From NCBI GenBank assembly GCA_027315385.1, contig DAHUYD010000036.1, positions 1 to 40,702 of the forward strand: a stretch of 40,702 nucleotides of DNA, given 5' to 3'. Source of the DNA: Acidobacterium sp. (GTDB lineage Bacteria; Acidobacteriota; Terriglobia; Terriglobales; Acidobacteriaceae). Shown here one piece after another: positions 1 through 40,702 of this stretch (its first letter is position 1; every line of letters begins with the position of its first letter). The notes beneath the pieces are model-generated. The model saw only the letters and a program-made list of their open reading frames with translations. It was not told the DNA's origin and ran no database searches. The translations under genes were made by a program, and so were the position numbers.

Positions 1-37
1 GTGGGGACCCCGGGGGATGGTTGCTGGTTTCCGCTGT

Positions 38-358
38 CTAGTGTCGGACGGCGGCATTATGCTTCTTGTTGTAGATGGCGCGCGAGGTGCGGTTTTGACG
101 CGCGTTCAGCGTTGCGCGGTCGGCGCGGGTCAGGTGGCCGCCATCGGCGCGGCGCATGTTGCGCTCCTGGCGGTTGATGGAAGCTTCGCGGCGCTCCAGA
201 TGAGCGGTTTCCCGCGGCGTGAGCTGGCCGCTGCGGACGCCCTGCGCAATGCGCGCCTGCTGGCGATTCTTCCGCTGCTGAATGTTGGGGTGGGTTTGGG
301 CCATCGCGACCGAGGTCGAAAGAGCCAGCAATGCCGTAGCGAAGACAGAGAGTTTCAT
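38..358 (-). CDS. Small secreted basic, Arg/Gln-rich hypothetical protein
   Basis: About 106 residues. The N-terminus is a clear signal peptide (MKLSVFATALLALS, then an AMA-Q cleavage-like site), so the product is expected in the periplasm or outside the cell. The mature part is rich in Arg, Gln, Asn and Ala, has no obvious hydrophobic core, and contains a helical segment with the pattern GQLTPRETAHLERRE. I do not recognise a functional family; similar small secreted proteins are common in acidobacteria (recollection, not searched). The start at 358 was chosen over an upstream in-frame ATG at 478 because an AGGAGA ribosome-binding site (366-371) sits 7 bases before it and the signal peptide begins there. 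It lies downstream of tesA on the same strand, with 136 bases between them, so it probably has its own promoter. Confidence 0.7.
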   Translation of the reverse strand: MKLSVFATALLALSTSVAMAQTHPNIQQRKNRQQARIAQGVRSGQLTPRETAHLERREASINRQERNMRRADGGHLTRADRATLNARQNRTSRAIYNKKHNAAVRH

Positions 359-494
359 CGATCGTTCTCCTGACCGCGGGGCTGGTTGCCGCACCGCTGA
401 AACCCCGCGTGTTGTAGGGTGAAACCCCGGGACCGCGAGAAAAGTTGCTGGATTCGGCCTTACGGGCGAAGCCGTCATCGCCGGACCAACTTGC

Positions 495-1136
495 CTATCT
501 ATGCAGCAGAGGCTCGATCACGGAAACGAAGTTGTGGGCCAGAAGTCTGGCCCCAGCTGAGGTGGGGTGGATGCCGTCGGACTGGATCGCGTCGGGGACT
601 TCGTAGACGTTCCTGTAAATGTTGGGTATGACCGGGATGTGGTAACGAGCGGCGACGAGGGGAAACGTTGCATTGAACTGGCGGATGTAGTCAGGGCCGT
701 AGTTGGGAGGCAAGGTGATGCCGAGCAGAACCACCTTGCTGCCCGCGTGCAGCAACGCAGAGACGATAGTGTCCAGGTTGCGGCGCGTGTCGGCGATGGG
801 GATGCCGCGCAGGCCATCGTTGCCGCCGAATTCCACGAGAACGAGCGCAGGATGAAGGCGCAGGACCTCCTGCAGCCGGTCGACTCCGTCTTTGGTGGTG
901 TTGCCGCTGATTCCGGAATTGACGACGCGGTAGCGATAACCGCGTGCTTCGAGGTCGGATTGGAGATCATCGGGATAGGTCTTACCCGGGGCGAGGCCGT
1001 AGCCGGCGGTAATGCTGTCGCCGAAGCAATCGATGACCGGCAGTGCGCGGCGGGGGGCGGCGCAGACGCTGATGGGAACGAGACAGAGCGCCAGGAGAAG
1101 TGCGAACCGAACATGGATGCGATTGCGCAGGAACAT
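495..1136 (-). CDS. tesA: Arylesterase / acyl-CoA thioesterase I-like SGNH hydrolase (TesA)
   Basis: About 213 residues. A hydrophobic signal peptide (residues ~8-27, ending VCAA) directs it to the periplasm. SGNH blocks are present: GDSITAGYG near residue 39 (nucleophile Ser), the Gly in NSGISGNT, GGND near 104 (oxyanion Asn) and DGIHPT near 188 (catalytic Asp/His). These match the TesA/arylesterase group, which hydrolyses acyl thioesters and small esters. The gene is divergent from an ybbA-ybbP pair, the same neighbourhood as E. coli tesA, which strengthens the assignment. No good Shine-Dalgarno precedes the ATG at 1136, and no better in-frame start was found. The true substrate is unknown. 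Confidence 0.9.
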   Translation of the reverse strand: MFLRNRIHVRFALLLALCLVPISVCAAPRRALPVIDCFGDSITAGYGLAPGKTYPDDLQSDLEARGYRYRVVNSGISGNTTKDGVDRLQEVLRLHPALVLVEFGGNDGLRGIPIADTRRNLDTIVSALLHAGSKVVLLGITLPPNYGPDYIRQFNATFPLVAARYHIPVIPNIYRNVYEVPDAIQSDGIHPTSAGARLLAHNFVSVIEPLLHR

Positions 1137-1150
1137 AATAAAGAAATGGT

Positions 1151-1204
1151 GGTCCTTCGACTCCGTTGTTTTGCGGGGGCGAACAAGCTTCGCTCAAGAT
1201 GACA
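1151..1204 (-). repeat. Candidate dispersed intergenic repeat unit
   Basis: On the minus strand this intergenic stretch begins GTCATCTTGAGCGAAGC and ends GAGTCGAAGGACC. From memory, sequences of the form TCATCCTGAGCGAAG...GTCGAAGGA are abundant dispersed intergenic units in acidobacterial genomes. Only one copy is seen in this window, so calling it a repeat is recollection and inference. It fills most of the tesA-ybbA intergenic gap and may affect expression of either gene. Confidence 0.35.
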
Positions 1205-1256
1205 ATGTTTACTTTAGATGAGGAATGGACCGACGGCATGGAGTCGAGGAGATTCG

Positions 1257-1955
1257 ATGATTGAGGTGCGGAGACTGAAAAAGTCCATACGAAACGGCGC
1301 GCGGACGGTGGAGATCCTGCGCGGCATTGACCTGATGATCCCTAAGGGACAGTTTGTGGCCGTGATGGGCGCGAGCGGCAGCGGGAAAAGTACGCTGCTG
1401 GGACTGCTCGCCGGGCTGGATTCTCCTACGGAGGGCGAGGTTGTCCTCGATGGAGTCTCGATCGGCGGCCTCGATGAGGACGATCTGGCTGAGGTACGGG
1501 GACGGCGGATCGGATTCGTATTTCAGTCATACCAGTTGATTCCAACGCTGACGGCGCTGGAGAACGTGATGCTGCCCTATGAACTGAATGCGACGGGCAA
1601 CGCGCGAGGGCGCGCTGAAGTTCTGCTGGAGGAGGTTGGGCTACGGGACCGGATGCAGCATTATCCTGTGCAGCTATCCGGCGGGGAGCAGCAACGCGTG
1701 GCGCTGGCGCGGGCCTTTGTTTTGGAGCCGCCGATTGTGTTGGCAGATGAGCCGACGGGGAACCTTGATTCGAGCAACGGTCAGCACGTACTGGAGTTGC
1801 TGATGGAGCGGCAGCGCGAGTCGGGGACGACCCTGGTACTGGTGACGCATGACGCGCAGATCGCCGAGCGCGCGGACCGGAGGATTCATCTGGTAGATGG
1901 ATTGGTCGTGGCTGACGAACTGCAAACCGCGGCGGCAGCGGAGCCGTTGCGATGA
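1257..1955 (+). CDS. ybbA: ABC transporter ATPase, LolD/MacB/YbbA type
   Basis: About 232 residues. It has all the ABC ATPase motifs: Walker [10 protein letters not shown] (near residue 40), Q-loop (VFQSYQ), signature LSGGEQQ, Walker [12 protein letters not shown] and the H-loop THD. The NLD ending after Walker B and the length place it with the LolD/MacB/YbbA group that works with FtsX-type permeases. The start at 1257 is preferred to the ATG at 1218 because GAGGA (1246-1250) precedes it and residue 2 onward (IEVRRLKKS) begins the family fold. It overlaps ybbP by 4 bases (ATGA), so the two are translationally coupled. The product should sit on the cytoplasmic face of the inner membrane and energise YbbP. 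Confidence 0.92.
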
Positions 1956-4681
1956 AACCAGCATTGCCATGGAGCACAGCTGCGCGCGTAGCGTGGAGAG
2001 AACTGCGGGCTGGCAAGGCGAAGTTCCTTTTCGTCCTGCTTTCGGTTGCCGTGGGGGTGGCGGCGCTCACCGGTGTTCGGGGATTCAGCGATTCGTTTTC
2101 CCGGGCGCTGCTGGAGCAGGCGCGCAGCATTATGGCGGCGGATGTATCGGCGCGGATGTTCCGTCAACCGACAGCCCAGGAGGCCCAGCGGCTGCAGGCG
2201 CTGAAAGCGAAGGGCGTGCGCGAAACCACGGTGACGGAGACGCTGTCGATGGCGATGGTAAAGGGCGATCCGATCCCGCTGCTTGTCTCGTTGAAGGCAG
2301 TGAATCCCGATGAGTACCCGTTCTACGGAACGGTGGTACTGTCGGCGCACGGCGGAAGCACCGCGCAGACGGGTGGCCCGAGCCTGCATGACGCGCTGGC
2401 GAATGGGACGGTGGTGGTGGATGACAACCTTCTGGTTCGGCTGCGTGCGAACGTGGGCGACGAACTGAAGGTTGGTGATGAGTGGTTCCGGATTGCGGCC
2501 GTGATCGAGAAGGAACCGGACCGCCTCACCGCCGGTGTGGGGCTGGGGCCGCGTGTGATGATGACGCGCGTGGGCCTCGATCATTCCGGGTTACTGCAGC
2601 CGGGCAGCCGGGCGAATGAGCGATATCTGTTCGCAGTGGAGAACCAGCAGAGCATGGACCAGGTGAAGACGGAGGTGGAGAAGATTCTGCCCGACGCGCA
2701 GGTGACCGACTACCGGGAGGCAAGCCCGGAACTGACGCAAGGCCTGGATCATGCGACGGGGCTGCTAAGCCTGATTTGCCTGGTGGCGATGGTGTTGGGG
2801 GCGATCGGTGTGGCGATGGCGATGCGCGCGCACCTGCAACAGCGGATCGAGGTTTTGGCGATCATGAAGTCCGTGGGCGCACGGTCAGCGGACATTCTGC
2901 GAATTTATCTGCTGCAGACGCTGTTTCTGGGCGTGACGGGAGCGCTGATCGGCATCGGGCTGGGGCTGGGCGTGGAATACGCGTTGCCGGTGTTGCTGGG
3001 CAAGCTGCTGCCGCTGCATCCGGCGATCCGTTTGCCGCTCGATCCGGTGCTGGCGGCTCTCGGGACGGGGGTACTGACGACGGTGCTCTTTTGCCTGCCT
3101 CCGCTGCTGGATGTGCGGAGGGTGCGGCCTGTTCTGGTGCTGCGCAGGACGGTGGAGAGCGGTGAACAATTCGCAGGCGCTCTTCGCTTCCGTGCGGCTG
3201 CTATTTGCTGCTTGATTTGTGCCGTCGTGGTTGCGATTGTGAATCTCATTATTCGGCATCCGCACTGGAGCATACCGGGCGCTCTTTTCGGCTGTTTTCT
3301 GCTCTTGAGCGTGGATTACGGCCAGTTGCTGCGAAGCGCGCTGTCGCACAAACTGCAGATCGCTTCGATTGTCGTTATCCTCGGTGGTCTGGGCGGCATT
3401 GCGGCGGGGCTGGCGGATTCTGTGCTTGTGGGCAAGTGGTTCGCCATCTGCCTGGCGGGCGTGCTGGCGGTCCTGCTTGGGCTGTCGGCGGCCACGCTGC
3501 GCGGACTGCGGTCGTTTCTGTCGCGGACACGGTTACGACTGCACTCCGTCTTGCGGCATGGTCTTTCGAATTTATACCGGCCGGGGAACCAGTCGGCGGC
3601 GGTGCTGGCGGCGCTGGGCGCGGGGGTGATGCTGATTCTGTGCGTCTTTCTCATGCAACGGTCGGTCGTCGCTTCGCTGCACGAGGACGTGAAGCCGGAG
3701 ACGCCGAATGTGTTCCTGATCGACATGACCACGGACGAGTTGCCGGGGATACGCGCGCTGCTCCGGAAGCAGAAGGGCGTGATCGCGGGGCTGGAGACGA
3801 TCCCGGTGGTGGCGGGGCGGGTGGAATCGATTGGGGGAACTCCGGTAGATCAGTTGAAGCTGAAGAATTATCCGAAGCGTCTGCTGCGTTCGGCCAATCT
3901 GTCGTGGTCGGGAGCGGTTCCGTCAGGGACGAAGGTTGCGGAAGGGAAGTGGTGGAGTGCAGGCAGCCACGAGGCCGATCTCGCGGTGGTCGATCACGTC
4001 GCCGAGCGGCTGCACCTGAAAATTGGGACGCCGCTGACCTTTGTTGCCGGGCAGAAAACGATCGCAGTGAAAGTGGCGGCGATCTACAGAATCGCCGGTG
4101 AACACCCGTTTGCACGGAGCGAGTTCGTGATGCCGGAGGCGCTGCTCGCCGGTCAACCTGTGGTGTGGTACGGCGACATTCACGCGAAGGCCGATGCAAT
4201 TCCGGATGTGGAGCGGGCGCTCTTCGCGGCTTATCCAACGGTGACTGTGATCAACATCGCAGACATCGTGGAGACTATCCAGGGGGTGGTAGACCAAATC
4301 ACTCTGGTTATTCGCTTTCTCGCGGGATTCTCAATTCTGTCCGGGCTGATCATCCTGGCGTCGAGCGTGGCCGGGACGCGTTTTCGGAGGATCCGCGAAG
4401 TAGTGGTGCTGAAGACGCTGGGCGCGACGCGGCGGCGGATTGCTGCGGTGTTCAGCGTGGAGTTTGCGGTTCTGGGATTGCTGGCCGGCGCGGTAGGAGT
4501 TTTATTTGCGAACCTTTTGACGCATATTTTGCTGCACCGTATGGATTTGACGTTCCATCGCGATGTACGAGGGTCAGTGGCTGCGGTGGCGGCGACGGCA
4601 CTGCTGGCTGTGATGACCGGATGGATCGCGAGCTGGCGGATTCTGGGGCAGAGGCCGCTGGAGGTGCTGCGCGAGGAGTAG
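1952..4681 (+). CDS. ybbP: FtsX-family ABC permease, YbbP-like
   Basis: About 909 residues. An N-terminal transmembrane helix (~25-45) leads to a large periplasmic domain. An FtsX block with several helices follows at ~260-390 (including IEVLAIMKSVGARSADI), then a central group of helices (~410-520), a second extracytoplasmic domain, and a C-terminal FtsX block (~780-905, with REVVVLKTLGATRRRI). The duplicated FtsX domains and the length above 800 residues match YbbP rather than LolC/E or MacB. It is coupled to ybbA by an ATGA overlap. Likely role: ATP-driven mechanotransmission or lipid/lipoprotein handling at the inner membrane; the substrate of YbbAP-type systems is not settled. Confidence 0.88.
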   Translation: MKPALPWSTAARVAWRELRAGKAKFLFVLLSVAVGVAALTGVRGFSDSFSRALLEQARSIMAADVSARMFRQPTAQEAQRLQALKAKGVRETTVTETLSMAMVKGDPIPLLVSLKAVNPDEYPFYGTVVLSAHGGSTAQTGGPSLHDALANGTVVVDDNLLVRLRANVGDELKVGDEWFRIAAVIEKEPDRLTAGVGLGPRVMMTRVGLDHSGLLQPGSRANERYLFAVENQQSMDQVKTEVEKILPDAQVTDYREASPELTQGLDHATGLLSLICLVAMVLGAIGVAMAMRAHLQQRIEVLAIMKSVGARSADILRIYLLQTLFLGVTGALIGIGLGLGVEYALPVLLGKLLPLHPAIRLPLDPVLAALGTGVLTTVLFCLPPLLDVRRVRPVLVLRRTVESGEQFAGALRFRAAAICCLICAVVVAIVNLIIRHPHWSIPGALFGCFLLLSVDYGQLLRSALSHKLQIASIVVILGGLGGIAAGLADSVLVGKWFAICLAGVLAVLLGLSAATLRGLRSFLSRTRLRLHSVLRHGLSNLYRPGNQSAAVLAALGAGVMLILCVFLMQRSVVASLHEDVKPETPNVFLIDMTTDELPGIRALLRKQKGVIAGLETIPVVAGRVESIGGTPVDQLKLKNYPKRLLRSANLSWSGAVPSGTKVAEGKWWSAGSHEADLAVVDHVAERLHLKIGTPLTFVAGQKTIAVKVAAIYRIAGEHPFARSEFVMPEALLAGQPVVWYGDIHAKADAIPDVERALFAAYPTVTVINIADIVETIQGVVDQITLVIRFLAGFSILSGLIILASSVAGTRFRRIREVVVLKTLGATRRRIAAVFSVEFAVLGLLAGAVGVLFANLLTHILLHRMDLTFHRDVRGSVAAVAATALLAVMTGWIASWRILGQRPLEVLREE

Positions 4682-4684
4682 GAG

Positions 4685-5030
4685 ATCGGCGGTACGCTTT
4701 CCACCGTGATATCGCCGTTCATCTGACGGCAAAGACGCTGGCTGATAGCCAGTTCCAGACCGGTGCGGCCATGTCACCGAAGCGTCGACCTGCGAGAAGG
4801 GGCGAAATAGCCGTTTCATGTTCTCCTTCTCAATTCCAATGCAATGCCCGCGTCGCGAACGCGCCAGCAGAAGCAAACCTGGCTTGTTCATGCACCATGC
4901 ACCAAAGCGTGCAGGTGCTTGCCGGCAGACTGAATCCTTCTGAGATCCAGCACGAAGCGATTCCTTCGATCTCGGCGTCCTCTTCCAGCATTTCGCTGTA
5001 TTAGTAAGCGATTGCATTGAGCGGGAGTGC
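4685..5030 (-). pseudogene. Decayed, internally deleted sensor histidine kinase
   Basis: No intact ORF is present, but minus-strand translations in different frames show histidine-kinase blocks in the right order. They are: a HisKA-like PLNAIAY, a TAA stop, then YSEMLEEDAEIEG (~5027-4960); frameshifted DLRRIQSAGKHLHALV (~4950-4890); an F-box piece RLFRPFSQVDASVT (~4813-4770); and, in another frame, a G2-box tail LAISQRLCRQMNGDITVES (~4752-4697). The usual His-containing stretch is eroded, and most of the ATPase domain between the second and third blocks is missing. The remnant thus carries frameshifts, stops and an internal deletion. It lies just downstream of the chemotaxis operon on the same strand. 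The rest of the 4682-5228 gap (5031-5228) shows nothing I can identify. Confidence 0.75.
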
Positions 5031-5228
5031 CTCCCCGAGATGGCGGCTGGGCCGAAGGTCGCCCCCCGCATGTTCCGGAATGATCGCCACCTCAGCCGGC
5101 GGAAGAGAGGGCACGGTGAAATTGACATCGAGCGCCGCGTTCACGTTCCAGTGATGCTGCAGACTCAGGAACCTTCACCGGCGAGGCAAGTTGTGCTGTG
5201 GAGGCGATGCACGCAAAGGAAGCCTGCG

Positions 5229-6191
5229 CTACCCTGCCGGCGTGCCCAGAACCTTCACCACCTCACTCACCAGTTCGTCCGGAACAAACTTCGCGACGTA
5301 TCCATCCGCTCCCACCTTGCTGGCGTGCGCCGCATTGGCCGAGCCCGACAGGGAAGAGTGAATGACCACCGGCACGGACTTCATGCCCTCGTCCTCCTTC
5401 ATCTGCCGCGTGAGCGTGAAGCCATCCATTTCGGGCATTTCCAGGTCGGTAAGCACCATCGCCACCTTTTCTCGCAAAGGAACTCCGGCGGCCCGGGCTT
5501 CGACGGCGAAGCTCTTCAGCCGGTCCCAGGCCTCCCTGCCCGTCCTGGTGCCGACAAATGGCAGCCCGAGCTTGCTGAGAACGGTTTCAATCTGACGGCG
5601 CGCCACGCTGGAGTCGTCCGCGTAGAGAACCACAGCACCCTCAGGCATATGGATGGTCGGCAGACGGGTGATCTCCTCGCCGCTCCTGAAGCGGAACGGC
5701 AAAGCCTCCCTGAGGATGGATTCAACGTCCAGTATCAGGGCGAGGCGAGCGTTTTCCTCCTGATCGTCGAGTCTGGCAAGGCTGGTCACAAGGGATCCGG
5801 CCGCGGATTTTTCGGCGGAGACGACCCGGCTCCATTCCAGGCGCACGATTTCCTCGACTTCTTCGACCGCAAACCCCTGAACCGAACGCTCATATTCGGT
5901 CACGAGGAGGATATTGAATGCCTGCGGCGTGCAGCCAACCACCGACGGAAGATCGATGACCGGAATGATCTGCCCGCGAATATTGGCGACACCCAGGACG
6001 TGCTTCGGCGAACCCGGCATGGGCGTAATGGAAGGCATCATCAGCGCTTCCCGCACTTTGAAGACGTTAATGCCAAAGATCTCCCGCGAGTGCGAGTTGT
6101 TGTCTTCTCCGAGGCGGAAGATCAGGAGCTCGAACTTATTCGTGCCCGCTAATTTCGATCTTTCCTCAATTTCCCGCATCACGTCGCTCAT
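5229..6191 (-). CDS. cheV: CheV-like chemotaxis coupling protein (CheW domain plus receiver)
   Basis: About 320 residues. A CheW-type domain (~15-165) carries the motif [15 protein letters not shown]. It is joined to a response-regulator receiver (~195-315) with an intact phosphorylation site: acidic pair in LYADDSS, phospho-acceptor Asp in [11 protein letters not shown], Ser in IHSSLSG and Lys in VAKF. CheV proteins couple receptors to CheA and use phosphorylation for adaptation. The start at 6191 has GGGGAGG 5 bases upstream and lies 26 bases inside the end of the receptor gene, so translation is coupled. This is the last gene of the cheA operon and supplies its only receiver domain, so it must act as adaptation element, phosphate sink or output unless an unlinked CheY exists. 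Confidence 0.9.
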
Positions 6192-7611
6192 GGCCAGCCT
6201 CCCCGGTTTTGCTGTCACTGACGGCCGCGCCCAGCGCGTCAAGTTTATCGAGCAGTTCCTGCTCGATCCGCGAGATTTCTCCGCCCAGCCGCATGGCTTC
6301 CTCGCGTTCCCCGGCCTTCAGCATCACGCGAAGATTTCGCGCGCTCTGGTAAAGCGAGGCCAGAGGGGCCTCGATCTCCTGAAATTCCGGGGACTGTCCC
6401 CAGGAATCTTTGCCACTGCCCTCGAACCATCGAGCAAAGCTGCACTGATGATGGTCCGGCGTGTTGTCAGGAGCCGCCGCTGCGGCGCGCTCAGACAGTT
6501 CCGCCAGCACGTTGCGTACAAAAATCTTGGTCTCGTTCTTCGCCGAGTCGACATTCATCTGCGCAACCAGCGCGTGGAGCGAGCGGACGCGCGTTCCGAG
6601 CGACAAGGTCACCGACTCCGCTCCGTGCGCAGACTGTTCCGCCGAGTGGCTGGTCTTCTCGATCGATCTGGCCGAACGATCGATGTCGGTAATGTTACGC
6701 TGCACTTCTTCTGTCGCCTTCTGAACGCGCTTCGAAAGATTGCGCACTTCGTCGGCGACAACGGCAAACCCGCGCCCGTGCTCCCCGGCGCGAGCCGCCT
6801 CAATTGCGGCATTCAGGGCGAGAAGGTTGGTCTGATAGGCGATCTCGCGAATCGTCTGCGCAATCCGGCCGATCGCGCCCACCTGCGCGATAAGTTCCTG
6901 CGATGCCTTGCGGCTGTCGGCTACTGATTGGGCGAGGCCTCCCAGCGTGCCTCCCACCGCTTTCATCGCGCGGTCGGTTTCCTCTGCCACCCCCATCAGG
7001 GACTCCGCGTTCCCCGATGCCGCCGTGCTCATTTCGGCGATAACATGTTCGGCGAGTTTCGCGTCGCTGAGATTGCGCCAGGAGGCGTGAATGGCAATCA
7101 CCTTGTTCTCGCGGTTGCGCACGGGCGCAAAATCCAGACCGAACGTCACTCCGCCCAGGGTGACCTCAGTGCTGTGGCAGCCGGAAGGCTCAGTCATCAG
7201 CTTTCTGATGATGTCGCGAATGCGCTCGGGATCCTGGTGAAACTGATGGATGGACCGCCCATGAGCATGGCGAACGTCAGCACCCCTCAGGCCTGCATTC
7301 AGTCGCTTGTGATTCAGCGACATGGTTTCGAGAGCCGCGCGATTCATGTAGAAAATCGCATTCTCCATGCGGTCGTCCGCTTCGCACAGCATCTCCAGGC
7401 TGGAAAGCGGCTCAAGGAGGGCCCGGGCGTGATCGAGCAACTGCTGCTTCTCGGCTCCCTGGGGCCGGGCAGAGGGCAGTGCCGCGCGCCCTGCCTGGGC
7501 TCCCGCTCTTCGCGCCCGGCCTGCGAATTTGCCGGTCTGCGCCGGCGGTTTGGAGCCCCGCGACGGTTTGCTGCTTTTCCTTGGTCGAGTCCTGACAGCC
7601 ACTGTGGCCAT
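6166..7611 (-). CDS. Soluble PAS-containing chemoreceptor with C-terminal CZB-like domain
   Basis: About 481 residues with no transmembrane segment, so cytoplasmic. In order: a basic low-complexity N-terminus (~1-55); a PAS-like domain (~60-175, with [11 protein letters not shown] and a closing [16 protein letters not shown] strand); a methyl-accepting signalling domain whose tip is well conserved ([19 protein letters not shown] then [12 protein letters not shown]); and a C-terminal region resembling the chemoreceptor zinc-binding (CZB) domain around [15 protein letters not shown]. The CZB Cys is kept, but the positions where I expect ligand histidines appear to hold other residues. There is no CheR-tethering pentapeptide at the C-terminus. 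The start at 7611 follows GGAGGAAGC; an upstream in-frame ATG at 7647 is less likely. The odp gene ends only 13 bases upstream, so they are co-transcribed. Confidence 0.9.
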
Positions 7612-7624
7612 AATGCTTCCTCCC

Positions 7625-8383
7625 TCAGCGCGCAATCGCGCTCCCAACGGTTAGTCCTTCGAACCAATCCAGAAATCGCTTAACGTTTTCGCCGGCGTAG
7701 ATCGCCCCATGCTGGGGGCAGAGCATGTCGATCTGGAGCTGGCGAACGCGATCGATCCAGTCCAATTTCGCGGAGTTCGACGGCATCCATCGCTGGTGAA
7801 AGTACTTCGCGTGCTGGATGTGCTCATCGAATCCTCTGACCGATTCCGCTCCTCGTCGGCCGCCCACCCAGATCCCGTGGCCCGGGGGGAGAAGCGCCGC
7901 TCCAACGTCCCCGCAGAAGAGCACCTTTGCTTCAGGGTCGTACAAGTGAAAATTGGCGGAAGCGTGCAGGTAGTGCGCAGGGATAAAATCCAGCCTGCGG
8001 TCGCCAAGCATCATGGAGCCGCCCTCGTCCGGGATGCAGACCATCTCGGCGTCCAGCGCGCCGTAGTGACGGATGAACCCTTCCCAGAGGCCGGGAACCT
8101 GCCACTGGATGTTGTTGTTACAGGCGTTCCACAAGGGCAGGCTGGACGCTATATCCGGGTCCTGGTGGGATACGAATGCCTTTCGGACCGAGGTGGGCGG
8201 CACAACCTCGGCCACTGCGGCCAGGACCTGAGGAAAGATTTCGAATCCTCCGGGATCGAGTACGGCGCTCTGCCCGCTCGACTCGACGACATAGACGTTC
8301 GAATCGATCACGCGCCGTTCATCCTGGTCGAAAAGAACCCACCAGCGATGGGTTCCCGTTTCAAACACCGGTTCCGCTCTCAT
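7625..8383 (-). CDS. ODP-like diiron protein, metallo-beta-lactamase fold (candidate oxygen/iron sensor)
   Basis: About 252 residues with the fold of the flavodiiron/metallo-beta-lactamase family but no flavodoxin domain. Candidate metal ligands are His73, Asp75 and Asp77 (in [10 protein letters not shown]), His140 (in HYLHASANF), Asp159 (FCGDVG) and His225 (CPQHG). The motif reads HxDxDI instead of the usual HxExDH. That pattern, and its place between a cheA and a chemoreceptor, match the ODP (oxygen-binding diiron protein) family, described in Treponema denticola as an Fe(II)/oxygen sensor for chemotaxis. It has no transmembrane segment. The start at 8383 has a strong GGAGGAGGT site and overlaps the upstream gene by 23 bases. 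Alternative: a metallohydrolase without a sensory role; operon context argues against that. Confidence 0.82.
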
Positions 8384-8981
8384 GCAGCACCTCCTCCAGC
8401 TTTCCGCGATAGGTCCAGATCGCCTCCCGCACCTTGGTTACCGCCAGCCCCATCTCGTGCGACACGCGCATGAGCGGGGCGCCGGTGCGCTCGGAAAGGG
8501 CGGCTTCGATGCGACCGTTGGTCACGACGTACTCCTGCTCGGCAATGCCTTCCTGGAGCCGGATCACCGTATCGATGAGCTGCCGCAGGATGGTCACGCC
8601 TTCGTCTTCCTCGGCATCGATATCTCTCCGCCAGTGTTTTTCGGAGTTGCAGAGGAACTCGAGAGCCCGCTTTCTGCCGGTTGTGGCCTGTGCCGAGCGA
8701 CGGAACATGCCGCTGAACTGCTCATGCTGGAGAATCTGCATATACACCCGCACAAGCGGAGCGATAGACTGCTGCAGCGGATTCGCGGCATCTTTAAGAA
8801 GCACTGCCTGCTCCCGAAACGCCTGTGCGACAACTCCGTAGCCGGCCAGCGTGTTTCCGTTCCGCTTGACGAGAACCATGGCATTCAGCGCGCGCCGGTC
8901 GATCTCTCGCAGAGATTGTTCGATGGTTCGCCGCGTGCGGTGGGAAGCGTCCATGATCGCCATAATGCGGTGAATGTTCAT
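8361..8981 (-). CDS. Small helical protein with degenerate chemoreceptor-tip motif
   Basis: About 206 residues, predicted almost wholly helical, without membrane segments. I do not recognise it as a named family. Residues ~28-60 (REIDRRALNAMVLVKRNG, then GYGVVAQAFREQ) align by eye with the MCP hairpin tip, [12 protein letters not shown]...[11 protein letters not shown]: the ALNA, R.G, Gly, VVA and final Arg positions agree, while the acidic residues of the tip are lost. It may be a truncated or diverged receptor-like adaptor. Translation is coupled to cheA by an ATGA overlap (8978-8981), with AGGGAG upstream, and to odp by a 23-base overlap. That wiring suggests it works in the same complex, for example linking ODP to CheA, but this is inference. 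Confidence 0.75.
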   Translation of the reverse strand: MNIHRIMAIMDASHRTRRTIEQSLREIDRRALNAMVLVKRNGNTLAGYGVVAQAFREQAVLLKDAANPLQQSIAPLVRVYMQILQHEQFSGMFRRSAQATTGRKRALEFLCNSEKHWRRDIDAEEDEGVTILRQLIDTVIRLQEGIAEQEYVVTNGRIEAALSERTGAPLMRVSHEMGLAVTKVREAIWTYRGKLEEVLHESGTGV

Positions 8982-10636
8982 CCTTGCTCCCTCGATGCGG
9001 CAGCGCTCAGCGCGCCAGCATCCAGAATCAGCACGACATTTCCTCGTCCGGAGATGGTCGCGCCCTGATAGAGATTGCCGCTGGACAGAAAATCGATGGG
9101 CTTGACTACGGAGTCCTCGTTGCCAAGAACCTCGGAAACGACAAACACGCCCCGCTCCGTAAGCACGCCCTCGACGTTTTCCGCGCCCAGGCGCAGCGGA
9201 CGATGCTGCAGGACAGACCCGAGATCGACGAGCGGAACCGTTTGCGTACCGTCGACGCGATAGCTGGTACGGCCAGCCAGACGGTGCACTCGATGTTCTT
9301 CGAGGTCGACCAGGCTGTCGATGGCCGAGATCGGCAAAGCATAGGTCTCCTGGCGCAGCCGCAGATAGAGCACCGGCAGCACAGCCATGGTCAGGGGAAA
9401 GTCCATGGAGATGCTCGTGCCGCGGCCCGGTTGTGTCTCGATGCACAAGCGGCCGCGCAGCCTGTCCGTGGTCTGTTTGACCACGTCCATTCCCACCCCG
9501 CGCCCGGAAAGCTCCGATGCCTCTTCCCTGGTGGAAAACCCAGCGCGGAAGATCAGTTCCAGCGCGTCCTGATCGGATAGATGGGCCGCCTGCATTTCGG
9601 TGATGATTCCCTTTTCGATGGCTTTCCGAGTCACCAGCACCCGGTCAATACCCTGACCGTCATCTGAAACCTCAATCCGGACGCGAACGCCCAGGTGAAC
9701 CGCGGCAATGCGCAGTACTCCGGCTGCCGGCTTGCTGGCGCGCCTCCGAACCTCCGGCATTTCGATTCCGTGGTCGAGGCTGTTGCGGACCAGGTGCACG
9801 ATCGGGCCCGACAGCGCATCGACCACCGCCTTGTCGATCTCAACCTCTTCGCCGGCCATTTCGAGACGGACTTCCTTATCCAGCTGGCGCGACACGTCCC
9901 GAACCACGCGTGGCAGTTGCTGGAAGAGCCGCCGGCACGGCTGCATGCGCAGGCTCATTACGCTGCTCTGCAGGTCGCTGACCCGCAGATCCATCTCGCG
10001 GGCGATGCGCATCATATTCTCGTCGTCTTTTCTCAGGCCGCCCAGCGCCGATGTCAACCGGTTGCGGAGCAATACCAGCTCCCCAACCTGATTCATGACC
10101 GCATCCAGGCGCGTGGCATCCACGCGCAGCATTGTTTCCGCGGTGACTGCAGCCCCGGCGGGAGCATTGGGGAGGGCCGCGCCGCCGTGGGATTGCGCGA
10201 TGTGTCCGTCATCGCCGGCCGGAGGTGCCGTGTCTGGAAGAGGCGGCGCCGAATCGACTTCCGCCAGTGCGCGGATTCTGCTGCTCATCTCCGCGGGTCC
10301 GCGGCGCGGCACCTGCTCCTTCGCCAGATCTTCAAACATCTTTCCAATCGTGTCGATGCCGCCCAGAATCGCATCGATGCGCTCCGGCGTTACCGCCAGG
10401 CTATGGGAGCGCAACTTGTCGAGGAGTTCCTCCAGATTATGGGCCCAGTCGACCAGATGCACGGCGTCGAGAAAGCCCGCGCCGCCCTTGATTGTATGAA
10501 AGGCTCTGAATATCGAGGCCAGCGCCTGCTCATCGCTCGGGTCCGATTCGAGCTGAAGCGTATCTTCCTGAGCCTTTTGCAGGAGCTCCCTTGACTCGAC
10601 CAGGTAGTCCTGGAGGATCTCGATGTCCATGGCCAC
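8978..10636 (-). CDS. cheA: Chemotaxis histidine kinase CheA
   Basis: About 552 residues. Domain order: Hpt (~1-105) with phospho-acceptor His47 in FHTIKGGAGFL; a linker with no evident CheY-binding P2 domain; the dimerisation helices (with MNQVGELVLLRNRL); HATPase with NSLDHGIE, DDGQGID and GRGVGMDVV; and a C-terminal CheW-like domain (~410-548). It phosphorylates a response regulator in reply to receptor signals. The likely start is GTG at 10636, six bases after GGGAG, although ATG at 10630 is also possible. It is the first gene of a five-gene overlapping minus-strand operon. The short length fits loss of P2 and is unusual beside classical CheA proteins of about 650 residues. Confidence 0.93.
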   Translation of the reverse strand: MAMDIEILQDYLVESRELLQKAQEDTLQLESDPSDEQALASIFRAFHTIKGGAGFLDAVHLVDWAHNLEELLDKLRSHSLAVTPERIDAILGGIDTIGKMFEDLAKEQVPRRGPAEMSSRIRALAEVDSAPPLPDTAPPAGDDGHIAQSHGGAALPNAPAGAAVTAETMLRVDATRLDAVMNQVGELVLLRNRLTSALGGLRKDDENMMRIAREMDLRVSDLQSSVMSLRMQPCRRLFQQLPRVVRDVSRQLDKEVRLEMAGEEVEIDKAVVDALSGPIVHLVRNSLDHGIEMPEVRRRASKPAAGVLRIAAVHLGVRVRIEVSDDGQGIDRVLVTRKAIEKGIITEMQAAHLSDQDALELIFRAGFSTREEASELSGRGVGMDVVKQTTDRLRGRLCIETQPGRGTSISMDFPLTMAVLPVLYLRLRQETYALPISAIDSLVDLEEHRVHRLAGRTSYRVDGTQTVPLVDLGSVLQHRPLRLGAENVEGVLTERGVFVVSEVLGNEDSVVKPIDFLSSGNLYQGATISGRGNVVLILDAGALSAAASREQG

Positions 10637-10993
10637 GTCCCGCTCCCTATATCGACCAGGATAGGGGTGGCATTAAGCGCTGGAGGTATCCTGCGCGCGA
10701 CCGGAGAAGCGTGGGATGGCAGCCCCCCCGGGGACCATGCAATGGTTCATCCAGCGACGCATGCTCAATGGCGAAACGCCCTCACGGCGAATCCGGAGCT
10801 TAACTTGCGTTTTTGGCGCGGTCACAGCACGCTGAACCCCCGGTCCAATTTGCCAGGGCCACAGATTCCTTTGTCTTTTCTCATTTCAGAACTAGAATTC
10901 AGAGAGACTCGCGACGATCCATCCTGGGGAAGCAAGAAGGGATGGTCCATCAACGTTCCCGGTCGTGGGCGGCGTTAGTCCTCTAGCTTGTTC
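10637..10993. other. Divergent intergenic region, cheA / psd
   Basis: A 357-base gap between divergent operons. It must hold the promoters for cheA (minus) and psd (plus). I can propose only the plus-strand one, listed separately. There is no convincing coding potential on either strand and no tRNA-like or repeat structure. Confidence 0.5.
10870..10898 (+). promoter_or_regulatory. Possible sigma70-type promoter for psd
   Basis: TTGTCT (10871-10876) and TAGAAT (10893-10898) are separated by 16 bases and match the housekeeping consensus at 4 and 5 of 6 positions. The pair lies about 95 bases before the psd start. A motif this short can occur by chance. Confidence 0.3.
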
Positions 10994-11659
10994 ATGGTGA
11001 GAGACGGATATTTCTACGGGCTGGCTCTGGCGGCGGTGGCCGGCATGGCGTGGGCTCTGGCGGGCTGGCCGGGGGCGATCGTGCCGCTGCTGCTCGCGGC
11101 GTTCTTTTTGTGGTTCTTTCGCGATCCTGAGCGCGCAATTCCCGGCGGACCGGGGCAGATTGTGTCGCCGGCCGACGGGAGGGTAACCGAAGTGACACGC
11201 CTTCTGACGCCGGCAGGGGAACAGCAGCGGGTGAGCATCTTTCTCAGCGTATTCGACGTGCACGTGAACCGATCTCCGGTGGCAGGGGTGGTGCGCGAGG
11301 TGCGATATCGGAAGGGCGAGTATCTCAATGCGCTGAATCCGGATTCGGCAGTGCGGAATGAGCAGAACCTGGCGGTCGTGGATTGCGATGAAGGATACCA
11401 GGTTCAATTTGTGCAGATTGCGGGATTACTGGCGCGGCGTATCGTGTTTGCGAAGCGTGTGGGCGACCGATTGCGACGCGGCGAGCGCGTGGGACTGATC
11501 AAATTCGGCTCGCGCACTGATCTGCTCCTGCCAGGACATGCCGAGGTGATGGTGAAGGTGGGCGACCGGGTGCGGGGCGGCGCGAGCATCGTAGCGCAGG
11601 TCAGCGCTGCCGAGGCGGAGCCCCCCCCGGGAAAAGAGTTGGCGGAGTTGCGGGTGTGA
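10994..11659 (+). CDS. psd: Phosphatidylserine decarboxylase
   Basis: About 221 residues, the short type. One or two N-terminal hydrophobic segments (~8-40, ending LWFFRDPER) are followed by the conserved block IVSPADGRV, then [14 protein letters not shown], and a C-terminal [11 protein letters not shown]. The GS pair in that motif is the self-cleavage site that forms the pyruvoyl cofactor. It converts phosphatidylserine to phosphatidylethanolamine at the inner membrane. ATG at 10994 is chosen over a TTG two codons earlier; neither has a clear Shine-Dalgarno. It overlaps pssA by 4 bases (GTGA), so the last two steps of phosphatidylethanolamine synthesis are made from one transcript. Confidence 0.93.
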
Positions 11660-12564
11660 GCAGCGGCGAGCAGCGGTTCCTGCGGGGGATTCCAGGGTTG
11701 AGGGCAAGCGAAGGTCCGCGCCCCAGACCGCGTCCGCATGGGATGTATCTGCTGCCGTCAATGTTCACGGCGATGAACATCGCGCTCGGGTTCTATGCGA
11801 TTCTGCAAAGCCTCGAGGGGTCGGCGGAGGCACCGCACTTCTTCGATCACGCGGCCATTGCGATTCTGTTTGCGATTCCGTTCGACGCGCTGGATGGGCG
11901 GATTGCGCGGCTGACGAACACCGCCAGCGATTTCGGCCGCGAACTCGATTCTCTGGCCGACGTGATCACCTATGGCGTGGCCCCGGCACTCCTGGCATTC
12001 TCCTGGGGATTCCGGTCGCTGCCGGAGCTGATGCCCCCGGATTATCGAGTGCGGCTGGTGCAGTTCGGCGGCTTTGTCTGTTTTTTGTTCCTGCTGTGCG
12101 GAGCGAGCCGGCTGGCGCGATTCAACATCAGCGTGAATCCTGTGCCGAAGAATCCGGGGCGGCCCGGGCGAAAGTATTTTGTCGGGATGCCGATTCCGGC
12201 GGCGGCGGGCGTGATCGCCGCCATTGTTCATGCGTTCGTGGGCTGGCCGATCTTCACGTGGTGGGTAGCCATGATCTGGGCGGTAGTGGTCGGGTTCATC
12301 GGATTTCTGATGGTGAGCACCTGGCGCTTCTGGAGCGGCAAGGAGATCAATTTGACGGGGCGGCAGCCGATCCGGCTGGTGGTCCTGTTCGGGCTTAGTA
12401 TTTATCTGCTGGTGTTCTTCTCGCGCGAAGTGCTGCTGGTGCTGGCCTTCGCCTATTTATTTTCCGGGGTGATCGCGCGGTTGGCGTACTCGTGGCAGCG
12501 GCGGCATCATCGGCCGCCAGTAAACCACCCGAACGACCCCGGGGCTCCGATGGAAGGATTTTGA
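11656..12564 (+). CDS. pssA: CDP-diacylglycerol--serine O-phosphatidyltransferase
   Basis: About 302 residues with roughly eight hydrophobic segments. It holds the CDP-alcohol phosphatidyltransferase signature DG..AR........G...D...D as [19 protein letters not shown], with the last Asp in the following SLAD. It makes phosphatidylserine, which the upstream psd product decarboxylates. The start is GTG at 11656, overlapping the psd stop; the ~35 residues before the first membrane segment are not conserved-looking, and an internal ATG near MYLLPSMF is a possible alternative. The polar, His/Arg/Pro-rich C-terminus is cytoplasmic. Confidence 0.9.
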
Positions 12565-12567
12565 AGC

Positions 12568-13653
12568 GTGACGGAAACGGCGAAGATTGTGATTGTCGGC
12601 GCGGGCTCGCTGCGCGGCAAGGAACTGAACGATGTGCTCACCGAGTCGCCCTTTGCCGGTGCCGACTTTCAGCTGATGGACGATGCGGAAGAACTGGGCA
12701 CGCTGGAGTCAGTGGGCGACGAAGTGACATTCATCCGGCGCATCGAGCCATCCTCGTTTGAGCGCGCGGATTTTGTTTTCTTTGCGGGCGACGAGGCGCT
12801 GACGAAGCGGCACTGGGCGGATGCCCATCGCGCCGGGGCCAGCGTGGTGGATATGTCGGGTGCGCTGGAGGGACAGCCGGGCGTGCTGGTCCGCGCCCCC
12901 TGGGTGGAAGACGAGCTGGGTGGGAATCCGGAGCAGGTGGCCCCCGGGCTTCCACCCCGCCGCTCGGGCGCGTCGGGAGGTCCGGGGCTCGAAACTGCGG
13001 CGGTGGTCCCATCGCATCCGGTGGCTCTGACGCTGGCGCTGCTGCTGGGGCGCATGGCGCAGGCGGCGCCCGTGCGAAGCGCATGGGCCACCGTGCTGGA
13101 ACCGGCGTCGCAATATGGGCGCACTGCGATGGATGAACTCCACCAGCAAACAGTGAAGCTGCTCAATTTTCAGGATCTTCCCAAACTGGTCTACGACACG
13201 CAGGTGGCGTTCAATACCACCCCCGTCTTCGGCGAGTCGGCGCAGTTCAGCCTGGCTGAGGCCGAGACCCGCATGCGGCGCCACTACGCGTTGCTGGCAG
13301 GCGCGCGACTGCCGTTGGCGGGCATTCAGGCGGTGCACGCGCCGGTGTTTCACGGCTACGGGATCTCGCTTGCCGTGGAGATGCAGCATCCGGTGTCGCT
13401 GGATCAGATGGAGGCTTCGCTGGCCGGCGAACACGTGGATGTGAGCACCGCCGACGGCGATCCACCCACCAATCTGAGCGTGGCCGGGCAGCCGGAGATT
13501 CAGGTGCGGGCGCGACCGCAGGGCGGCCACGATCCGAATGGAACACAGTTCTGGATCTGGGCCGGCCTGGATAACCTGCGCATCGCGGCGCTGAATGCGC
13601 TGGCGTGCGCGGTTGAGCTGAACCGGTTGAGGCCGCACGGCAAGGTGCAGTAA
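12568..13653 (+). CDS. Aspartate-semialdehyde dehydrogenase-like protein lacking the catalytic Cys
   Basis: About 361 residues. An N-terminal Rossmann motif (IVIVGAGSLRGKEL) and a C-terminal dimerisation domain ending DNLRIAALNALA show membership of the Asd/ArgC family. The segment aligned with the active-site NPNCST of true Asd reads VVPSHPVALTLAL, so Cys appears to be absent. This resembles USG-1-type paralogues, whose role is not established. A proline/glycine-rich insert (around GLPPRRSGASG) precedes this site. The start is GTG at 12568, three bases after pssA, so it is the third gene of the psd-pssA operon. An enzyme of lysine/threonine biosynthesis is unlikely. Confidence 0.8.
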   Translation: MTETAKIVIVGAGSLRGKELNDVLTESPFAGADFQLMDDAEELGTLESVGDEVTFIRRIEPSSFERADFVFFAGDEALTKRHWADAHRAGASVVDMSGALEGQPGVLVRAPWVEDELGGNPEQVAPGLPPRRSGASGGPGLETAAVVPSHPVALTLALLLGRMAQAAPVRSAWATVLEPASQYGRTAMDELHQQTVKLLNFQDLPKLVYDTQVAFNTTPVFGESAQFSLAEAETRMRRHYALLAGARLPLAGIQAVHAPVFHGYGISLAVEMQHPVSLDQMEASLAGEHVDVSTADGDPPTNLSVAGQPEIQVRARPQGGHDPNGTQFWIWAGLDNLRIAALNALACAVELNRLRPHGKVQ

Positions 13654-13680
13654 GGGAACCTGTCTTCAGGCGAGCCGGAT

Positions 13681-13935
13681 TTAGCCCTCCGGCAGGGTCA
13701 TCGAAACAGAGGACGGTTCAGCGGCCGGTGTATCGATCGTTTTCGCGCTGTTGCTGCCCGCCCTCATCGGCACCGGCCCGATACTCATGGGCACGACGGT
13801 GAGGAGCTGGCGCGAAATGGTTTCCAGCACCTCCAGCAACTCTCTTCTGGCCTTTAACCGGTCAATCTCCGCATCTATCTCGCTGATGCCGACACGCGCC
13901 TCGGCGGCAGCCTGCTCAAAAACAATGTGTCTCAT
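13681..13935 (-). CDS. Small coiled-coil hypothetical protein
   Basis: About 84 residues. The first half (VGISEIDAEIDRLKARRELL and following residues) has heptad-like spacing and would form a helical hairpin or coiled coil; the C-terminus is Ser/Pro/Thr-rich and probably disordered. No signal peptide or membrane segment. The ATG at 13935 has GGAG 8 bases upstream and is preferred to the ATG at 13995. It is convergent with the Asd-like gene, ending 27 bases from it; a GCCGGA...TCCGGC inverted repeat spans its stop codon. Function unknown. Confidence 0.65.
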   Translation of the reverse strand: MRHIVFEQAAAEARVGISEIDAEIDRLKARRELLEVLETISRQLLTVVPMSIGPVPMRAGSNSAKTIDTPAAEPSSVSMTLPEG

Positions 13936-14151
13936 CGAAACTCCAGTAACCCACGGGCGGAGTGCGGAACGGAACGGGAGGAGTGCGGAAAGCAATTCCG
14001 AACAGAACTCATTTCCAAACAGAATACGGTATCACTGGAGGGATGGTCAGCAAAAGCCGAGGGTCGGCCGCAATGGGCAGAGTGGAACCCGCGCCCAGGC
14101 GCACTGGCCCGTCTTCAATGGGGGTCGCCCAGGTCCAGCGGGGCGTCAGCT

Positions 14152-15150
14152 TCAGCGGTCTTTGGAGTGGGTCGTGAAGCCGCGCAGGATGAACTCCTGA
14201 ATGATGGCGTTCGTCATCCTGCCTCCGGTCGCTACCAGATCGTACTGAAGGAACGTACCGGCGTCGCGATTCGTTGACGGAGCGTACGCCTCGGCAAGTG
14301 AGCCTGCGGCTGCATCGCCTCCAATGCTGGAGTAATTCGGCTGCCAGCGGCCATTGTCACCCTTGCAGATGAAAGGAGCGGCGAGCGCGTGGAAGAGGCG
14401 AGAGCGCGTCGTGCCTGTGCCCTTGTAGAAGTAGCGCGGATCCTGATGGAGAAGCGAAGGCAGGACTGCGCCACCCATTAAAACGTCGGCGAAGGCTGTG
14501 GTGTAGTCCGCTCCAAAACGTTCCGCGTAACCGCCTGCACCCTCCCGGTAATCCGGCGTATCGCCGGCCTGCTGCATACCGGCGAGCAACGCTGCCCCCG
14601 CGAAGTTCACGGGGTCGGTTTCCGCATGGAGCGCGAGTGAGTACTTGAGTTTCGTAGTGAGCGGCGCGGGATGCGTATCGTAGACGACGTAGAAATTGGG
14701 GACGAACCCCAGAACGCGCTGCTGCTCCTCGAGCCTGACCTGTTCAGTGGCGAGTTGTACCGGGGAGGCGTAGACCGTGATTGAGGTGACGCCGCCCGAG
14801 AGGATGAGGCGGATTGTCGGCAGCATGACGAACTGGTCCGGCTGGACATCAATCGTCTGCGATTGCCAGTCGGCATAATTTTGCGCACGCACGCTGATCG
14901 TATAAGAGCCAGGGGCGACGCCGGAGAAATCGAAACCTCCGGTATCGCTGGTTGTGACGCTGCGCGGCTGCGCCGAAGCGGGCCCGGCAAGCACGACCAC
15001 AGCCCCGGGAATAACAGCGTCCTGTGCGTCGGTCACTGTGCCGCTGATGTCACCCGCCGGCGCCACAGGCGCGGGAGCCTGCTGCGCAAAGGATGCTGAG
15101 CTCAATGCAATTCCGGTGAGAAATGATGCAAAAAAACGAAAGATTGTCAT
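14152..15150 (-). CDS. Secreted protein with carboxypeptidase-regulatory-like (CarboxypepD_reg) domain
   Basis: About 332 residues. A signal peptide (residues 1-23, ending SFAQ) is followed by an Ala/Pro stretch and a beta-sandwich regulatory domain at ~35-115 (GTVTDAQDAVIPGAVVVL ... GVAPGSYTISVRA). The C-terminal ~200 residues contain FVPNFYVVYD and HQDPRYFYKGTGTTRSR and look like a secreted or outer-membrane-associated region; I do not recognise a named family for it. CarboxypepD_reg domains commonly begin acidobacterial TonB-dependent receptors, but no plug or barrel is present here. The start at 15150 is preceded by AGGGA; an earlier ATG at 15186 would spoil the signal peptide. Confidence 0.78.
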   Translation of the reverse strand: MTIFRFFASFLTGIALSSASFAQQAPAPVAPAGDISGTVTDAQDAVIPGAVVVLAGPASAQPRSVTTSDTGGFDFSGVAPGSYTISVRAQNYADWQSQTIDVQPDQFVMLPTIRLILSGGVTSITVYASPVQLATEQVRLEEQQRVLGFVPNFYVVYDTHPAPLTTKLKYSLALHAETDPVNFAGAALLAGMQQAGDTPDYREGAGGYAERFGADYTTAFADVLMGGAVLPSLLHQDPRYFYKGTGTTRSRLFHALAAPFICKGDNGRWQPNYSSIGGDAAAGSLAEAYAPSTNRDAGTFLQYDLVATGGRMTNAIIQEFILRGFTTHSKDR

Positions 15151-15638
15151 ACTCGTCCCTCGATACCTATCAGGCCAAATGAGCAACGGTGTTAGTGATG
15201 CGGGGGCAGTGGGCTGGATTCAATTTCAGTGCGCGCGAGAAAGCCTTGAATCGAGTCTTCACATTTCCTGTAACGCCGGGAGCGGAGGGATCGTTTCAGA
15301 AGATATGACCTGTCATCCCGCTGCTGATGAGAAGGACCAGGTCGGCGCAGCTTTCGCGCCTGGGGAAGTCCCCGTCCCGAGGCGCGGAACGGGGACCGCG
15401 AATCGGCCAACCGGAATCGTTGGCGGGCTCCTGCCCATCGTGTAGTTCCGCATGACGCCGTTCCGCTTCAGCAGAACTCATGCAGGGGAAACGGCAAAAA
15501 CCCTGCGCCACGCCGCGGCAGTCGCTTGATTCGTTGGATGCGCCGGGATCGCCCAGCAGTAACTGGCAGCTATTCGCCCCGCATAATAGCCCTGCTGGAC
15601 GAGAGCTTTGCAGTTCTGCGCCGCGGGGCTGTCAATGG
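15151..15638. other. 488-base intergenic region
   Basis: No convincing gene. It holds an inverted repeat GTCCCCGT...ACGGGGAC at 15368-15396, without a T tract, so a terminator is not supported. A 61-codon minus-strand ORF (15478-15663) overlaps the methyltransferase end and has no family resemblance I can see. Confidence 0.4.
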
Positions 15639-16253
15639 TTACCACTTCCTGCGAACCACCCACGTGGTCATCGCGCGCAGATCCCGAACGATGGTTGTCC
15701 TCAGGGGATCGACGAGACTGCCCATTTTTTCAGTGAGTGAGTCGAGCAGCGCTTCATCCACGAGGTACCTTTCGGAGCCGTCGGGCAATCGATAACGGCG
15801 CCCGCCCAGGTTCACAATCTGGTGCCGGATGCCGATGGACGACGCCAAACGGCAGAAGAAGAGCCCACCGGGCCTCAGCGTGCGCCACGATCCCTGGAGC
15901 ATGACTTCGAAGTGGGCATCGTCCCGCGCGAAATGAAGGACCGCACTGCTGATGACCACATCGGCGCAGGCGTCGTCGAAAGACATCTGTTCCACCAACT
16001 CAATGCGAAAGTTGGATTCCGGGAGCGCGGGCGCAAGGTCGCGCGCCATCTGGCACACTTGCTCCATCTGCTCCGGATTCGAATCGGCCGCATAGACCTC
16101 GTACCCCTGACGCAGGAGGTACACGAGATTCCTGCCGGAGCCGCATCCGGCATCGAGAACCCGCATTCCAGGCAGAATGCGGCCCTTCAGAAGCTGGTCG
16201 AAAAGATAGATGTCGATTTGGCCGAACTGTTCCTGGAAATCGGATATTTTCAT
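15639..16253 (-). CDS. Class I SAM-dependent methyltransferase
   Basis: About 204 residues. Motif I is VLDAGCGSGRNLVYL (residues ~33-47), followed by the acidic end of strand 2 (VYAADSNPEQ), motif II-like ADVVISSAVLHF, and a motif III region LRPGGLFFCRL. It is a cytosolic small-molecule or peptide methyltransferase of unknown substrate, similar in layout to UbiE/Tam-type proteins. The ATG at 16253 has only a weak upstream purine stretch. No partner gene lies adjacent; the next minus-strand gene is about 490 bases downstream. Confidence 0.83.
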   Translation of the reverse strand: MKISDFQEQFGQIDIYLFDQLLKGRILPGMRVLDAGCGSGRNLVYLLRQGYEVYAADSNPEQMEQVCQMARDLAPALPESNFRIELVEQMSFDDACADVVISSAVLHFARDDAHFEVMLQGSWRTLRPGGLFFCRLASSIGIRHQIVNLGGRRYRLPDGSERYLVDEALLDSLTEKMGSLVDPLRTTIVRDLRAMTTWVVRRKW

Positions 16254-16653
16254 AGCCGCTGCTCATTCGCTTGCTGCCGAAGGAGAGGCATCGGGTGAAG
16301 ATTACTGCGTCCCCTCTTGTTCGGGCAGCCAGATCAAACTATATCCAACGGAGGCGAAAATAAAGAGAACGAAGCGCTCCGGCGTCTCCGATTTCTCCGC
16401 CGCTGTCGATCAACGCTTCTGACGTTGTCCAATTCCTGCAGGCTTCCCGCCTTATCGTCCAGGTTTTCCACGAGGGGTCAAAGATTTCTGACGCGAGGCG
16501 CGGCAGCGCCCCGCCGCCCCGGCAAATCAGCAGCATTCTTCGTTTTCCTGGTGGCACATGAATTGCGAGTGTAGTTCTGGTTTTTGAACAGTGGAGTGGT
16601 GTCTTCCGCTTCATGCGCAAAGGCCGGATACCCGTTTCAACAAGGTGCCGATC
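16254..16653. other. 400-base divergent intergenic region
   Basis: Gap between the methyltransferase (minus) and the LuxR-type regulator (plus). Open frames here show no family resemblance, signal peptide or good ribosome-binding site. Promoters for both neighbours are expected, but no motif stands out. Confidence 0.4.
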
Positions 16654-17460
16654 GTGAGCCAGACTGCTACCGACATCCACTCTGCCGTTTTCCATCGCCC
16701 GCAGATCGCCGTTGGAACCAAACAAGCAAAGTCGATCGCCATGTTCTCTGCGCGGATTCGCATCGTGATCGCAAGCAGCCAGGGGCTGCTGCGCGAAGGT
16801 ATCCGCGAACTGCTGAGAATCAGAAGGGAAATCGAGGTCCTTGCCGACGCGGCCAACCTAACGGATGGAATTGAAATCGCAGTTGCGCGACGCCCTGACA
16901 TTCTGCTCGCGGATGTGTCTCTCAACAATTACGGGGAGTTGCGGGATATCCGGGAAGCTGCAGCAGGACTGCTGCCCACGCGCGTTCTGCTTCTGACAGA
17001 TACGAATTCGGAGCCGGAGGTATCACACTTGTTTGTCGCGGGTATCAGCGGGATTCTATTGAGGCGATCTGTCACAGCAAAAGTATTGGTAACGGCTCTT
17101 TCGGCAGTGATGGCCGGGGAACGCCGGTTCGGAGAAGCCCGGCCCCCCACACTGGCGAAATGCCCAAAAGCGTTCGGCGGCCCCACAAAGCCACGCCTTC
17201 CGTATTCCCTCACGCCTCGCGAGGTGGAGATTCTGACGGTCGTGATGCGTGGCTATACCAACGGACAAATTGCACGGGAATTCGTCATCAGCATACAAAC
17301 TGTTAAGCACCACATCAGCAACATCTTCGATAAAACCGGAGTGGATACCCGCCTGGAGCTGGCTCTGTTCGCACACCATCATCACCTGCTCGAAACTCCG
17401 GAACTGGGGCAGGAGCCTTGGGCTCGATCGCAATTCGCTCGTCAGCGCGATATCGCGTAA
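16654..17460 (+). CDS. LuxR/NarL-type transcriptional regulator with eroded receiver domain
   Basis: About 268 residues from GTG 16654, which has AAGGTG upstream. ATG at 16741 (beginning MFSARIRIVIASSQGLLREG) is an equally sensible start; ATG 16591 is less likely. The receiver (~30-150) keeps the acceptor-like Asp in LLADVSLNNYG, but the acidic pair is replaced (IVIASSQG) and the conserved Lys is Arg (ILLRRSV). The C-terminal HTH (~185-250) is intact: LTPREVEILTVVMRGYTNGQ, then IAREFVISIQTVKHHISNIF. It is a DNA-binding regulator that may not depend on phosphorylation. Its last 19 bases overlap the convergent gene that ends at 17442. Confidence 0.83.
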   Translation: MSQTATDIHSAVFHRPQIAVGTKQAKSIAMFSARIRIVIASSQGLLREGIRELLRIRREIEVLADAANLTDGIEIAVARRPDILLADVSLNNYGELRDIREAAAGLLPTRVLLLTDTNSEPEVSHLFVAGISGILLRRSVTAKVLVTALSAVMAGERRFGEARPPTLAKCPKAFGGPTKPRLPYSLTPREVEILTVVMRGYTNGQIAREFVISIQTVKHHISNIFDKTGVDTRLELALFAHHHHLLETPELGQEPWARSQFARQRDIA

Positions 17461-18281
17461 TACCCGTAATAGGTTTCGTCCTCGTCCATTCGCCGCGAGA
17501 AGAGGAGCAGAATCCGCGTTCTCACAGTCATGGCAAAGCGACTGGGAAGCCAAATGCCCGTCGAAACGGGCATTTGTTCCAGCTCGAACCGTGTTCCCGC
17601 GTTCACGCGCGCTATAAAGCCCTCAATAGACACTGGGCGGATAACGCTGGCCTGGATTTTGACCCAGTGGAAGGTCGCCTTCTCGATGTAGAGGGTTCCC
17701 TCCATACCTATAAGAACCCTGGCCCGACTACTGGGAGGATGATATCCACGACGAGGTGTCGCCTTGAGGACATACACCTCGTGCCCCCGGAGCCGATCTT
17801 CTCCGGTCAGCGTGAAATCAAATGCCCTCGGCATCTCCTGCAACAACAAATTGTCGCGTTGACGCTCCTGTTCATAGGTGTTCACACGCACCGCGCGTTT
17901 CGAGGCGGATTCCTGTCCGCGCTCTGAGGCCTGCCGCTGCAACCTTGCCTCTTCAGCGGTCTGGCGATCCGCGGGAAGGGGCACGCCGTTTTCGGCGACC
18001 AGACGCGAATAGCGAGAACCGAACAACATCACGCGTTCCCACGTTTTGCTCGTTCCGTCGGGATTGCGCGCCGTCTGGAAATAGTTGAACTGAGGCAGCG
18101 ACTGGAAGTCCGCAGCCTGTACTTCAGCAGATCGGCGGACAATCTCCTGGGCGTCAGCCTCGGTAACGGCGGCGGCCCCCCTGGCGTGTACAGGCCAATC
18201 CACTGCGATGCTCAGGAGCGCGAGGATCAAAATTCCAGCAAACACCTGCGCCATCAGAGTACTGCGGGTACTGCGGTTCAT
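17442..18281 (-). CDS. Secreted hypothetical protein, possible LolA-like fold
   Basis: About 279 residues. A signal-like hydrophobic helix (~10-28) is followed by a soluble domain. The middle (~80-135) is Arg/Glu/Gln-rich helix. The C-terminal half has alternating strands (TLYIEKATFHWVKIQAS, GIWLPSRFAMTVRTRIL) that recall outer-membrane lipoprotein-sorting folds, but this is only an impression. No catalytic motif is visible. The gene is followed on the opposite strand by the LuxR-type regulator, with interlocking 3' ends. It is preceded by another secreted protein 76 bases upstream on the same strand, so the two may be co-transcribed. A perfect 11-base-pair hairpin lies inside its 3' part. 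Confidence 0.7.
   Translation of the reverse strand: MNRSTRSTLMAQVFAGILILALLSIAVDWPVHARGAAAVTEADAQEIVRRSAEVQAADFQSLPQFNYFQTARNPDGTSKTWERVMLFGSRYSRLVAENGVPLPADRQTAEEARLQRQASERGQESASKRAVRVNTYEQERQRDNLLLQEMPRAFDFTLTGEDRLRGHEVYVLKATPRRGYHPPSSRARVLIGMEGTLYIEKATFHWVKIQASVIRPVSIEGFIARVNAGTRFELEQMPVSTGIWLPSRFAMTVRTRILLLFSRRMDEDETYYGYYAISR
17551..17576. terminator. Perfect inverted repeat; possible terminator for the LuxR-type gene
   Basis: CAAATGCCCGT and ACGGGCATTTG flank a 4-base loop (CGAA on plus, TTCG on minus), giving a perfect 11-base-pair stem. On the plus strand it lies 90 bases after the regulator stop and is followed by TTCC rather than a long T run, so termination is possible but weak. 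It lies inside the opposing coding sequence, where it encodes QMPVSTGI. Confidence 0.4.
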
Positions 18282-18357
18282 GTCTTTCGCCTTCAGGATG
18301 CGGCGGCGGGGGGCCCCGGTCGCGGTGGTCCGCCCCGCCGTGACGATCAGCGTGCAA

Positions 18358-18927
18358 TTACAAGCCGGTGCTGTCCCCGGGCTCTGACGGCAGGTTCAGT
18401 TTCTGCTCCAGCAGATCCGCTTCGGCCGACGCCTTGTCGTAGTCCACAAAGTCATGGATGACGCCCAGCGTCCTCTCGGCGAGAACCTGATTACCGTGAA
18501 CATAATCCTGGTACGGTTTCATGTGGACCTGCGACTGGTGCTCGTTCAGGTGCTGGATGGTAGCCGACAGATGATCGGCCATGGCCTGCAGAAGAGGATC
18601 GACCTGGTCGATGGCTTCCTGCTGCCACGGCGAACCTTCCGCACGAAGCGATTTGAGCTGGTTGACATCGGCAATCAGGTCGTTGACATGTGCCTTCATC
18701 TTTTCCAGTTGCTGGGCGTGCGATTGCCAGCTAAGCCTGTTGTGCGTATAGGACTGAAGCTGGTCGGCGTCGTCCGCAACAAGTCTGGCATTGGTCTCGG
18801 CCTGAGACAATACCGTGGAAATCTGAGGGGAGTCATTGTCGATCTGCGCTCGCAGAGCAAACGGCGCTGCCAACAGAGATGCTGCGAGGGCGGTGTTCGC
18901 GATTTTTCGGAATGCATGGAATGGCAT
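18358..18927 (-). CDS. Secreted helical hypothetical protein
   Basis: About 189 residues. The signal peptide (residues ~1-27, LAASLLAAPFALRAQ) is followed by a long, polar, helix-rich region with many Gln, His and Asp residues (LQSYTHNRLSWQSHAQQLEK, HMKPYQDYVHGNQVLAERT). It would form a periplasmic helical bundle. No enzyme motif is visible and I do not recognise the family. ATG at 18927 has GGAGG six bases upstream. It stands first in a likely two-gene unit with the secreted protein at 17442-18281. Confidence 0.72.
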   Translation of the reverse strand: MPFHAFRKIANTALAASLLAAPFALRAQIDNDSPQISTVLSQAETNARLVADDADQLQSYTHNRLSWQSHAQQLEKMKAHVNDLIADVNQLKSLRAEGSPWQQEAIDQVDPLLQAMADHLSATIQHLNEHQSQVHMKPYQDYVHGNQVLAERTLGVIHDFVDYDKASAEADLLEQKLNLPSEPGDSTGL

Positions 18928-19099
18928 GGGCGTCCTCCGGTGTTGCGTGTTCGGTGATCATCGGCGCGCTGGTTGAAGGATGAAAGGCGGGTCGATGTTC
19001 ACGGATGAAACAGCATTTGTCGTTCCAGGCGGTGCGCCTGGTGATGGGGACCTCTTCGGGCCACCCTGAATATGCGGGAACAATGGGTTCCACTGGCAA

Positions 19100-19432
19100 T
19101 CACGCCGAGTTGGCCACCGGCCGCGGGAAATAGAGGATAGAGTCGGCATCAACCGCGGGTTTCGGAAGGACGGTCCATGTGGCGGCGGGCGCGCCCCTGG
19201 GACTGGCTCGCGTCTCCAGAACGAGTCCCTCCTGGCTCCAGCGCTGTAGAACCAGGATCTTCGAGCATTCGGGGCACAGCCAGAAGTAACGTGTGCGGCC
19301 ACGGCACACCGGAAACCCGCTGTCGGCACGATGCAGCCGGCTCTCCGCGGAAGCTTCGATCTCCAGAAGCCGGAGCGTACCTCCGCGCAGGTAATGCAGT
19401 TCATTGCGACATTCCGGATTTGCACATTTCAT
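19100..19432 (-). CDS. Small zinc-ribbon-like hypothetical protein
   Basis: About 110 residues. The N-terminus begins MKCANPECRNELHYL and a second Cys pair occurs in FWLCPECS, so a four-Cys zinc site (C3, C8, and the CPEC pair) is likely. Between them is a short beta-rich segment (GGTLRLLEIEAS). The C-terminus is Pro/Ala-rich. No DNA-binding or catalytic motif is visible. The ATG at 19432 has GGAG six bases upstream. It is preceded at 29 bases by the universal stress protein gene on the same strand and may belong to that operon. Confidence 0.7.
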   Translation of the reverse strand: MKCANPECRNELHYLRGGTLRLLEIEASAESRLHRADSGFPVCRGRTRYFWLCPECSKILVLQRWSQEGLVLETRASPRGAPAATWTVLPKPAVDADSILYFPRPVANSA

Positions 19433-19461
19433 AGGTGTCTCCAAAGCCGCGCGAAATGAGA

Positions 19462-20409
19462 TCAGTTGTGAGTGCCAGTCCTGAAATTACGGGACACGCT
19501 GTCCGGAATTGCCCGCAACTCCGCCAATGGTGATTTCACGGTGATCACCGGGCAATGGGCCTCGGCAAGCACGCGCTGGATGACGTGGGTTCCCAGTTTC
19601 TGATGGACCGGCGTGAGCGACGAAGATCCGAGAATGATGACGTCCTGAAAGGGACAGGCGGCCTCCTCCACAATCTGACTGGCCGGATCCCCGTCGCGGA
19701 CTGCGATGTCGGGCTGCCACAGCAGATCGTCATGGTTGGCCGCCAGCGCGGCGAGGTGCAAGCGGGCCGCATCGTGCGCGCGCTGTCGATCGCCGGCCAT
19801 GGAAGGCTCGGTGACATGGAGCAAAGTGAGCCGTGCCCGTCTGGCCTTCGCCAGGCCGCAGGCAAAATCGACGTACTCGCGCCGAATCGAACGAAGAGAG
19901 AGGGCGAGAAGGACGCGCGCCGCGATGCAATGGCGGGGATTTTCGGGACAAGCCTGACTGCCGACCGCGCACACGGGAACGGTCAGAGCAGCCATTAGCT
20001 GCTCCGCGAGTGAAGACCCCGCTGAACCGCCTGGGCTCCGGAGTCTTCGCGTACCCACGATCACGCGGTCGACGTTCCGCGAGCGTACCAGGATTTGGAT
20101 CTGCTCGTCCGGCCGTCCTTTGAGAACGATCGGCTCGCAAAATACTCCCTGCCATTGGAGTTGCAATGCCATGTGATCCAGCGCATCCGCGGCGCGCTCT
20201 ATAGTGGGAAGCAGGAGGACGCGGGCAGGGCTGGCAGAAAGGTCCTCAGGCTGGGCGTCTGACGGGACCACATGGACGAGCAGAAGACGAGCGCCACTCA
20301 TTCTGGCTTCAGTAACCGCATGCCTCATCAGGGCCGGCTGATCGTGCAGATTCGTGGCTGCGAGAATCACTCTCGGATCGGACCAGCGTTGCAGGATATC
20401 GACAGGCAT
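19462..20409 (-). CDS. Tandem universal stress protein (two Usp domains)
   Basis: About 315 residues with two UspA-like domains (~10-150 and ~165-300). Each begins with a strand plus substrate-loop pattern (VILAATNLHD; RVLLALSLRS). The first ends in a nucleotide-loop-like VDRVIVGTRRLRSPGGSAGS region and the second in DVIILGSSSLTPVHQKLGTH, near the GxxG-x9-G-S/T ATP-binding signature. These proteins act in the cytosol in stress survival. It starts two bases after the receiver gene, so both are in one operon, which suggests stress-linked regulation. Confidence 0.85.
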   Translation of the reverse strand: MPVDILQRWSDPRVILAATNLHDQPALMRHAVTEARMSGARLLLVHVVPSDAQPEDLSASPARVLLLPTIERAADALDHMALQLQWQGVFCEPIVLKGRPDEQIQILVRSRNVDRVIVGTRRLRSPGGSAGSSLAEQLMAALTVPVCAVGSQACPENPRHCIAARVLLALSLRSIRREYVDFACGLAKARRARLTLLHVTEPSMAGDRQRAHDAARLHLAALAANHDDLLWQPDIAVRDGDPASQIVEEAACPFQDVIILGSSSLTPVHQKLGTHVIQRVLAEAHCPVITVKSPLAELRAIPDSVSRNFRTGTHN

Positions 20410-20411
20410 AA

Positions 20412-20933
20412 TCAGCGTCCCTCGCCTGTTTTGCCGGCTTCAGAAGGGTTGTAGTGGGCAGGATCTGCACCGGCTGACGAACGGCTGGCGTCGGAAATCG
20501 ATAAAAGTTCACGCAGAACATGGACGAGCAGGCCTGCCGCCAGGCCCTTTGGCAGTATCCGATCGAAAAGCGAAAGTTCATGATCGGGAACCGCGATCCA
20601 ACCGGATTTCAGGATGAGGGGAACTTCCGGGCTGATCCGGCGCAACTGGGCCGCAAGCGCGGCCCCGGTTGTGCCTGGCATCTCGTAATCCAGCACAACA
20701 GAATCCGGAACCTGCCTGCGGAACTCGAGCAAAGCTTCACGGGAGTCGCCGGCGGTCTTTACGGAGAATCCGGCCATTTTCAGGACGGCTCGCTGAAGAT
20801 CAAGAACGACCGGGTCATCGTCGACACACAGAATGGCGGCAGGGCGGCGATTATCGTCCTTCCGCTGATGATTCAGCAATGTCATCGTGCTCGGTAGTGA
20901 TCTTGTTACAGCCGATGTGCAGACAGGAGTCAT
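20412..20933 (-). CDS. Stand-alone response regulator receiver
   Basis: About 173 residues. The receiver (~35-150) is intact: ILCVDDDPVVLDLQ, acceptor Asp in VVLDYEMPG, Ser in LILKSGW, and Lys in ILPKG. There is no output domain; the C-terminus is a short Ser/Ala-rich tail. The start at 20933 (MTPVCTS) follows AGAGGTTCC and overlaps an upstream open frame as ATGA; ATG at 20885 (MTLLNHQ) is the alternative. It is immediately upstream of the tandem Usp gene, so it likely forms a two-gene unit. Confidence 0.82.
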   Translation of the reverse strand: MTPVCTSAVTRSLPSTMTLLNHQRKDDNRRPAAILCVDDDPVVLDLQRAVLKMAGFSVKTAGDSREALLEFRRQVPDSVVLDYEMPGTTGAALAAQLRRISPEVPLILKSGWIAVPDHELSLFDRILPKGLAAGLLVHVLRELLSISDASRSSAGADPAHYNPSEAGKTGEGR

Positions 20934-21285
20934 GGAACCTCTTTGCCGAATGGCTGGGCTTCCGTGAGTTCGCCAGACCGGCACATCGCATATTGCATGC
21001 AGCGTTCCAGGACAGGAGCCTGAGTTGCACCGAATGAAGAGCAGGATTCGTCTTCAGACGCCGCAATCGTCAGAGAATTGGGATGCAACGGTTCGAGTAT
21101 TCCGACAGGACTGGAAATATCGCGAAAGTAACGGTTGGACGTTGCGAGTCTTCGAGAGAAAAGATTGGTCCGCCACGTGCGATAAATCCTGAGTTGGCGA
21201 CAAAGCCGTAAGCATTGAACTGTCAGCAGGGCTGCGGCGAGAGGCCTTCCTTGCGGACGGAGCGGGGGATGACTGGAGGCCGATG
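20934..21285. other. Divergent region with uncertain minus-strand open frame
   Basis: About 350 bases between the receiver (minus) and the membrane protein (plus). A minus-strand frame open from 21373 ends at 20930 in an ATGA overlap with the receiver start. Its last ~50 codons (SEDESCSSFGATQAP region) look moderately protein-like, but no good start or ribosome-binding site precedes them. I left it uncalled. Confidence 0.3.
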
Positions 21286-21816
21286 ATGCCGGATGGGGTA
21301 ATCTCGTCAGTCGCTGCTCTGGGACGCGATCTGCTGGCCCACTCCAAGTTGGTGGTGTTCCTGCTCTGCCCACTTTTTATTATGTTGGGGGCGGCACTCC
21401 CGCCTCGTCGAGGCGGGCCTTACCGATTGGCGGCTCTTGTTGTCCTGGTCCTGGGAACGGCGAGTTTGTTCTTCGCTATGCCCGATGGCGGAACCGTCGA
21501 CTCAATCAGGGCGAATTCCGACAGTTCTCGGTCGCTCTGCCCCAGCCTCGCAACGGAGGCCCGTATTATCTTCATTGGTCTTACGGCCATTTACATTGCC
21601 ATGATCCTTTTGCCGGGAATTCTGCGCAGGCACAACAATCGCTTGTTTTCCACCGTGCTGCCCCTCTCGTTTCTTCTTCTGTATTCGGCGGGAGCCATCT
21701 TCCTGGTGCAGACCGCCGGCTCCACAGCGGCGGCGACCTGGAAAATCGGAGTCCATGCGACGGATCCTCCGGGTCCGCCATCATCCGGGCGCTGGACTGA
21801 AAACCGAAGTAACTGA
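21286..21816 (+). CDS. Hypothetical membrane protein with four predicted helices
   Basis: About 176 residues. Hydrophobic segments lie at ~20-37 (LVVFLLCPLFIMLGAAL), ~46-63 (LAALVVLVLGTASLFFAM), ~93-110 (IIFIGLTAIYIAMILLPG) and ~120-142 (FSTVLPLSFLLLYSAGAIFL). The C-terminal ~30 residues are polar and Pro/Gly-rich. Double ATG start: the second (21286) sits six bases after GGAGG. The layout recalls DUF2231-like membrane proteins, but I cannot confirm that. No co-oriented partner except the sensor kinase 92 bases downstream. Confidence 0.68.
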   Translation: MPDGVISSVAALGRDLLAHSKLVVFLLCPLFIMLGAALPPRRGGPYRLAALVVLVLGTASLFFAMPDGGTVDSIRANSDSSRSLCPSLATEARIIFIGLTAIYIAMILLPGILRRHNNRLFSTVLPLSFLLLYSAGAIFLVQTAGSTAAATWKIGVHATDPPGPPSSGRWTENRSN

Positions 21817-21908
21817 TGCTATAAACTTGTGAACGACGTTATACTCCGGCGGTAATAATCTGACGGCAAACTATTGCTCTGTCAGCCCCTCTTCTTTCCT
21901 CCTCTGCG

Positions 21909-23306
21909 ATGCAATCGGGGCTGCGAAACGCCTACAATGGTCACAAGAACGGCCCGGCTATGCCGAAAACTGATGCTGTTGACGTCTCTCAGCCTGTGAC
22001 CGGGCCCGGCTATGACCTCCGCAGGCAGCAGACACTTTTCTCGGTACTTACGCTTTTTGTGCTCGCGATGCTGCTTCTTTTGCACATGGCTTTCGCCGTG
22101 GTTTTGGGTGAGCCAAGTATCCTTGTGATCGCCGTTTTGGGGTTGAGCTTTGCTCTGCGCCTGGTTGAGTTGGGATGGCTGCAGACGCGGACGGAACCCC
22201 TCAGCGAGTTCAGCGCCCGCATGGACGGATTGATGTCCATTGCGAGCATTTTTGGCCTGGCTTTTCTCCTGGCGTGGCTGACGAACCGCAATCACAGCCC
22301 CTATCAGGTTCTGCTGATCCTTCCCGTCCTGCAGGCAGCGTGCTTATTTCGGCTTGTGCCGACAATCCTGACCATTATGGCCGCCGACGGGGCAGTTTTC
22401 CTCTGGCTGCACCATTATTTTGCGCTTCACCCTCCGCCAGATCCGGATGAATACCTGGAAGGCGGCATGTTCGCGGTTGTTGTGGCACTCGCGGGAGTCC
22501 TGATGTGGGTTCTGATGCGGATCCTGCGAGCCCGCCAGTCAGCCCTGGACCGTACGTTATTCGATCTGCACAGTACCCGAGAACTCCTGGTGCAGGAGGA
22601 GAAACTGGCGGCGGTCGGTCGCCTGGCCAGCGGAATCGCCCACGAGATCCGAAACCCCGTAGCTATGATCACAAGCGCGCTGGCAACGGCCGCCGACGAG
22701 TTAACAGATGCGAAGGAACGCGATGAGATGTTTTCTATCGCCAACAGGCAGGCAAAGCGTCTGGAAACACTGACGACGGAGTTTCTCAGCTATGCCAGGC
22801 CCTCCACACCACGCCGCTCCGGGGTGGCCGTCGACGACTTGATCGGGGCGGTGGAAGCGGTTGCGCGCATCCGGGCAGAGGAGTGCGGCATACGAGTTGG
22901 TTCGCAAGTAGAGTCGCGCTCCATCGCGCACATCGACGCTTCGCAGGTTGAAGGCGCTCTTCTCAATTTGGCTTTGAATGCGATGCAGGCAATAAAAGAC
23001 CAGGGTGAAATCCACTTTTTAGCGGAGATGGAAGATGGCGTGCTGCGAGTTCAGGTGCGGAATTCCGGACCTGCGATTTCTGAACCGCACCTGGAGCGCA
23101 TTTTTGAGCCGTTCTTCACAACTCGACCGAATGGGACCGGACTGGGGCTTGCCATTGCCAGGGGAGTCGCCCGAGCCCATGGTGGCGACTTGTGGGTAAG
23201 CAGGAATGACGATGGGGATGTGGTCTTTACGATGACTCTGACGGACTGCACGCCAGTCGAAGCAGAAGAGGAGGAAGCCGGTGAGCAAGATTCTCATCGT
23301 CGATGA
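21909..23306 (+). CDS. NtrB-like sensor histidine kinase
   Basis: About 465 residues; ATG 21960 (MPKTDAVD) is an alternative start. About six hydrophobic segments at ~42-210 form a membrane sensor. The kinase core has H-box SGIAHEIRNPVAMI, N-box LNLALNAMQAI, a G1 region reduced to RNSGPAI, F-box FEPFFTT and G2-box NGTGLGLAIARG. It overlaps the downstream NtrC-like regulator by 26 bases and surely phosphorylates it. The C-terminus is acidic. The ligand is unknown; the arrangement resembles ZraS/NtrB-type membrane kinases paired with sigma54 activators. Confidence 0.9.
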   Translation: MQSGLRNAYNGHKNGPAMPKTDAVDVSQPVTGPGYDLRRQQTLFSVLTLFVLAMLLLLHMAFAVVLGEPSILVIAVLGLSFALRLVELGWLQTRTEPLSEFSARMDGLMSIASIFGLAFLLAWLTNRNHSPYQVLLILPVLQAACLFRLVPTILTIMAADGAVFLWLHHYFALHPPPDPDEYLEGGMFAVVVALAGVLMWVLMRILRARQSALDRTLFDLHSTRELLVQEEKLAAVGRLASGIAHEIRNPVAMITSALATAADELTDAKERDEMFSIANRQAKRLETLTTEFLSYARPSTPRRSGVAVDDLIGAVEAVARIRAEECGIRVGSQVESRSIAHIDASQVEGALLNLALNAMQAIKDQGEIHFLAEMEDGVLRVQVRNSGPAISEPHLERIFEPFFTTRPNGTGLGLAIARGVARAHGGDLWVSRNDDGDVVFTMTLTDCTPVEAEEEEAGEQDSHRR

Positions 23307-24702
23307 CGAAGCAAGCATGAGACGAATCCTCGTGGCTAACCTGCGGCGTGAAGGCCATGTGCTCGTTGAGGCCTCAGGCCTCGCCGAAGCGCGAGCTCTG
23401 CTGGTCAGGGAGGATTTCGATGCCGTGCTGACTGATCAAAAGATGCCCGACGGCAGCGGTCTCGATGTCCTTCGTGCAGTTCAGGAGGAGGATGCAACGA
23501 CGTCAGTGATCTTCCTGACAGCCGTGGGGACCGTGGAGCTGGCGGTGGAGAGCATGCGCGAAGGCGCCTTCGATTTTCTCACTAAGCCATTCGTTCCGGA
23601 CGCTGTACGAACTGCTGTGGCCCGCGCCTGTGAGCGGACCGCGCTGCTGCGGGAGAACGCGGTATTGCGCTCCACCGTACGCAAGCTGGAAGACCCGGGA
23701 GAAATTCTGGGCGACAGTCTCGCGATGCAGACCCTCCGCGATATGGTTGCGCGCGTCGCCGGCACCGGTTCCACAGTGCTCATTACCGGCGAAACAGGAA
23801 CGGGTAAGGAACTGGTGGCGAGAGCCATTCACCGGAACAGCAGACGGGTGCGCAAGTCCTTTATCGCCATCAACTGCGGAGCCGTAACCGAGACACTTCT
23901 GGAAAGTGAGCTCTTCGGGCATGAAAAGGGAGCCTTTACCGGAGCTGACAAGCCGCGAGCCGGCTTGTTCGAGGCGGCTCACGAAGGTACCCTCTTCCTC
24001 GACGAAGTAGCCGAGATGTCCCAGGCCGCGCAGGCCAAGTTGCTGCGGGTTCTTGCGGACGGCGAGATTCAGCGGGTCGGTTCGACAGTCACCCGGCACG
24101 TCGACGTTCGCGTGCTTGCTGCCACGCATCGTGATCTCAAGGACCGTGTTGCTGGGGGCCAGTTTCGCGAGGATCTGTATTACCGGCTTGCTGTTCTGCC
24201 GATTCATCTGCCCCCCTTGAGAGAGCGCATGGATGATCTCGAACAGCTGTGCGGAGTTCTCTCCCGGCGGATCGCTGGCCAGCTGAATCAGTCTCCCCGC
24301 CTCCCCAGTCAGGCTGCTCTCAACCACTTGCGCGGATACTCTTTTCCTGGCAATGTCCGCGAACTGAAAAACCTGCTCGAGCGAGCGCTCATCCTTGGCC
24401 GTCATTCCGAATTGCAGCCGGAGGATTTCCCCCTGCAAAGCATCCCGCCAGGGCGTCCCGGTCTCGATCATGAGCTGACTGTTGAGGAAGTCGCAGAACA
24501 CCTGCCGGAGCGCATGGACCTGAAAGATACGCTCGCGCGCATAGAGCGGGCCCTTCTGGTTCGCGCCCTGGAGAGAGCCGACGGGGTGCAGGCTCAGGCT
24601 GCACGGGTCCTTCACATGTCGCGCAGCGATTTTGGGTATAAGGCCGCCAAATACTCCATTGGAGTGCCAGTGGGCGCCTCCGATGGACTGGAACGGCCTT
24701 GA
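23281..24702 (+). CDS. NtrC-family sigma54-dependent response regulator
   Basis: About 473 residues from a GTG start. Receiver (~1-120) has DDEAS, acceptor Asp in [11 protein letters not shown] and Lys in LTKPFVPD. The AAA+ domain (~145-385) has Walker A GETGTGKE, the sigma54-contact loop GAFTGA, Walker B TLFLDEV, and the sensor motif [15 protein letters not shown] Fis-type HTH ends the protein (around [18 protein letters not shown]). The GAFTGA motif means it opens sigma54 holoenzyme promoters. It is coupled to the kinase upstream. The GH18 gene starts 52 bases downstream, so the three may be one operon. The target promoters were not located. Confidence 0.93.
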
Positions 24703-24753
24703 CCCGGCGCAGTACGCGGTGAGCGGAGCTGCAAGCGGAGAGAGGATCCTCGG

Positions 24754-25983
24754 GTGAATCGAATCCAGGCCGTTCTTCAGGCTCGTTCTGCCTGGTGGTG
24801 CCTCGTTCTCACACTATGGCTAACGCCACAGCCCTTCGCCGCAAGGCCGCACCAGGGACGCTCCGCGCTGGTGGTGGCATACTTTGCAAACCGCGGCATT
24901 TACAGGGATCCGCCTTTCTACCTGCGTGATCTGGTACGAAATGGCGGAGCCAGCCTGCTCGGCCAGCTGAACTACGCAAATGCGTCGGTGGTGGGCGGGA
25001 GATGTTCTCTCTCTGATCCCAAAGCGGATCTGGAAACCACCTATACCAGCGAAAACAGCGTTAGCGGGGCGGGCGACGATCCGTCATCGCTGTTCCGTGG
25101 GTATTTTCACCAGTTGAAGGAGCTGAAGCGAAGGTATCCGAAGTTGAGGGTGTTGATTTCTCTCGAAGGCGAGGCGACCAGCTTTCGGCAGGATGCGCAG
25201 CCGGAGCACCGGCGCGCGTTCGTCGCGTCCTGTGTGGATACTTTCCTGCGTGGGCATTTTGCGCCGGGTATAAGCGAACCCGGCGTCTTTGATGGAATCG
25301 ATCTGGACTGGGAATATCCCGAGAGCGGAGACGCCGCGAATTTCCGCGCTTTGCTTCTGGAGTTTCGTCGGCAGATGAGCCGGGTGCGGCCCGGACTGAA
25401 GCTTGCAATTGCCGTCGGCGATCAGCCGGAGATGCAGCCGGGCACGGACTTTCACAATATTGCGCGGCTGGTGGATCAGGTCGGGATCATGAACTACGAC
25501 TACGTCGGACCCTGGAATTCCACGACAGGATTTCTCGCGCCGCTGTACCGGCGGCCCGATACCCCCGAGGAATACAGCAGCATCGAGGAGAGCGTTGCCG
25601 CCTACCGAAAAGCAGGAGTTCCGCGCAGAAAGCTGCTGATGGGGGTGCCGTTCTATGGATACCAGTGGACCGAGGTCGAACCGGAAAATAACGGCTTGTT
25701 TCAGCACGGTAAGGCCAGTGCGAAGGACAAACCCTATCGGGCGATCAAAGAACTGATGACTTCCTATGTCGCGTTTCGCGATCCAGTATCGCGCGCACCA
25801 TGGCTCTTCGACGGCGCGAGCTTCTGGACCTTCGATGATCCGATCTCGATTCAATACAAGTCCAGCTATGCGGCCGATCAGCACCTGGCCGGCATCATGA
25901 TTTGGGAACTCGCCGACGATACCGCGGAGGCTACCCTCCTGACTGTCGCCGCCCGATCGCTTTTGCCGCACCAGGATCCGTGA
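24754..25983 (+). CDS. Secreted glycoside hydrolase family 18 (chitinase-like)
   Basis: About 409 residues, GTG start after GAGAGG. A signal peptide (~12-30, LVLTLWLTPQPFAA) is followed by a GH18 TIM barrel. The catalytic motif DGIDLDWEYP (about residue 177) contains the acid/base Glu. Other family features are the VLISLEGEA strand, the substrate-binding region MNYDYVGPWN and a late MGVPFYGYQW. It should hydrolyse beta-1,4-N-acetylglucosamine polymers outside the cytoplasm; some relatives bind or process other glycans. No chitin-binding domain is seen. It follows the NtrBC-like pair closely, which suggests control by it. Confidence 0.88.
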   Translation: MNRIQAVLQARSAWWCLVLTLWLTPQPFAARPHQGRSALVVAYFANRGIYRDPPFYLRDLVRNGGASLLGQLNYANASVVGGRCSLSDPKADLETTYTSENSVSGAGDDPSSLFRGYFHQLKELKRRYPKLRVLISLEGEATSFRQDAQPEHRRAFVASCVDTFLRGHFAPGISEPGVFDGIDLDWEYPESGDAANFRALLLEFRRQMSRVRPGLKLAIAVGDQPEMQPGTDFHNIARLVDQVGIMNYDYVGPWNSTTGFLAPLYRRPDTPEEYSSIEESVAAYRKAGVPRRKLLMGVPFYGYQWTEVEPENNGLFQHGKASAKDKPYRAIKELMTSYVAFRDPVSRAPWLFDGASFWTFDDPISIQYKSSYAADQHLAGIMIWELADDTAEATLLTVAARSLLPHQDP

Positions 25984-25988
25984 TCGGA

Positions 25989-27452
25989 TTAAGGCTCCGC
26001 GACACGACGCGGCGCGGAACAGAGATCCTCAATGGGCTGCTCCGGTTTGTACTCCACCTTCTTCGGTGCCACACATCCCTCCTCCCGCGTCAGCAAAAGG
26101 CTGGGCTTGCCCTTTTCTTCCTCTTCCGCTGCCTGGCTGATCGGCACAAGCTCTCTCTTCATCACCTGGAAGGGCTCTGTTGGCAGCGTCGTCTCCTTTT
26201 GCCTCGGCAGAAACAGGATCTCTCTCTGCGCCTGGACCATGCGCTGGTAGAACGGCGGATGAGTCCGGAACCAGCTCACGCCGTTGATGTAGCCTTCACG
26301 CGTCGCCATCTTATCGAAGAACCGCGTGAAACCAGTCGGATCGTAGCCGGAGTTCCATTCATACTGAATGCCGAGTTGGTCTGCCTCCAGCTCATATTCG
26401 CGGCTGACACCCAGTAGCTTCAGGTCGAGTACCAGGCCCAGTCCGTAAAAGCCGTATTGCAGCGCATAGTACATGCCGATGCTGGCCACACCGCCGGTGA
26501 GAATGACAGCCGCGACCTGTGCCGCCTGATAAAAGATGCTGGCAATCGTCGCGCGCTTCATCATCTTCGCGCTATGACGCGCGGTGTCGTGAGCGATCTC
26601 ATGAGCGATCACACCGGCGAGTTCCGACTCGTCGTCTACCGCTTCAAGGAGGCCGCGCTCGATGAACAGGTACCCGCCGGGCAGAGCAAAGGCATTGATC
26701 TCGCGCGAGTTGAGTATTGTGAGGTGCAGCGGAACCTTCAGATCCGAATGCAGAGCCACGCGTTGCGCCACCCCCTCCACGTAGTTCTGGATCTGTTTAT
26801 TTTCGAGAGCCGGGGGAAGTAATCCCATCCGCCGCATCTCGTCTACCGCCTGTTGCCCGCGCTTGATGTCATCTCGCTGTCCGGGTGCAATCTCCCGGAA
26901 GCCGATGTCCTTCACGTCACCCCACCGGCGGGTTGCGTAAGCACCACTGGCAAGGTCCGCCTGCGTTTGCCGGTATTGTTCCGGCCATTGCTGGATCAGA
27001 TCCAGTTTCGCATTCAGGTTGTCATACGCGGTCGGAATCGCGTGCCCCGCGAGCACGTCGGTTTCGCTCTTCAGCAGGTCGTAGTTCTGGATGGTGCAGT
27101 GCAGGCTGTGCCTCTCGCCGGCAGGCAGGCGGTCGCCACCAGACTTGAGAGTCCCTCTCGCCCCGTCGATCTGCTTTTGATAGAACTTCCCATGACTCTT
27201 GAAGGTGTTCCGGCAGGCCTTCTCACCGCTCTGGAATGTGTCGCGCAGACGTTGAATCTCCAGCGGATCGTAGTGCATGCTCGGGGCCAGTTCGAAGAGT
27301 TCCGGATAGCCTTTCTGGAGCATGGTGCGCAGAGGCGGAGAAGCTCTGTTGGCCGGCTTATCCTGAACCTGAGCGCCGAGCGGAAGCGATGGCACCAGAA
27401 CGAGCGCGGCGATCATGCTGATCGCGGTGGGACGGCGAATAAGCTCTTTCAT
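25989..27452 (-). CDS. Secreted M48-family zinc metalloprotease
   Basis: About 487 residues. The signal peptide (~8-28, ISMIAALVLVPSLPLGAQ) is followed by a helical region (~40-210) and an M48 domain. Zinc motif HExxH occurs in AGVIAHEIAHDTARH, and the third ligand Glu in SREYELEADQLG. A hydrophobic segment around AQVAAVILTGGVASIGMYY follows. This layout matches periplasmic BepA/LoiP-like proteases that remove misassembled outer-membrane proteins. The start at 27452 has AAGGGA upstream; ATG at 27518 adds a basic leader and is less likely. It is convergent with the GH18 gene and divergent from the VWFA gene. Confidence 0.9.
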   Translation of the reverse strand: MKELIRRPTAISMIAALVLVPSLPLGAQVQDKPANRASPPLRTMLQKGYPELFELAPSMHYDPLEIQRLRDTFQSGEKACRNTFKSHGKFYQKQIDGARGTLKSGGDRLPAGERHSLHCTIQNYDLLKSETDVLAGHAIPTAYDNLNAKLDLIQQWPEQYRQTQADLASGAYATRRWGDVKDIGFREIAPGQRDDIKRGQQAVDEMRRMGLLPPALENKQIQNYVEGVAQRVALHSDLKVPLHLTILNSREINAFALPGGYLFIERGLLEAVDDESELAGVIAHEIAHDTARHSAKMMKRATIASIFYQAAQVAAVILTGGVASIGMYYALQYGFYGLGLVLDLKLLGVSREYELEADQLGIQYEWNSGYDPTGFTRFFDKMATREGYINGVSWFRTHPPFYQRMVQAQREILFLPRQKETTLPTEPFQVMKRELVPISQAAEEEEKGKPSLLLTREEGCVAPKKVEYKPEQPIEDLCSAPRRVAEP

Positions 27453-27740
27453 ACGGGATCCCTTTCTCTGCCAGGCTGCTTTGCCGAGCGTGGCGCGGGC
27501 CTCCCGGCGGACTGCCATGGGCTGCGGTCACGACGCCCAATTTCTCGCACGTCGATGGCCACTGTCGGCCCACTCGCTCAACCTGAATCGCGTGTTCTGT
27601 CACGGCCCTGGCGAATGACGTCGAGACCTTCCTCCCTTCTGTCGAAACCTGGGACTATCCGTCCGTCTCCCTGTCAGGTCCGGCGCTGTTCCTTGATCGC
27701 TGGGCACTCCACGTGCAGGCAACAATGCAGGAGGAGTGCG

Positions 27741-28796
27741 ATGAAATTGCCCTCTGGTAACCCTCGGTTTGCGGTGGCGATGCTGCTGTTGGCTTCTGTC
27801 ATTGCCCGCGACGGATTCGCGGGCGCGAAGTCTCTGAGGGCGAGGGCTGCCAATCCTGAGCAGACGCAAGTGAGATCCCAGTTCTCCGTCGAAGCCCCGC
27901 TGGTGAACGTGAACGTGCTGGTCACCGACAGCGAGGGCCGCGTGATCTCCGGCCTCAACCCGGGAAATTTTCACGTCCTCGACAATGGAGTGCCGCAGAC
28001 GATTACAGGATTTGCGTCGACTGCCGCGCCGATCACAATCGTGCTTCTGCTGGAATACAGCTCTTTGGCCTACAACTATTACGCGGCAAAGTCTGCCTCC
28101 TGGGCGGCTGGTTTTCTCAACGAGCTGGAGCCGCGCGACTGGGTCGCGCTTGTCACCTACGATCTTCATTCCACAGTGCGGGTCGATTTTACGCACAACC
28201 TGGCCAGCGTGCGCGACGGCATCGGCTCGCTCGGTTACCCGTCGTTCAACGAAATGGGGCTTTATGACGCCCTCCTTGAAACGCTCGACAAGCTGGAGCC
28301 GGTCCGCGGCCGCAAATCCATCCTGCTGCTTTCGACGGGCGCAAACACTCTTGGTGCGGCAACCCTTGCGGATGTGATGAAGCGGCTGAAAGCCACGGAT
28401 GTCACGATATTCTCCATCGCTCTTGCCGAGCAGGAATATATCCGCAGTTCCGGCTCCGACGTCGGCTATCTGCAGGCGCGCGCGAGCCTGCAGACTTATT
28501 CGGACCTGACGGGCGGCATCGCGTTCTTCCCGCGGTTTCCGGCGGAGCTGCCCGAAATCTCCGAGAGCGTCAGGGGATTTCTCCGCAATGAATACACACT
28601 GAGCTTCACACCGCCGAAGGAACTCCGCGATGGGAAACCGCACCGCCTCAGCGTAGAGGTCATCGGAGCCGACGGAAAGCCGTTAACCTCCCGGGATAAG
28701 AAGGGTCGGGAACGTAAGTTGACGGTCTTCGCCCGCTCCGGGTACAAGGCACCCCTGGGAACCGCACCTGCGGCGCCGCAGGGAAGTGCGCACTAG
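27741..28796 (+). CDS. VWFA-related acidobacterial secreted protein
   Basis: About 351 residues. The signal peptide (~8-28) is followed by a beta segment (APLVNVNVLVTDSEGRVISG, a typical N-terminal block of these proteins) and a von Willebrand factor A-like domain at ~95-280, where the first strand carries ITIVLLLEYSSL; the metal-binding DxSxS motif is replaced by EYSSL. Such proteins are strikingly common in acidobacteria and are thought to be extracytoplasmic binding proteins. The start at 27741 has a strong GGAGGAG five bases upstream. It is followed 18 bases later by the AI-2E-family permease gene. Confidence 0.85.
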   Translation: MKLPSGNPRFAVAMLLLASVIARDGFAGAKSLRARAANPEQTQVRSQFSVEAPLVNVNVLVTDSEGRVISGLNPGNFHVLDNGVPQTITGFASTAAPITIVLLLEYSSLAYNYYAAKSASWAAGFLNELEPRDWVALVTYDLHSTVRVDFTHNLASVRDGIGSLGYPSFNEMGLYDALLETLDKLEPVRGRKSILLLSTGANTLGAATLADVMKRLKATDVTIFSIALAEQEYIRSSGSDVGYLQARASLQTYSDLTGGIAFFPRFPAELPEISESVRGFLRNEYTLSFTPPKELRDGKPHRLSVEVIGADGKPLTSRDKKGRERKLTVFARSGYKAPLGTAPAAPQGSAH

Positions 28797-28814
28797 CCGC
28801 AGGCAGGAGGCGCA

Positions 28815-29897
28815 ATGCCGGAGGATTTCAGGAGCCGCGCCGTTTTCAGCGCGATTCTGTTCGCGGCGGCAATCGCCGTACTCATTATTGTCTGGAACGG
28901 CCGTTACATCCTGCTGCTGCTGTTTGGCGGAATTGTCGGGGCGCTGTTGCTGTCGATTCCCACATATTGGGTGCAGACCCGGCTTCACCTGCCGCGCAGC
29001 GTTTCCCTGGCTACTGTATTATTTGCGACGGCCGCCCTGCTCGCCGGTCTTGCCTTTCTGCGCGGGCCCGCCCTGCTGCACCAGTTCAACGCACTCCAGG
29101 GCGATCTTCCCCGGGCCGCGCAAAGGATTGTGCAGCAGGTAAACGACGAGCCCTGGGGACCATGGCTGATTGCTCAAATCTCCCAAACCTTTCGGTCCTC
29201 CGATCGCTTCTCATTTGCTGTCTCCGGGCTTCGCGGGTTCATGTCGGTAACTACGGTCACTCTTGCCGCTCTCGTCCTTGTTCTGTTCACGAGCCTGTTT
29301 CTCGCCTCTGAACCCAATTTCTATCTTCGCGGGCTGCGCCGCCTCACGCCCGCACGTCACCGGCCTCTGCTCCGGCAATGTCTCCACAGTGCCACAAGCA
29401 GCCTGAAGTCGTGGCTGCTCGCCAGGCTTCTGTCGATGATCGTCATTGGCGTTATGGTCGCGATCGGCCTGTGGCTTCTTCGCATTCCCTTGGCGGGCAC
29501 CCTTGGCATCATTGCCGGGCTGTTTACGTTCATCCCAAATGTCGGGCCGGTCGTTTCTGTGATTCCGGCGGCATTGCTCGCTTTCGCAATTAGCCCGGGC
29601 CGCGGCCTTCTCACCGTCACGCTGTTCGGCCTCGTTCACTTTCTTGAAGGCAATGTTGTGACGCCATTGGCCGAGCGCAAGATCGTGACGCTTCCTCCCG
29701 CTCTTACGCTTTCGCTGCAGTTGCTGCTCGCATCTTTGACGGGACTGCTGGGGATTGCTATGGCGGCTCCGCTCACCGCAGTGTTGCTCGGCGTGATGAA
29801 TGTCGTGCTGTCTCGCGAGGAGCCCGAAGAGCACAAGGTGGAACGGATATTAAACCGCTCCGCCACGCCTCAGCCCGCAGGTCGCGGTGTAACCTGA
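28815..29897 (+). CDS. AI-2E family (PerM-like) membrane permease
   Basis: About 360 residues with seven or eight hydrophobic segments: an N-terminal pair (~12-52), helices at ~55-75, a soluble region (~85-135), and a C-terminal cluster (~145-345). The C-terminal block has LFTFIPNVGPVVSVIPAALLA and HFLEGNVVTPLAERK, hallmarks of the family (NxVGP and EGN motifs). Members export autoinducer-like molecules, sodium/protons or peptidoglycan precursors; the cargo here is unknown. AGGAGG precedes the ATG at 28815. It is likely co-transcribed with the VWFA gene. Confidence 0.9.
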   Translation: MPEDFRSRAVFSAILFAAAIAVLIIVWNGRYILLLLFGGIVGALLLSIPTYWVQTRLHLPRSVSLATVLFATAALLAGLAFLRGPALLHQFNALQGDLPRAAQRIVQQVNDEPWGPWLIAQISQTFRSSDRFSFAVSGLRGFMSVTTVTLAALVLVLFTSLFLASEPNFYLRGLRRLTPARHRPLLRQCLHSATSSLKSWLLARLLSMIVIGVMVAIGLWLLRIPLAGTLGIIAGLFTFIPNVGPVVSVIPAALLAFAISPGRGLLTVTLFGLVHFLEGNVVTPLAERKIVTLPPALTLSLQLLLASLTGLLGIAMAAPLTAVLLGVMNVVLSREEPEEHKVERILNRSATPQPAGRGVT

Positions 29898-30118
29898 CAG
29901 CGGCATTCTTTCTGCCGGGAGAACCCGATGTTGTCCAGTATTTTGGACGCCACTGTCGCAAATTCCTGACGATATCTGTCGATAGGTCTCGGCAGCGCCC
30001 GGCCGCAGCCTCGCTCTCTGGTCTCCTGTGTGCACTTCCGGTGGATGATCCGGTGTCCCTTTTATCTGTACTGAAGCTGGCGCCAGAGTACCGGAGTTGC
30101 GAATTGCGGAGGTTCTCC

Positions 30119-32062
30119 ATGACGGCGGCACGCGGTCAGCGGCCCATTCTCATCCTGATGTCCCACAGAATTGCCACAGGTCTCATGCTCACCGGCATGG
30201 TCTGTGCTGCTCTGAGCCGTTGGTTCCTTCACAGTTACGTGTCCCCGAGCCTTCTCCTTCTGATCGCAATTGCGTTCGCCGCGGTCCCTCTTTTCGTCGA
30301 ACTCATTCAGCAGGTTCTGCGAGGCAATTTCAGTATTGATCTCCTGGCGCTGCTGTCGATCGCGACGGCGCTGATTCTTCGCGAATACTGGGTCGCCGGC
30401 ATCGTCATCCTGATGCTGTCGGGGGGGAAGGCGCTTGAGGAATATGCTACCCGACGAGCTTCCTCCGTCCTTGGCGCTCTCGCGCGCCGCATGCCGCAGA
30501 TCGCGCACCGTTTCTCTCCCGACGGATCCACGGCTGATGTCCCCGCTGACTCTGTCACGATCGGCGATCGTCTCGCCGTCTATCCGCACGAGCTCTGCCC
30601 GGTGGACGGGCAGGTTGTCTCCGGCTCAGGATCGATGGACGAGTCTTACCTGACGGGCGAGCCTTTCCACATCGAGAAGGCTCCCGGTGCGGCCGTGCTC
30701 TCCGGCGCGATCAACGGCGAACACGTCCTCGTTATTCAGGCTTCCCGCGTCGCCCGCGACTCGCGATACGCGAAGATCGTCGAGGTCCTGCACGCTTCGG
30801 AAGAGAATCGGCCGCGCATTCGCCGCATGGCCGACCGGCTCGGGACTTGGTACACGCCGCTCGCCGTCGGCTTCGCCGTTCTGAGCTGGGCGTTCAGTCA
30901 TCAGCCCGAGCGTTTCCTTGCCGTGCTGGTGATCGCTACGCCCTGCCCGCTGCTGCTGGCAATCCCTGTTGCCATCATTGGCGCCATCTCCGTGGCGGCG
31001 CGCAATGGAATCGTCGTCCGCGACCCTTCCATTCTTGAGAAGGCAGACCGCTGCCGTACCCTGATCGTGGACAAAACCGGCACGCTCACCTACGGTCGCC
31101 CCCGTCTGACGGATGTCCTCGAAATGGGTACTTGGCCTAGGAATCGGCTGCTTCAGTTGGCCGCCAGCCTCGAGCGCTTTTCCAAACATCCGCTCAGTTC
31201 CGCGATCCAGCGCGCAGCCGCCGAGGAACAGGTTGAATTGCTCAGCGTGGACAGCGTCTCTGAGTCTCCCGGCCGTGGGCTTTCCGGTGAGGTCGATGGC
31301 CACTCCGTCCTGCTAACCGGGCGCAGCAAAATGTCAGCCGCTCTCACTTCCGCTCTTTCTGCCGTTGCGCCTGGACTCGAATGCGTCGTGCTCATCGATG
31401 GCAGCATCGCCGGGGTTATGCGCTTCCAAGACGAGCCACGCCACGAGAGCAAGTCATTTCTCAGCCACGTCCGCGCTCTTCACGGAATCGAGAACGTTGT
31501 GGTCCTCTCCGGGGATCGGCCCGCCGAAGTCGCAGCGTTTGGCAGCAAAATGGGAATTACGCAGGTTCATGGCGGGAAGAGCCCGGAAGAAAAGCTCGCC
31601 GTGGTTCGGGACCTTACATCGCAGGCCCCCACGCTCTATTTGGGAGACGGCATCAACGATGCTCCCGCAATGATGAACGCTACCGCCGGTGTGGCGCTGG
31701 GAGTTGCCAGTGAGATTACCTCGGAGGCAGCAGGCGCGGTCATTCTTCAGTCCTCTTTGTTGAGTGTTGACGTCCTGATGCACATTGGGCGCCGCATGCG
31801 CCGCATCGCCCTGACCAGCGCGGTGGGCGGCATGGTCCTGAGCACGGCAGGAATGGCTGCGGCGGCTTTGGGCTTCCTTGCTCCGATACAGGGAGCGATT
31901 CTCCAGGAAGCCATCGACCTCGCTTCGATCCTGAATTCTCTGCGCATGATTCTTCCGGTGCGACAGCTCAGCGATTTCACTCCGCCGGTCCAGACCGGGA
32001 ACGAAGACCGGCACAGTACTTCCGGGACTCACACAGGGGCTTTACCGCTAGCGAAGCCCTGA
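30119..32062 (+). CDS. P1B-type heavy-metal P-ATPase with TPC motif
   Basis: About 647 residues. P-type motifs are all present: actuator SYLTGEP (~175), transport motif TPCPLLLAIP (~290), phosphorylation DKTGTLT (~328), nucleotide-domain HP (SKHPLSS, ~362) and hinge GDGINDAPA (~512). The TPC (not CPC or SPC) motif and the QEAIDLASILNS motif in the last membrane region match the P1B-5 subgroup, whose substrates are proposed to be Ni or Fe. There is no N-terminal CxxC metal-binding domain; the protein goes straight to membrane helices. The start at 30119 follows GGAGG; the upstream GTG at 30041 is unlikely. No metal regulator is seen next to it. Confidence 0.9.
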   Translation: MTAARGQRPILILMSHRIATGLMLTGMVCAALSRWFLHSYVSPSLLLLIAIAFAAVPLFVELIQQVLRGNFSIDLLALLSIATALILREYWVAGIVILMLSGGKALEEYATRRASSVLGALARRMPQIAHRFSPDGSTADVPADSVTIGDRLAVYPHELCPVDGQVVSGSGSMDESYLTGEPFHIEKAPGAAVLSGAINGEHVLVIQASRVARDSRYAKIVEVLHASEENRPRIRRMADRLGTWYTPLAVGFAVLSWAFSHQPERFLAVLVIATPCPLLLAIPVAIIGAISVAARNGIVVRDPSILEKADRCRTLIVDKTGTLTYGRPRLTDVLEMGTWPRNRLLQLAASLERFSKHPLSSAIQRAAAEEQVELLSVDSVSESPGRGLSGEVDGHSVLLTGRSKMSAALTSALSAVAPGLECVVLIDGSIAGVMRFQDEPRHESKSFLSHVRALHGIENVVVLSGDRPAEVAAFGSKMGITQVHGGKSPEEKLAVVRDLTSQAPTLYLGDGINDAPAMMNATAGVALGVASEITSEAAGAVILQSSLLSVDVLMHIGRRMRRIALTSAVGGMVLSTAGMAAAALGFLAPIQGAILQEAIDLASILNSLRMILPVRQLSDFTPPVQTGNEDRHSTSGTHTGALPLAKP

Positions 32063-32299
32063 ATCAGGACTCCATCGATTTGTCGCTCTGCTTGAGGCCT
32101 GAATGGAACGCATACCGGTGACGGCCCTCGTCGGCGCGGATGTCACTGAAACGGGCGACTCCCGCCTCGTCTCCGGCGCCGCTCGCCTTGGTCGCAGGAG
32201 CCGGATACATAAGCTCGAGCTTCCGGTTTTTCTCACGAGATCCGCAGCGCATCAGCGTACTACGCCAGGTTCGGTATCTGCGAGGTTCTGCATCGGCGA

Positions 32300-32653
32300 T
32301 TACGCTCTCGGTCGAGCGTCCTCCGGACGGAAGAAGCGAATCGCATCCACATCGGACGTGGCGATCAGGCCCTCATTCACCATTTCGTCCAGATAGGGAA
32401 CCAGTTTAGCAATCTGTTCCTGCCTGTCGATGACGCTTAGCATGATCGGTGCGTCCTGCGACAACTTCCAGTGGCTGGAATGGCGGATTCGCGTGCTCGT
32501 GCCGTATCCCTCGATGCCCCGATAGACGATAACCCCCAGGATCTCCAGATCTCGACACTTCGCAACAATGGCTTCGTGCAGAGGTTTCCCCTTCCACTTG
32601 TCTCTCTCTCCAAAATGAATTTGCAGCATGCGAGCCCGAAATTCCTCTTTCAT
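32300..32653 (-). CDS. DUF190 protein (fluoride-operon member)
   Basis: About 117 residues, a single DUF190 domain, rather like a PII-type alpha/beta fold. Recognisable pieces are MLQIHFGERDKWKGKPLHEA, GVIVYRGIEGYG, and the C-terminal ...DEMVNEGLIATSDVDAIRFF strand. The start at 32653 has AGGGAGC upstream; ATG at 32698 is less likely. It lies ten bases after the tandem DUF190 gene and is the last gene of the crcB operon. The family is repeatedly found next to crcB (recollection) but its biochemical role is not established. Confidence 0.88.
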   Translation of the reverse strand: MKEEFRARMLQIHFGERDKWKGKPLHEAIVAKCRDLEILGVIVYRGIEGYGTSTRIRHSSHWKLSQDAPIMLSVIDRQEQIAKLVPYLDEMVNEGLIATSDVDAIRFFRPEDARPRA

Positions 32654-32663
32654 AACAGCTCCC

Positions 32664-33404
32664 TTACGGTGTGGCGTCTCCCGAACTGAAAGCTTCACCG
32701 GTCTCGATTGGGCGGTGAGCGTATTTGATGATTTCGACGTCGGACAGGACTACGAGCCCCTCCTGCACCATCTGTTCGACGATCGGCAGGAACTCCCGCA
32801 ACTTGGCTTCCGTATCGATGGCGGAGAGCATGATGGAATAGTCGCGGCTCAGGTGAAAGGGCTTGTCCCTGTGCATGCGCCGATGGGCGCCGTATCCCAG
32901 AATGCCGCGATAGACGGTGACTCCGGCGACATCGTTCGCCCGCATGGCCTCCACCAGAGCCTGATGGAGCGGCTTGTCGCGCCAGCGATCCGACTCGCCG
33001 ATGTAGATCCGCATTATGCGGGCTTTGCCCTCGATCTTCTGGTGCGCGGGAAGTGGAAGAGTTTTCGCACTGGACCGCTGGGCCGGCTTCGCCACCGTCG
33101 TTTCGTGAAGCTCGATCATCCCTGTACCGGCCAGATCCTCGAGCTTGCCGAGAAGTTCCTCCACGCGCTCCCGCGACTCGACGAATTCGATCTTTATAGG
33201 CAGATGATCCGAGATGTCGACGGTCGAGGAGGTGTGCATGTGGCGATCCGCGCCAAATCCGGCGACACCCTTCAGCACTGTTGCGCCCGAAACACCCCGG
33301 TAAAACAGGAAATCCAGAATGGAGGAGTAGGTCGGGACCCCGTGACGCGTCGATCCCTCGCTCAGATAAATGGAAACCTTCACTGCCTTGCCCGTATTCA
33401 ACAT
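32664..33404 (-). CDS. Tandem DUF190 protein (two domains fused)
   Basis: About 246 residues with two DUF190 domains joined by a Lys/Pro-rich linker. Domain one (~1-105) includes VSIYLSEGSTRHGVPTYSSI, FLFYRGVSGATVLKGVAGFG and DLAGTGMIELHETTV. Domain two (~125-235) includes MRIYIGESDRWRDKPLHQAL, GVTVYRGILGYG and MVQEGLVVLSDVEII. Domain two is closer to the downstream single-domain protein than domain one is. The start at 33404 follows AAGGAG, which overlaps the stop of the preceding small ORF. Soluble, cytoplasmic; likely an accessory factor in fluoride resistance. Confidence 0.87.
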   Translation of the reverse strand: MLNTGKAVKVSIYLSEGSTRHGVPTYSSILDFLFYRGVSGATVLKGVAGFGADRHMHTSSTVDISDHLPIKIEFVESRERVEELLGKLEDLAGTGMIELHETTVAKPAQRSSAKTLPLPAHQKIEGKARIMRIYIGESDRWRDKPLHQALVEAMRANDVAGVTVYRGILGYGAHRRMHRDKPFHLSRDYSIMLSAIDTEAKLREFLPIVEQMVQEGLVVLSDVEIIKYAHRPIETGEAFSSGDATP

Positions 33405-33417
33405 CGCGATCTTCTCC

Positions 33418-33597
33418 TTACTGGCGGAGGCCCTGCGGGACAGTTAAATACTCGGCGCGCCCCCGCGGCTTGAAACCGTGGGGTATGCGGAGCGTACCGC
33501 GGCTCGGCGCCCTCGCGCGGACGGCAAAACCTGCATCGGGTTCGTGCTGCATCCTAAGAATCGAGTGATACACCGTGAGATGGCTGGGCTTTCTCAT
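33418..33597 (-). CDS. 59-codon ORF coupled between crcB and the DUF190 genes
   Basis: A short frame begins at 33597 with ATG overlapping the crcB stop (ATGA), has GGAG eight bases upstream inside crcB, and ends at 33418 with TAA that merges into the AAGGAG site of the tandem DUF190 gene. That exact fit on both sides argues it is translated. The product is basic (many Arg/Lys/His; MRKPSHLTVYHSILRMQH at the start, AEYLTVPQGLRQ at the end), with no membrane helix, and is not a family I know. It may be a real small protein or a ribosome-loading device for the genes downstream. Confidence 0.45.
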   Translation of the reverse strand: MRKPSHLTVYHSILRMQHEPDAGFAVRARAPSRGTLRIPHGFKPRGRAEYLTVPQGLRQ

Positions 33598-33971
33598 CCA
33601 AGCATCTCCGCAAGCAGAATGCCGCACCATACCGCCACCAGGCCCAGGACCATGCTGCTGAAGGCATAAGCCGCTGCAAGCGAGAAGGCGCCCGACCGCA
33701 ACTCCGCCAGCATCTCCCATTCATACGTGGAGAATGTGCTGTACGCCCCCACAAAACCCACAGGGATCAGATAGCGCCATGCGGGACCCAGTCCGGTGCG
33801 CCGGCTCAGGAACGTGAGCGAGAAACCAATGATCGCGCATGCGGTCATGTTAATGACAAAGGTGCCGTACGGAAATCTCGTTCCCATCCGGCCGGTTACG
33901 GTCACTCCCACCCAATACCGTGCCAGCGCGCCGAGTGCGCCACCAACCGCGATGTAAAGATATTTCTGCAA
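33594..33971 (-). CDS. crcB: Fluoride channel CrcB/Fluc
   Basis: About 125 residues with four membrane helices. Family marks: YIAVGGALGALARYW at the N-terminus, GTFVINMTACAIIGF (pore Asn), and GFVGAYSTFSTYEWE (pore Phe/Ser-Thr-Phe-Ser-Thr box). It exports fluoride as a dual-topology dimer in the inner membrane. The start was set at TTG 33971 because GGAGGAG sits nine bases upstream and the protein then begins MQKYLYI, as usual in the family; a GTG at 33989 would place the Shine-Dalgarno inside the gene. A fluoride riboswitch and a promoter lie ~210-320 bases upstream. It leads an operon with a small ORF and two DUF190 genes. Confidence 0.93.
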   Translation of the reverse strand: MQKYLYIAVGGALGALARYWVGVTVTGRMGTRFPYGTFVINMTACAIIGFSLTFLSRRTGLGPAWRYLIPVGFVGAYSTFSTYEWEMLAELRSGAFSLAAAYAFSSMVLGLVAVWCGILLAEMLG

Positions 33972-34181
33972 AGTCCCATTCTCCTCCACGCGAATTTGGC
34001 CGTCTTCTCGCTACCTCAGAAGCTACTGCCGCCTTCCAGACGCGGAGCCTGCCGAAATCGCGGTCCATCGCCGGAACGCCTGCATGAACACACCAAAGCC
34101 ATGGGCATCATGAACTCAGGTTCCAGATTGTCTTTGGGATTCCCCGCTACAGATATGGCTCCGTAACAGGGGCTATCCCTG

Positions 34182-34250
34182 TCAGGAGTCATCATCTGTC
34201 CGGCTCAAAAGAGGAGGAGGACAGCGGTTAAGGTGAACTCCGTCACCTAC
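34182..34250 (-). promoter_or_regulatory. Fluoride riboswitch (crcB motif)
   Basis: On the minus strand the core starts GGTGACGGAGTTCACC (34247-34232), continues TTAACCGC, then a TGTCC/GGACA stem with a variable loop, and closes with GATGATGACTCCTG (~34196-34183). These match the conserved crcB-motif blocks GG.GA.GG.GUUC.CC, UAACCGC and UGAUG.CUCCU. A hairpin ACAGGG-ATAGC-CCCTGT (~34166-34182) follows at once, without a U tract, so control by RNA structure is likely but the expression platform is unclear. It should turn on crcB and the DUF190 genes when fluoride is bound. Confidence 0.93.
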
Positions 34251-34264
34251 CAGTCTTCAACTTC

Positions 34265-34293
34265 TTTCTATGCCTGGTCTCGCAATATGTCAA
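34265..34293 (-). promoter_or_regulatory. Sigma70-type promoter of the fluoride operon
   Basis: On the minus strand TTGACA (34293-34288, perfect -35) and TAGAAA (34270-34265, -10 with 4 of 6 matches) are spaced by exactly 17 bases. Transcription would start near 34258, about ten bases before the riboswitch core. Confidence 0.75.
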
Positions 34294-34707
34294 CAGCACA
34301 CGGCAACTCGTGCTCTTCTAAAAGTTCCGGAGACGCCGCACTTCATGGCCGATGGCCTCCTGAGTGGCCTTTCGCCCCTGTCCCCGTTCAGTGTGCGAGC
34401 TGACGGCGGGGGTGAGGTGCGACTTGAATCAGACACCGCCGGTGGCCGTGGTGAACGGCCTGCGGCGCTGACTGCTGAGCCAGGTACCGGCGCCCATAAT
34501 CAGCGCGGATGCCCGGTATCAGTAATTTTTATAGGGGAAAATCTTTATGGCCGGGGCGATACGCTGATGAGGAATCGCAACACGCCTCAGGATGCGAGTG
34601 CACCAGTGCCGGTATGCCCCGACGCTGGGAGACGCTTAGGGCGAAGCACGGCCGCGACGGATGCGGCTGAACTATCAGAACCAAATCCATTCCACTCGGG
34701 GAGAAGC
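34294..34707 (+). other. Long leader / upstream region of glutamine synthetase
   Basis: About 410 bases between the fluoride promoter and glnA. The reading frame of glnA stays open back to 34270, but the ~146 extra codons look non-protein-like and glnA has a strong start at 34708. A hairpin formed by GGTACCGG (34483-34490) and CCGGTATC (34513-34520) is followed by AGTAATTTTTATA, which could be a leader attenuator or simply contain a -10 element. I see no known riboswitch here and no clear sigma54 site. Confidence 0.4.
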
Positions 34708-36138
34708 ATGTCGACTGAATATCGCAACTTTCTGGCGCTGTCGTACGAGGAACTGGAAGAACTGAACCTGAAGGCTAAAGAGCAGCGGCGGAAGCGCGTG
34801 GCTACGGAAGAAATCAAGGAAGAGCGACTGAAGCTTCTGACCGATCAGAAGAGTATCAAGGCGGTCACAGTGCTCTTCAGCGATCTCGAAGGCCGGCTGC
34901 ACATGCTCGACTACGACAAAAAATTCCTGCTCAAGTCGTACGAGAACCTTACATTCGACGGCTCGTCGATTCGCGGCTTTACGGCTCAGAAGGAGAGCGA
35001 TCTGCGCCTGGGCATCGACTGGAGCGCCTTCTACTTTGCGCCCGCTGACGTCTTCGGAGCAGGCAAGGTGCTGGTCTTCGGCGATGTGATCGACAAGGAC
35101 GGCACCCCCTACGGCGGCGACACGCGGGGCCTGCTTAAGACCTTCGCGAAGCAGCAGTACGACAAATGCAGGTACACACTGAACGCCGCCAACGAGATCG
35201 AGGGCTTCCTTTTCGCGGGCGTGGATGCGGAGCGGAATTTCCCGACCACCGGCAAGTTCGACTACGTGAACACTGGCGGCTACTATCACTCGCTGCCCGG
35301 CGATCCGTTGCGCACCTTCATCGACACCACGGCGGAAGTGCAGCGGGCCATGGGCTTCGAGAACGAGAAGGATCACCCCGAAGTGGCGCCTTCGCAGTTT
35401 GAGATCAACTACAGCTACGGCGAGGTAGTTGCCGCTGCCGACCAGATTCAGCTCTACAAGCTCATCTGCCGCCAGGCGGCGACCAGGATGGGCCTGACTG
35501 CGTCCTTCCTGCCGAAGCCGGTGGTGGGCGTCAACGGCAGCGGCATGCATACCAACGTCTCCATCAGCAAAGACGGCAAGAACCTCTTCTGGGATCCCAC
35601 GGGGCAGGAAAAGCTGTCGTCCACCGGATGGGAGTTCGTCGACCGCATTCTGACCCACGGCAACGACATCTGCCTGCTGCTGAACTCCAGCGTGAACTCC
35701 TACCGCCGTCTCGATCCGCACTTCGAAGCCCCCAACCAGATCAAGGCATCCGCGGTCGATCGCGGTTCTATGGTCCGCATTCCCATCGGCAACGAGCGCT
35801 CCATGCGCGTCGAAGTCCGCTCAGTCGCCCCGGACTCGAACCCGTACTTAGTGATGCTGGCCGTCTTCCAGACCGGCATCGAAGGCCAGACCTCCAGCGT
35901 TGCGAACCTTCGCCAGGCTGAGCGCTACCTGCCCGACAACATCTACACGGCGATTGAGGACTTCCGCGCCGCCGAGTGGACGACCCGGTTGCTGGGCGAG
36001 GATGTGAAGGGCCGCTATGCGGACCTGAAGCAGGCCTCGGCGGATCGCTGCCCGCGCTTGCTCGGCACGTTTGTGAAACCCTCTGAAGTGCAGTTCCACC
36101 ATGAAGTCTATAACCAGTTCCTCTGGAACCAGTTCTAG
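34708..36138 (+). CDS. glnA: Glutamine synthetase, type I
   Basis: About 476 residues. It has the beta-grasp N-terminus with VLFSDLEGRLHMLDYD, the Asp-rich LTFDGSSIRGF, the catalytic core NGSGMHTNVSISKDGKN, then LNSSVNSYRRLDPHFEAPNQ and RSVAPDSNPYLVMLAVF. It makes glutamine from glutamate, ammonia and ATP in the cytosol. Start 34708 has GGGGAG five bases before. The C-terminal segment that carries the adenylylation Tyr in GSI-beta (NLYDLP) reads PDNIYTAIEDFR here, so the site is altered. No glnB or glnD is adjacent. Confidence 0.93.
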   Translation: MSTEYRNFLALSYEELEELNLKAKEQRRKRVATEEIKEERLKLLTDQKSIKAVTVLFSDLEGRLHMLDYDKKFLLKSYENLTFDGSSIRGFTAQKESDLRLGIDWSAFYFAPADVFGAGKVLVFGDVIDKDGTPYGGDTRGLLKTFAKQQYDKCRYTLNAANEIEGFLFAGVDAERNFPTTGKFDYVNTGGYYHSLPGDPLRTFIDTTAEVQRAMGFENEKDHPEVAPSQFEINYSYGEVVAAADQIQLYKLICRQAATRMGLTASFLPKPVVGVNGSGMHTNVSISKDGKNLFWDPTGQEKLSSTGWEFVDRILTHGNDICLLLNSSVNSYRRLDPHFEAPNQIKASAVDRGSMVRIPIGNERSMRVEVRSVAPDSNPYLVMLAVFQTGIEGQTSSVANLRQAERYLPDNIYTAIEDFRAAEWTTRLLGEDVKGRYADLKQASADRCPRLLGTFVKPSEVQFHHEVYNQFLWNQF

Positions 36139-36247
36139 TGGATTGCTCGTCCGGGGAATGCGGGCTGCGCCACACCGCGCACGCCCGGCGACATATCGGG
36201 GCGTTGCCGCATAGGATATTGATGCGATCTTCGCGCGGGTGACGTTC

Positions 36248-37198
36248 ATGTCCACGACCGCCCAACTGCACGTCGGCCAGAAGCTAGATCACTACGGCAT
36301 CGACGAACTGGTGGCCGAAGGCCCCATTACCTGCACCTATCGCGCAACGGATCTCCGCGATGGCCGGCAGGTCGCCCTGAAACTGCCCAGCGCCGTGGCT
36401 GAAGCTGATCCGGATCTGGCGGAAGCCTTTCGGCGCGAAGAGGCAATCGGCGTCATGCTCGACCATCCCGGCGTGAGGCGAACGCTGGCAGCCGGGGAGC
36501 GTTCGCGCCCGTACCTGGTGATGGAGTGGGTCCCGGGACGGCTGCTGCGCCAGGTGATGGTGGAAGAAGGGAAGCTGCCCCCCGACCGGGCAATCCGCAT
36601 CGCCGAGGGGATTCTTGAGGCGCTTGATTACATCCACAACCGCGGGATCGTGCATCGGGATCTGAAGCCGGAAAACGTCATGATCGGCGACGCGGACCGG
36701 GTGAAGCTCATCGACTTCGGCATCGCTTCGAAGCGCGGCACGGACGACTTTTCGGGCCTGGGCACGCCGGACTACATCGCGCCCGAGCAGGTGACGGGAA
36801 GCCGTGGAGACCTGCGCACCGATCTGTATGCGCTGGGCGTGATGCTGTACGAGATGGTAACGGGCAGGGTGCCATTCTCGGGTCCATCGCCGTTGGCCAC
36901 CATGAATATGCGGCTGGTGCGCGCCCCTCAGCCGCCGCGAGAACTCGAACCGAAAGTCAGCCTCGAACTTCAGAAAGTGATCGGCCGCGCGATACAGCGG
37001 GAGCCTCGCGACCGCTACGCTGCCGCGCAGGAATTCCTCTACGACCTGCGGCATCCGGAGGAGGTGCGCGTTCCCGAGCGCGAGCCGGCGATCGAGTTGC
37101 GCAACCCAGCTGAAATACGGAAAACGCTGCTTTACGCTGCGCTGATCCTGATTCCGATCCTGCTCTTTGCGGTGATTCTCTTCGTGGAACGCCTTTAG
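36248..37198 (+). CDS. Membrane-anchored serine/threonine protein kinase
   Basis: About 316 residues. The kinase domain (~15-275) has ATP-binding Lys in VALKLP, Glu in EEAIG region, catalytic loop HRDLKPEN, DFG in LIDFGIA, and APEQ. An unusual glycine-rich loop (VAEGPITCTY) lacks the usual GxGxxG. A single transmembrane helix (~294-314, LLYAALILIPILLFAVILF) ends the protein, placing the kinase in the cytoplasm with almost no extracytoplasmic sensor. The GTG at 36239 is an alternative start. Its stop codon interlocks with that of the convergent KdpE-like gene (37195-37198). Targets unknown. Confidence 0.88.
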   Translation: MSTTAQLHVGQKLDHYGIDELVAEGPITCTYRATDLRDGRQVALKLPSAVAEADPDLAEAFRREEAIGVMLDHPGVRRTLAAGERSRPYLVMEWVPGRLLRQVMVEEGKLPPDRAIRIAEGILEALDYIHNRGIVHRDLKPENVMIGDADRVKLIDFGIASKRGTDDFSGLGTPDYIAPEQVTGSRGDLRTDLYALGVMLYEMVTGRVPFSGPSPLATMNMRLVRAPQPPRELEPKVSLELQKVIGRAIQREPRDRYAAAQEFLYDLRHPEEVRVPEREPAIELRNPAEIRKTLLYAALILIPILLFAVILFVERL

Positions 37199-37956
37199 GC
37201 CAGCGGCAGATACGCTTCGCCGGAGTGGATCTGCTCGTCGCGGCGGCGGCGCGGAGATCCCTCGCTAAAGCGATATCCCACGCAGGCGTCGGTGAGGAGG
37301 TACACCGGATTCGACGGTTCGTCCTCGATCTTCTTCCGCAGCTGCCGCACGAAAGTGCGAAGATAATCCACTTCCTCGCGGTAGTCCGCTCCCCAGACCG
37401 AAGCGAGCAGGCGGCCGTACGTCACGGCCCGGCCCGCATGCGCCATCAAATAATAGAGGATGTCGTATTCCTTGGGGGTCAGGCGGATCGGTTTGCCGGC
37501 CTTCTTTACGATGCGCTGCGCCGGCTGCACTTCGATATCGCCGATCGAAATGGGAGCGTCTTCGGCACGCTCGGGCGTCCGGGCTCGCCGCACGGTAGCG
37601 CGAATGCGCGCCACGCATTCGCGGATGCTGAAGGGCTTCGTGATGTAATCGTCGGCGCCGCGCTCCAGCGCTTCCACCTTGTCCTCTTCCTCGTCGCGAA
37701 CCGTGAGCATCAGGATGGGCAGCCGTGGCGCAAAGGCCCGCAGCCGCTCCAGGGTGCGGATTCCGCCGATACCCGGCATGTTGATGTCGAGCAGCACCGC
37801 GTCGAACTCCTGGCCGCGCACCAGCAGCAGAGCCTCCTCGCCGCGCGACGCCTCCACTGTGTAAAAGCCCAGTTCATGGAGCGCCGTCTTCAGGGCGCGG
37901 CGGATCGCCGGTTCATCGTCCACCAGCAGCACCCGGATGGTTTTGCCGCGGTTCAT
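37195..37956 (-). CDS. kdpE: OmpR-family response regulator, KdpE-like
   Basis: About 253 residues. The receiver (~5-120) has VDDEPAIRRAL, acceptor Asp in LLDINMPGIGG, Thr in MLTVRD and Lys in ITKPF. A winged-helix DNA-binding domain follows (~145-235) with RLTPKEYDILYYLMAHAGRA and EEVDYLRTFVRQLRKKIE, close to KdpE. It is coupled to the kinase upstream by ATGA (37953-37956). KdpE controls the potassium pump KdpFABC; no kdp genes are in the window, so the potassium link rests only on sequence resemblance. A different output is possible. Confidence 0.82.
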   Translation of the reverse strand: MNRGKTIRVLLVDDEPAIRRALKTALHELGFYTVEASRGEEALLLVRGQEFDAVLLDINMPGIGGIRTLERLRAFAPRLPILMLTVRDEEEDKVEALERGADDYITKPFSIRECVARIRATVRRARTPERAEDAPISIGDIEVQPAQRIVKKAGKPIRLTPKEYDILYYLMAHAGRAVTYGRLLASVWGADYREEVDYLRTFVRQLRKKIEDEPSNPVYLLTDACVGYRFSEGSPRRRRDEQIHSGEAYLPLA

Positions 37957-39224
37957 GCGCTCACCTCATCCTTCGTCGAAGGCAGTGAAGCGAAGAACGT
38001 CGTGCCGGCGATGGCATCGCTGGTCACCCAAACGTCTCCGCCATGCGCCAGCGCCGCCTGCTTCGCGATGGAAAGCCCGAGCCCGGTGCCGGACGCCTGT
38101 GCTCTTTCCGACCGAAAATAGCGATCGAAGATGCGTTCATAGTCCGCCGCTGGAATCGCGGGTCCGAAATTGTGCACTGAAACGGCCACCGCCGAGGGCT
38201 GCTCCACGACAGCAATCGTCACAACCGACTCCGCATCGGCATATTTTCCGGCATTCTCGATGTACTGCGTCAGCAGCGCCTGCAGCAGACTGCGATCGGC
38301 ACGCAGTGTCAGATCCTCGCGAGCCACCTCAATCCTGACTTGCACAGCGCCGAGCTGTTCGCGCGCTCCGGTTACGATCTCGTCGACGAACGGCGCAATG
38401 GCTATGGTCTCGAGATTCAGCGTCTGTGCTTCCAGCCGTGCGGTTTTCAGCAGCCGGGTGGTGAGCTGGTTCAGCAGCTCGGCCTGTTCCTCGATGAGCG
38501 ACACAAGGCCGCCCTGGGGTGCCGTCAGGCCGCCCATCTCCACCAGGCCGCTGCTGGCCGCGCGGATCGCCGTCAGCGGCGTCTTGTAGGCGTGCGCCAG
38601 GCTATCGAGCACGGTGGTTCTCATTTGCTCGGCTCGCTTCGCGCTCTCCAGGCGCATCTCGTTGGCGAGCGAATGCCATCGGTCGAAGGTGATGGCGGTC
38701 AGCGCCGCGATTGACCCGGCAACGTCTTCGGTCAGCTCTCCGCGCACCAGCAGCCCGCCGATCGGCATCGTACCCACGCGCAGGACTCGGGCAATCTGCC
38801 CCGTTTCCGGATCGTCGCGCACCGTCTCAAAGACACAGATGTTGCGAACTGCCTGCTCGGGATCCGAATACCACTCGCCCGCCTGATACGTTTCACTCAG
38901 GTCGGCATCGAAAATCGCGACGGCTTCCACAGCAAAGGTGGAGCGGATCAGGCTCGCCAGTTGCGGGCCGGGCTTCTGATGCAGATCAAGCTGCGCGGCG
39001 CTGCGAAGCAGTTCACCCAGGCGCTCGGCATCGCCACTCTTTGGGATCGGTTCGGACGCGCCGAATTTGTGCATCCGCACAACCGTGCCCGAAGCCGCGG
39101 ACGCTGCAAAAAGCTGCCCCGCCTGCGGATGGGGAACGGGCGTCCTCTCAGGCGCTCCTGAAGAGTTTGGGCCGCTTGCTGTCAACAGAAAATCTCCCCT
39201 CTGCGGAGTTGCGCGAAAAATCAT
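37953..39224 (-). CDS. Sensor histidine kinase resembling the C-terminal half of KdpD
   Basis: About 423 residues; the first ~50 look non-conserved and ATG at 39074 (MHKFGASEPIP) may be the real start. A GAF-like sensor region (~80-200) precedes HisKA (H-box DSLAHAYKTPLTAIRAA), N-box QYIENAGKYAD, F-box RIFDRYFRSER and G2 ASGTGLGLSIAKQ. It has no transmembrane helix and lacks the N-terminal KdpD sensor, Usp and four-helix regions, so it is a soluble short form. It is coupled to the KdpE-like regulator, whose acceptor it should phosphorylate. Confidence 0.82.
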   Translation of the reverse strand: MIFRATPQRGDFLLTASGPNSSGAPERTPVPHPQAGQLFAASAASGTVVRMHKFGASEPIPKSGDAERLGELLRSAAQLDLHQKPGPQLASLIRSTFAVEAVAIFDADLSETYQAGEWYSDPEQAVRNICVFETVRDDPETGQIARVLRVGTMPIGGLLVRGELTEDVAGSIAALTAITFDRWHSLANEMRLESAKRAEQMRTTVLDSLAHAYKTPLTAIRAASSGLVEMGGLTAPQGGLVSLIEEQAELLNQLTTRLLKTARLEAQTLNLETIAIAPFVDEIVTGAREQLGAVQVRIEVAREDLTLRADRSLLQALLTQYIENAGKYADAESVVTIAVVEQPSAVAVSVHNFGPAIPAADYERIFDRYFRSERAQASGTGLGLSIAKQAALAHGGDVWVTSDAIAGTTFFASLPSTKDEVSA

Positions 39225-39525
39225 CCGGTAGTCGGGAGAGCGCTGCCGGCATGCAACAGAGGCCAGAACCGCTCCGGCCTTATATCAGAGACGCAATCAG
39301 ATTTGCATAATGGACCAGGGGAATTCAAGCTTTTTACATCGCGGCCGATGCATTTGCCGTCGCGCACCCTCGCCCCTCGTATTCATTGTGAATTCCTCAT
39401 GACTTCTTCATGCGCTGTCTGCGTTCATAAGGACATCCGCCACGTACCCTGCACATCCCCGTCTCTGGCTTGTTGAGCCGGATGCCACGGTCGTGTCGGT
39501 GCCAGACACCACGCATCGGGAGGAA
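39225..39525. other. 301-base divergent intergenic region
   Basis: Between the short KdpD-like kinase (minus) and the outer-membrane protein (plus). TTCAT or CTCAT pentamers recur at 39382, 39396, 39407 and 39424; an OmpR/KdpE-type operator is conceivable but unproven. No gene or terminator is seen. Confidence 0.35.
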
Positions 39526-40702
39526 ATGACCCTGAAAAACCTGAAGCCGAGTGCAATTCTAAAGCCAGTGACGAGCGCCCTCTTTTGTCTCGCTTTTGCC
39601 GTGGCTGCTCATACGCAGAGCACGTCCGCGCCCGCCCCTGCTGCGCCACCTCCACCGCCGACTCCGGCTGCTGCGCCGGTGTGGAGTGTCGGCGCCATTG
39701 ATTTCAGCGGCTACTTCGACGGCTATTACAGCTACAACGTCAACCGTCCCAGCAATGCCGCCAACGGTCAGATCAACGACTTTTACGATTTCAACGACAA
39801 AACGGACCAGTTCAACTTAGCCGGGCTGGTGCTGACGCTGAATCATAACCCGAACCCCGTCGGCTTTCACGCGGATTTCATCCTCGGCCGCGCCAACGAC
39901 ATCATTCACACCTCATCGGACAAGAGCACCGACAACTATATCGAGCAAGCGTACGTCAGCTTCACTCCGGCGAAGACGCATGGCAGCGAGTTCGACTTCG
40001 GCCAGTTTGTCACCTCGGCCGGTGCGGAAGTTATTCCCGCCATGAACGACTGGAACTACTCCCGGTCGCTGCTCTTTTCCTGGGCCATCCCCTTTTACCA
40101 CTTCGGCCTGCGCACCTCTACACCCTTCACCAAAACCTGGACGGCCGGGCTGCAGGTGGTAAACGGATGGAATAACGTGAACGACAACAACGGCGGCGCA
40201 ACCATAGGCCTGACCAGCGCGGTCACCAGACCAAAGTATAGCTGGAATCTGAACTATTACGTCGGCCCCGAGAACACCGACACGCAAAAGGGCTATCGCA
40301 ATCTGATCGATACCACGCTGTTGCTCACACCCCCGGGCAAGTTCAACGCCTATGTCAACTACGACTACGGCCAGAACCGCACGGCGGCAACGGCCACGAC
40401 ACCTGAAGCTTCTGACCACTGGTCCGGCATCGCGTTCGACACGCATGAGCAGATGAATGCAAAGAATGCCATCAGCGTGCGTTACGAATACTTCGCTGAC
40501 AACCAGGGCTTCGCCACCGGGACCTCGCAGGACATGCAGGAGGTGACCGGCACCTACGAGTACAAGTGGACCGAAGGCCTGCTGGCGCGGCTTGAGGTCC
40601 GTCGCGACTGGTCGGATGTCGCGGTCTTCCACAAGGGCGGCACCGGCATGGTTGACGCTCAGCCTACGGTGACGCTGGGTGTTATCGCGTTCTTTGGTCC
40701 TG
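39526..40702 (+). CDS. Outer-membrane beta-barrel protein (partial, runs off the window end)
   Basis: At least 392 residues; the stop lies beyond 40702. A signal peptide (~10-30, SALFCLAFAVAAHTQS) is followed by a Pro/Ala-rich linker (~33-52) and then amphipathic strands with aromatic ends (FSGYFDGYYSYNV, FNLAGLVLTLNHNPNPVGFH, KYSWNLNYYVGPEN), typical of acidobacterial OmpL/BBP2-like porins. The last residues read VTLGVIAFFGP, so the C-terminus is probably only a few codons away. ATG at 39526 is preceded by GGGAGG at an unusually short distance. It is divergent from the KdpDE-like pair, which may control it. Confidence 0.82.
   Translation, partial: MTLKNLKPSAILKPVTSALFCLAFAVAAHTQSTSAPAPAAPPPPPTPAAAPVWSVGAIDFSGYFDGYYSYNVNRPSNAANGQINDFYDFNDKTDQFNLAGLVLTLNHNPNPVGFHADFILGRANDIIHTSSDKSTDNYIEQAYVSFTPAKTHGSEFDFGQFVTSAGAEVIPAMNDWNYSRSLLFSWAIPFYHFGLRTSTPFTKTWTAGLQVVNGWNNVNDNNGGATIGLTSAVTRPKYSWNLNYYVGPENTDTQKGYRNLIDTTLLLTPPGKFNAYVNYDYGQNRTAATATTPEASDHWSGIAFDTHEQMNAKNAISVRYEYFADNQGFATGTSQDMQEVTGTYEYKWTEGLLARLEVRRDWSDVAVFHKGGTGMVDAQPTVTLGVIAFFGP

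Follow-up and report, generated by a model that had tools for sequence, protein, structure and literature searches.

The oxygen-binding diiron protein ODP was described as an iron and oxygen sensor that is encoded together with chemoreceptors in several phyla (Muok 2019). In Treponema denticola, deletion of ODP alters the ordering of CheA, and ODP may lie at the periphery of the array (PMC7666581). This diiron ODP (TDE2498) occurs with the cytoplasmic receptor TDE2496, a sensorless and membrane-free MCP homologue, and is coupled to CheA (Muok 2019; PMC7666581). Two other known elements are relevant to the locus studied here: the heme of Pseudomonas aeruginosa Aer2, which is bound through H234 (PMC13401364), and the pair E385-R388', whose ionic lock joins the dimers within receptor trimers (PMC8144572).

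The window, that is, the whole stretch of 40,702 nucleotides of Acidobacterium sp. DNA that was analysed, likewise encodes a diiron ODP next to a sensorless, soluble MCP homologue, here called P0002, and to CheA. However, T. denticola has one CheA and its receptor belongs to the main array, whereas the ODP of the window has its own CheA, a receptor of the heme-PAS type (P0004) and a CheV. The main novelty of the locus, as deduced from sequence and structural models, is that P0002 would be a receptor with two tips.

The five-gene operon and its possible output

The gene cluster occupies positions 5229-10636 of the minus strand and is tightly packed, with all five reading frames intact (Table 1). 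The overlaps are of 4 nt between cheA and the P0002 gene, 23 nt between the latter and the ODP gene and 26 nt between the P0004 gene and cheV, and a gap of 13 nt separates the genes of ODP and P0004. This arrangement and the Pfam domains of the products bore out the five-gene chemotaxis-like cluster that an earlier note had recognised in this DNA. Promoter and terminator scans of the operon region gave signals at the level of shuffled sequences and have no bearing on co-transcription.

Table 1. Features of the ODP operon (positions in the window).
Feature	Position	Strand	Remarks
cheA	8978..10636	-	552 aa; Hpt (His47), dimerisation, ATPase and CheW-like domains (Pfam)
P0002, small single-chain receptor protein, putatively two-tip	8361..8981	-	206 aa, soluble; predicted ODP partner
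Tip motif 1 of P0002, residues 31-58, ALNAMVLVKRNGNTLAGYGVVAQAFREQ	8808..8891	-	N381- and R388-equivalents kept, E385 missing (column counts)
Tip motif 2 of P0002, residues 148-180, EQEYVVTNGRIEAALSERTGAPLMRVSHEMGLA	8442..8540	-	E385-equivalent kept, R388 missing (column counts)
ODP, oxygen-binding diiron protein family	7625..8383	-	252 aa; Pfam PF19583, matches to solved ODPs
ODP metal ligands H73, D75, D77 (HQDPD)	8153..8167	-	invariant in 56/56 aligned ODPs
ODP metal ligands H140, D159, H225	7707..7966	-	alignment of 56 ODPs
P0004, soluble chemoreceptor: PAS, MCP signalling domain, CZB-like end	6166..7611	-	481 aa; Pfam
PAS domain of P0004, Aer2 heme type	7057..7404	-	candidate heme ligand His125, Trp178
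CZB-like domain of P0004	6340..6522	-	two of the four zinc ligands expected are missing
cheV	5229..6191	-	320 aa; CheW-like domain and receiver (Pfam)

The ODP product scored 217 bits (E 2.8e-64) against its Pfam family, whose cut-off is 27.2, and matched the solved ODPs 6qrq (E 3e-60) and 6qnm (E 3e-45). The score for the metallo-beta-lactamase-like fold is over the cut-off and the complete ligand set H-x-D-x-D, H, D, H is present. H140 and D159 were invariant in the 56 aligned ODPs, and H225 was found in all 55 with a residue at that position, since one aligned sequence ends before the last His. Its sequence identifies the protein as a bona fide member of the ODP family with an intact metal site. 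The HxDxDI diiron protein of the earlier note was thereby recovered, and the operon together with the family assignment also sustained its claim that an ODP is coupled to CheA in a phylum distant from that of Treponema.

P0004 gave 104 bits with the Pfam MCPsignal family and no transmembrane stretch was found in it. In a phmmer comparison its PAS domain matched those of Aer2 (3vol, E 3e-9; 4hi4, E 4e-8), with the His of the FHxxP motif and the Trp aligned. The His aligned to His125 is taken by us to be H234 in the numbering of Aer2. Both His125 and Trp178 are kept in most operon homologues of P0004. Because the match to the Aer2 heme PAS retains these two residues, the module may contain two oxygen sensors, P0004 being the predicted heme-based one beside the diiron ODP. 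The CZB-like end reached 23.0 bits, under the cut-off of 29.4, and does not contain the site of 3 His and 1 Cys: the HxxxH pair (second His pair) is replaced in the window and in the acidobacterial locus L028, and intact in L027, L029 and the acidithiobacilli. The soluble PAS receptor with a CZB-like end that had been proposed thus needs the refinement that its CZB zinc site is broken.

The CheA of the window was matched by the Pfam families Hpt, H-kinase_dim, HATPase_c and CheW and contains the N and G boxes and the Hpt His. CheV has a CheW domain followed by a receiver with the acidic pair, the phospho-Asp and the Thr/Ser and Lys motifs, so that both proteins show the defining features of their families. 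According to Pfam and motif inspection, this receiver is the only one in the operon, as had been claimed. Neither CheR, CheB nor CheY is encoded in or beside the five genes. The earlier note had stated their absence, which holds at the cluster and fails for CheR and CheB at the scale of the genome (a 194-contig assembly, 91% complete): contigs C87 and C61 carry two further che clusters, each with a CheA of its own, and CheR and CheB were recognised there by eye from the translations. A recognisable P2 domain and a linker motif of the CheY-docking kind are absent from the window CheA, and CheAs without P2 are common (PMC10542144). Its P1-P3 linker is about 100 aa shorter than that of the Acidithiobacillus and Thiomonas CheAs. 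Most CheAs with a neighbouring cheY carry in this linker one or two copies of the motif I[ST]xxEFExxLDxLYG, and from its resemblance to the tail of CheZ we infer that it may dock CheY. The motif is absent in the window and in the five other loci lacking cheY (L026-L029 and L036), and is also missing at some loci with cheY, so that a tie between its loss and the absence of cheY is suggestive only.

The scan of 84,980 species genomes for ODP gave 52 loci. The order cheA, small protein, ODP was conserved in four acidobacterial MAGs (L026-L029), in Acidithiobacillus, Thiomonas and Acidihalobacter and in related MAGs, with the PAS receptor and cheV coming next in most cases; the same operon order was found in these four MAGs and in about 30 loci of acidophiles (Acidithiobacillus, Thiomonas). 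As this gene order recurs in dozens of named genomes, the cluster is not a product of chance. An orphan cluster unique to the window genome was ruled out by the recurrence across ODP loci, and the view of the arrangement as a one-off found no support, the operon type being widespread in acidophilic Proteobacteria. In Acidithiobacillus, cheA is preceded by flgM-flgN-csrA-motB-cheY-cheZ; these upstream flagellar genes, cheY and cheZ indicate that the parent system serves flagellar chemotaxis. In the acidobacterial copies, cheA has no neighbouring cheY.

The genome to which the window belongs also encodes the flagellar protein FlhA and many other receivers. Since CheV is the only local phospho-acceptor, and FlhA, two CheA clusters and the other receivers are encoded elsewhere, the array could act on swimming only through a receiver from outside the operon. 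It is possible, although we regard it as rather doubtful, that the array runs a non-motility output (c-di-GMP, stress or pili) with CheV as sole phospho-acceptor. The loss of the CheY and CheZ of the parent operon and of the CheA linker motif would agree with such an output, as would the two other CheA systems, which could drive the flagella. However, flagellar genes and other receivers are kept in the genome, CheV bears no output domain and the parent operon is flagellar. Most likely, the five genes make up a soluble, self-contained array in which two predicted oxygen inputs feed a single CheA, and CheV serves as coupler and is the only local phospho-acceptor.

Two tip motifs in P0002

P0002 had been described as a degenerate MCP-tip protein. 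Its derivation from MCPs was confirmed, whereas profile matches and an internal repeat indicated that it carries two tips and not one. Against the Pfam MCPsignal family P0002 scored 17.5 bits, below the cut-off of 34.6, and for this reason it is named MCP-derived and not MCP; a match at E up to 1 was obtained for 31 of the 36 relatives aligned, which were gathered through ODP loci. In P0002 itself the Pfam match covers the N-terminal tip only, and in the PDB search the whole-protein profile found the TM14 structure 3g6b via the N-half (E 7e-11). When the profile of the C-half was used alone, its four best PDB matches were MCP tips, with 3g6b at E 3e-7 and in register at NA-x-IEAA. The N-terminal motif is clearly related to MCP tips. 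In addition, the C-terminal motif NGRIEAAL-GAPL-RVS aligns gaplessly to tip 1, and the IEA of tip 2 is as strongly conserved as tip 1 itself among the 36 relatives. Coiled-coil proteins inflate repeat scores; the N-half against the C-half profile gave 24.2, compared with 19.6 for the highest-scoring of 100 heptad-preserving shuffles and 14.6 for a reversed control.

Confident AlphaFold2 models were obtained for P0002 (pLDDT 90.4, pTM 0.81) and for a remote relative with less than 20% identity to it (pLDDT 87.5, pTM 0.76). The first aligns structurally with designed single-chain four-helix bundles along 176 residues (2.1-2.4 A), and the second covers 117/120 residues of single-chain ROP at 1.8 A and 127/127 residues of sc-apCC-4 at 2.1 A. 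High superposition Z values are common for helical bundles, and our reading of the fold leans on the full-length coverage of single-chain four-helix bundles rather than on Z. A Foldseek search with the P0002 model gave no match under E 0.001, and MCP dimers were absent from the top structural matches, in which single chains were what was compared. DSSP showed no break at tip 1 in either model, but a chain that superposes on single-chain four-helix bundles has to turn at both tips. As modelled for two divergent members, the P0002 family folds as a single-chain four-helix bundle, and by sequence and model P0002 has two tip motifs per chain, unlike MCPs as defined by one hairpin in a homodimer.

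The two tips differ in the contact residues (Tsr numbering). Glu at 385 was found in 0/36 family members at tip 1 and in 35/36 at tip 2, while position 388 is Arg or Lys in 32/36 at tip 1 and Arg in 1/36 at tip 2. Ordinary tips encoded in the same loci have both, with Glu at 385 in 58/58 and Arg at 388 in 57/58. The P0002 family looks like a one-chain receptor dimer because the Glu and Arg are divided between its halves. The gene was found directly 5' of ODP at 50 loci, which are all such ODPs with a complete neighbouring gene, and the 23-nt overlap is repeated in many of them.

We consider it fairly probable, from sequences and models together, that these proteins of about 205 residues are single-chain pseudo-dimers of two chemoreceptor tips, with the inter-dimer Glu and Arg split between the hairpins, and that they constitute a fixed asymmetric dimer, in place of the usual one with two-fold symmetry, specialised to carry the ODP signal into the CheA array. 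Alternatively, P0002 could be a TM14-like receptor that has decayed, has a single tip and forms an ordinary homodimer, its C-terminal motif being coiled-coil background. The best PDB match, TM14, was indeed solved as two identical chains, and the unbroken DSSP at tip 1 and the restriction of the Pfam match to the N-terminal tip are in line with this. Nevertheless, we believe it unlikely, since the C-half alone finds MCP tips first and in register, the internal repeat exceeds all heptad-preserving shuffles, the IEA conservation equals that of tip 1 and both models are single-chain four-helix bundles.

Probable lateral transfer into the Acidobacteriota

Among 297 sampled genomes of the phylum, 16 gave an ODP-like match (E 1e-15), and P0002 searched alone in the same 297 matched only in the window's own genome. 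No ODP was found in a genome of the same genus that is 99% complete. The similarity of that genome to the window stops at 4677, at the end of an ftsX-like gene, and picks up again at 10868, next to psd, on a different contig, for which reason the operon is regarded as an accessory island. A contaminant origin of the contig was rejected, as the flanking pssA is 92% identical to that of the same-genus genome and the G+C is 0.616 against 0.607; the base composition matches the host.

In the four-protein tree, the five acidobacterial operons grouped as a single clade (SH-aLRT 100) nested within the Acidithiobacillus type, and a topology keeping the Acidithiobacillus-type rows together was rejected (AU p 0.03). 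With ODP only, other rootings were not rejected (AU p 0.26-0.47). The four proteins together appear to settle the direction of transfer, at a modest level. This nesting and the lack of ODP in the same-genus genome argue that the module was most likely acquired horizontally from an Acidithiobacillus-type acidophile, the CheY, CheZ and flagellar genes having been left behind. The host is a soil bacterium, and the donor type comprises acidophiles that oxidise iron and sulfur. That the operon is vestigial, a recent and decaying acquisition without function in its host, would fit the lost CZB zinc ligands, the absence of CheY and CheZ and the same-genus genome without it, but is very improbable given the five intact reading frames, the ODP ligands, CheA catalytic motifs and receiver residues that are kept, the host-like base composition and the persistence of the five acidobacterial copies as one clade in unlike surroundings.

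Proposed mechanism and comparison with known systems

On balance, we favour that the locus represents the sensory half of a chemotaxis system that was laterally acquired from an Acidithiobacillus-type acidophile and retained as one operon. This proposal is grounded on the operon, families, ligands, two-tip homology and nested phylogeny observed and on the modelled four-helix fold; signalling, iron and heme loading and output would be as follows. The diiron ODP would bind iron and oxygen and signal to P0002, a putative receptor stub whose two fused tip hairpins may let one molecule replace a receptor dimer, the Arg of the usual inter-dimer contact coming from one tip and its Glu from the other. 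P0004 would read oxygen separately through its Aer2-type heme PAS. Both would converge on the operon's own CheA via the CheW domain of CheV, and phosphate passed from CheA to the CheV receiver could damp or tune the array. A motility effect, if any, would have to depend on a receiver from another part of the genome.

No description of a two-tip receptor with divided contact residues was found in the searchable literature. As far as that literature reaches, an operon that combines ODP with an Aer2-type receptor, CheA and CheV also appears to be new, as does the transfer of this operon into the Acidobacteriota; the founding 2019 PNAS paper on ODP lay outside this search and may contain part of all this. 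The asymmetry of receptor dimers, in which one subunit faces the trimer axis and the other CheA/CheW, is hard to study because the subunits are identical. If our interpretation is true, a natural one-chain receptor with two different tips would allow each role to be mutated separately. In addition, the operon would represent a compact system of soluble proteins that has a kinase of its own and joins two predicted oxygen sensors of different chemistry, diiron and heme, near iron and sulfur oxidation in acidophiles.

With respect to known systems, TM14 of Thermotoga maritima (3g67/3g6b) resembles P0002 in its length (about 210 aa) and in being sensorless and soluble, and is the best PDB match to both halves. 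However, only one tip, at mid-chain, was detected in TM14, which was solved as two identical chains. Aer2 of P. aeruginosa (3vol, 4hi4) shares with P0004 a PAS domain with the matching FHxxP His and Trp, but in P0004 only one PAS domain is present, followed immediately by a short MCP domain and then by the CZB-like end, and its heme is predicted from sequence. Finally, the Acidithiobacillus and Thiomonas operons (cheY-cheZ-cheA-tip-odp-PAS receptor-cheV) have the same order, with ODPs 66-75% and two-tip proteins 40-64% identical to those of the window. They differ in having CheY, CheZ, the CheA linker motifs, usually an extra CZB receptor and upstream flagellar genes (seen in Acidithiobacillus), and by comparison the window would be a case of a chemotaxis sensor array that crossed phyla without its flagellar outputs.

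Gene order around the two-tip/ODP pair

In three loci of other genomes (L062, L064, and L071), the pair formed by the two-tip gene, encoding a small MCP-derived protein with two chemoreceptor tip motifs, and the gene of the oxygen-binding diiron protein (ODP) was enclosed within larger chemotaxis operons, where it was adjoined by MCP, CheW, CheR, and CheB genes (assigned by eye). The two-tip gene was present in two copies in L071, and in locus L073 a single two-tip gene was followed by two ODP genes in tandem. The genome holding the window carries two more che clusters, on contigs C87 and C61, each with its own CheA.

Variation in receptors and CheA linkers

The candidate heme-ligand His of the PAS domain was replaced by Tyr in the Acidithiobacillus receptor of L034, and the receptors of L046 and L059 carried a PAS domain of another type. 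In the P1-P3 linkers of Acidithiobacillus and Thiomonas CheA proteins (e.g., L031, L033, and L055), the motif I[ST]xxEFExxLDxLYG occurred once or twice. It is similar to the peptide that ends the neighbouring CheZ at its C-terminus; judging from this resemblance, the linker motif is a possible candidate for CheY docking.

More distant ODP loci of the same phylum

The more distant ODPs of L011, L012, L014, and L016 were found in a gene setting different from that of the window-type operon, adjoined by a Roadblock/LC7 protein, a receiver protein, and a ParA/MinD-type ATPase. One of the receiver proteins had a DUF4388-like end, and a histidine kinase was additionally located near the ODP in L014. 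These loci may represent a separate ODP signalling module lacking a chemoreceptor.

Coordinates of ODP and receptor genes in loci of other genomes
Feature	Locus	Position
Distant ODP	L011	1462-2217
Distant ODP	L012	1459-2214
Distant ODP	L014	1486-2238
Distant ODP	L016	1414-2250
PAS receptor	L034	4842-6155
First tandem ODP	L073	7244-7993
Second tandem ODP	L073	7995-8732

Follow-up and report, generated by a model that had tools for sequence, protein, structure and literature searches.

We propose that the operon described here is a fluoride-inducible export operon in which the CrcB channel would be co-produced with PII-like regulators of its own, the DUF190 proteins encoded downstream of it. We infer the chain as a whole, including the regulation of CrcB by DUF190, and give it an even chance of being right; riboswitch-controlled expression and a single transcript, taken by themselves, are very probable. 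The operon lies in a stretch of 40,702 nucleotides (the window) from the genome of a soil bacterium of the Terriglobales (Acidobacteriota), available as a 3.75-Mb assembly of 194 contigs.

Organization and transcription of the operon

The elements follow each other on the minus strand in the order promoter, fluoride riboswitch, crcB, a 59-codon ORF, a tandem DUF190 gene and a single DUF190 gene (Table 1). A preliminary description of this DNA had placed the operon at 32300-34293; these bounds are correct, and the promoter, the riboswitch, crcB and the DUF190 genes were all found inside them. According to profile and covariance-model searches, the riboswitch, crcB and the DUF190 domains of this operon are the sole ones in the genome. 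The crcB stop codon overlaps the start of the ORF (ATGA), the gap between the ORF and the tandem DUF190 gene is 13 nt, and that between the two DUF190 genes is 10 nt. Because the starts overlap or are tightly spaced, the four reading frames probably share one transcript, and a sequence scan found no terminator-like site within the operon region.

Table 1. Features of the fluoride operon (positions in the window)
Feature	Position	Strand	Evidence
-35 box TTGACA	34288..34293	-	Sequence; same box, 16-18 nt spacing, upstream of the aptamer in most of 32 relatives
-10 box TAGAAA, 17-nt spacer	34265..34270	-	Sequence; TAGAAA also in congener G112 (L159), TACAAA/TGTAAT-type elsewhere
Fluoride riboswitch aptamer, RF01734	34176..34256	-	cmscan 36.7 bits, above gathering score 34
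Expression-platform hairpin, putative OFF state	34149..34199	-	MFE fold; core hairpin in 28/28 relatives
Remnant of dynamin-like GTPase gene 3' end, now crcB leader	33992..34074	-	blastn; junction alignment
crcB, fluoride channel/exporter Fluc, 125 aa	33594..33971	-	PF02537, TIGR00494; dN/dS 0.05 vs L065
59-codon ORF, in-frame remnant of ~190-aa Cys-rich gene	33418..33597	-	Intact gene in L016, L065, 30+ loci
Tandem DUF190, two PII-like domains, 246 aa	32664..33404	-	PF02641 2.3e-60; PF00543 (P-II) 1.8e-10; dN/dS 0.08 vs L065
Single DUF190, 117 aa	32300..32653	-	PF02641 2.3e-30; dN/dS 0.16 vs L065

The promoter agrees with the consensus at 10 of 12 positions, and its -10 box ends 8 nt before the riboswitch. 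The A at position 6 of the -10 box caused a strict promoter scan to miss it. About 28 of the 32 related loci with the same aptamer type have TTGACA (or one mismatch) and a -10-like box at a near-identical position, a placement that is kept despite mostly different surrounding sequence, and the best promoter score in these relatives averages 9.7/12 vs 7.1 (SD 0.8) in shuffles. The perfect -35 box with a 17-base spacer reported earlier is borne out, and comparative support for the predicted promoter is good.

Downstream of the operon lies a convergent P-type ATPase gene, and upstream of it a divergent glutamine synthetase gene (34270-36138, plus strand), which thereby adjoins genes for PII-like proteins; its open frame exceeds the likely coding region, with a probable start at about 34709. 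Elsewhere in the window, a CyVA-1 RNA (RF02965) was found at 15437-15514 on the minus strand (58.9 bits).

The fluoride riboswitch and its expression platform

A covariance-model search with the Rfam fluoride riboswitch, named as a check in the preliminary description, recovered the aptamer with E-values of 1e-6 over the window and 2.2e-8 over the genome, as the single match there. Its margin over the gathering score is modest; relatives reach 48.8 bits at the same position before crcB. Right after the aptamer we found a hairpin that pairs the aptamer GAUGACUCC strand with a downstream GGAG-type copy. It can form in all 28 aligned leaders, with energies of -20 to -39 kcal/mol, and when it is imposed on them 92.8% of cells are paired vs 29-53% with the partners slid. 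Its covariation is weak (19/500 column shuffles reach its score) because the region is conserved. The hairpin uses the 3' strand of the aptamer, so that this expression platform and the aptamer are mutually exclusive; as a competitor of the fluoride-bound fold, it would be expected to represent the OFF state. A sequence scan found no U-tract or intrinsic terminator after it, so that the hairpin may act either by transcription termination or by translational block. Altogether, these predictions support the earlier claim of a crcB-DUF190 operon under a fluoride riboswitch. A possible leader ORF (34195-34016) would start inside the aptamer and runs into the GTPase gene remnant.

CrcB and the DUF190 proteins

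The preliminary description had assigned crcB and three DUF190 domains in two genes, and the profile searches agree. CrcB scores 90.1 bits (1.4e-25) with PF02537 and 100.9 bits with TIGR00494, both above the cut-off, and there are three PF02641 matches, each covering positions 2-96 or 2-97 of the 97 in the profile. The preferred start of crcB is TTG 33971, behind GGAGGAG, a longer form from GTG 33989 being less likely; that of the single DUF190 gene is ATG 32653, 5 nt after AAGGGAG. As the genome holds only one crcB gene, a CrcB homodimer is expected.

The tandem DUF190 protein also passes the Pfam cut-off for the P-II family. Its AlphaFold model, of moderate quality (mean pLDDT 68; core mostly 70-90, T-loops below 50), consists of two beta-alpha-beta-beta-alpha-beta units. 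The best PDB matches to this model are the DUF190 structures PH1503 (2dcl) and TM0021 (1o51), the latter titled a putative PII-like signaling protein, and CPII, SbtB and GlnK rank lower. By profile and by model, the predicted fold of DUF190 is PII-like.

PII proteins are trimers, and proteins of this type control transporters, as GlnK does AmtB. A plasmid protein of Mycobacterium branderi (L149, 2650-3729) carries three DUF190 domains in one chain; its gene adjoins enolase and has no crcB nearby. The tandem and the single gene of the operon likewise add up to three domains, and their products could by analogy form one three-domain ring. Three Terriglobales genomes carry the tandem DUF190 only, so such a ring would not be universal.

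Association of crcB with DUF190

We then asked how widely the two genes are associated. An even draw of 199 Acidobacteriota genomes held CrcB in 104, DUF190 in 65 and both in 62, three of the 65 DUF190 genomes being without CrcB. In 58 of these 65 genomes crcB has a DUF190 domain no more than 1.6 kb away, and 58 of the 105 crcB genes have a DUF190 neighbour within that distance (odds ratio 45, Fisher p 2e-19, with genomes counted as independent and relatedness ignored). About 45% of these crcB genes are without such a neighbour, which indicates that CrcB can work without DUF190. Two further samples are unbiased towards DUF190: it adjoins crcB in 21 of 30 crcB-centred loci and is present in 15 of the 21 riboswitch-centred loci that carry crcB. 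Eighty close-relative loci picked by DUF190 were excluded from these frequencies. Seven relatives keep DUF190 with no crcB match beside it. In the relatives L066, L085, L089, L098 and L122, the DUF190 and Cys-rich genes are kept with no crcB match upstream.

Plasmid-borne crcB-DUF190 pairs occur in Actinomycetota, Alphaproteobacteria, Cyanobacteriota, Bacillota and Bacteroidota, and four of seven such plasmid loci have a fluoride riboswitch. Riboswitches in DUF190 loci were sought with longer loci and a purpose-built model, since 1.5-kb flanks miss those farther upstream, and riboswitch, crcB and DUF190 were found together in Methylocystis, Chroococcidiopsis, Alicyclobacillus and Hymenobacter. 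In Streptomyces, DUF190 is flanked by two crcB genes with 4-nt overlaps. On other plasmids DUF190 adjoins metal RND or CDF exporters, without crcB. Because of these metal-exporter neighbours and of the three genomes without CrcB, DUF190 is not exclusively a CrcB partner. The preliminary description had this operon tie three DUF190 copies directly to fluoride control: the link through the riboswitch is supported by sequence, but to see it as special to this operon is too narrow, since the pairing is common in Acidobacteriota and also found in other phyla. Our search of the open-access PMC literature found no paper tying DUF190 to fluoride resistance, in keeping with the earlier remark that no such role is established.

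Ancestry of the operon

The fullest island among the close relatives consists, in this order, of a riboswitch, enolase, a second riboswitch, dynamin-like GTPase A (about 700 aa, PF00350; gene dynA), crcB, a Cys-rich gene (product about 190 aa), tandem DUF190, single DUF190, dynamin-like GTPase B (gene dynB), a riboswitch and inorganic pyrophosphatase. The congener G112 carries this long form (L159, L160). Positions 34295-34083 of the window are 91.6% identical to the riboswitch leader before enolase in G112, and from 34074 the window matches the dynA 3' end of L065 and then crcB (by blastn, window 34074-33522 corresponds to L065 2303-2857, of which 2303-2383 is the dynA 3' end). Because the window switches from the G112 leader to the dynA 3' end, a deletion of about 3.5 kb would have placed the enolase-side riboswitch before crcB, with a misassembly at the joint possible in an assembly as fragmented as this one. 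Similarity also ends at the start of dynB (32288), and no relative of GTPase A was found elsewhere in the genome. The alignments thus support derivation of the operon, by shortening, from a larger fluoride island; enolase, most of dynA and most of the Cys-rich gene were deleted.

The 59-codon ORF belongs to the same history. The preliminary description had listed it as an operon member in its own right; its presence is confirmed, but it aligns to the start, middle and end of the Cys-rich gene of relatives, which rules out an independent or new gene. In all 393 nt were lost, in frame, so that the start, an IPHG segment and the end are kept and the Cys motifs are gone. The remnant may still couple translation of crcB to that of DUF190.

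The low dN/dS values against L065 (Table 1) indicate purifying selection on crcB and on each of the three DUF190 domains along these lineages, while other genes were lost. Since both were selected while the rest disappeared, the comparison favours crcB-DUF190 rather than DUF190-dynamin as the conserved core. A riboswitch lies within 450 nt of crcB, as here, in 18 of the 80 relatives fetched through DUF190. Acidipila rosea (L119) is a culturable relative that has the short form.

Dynamin-like GTPases (PF00350) lie in Terriglobales fluoride-riboswitch islands at L065 287-2383 and 4478-6232, at L131 1572-3674, 5746-7509 and 7588-9708, and at L159-L160 of G112. In 150 genomes, GTPase A has eight near-full-length relatives that score at least 850 bits, and each of them has a DUF190 gene at a distance of about 1 kb or less. 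We found no paper in the open-access PMC literature joining 'fluoride riboswitch' with 'dynamin'. The Cys-rich protein is all-helical (CPFC..CNFH..CDIC..CIPHG), intact at L016 528-1100, L065 2781-3353 and about 30 other loci; its gene overlaps the crcB stop and is repeatedly truncated or lost in relatives. Its Pfam matches, to DUF6062, are sub-threshold only, and a PDB fold search gave no match. At L065 7557-9026 (minus strand), a single frame combines a dynamin-like GTPase region with a Cys-rich one whose C..C/C..H motifs are similar, a possible link between the Cys-rich protein and the GTPases. Fluoride riboswitches number fourteen each in G130 (Acidicapsa dinghuensis) and G108, many of those of G130 lying in a single region (C12, 699-832 kb).

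Proposed mechanism and alternative explanations

In the proposed mechanism, a sigma-70-type promoter would start transcription just upstream of the fluoride aptamer. In the absence of fluoride, the long conserved hairpin would capture the 3' half of the aptamer and the operon would be off; once Mg-fluoride is bound, the aptamer would hold its strand and the operon would be expressed, with crcB, the remnant ORF, tandem DUF190 and single DUF190 made together. The DUF190 proteins would form PII-type trimeric rings, perhaps of the tandem and the single chain, would act as sensors of an adenine nucleotide and/or an anion, and at the membrane would modulate CrcB in the way that GlnK modulates AmtB. 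We speculate further, and only tentatively, that Fluc channels are gated or tuned by dedicated three-domain DUF190 rings, here the tandem plus the single chain, and that in full islands the dynamin-like GTPases add a membrane-acting arm.

A different possibility, less than probable, is that DUF190 helps ion exporters and stress islands in general as a PII-like protein, travelling with crcB without direct contact with CrcB; it may sense the energy or nucleotide state and have other targets. Plasmid DUF190 genes adjoin CusA/CzcA RND, CDF and P-type ATPase genes, the M. branderi gene lies beside enolase without crcB, a DUF190 gene is included in the Caulobacter Zur-regulated czr/zntA cluster (PMC4176598), and DUF190 was proposed as a transport modulator in the acetoin/diol clusters of Pelobacter (PMC3543383), in neither of these two papers for fluoride. 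However, most DUF190 carriers of one phylum have crcB close by, and the overlapping crcB-DUF190-crcB arrangement of Streptomyces points to CrcB itself.

The two remaining alternatives concern this locus. It is very unlikely that the DUF190 trio is functionally part of the larger island, with its dynamin-like GTPases and Cys-rich protein, and is simply left over here. Full islands do place DUF190 between the crcB/Cys-rich genes and the second dynamin-like gene, and the window has lost other island members; yet all three DUF190 domains are intact and constrained though GTPase A is without a relative in the genome, the same short form occurs in the 18 relatives mentioned above, and a single DUF190 adjoining crcB without dynamin is common. 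That the riboswitch controls crcB alone, DUF190 being expressed independently of fluoride, we regard as highly improbable: the strict promoter scan does give one site near the 3' end of the operon (32430-32403), but at chance level, and the overlapping and closely spaced frames with no terminator-like site found in the region argue for common expression. Returning to joint control with a regulatory role for DUF190, the crcB-DUF190 pairing across several phyla suggests that the exporter itself may be regulated.

The DUF190 family is widespread; structures of it have been solved, and no function is established. Here the riboswitch points to fluoride as the signal and the gene neighbourhood to CrcB as the likely client, which makes directly testable both the role of DUF190 and the question of whether Fluc channels are regulated after synthesis. 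Moreover, a conserved core (riboswitch, crcB, DUF190) and dispensable island genes can be told apart by the deletion history, which also illustrates that a deletion can pass the riboswitch of one gene to another. If the dynamin-like GTPases of the full islands take part in fluoride resistance, they would add an unexpected arm to it.

Comparison with known systems

The fluoride operon of Enterobacter cloacae FRM (PMC5533749) and the riboswitch-associated enolase and pyrophosphatase genes reviewed in PMC11139923 comprise fluoride-response genes such as crcB, enolase and pyrophosphatase, which also occur in the full islands of the relatives; the latter review mentions no DUF family. With other RF01734-crcB operons the present one shares the aptamer consensus, the leader position and crcB downstream, but it differs in its long-P3 aptamer variant, its conserved hairpin platform without a U-tract and its co-operonic genes for PII-like proteins. 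Its DUF190 proteins belong to the same sequence family (DUF190/COG1993/UPF0166) as TM0021 (PDB 1o51) and PH1503 (PDB 2dcl) and share their fold by prediction, whereas here two domains are fused, a third is separate, and all stand behind a fluoride riboswitch. Finally, GlnK-AmtB, SbtB and CPII, several of which act on transporters, resemble this system in fold superfamily and in a gene that adjoins a transporter gene. The transporter here is the CrcB/Fluc channel, and a PII-type ligand, oligomer and contact are putative for this system.
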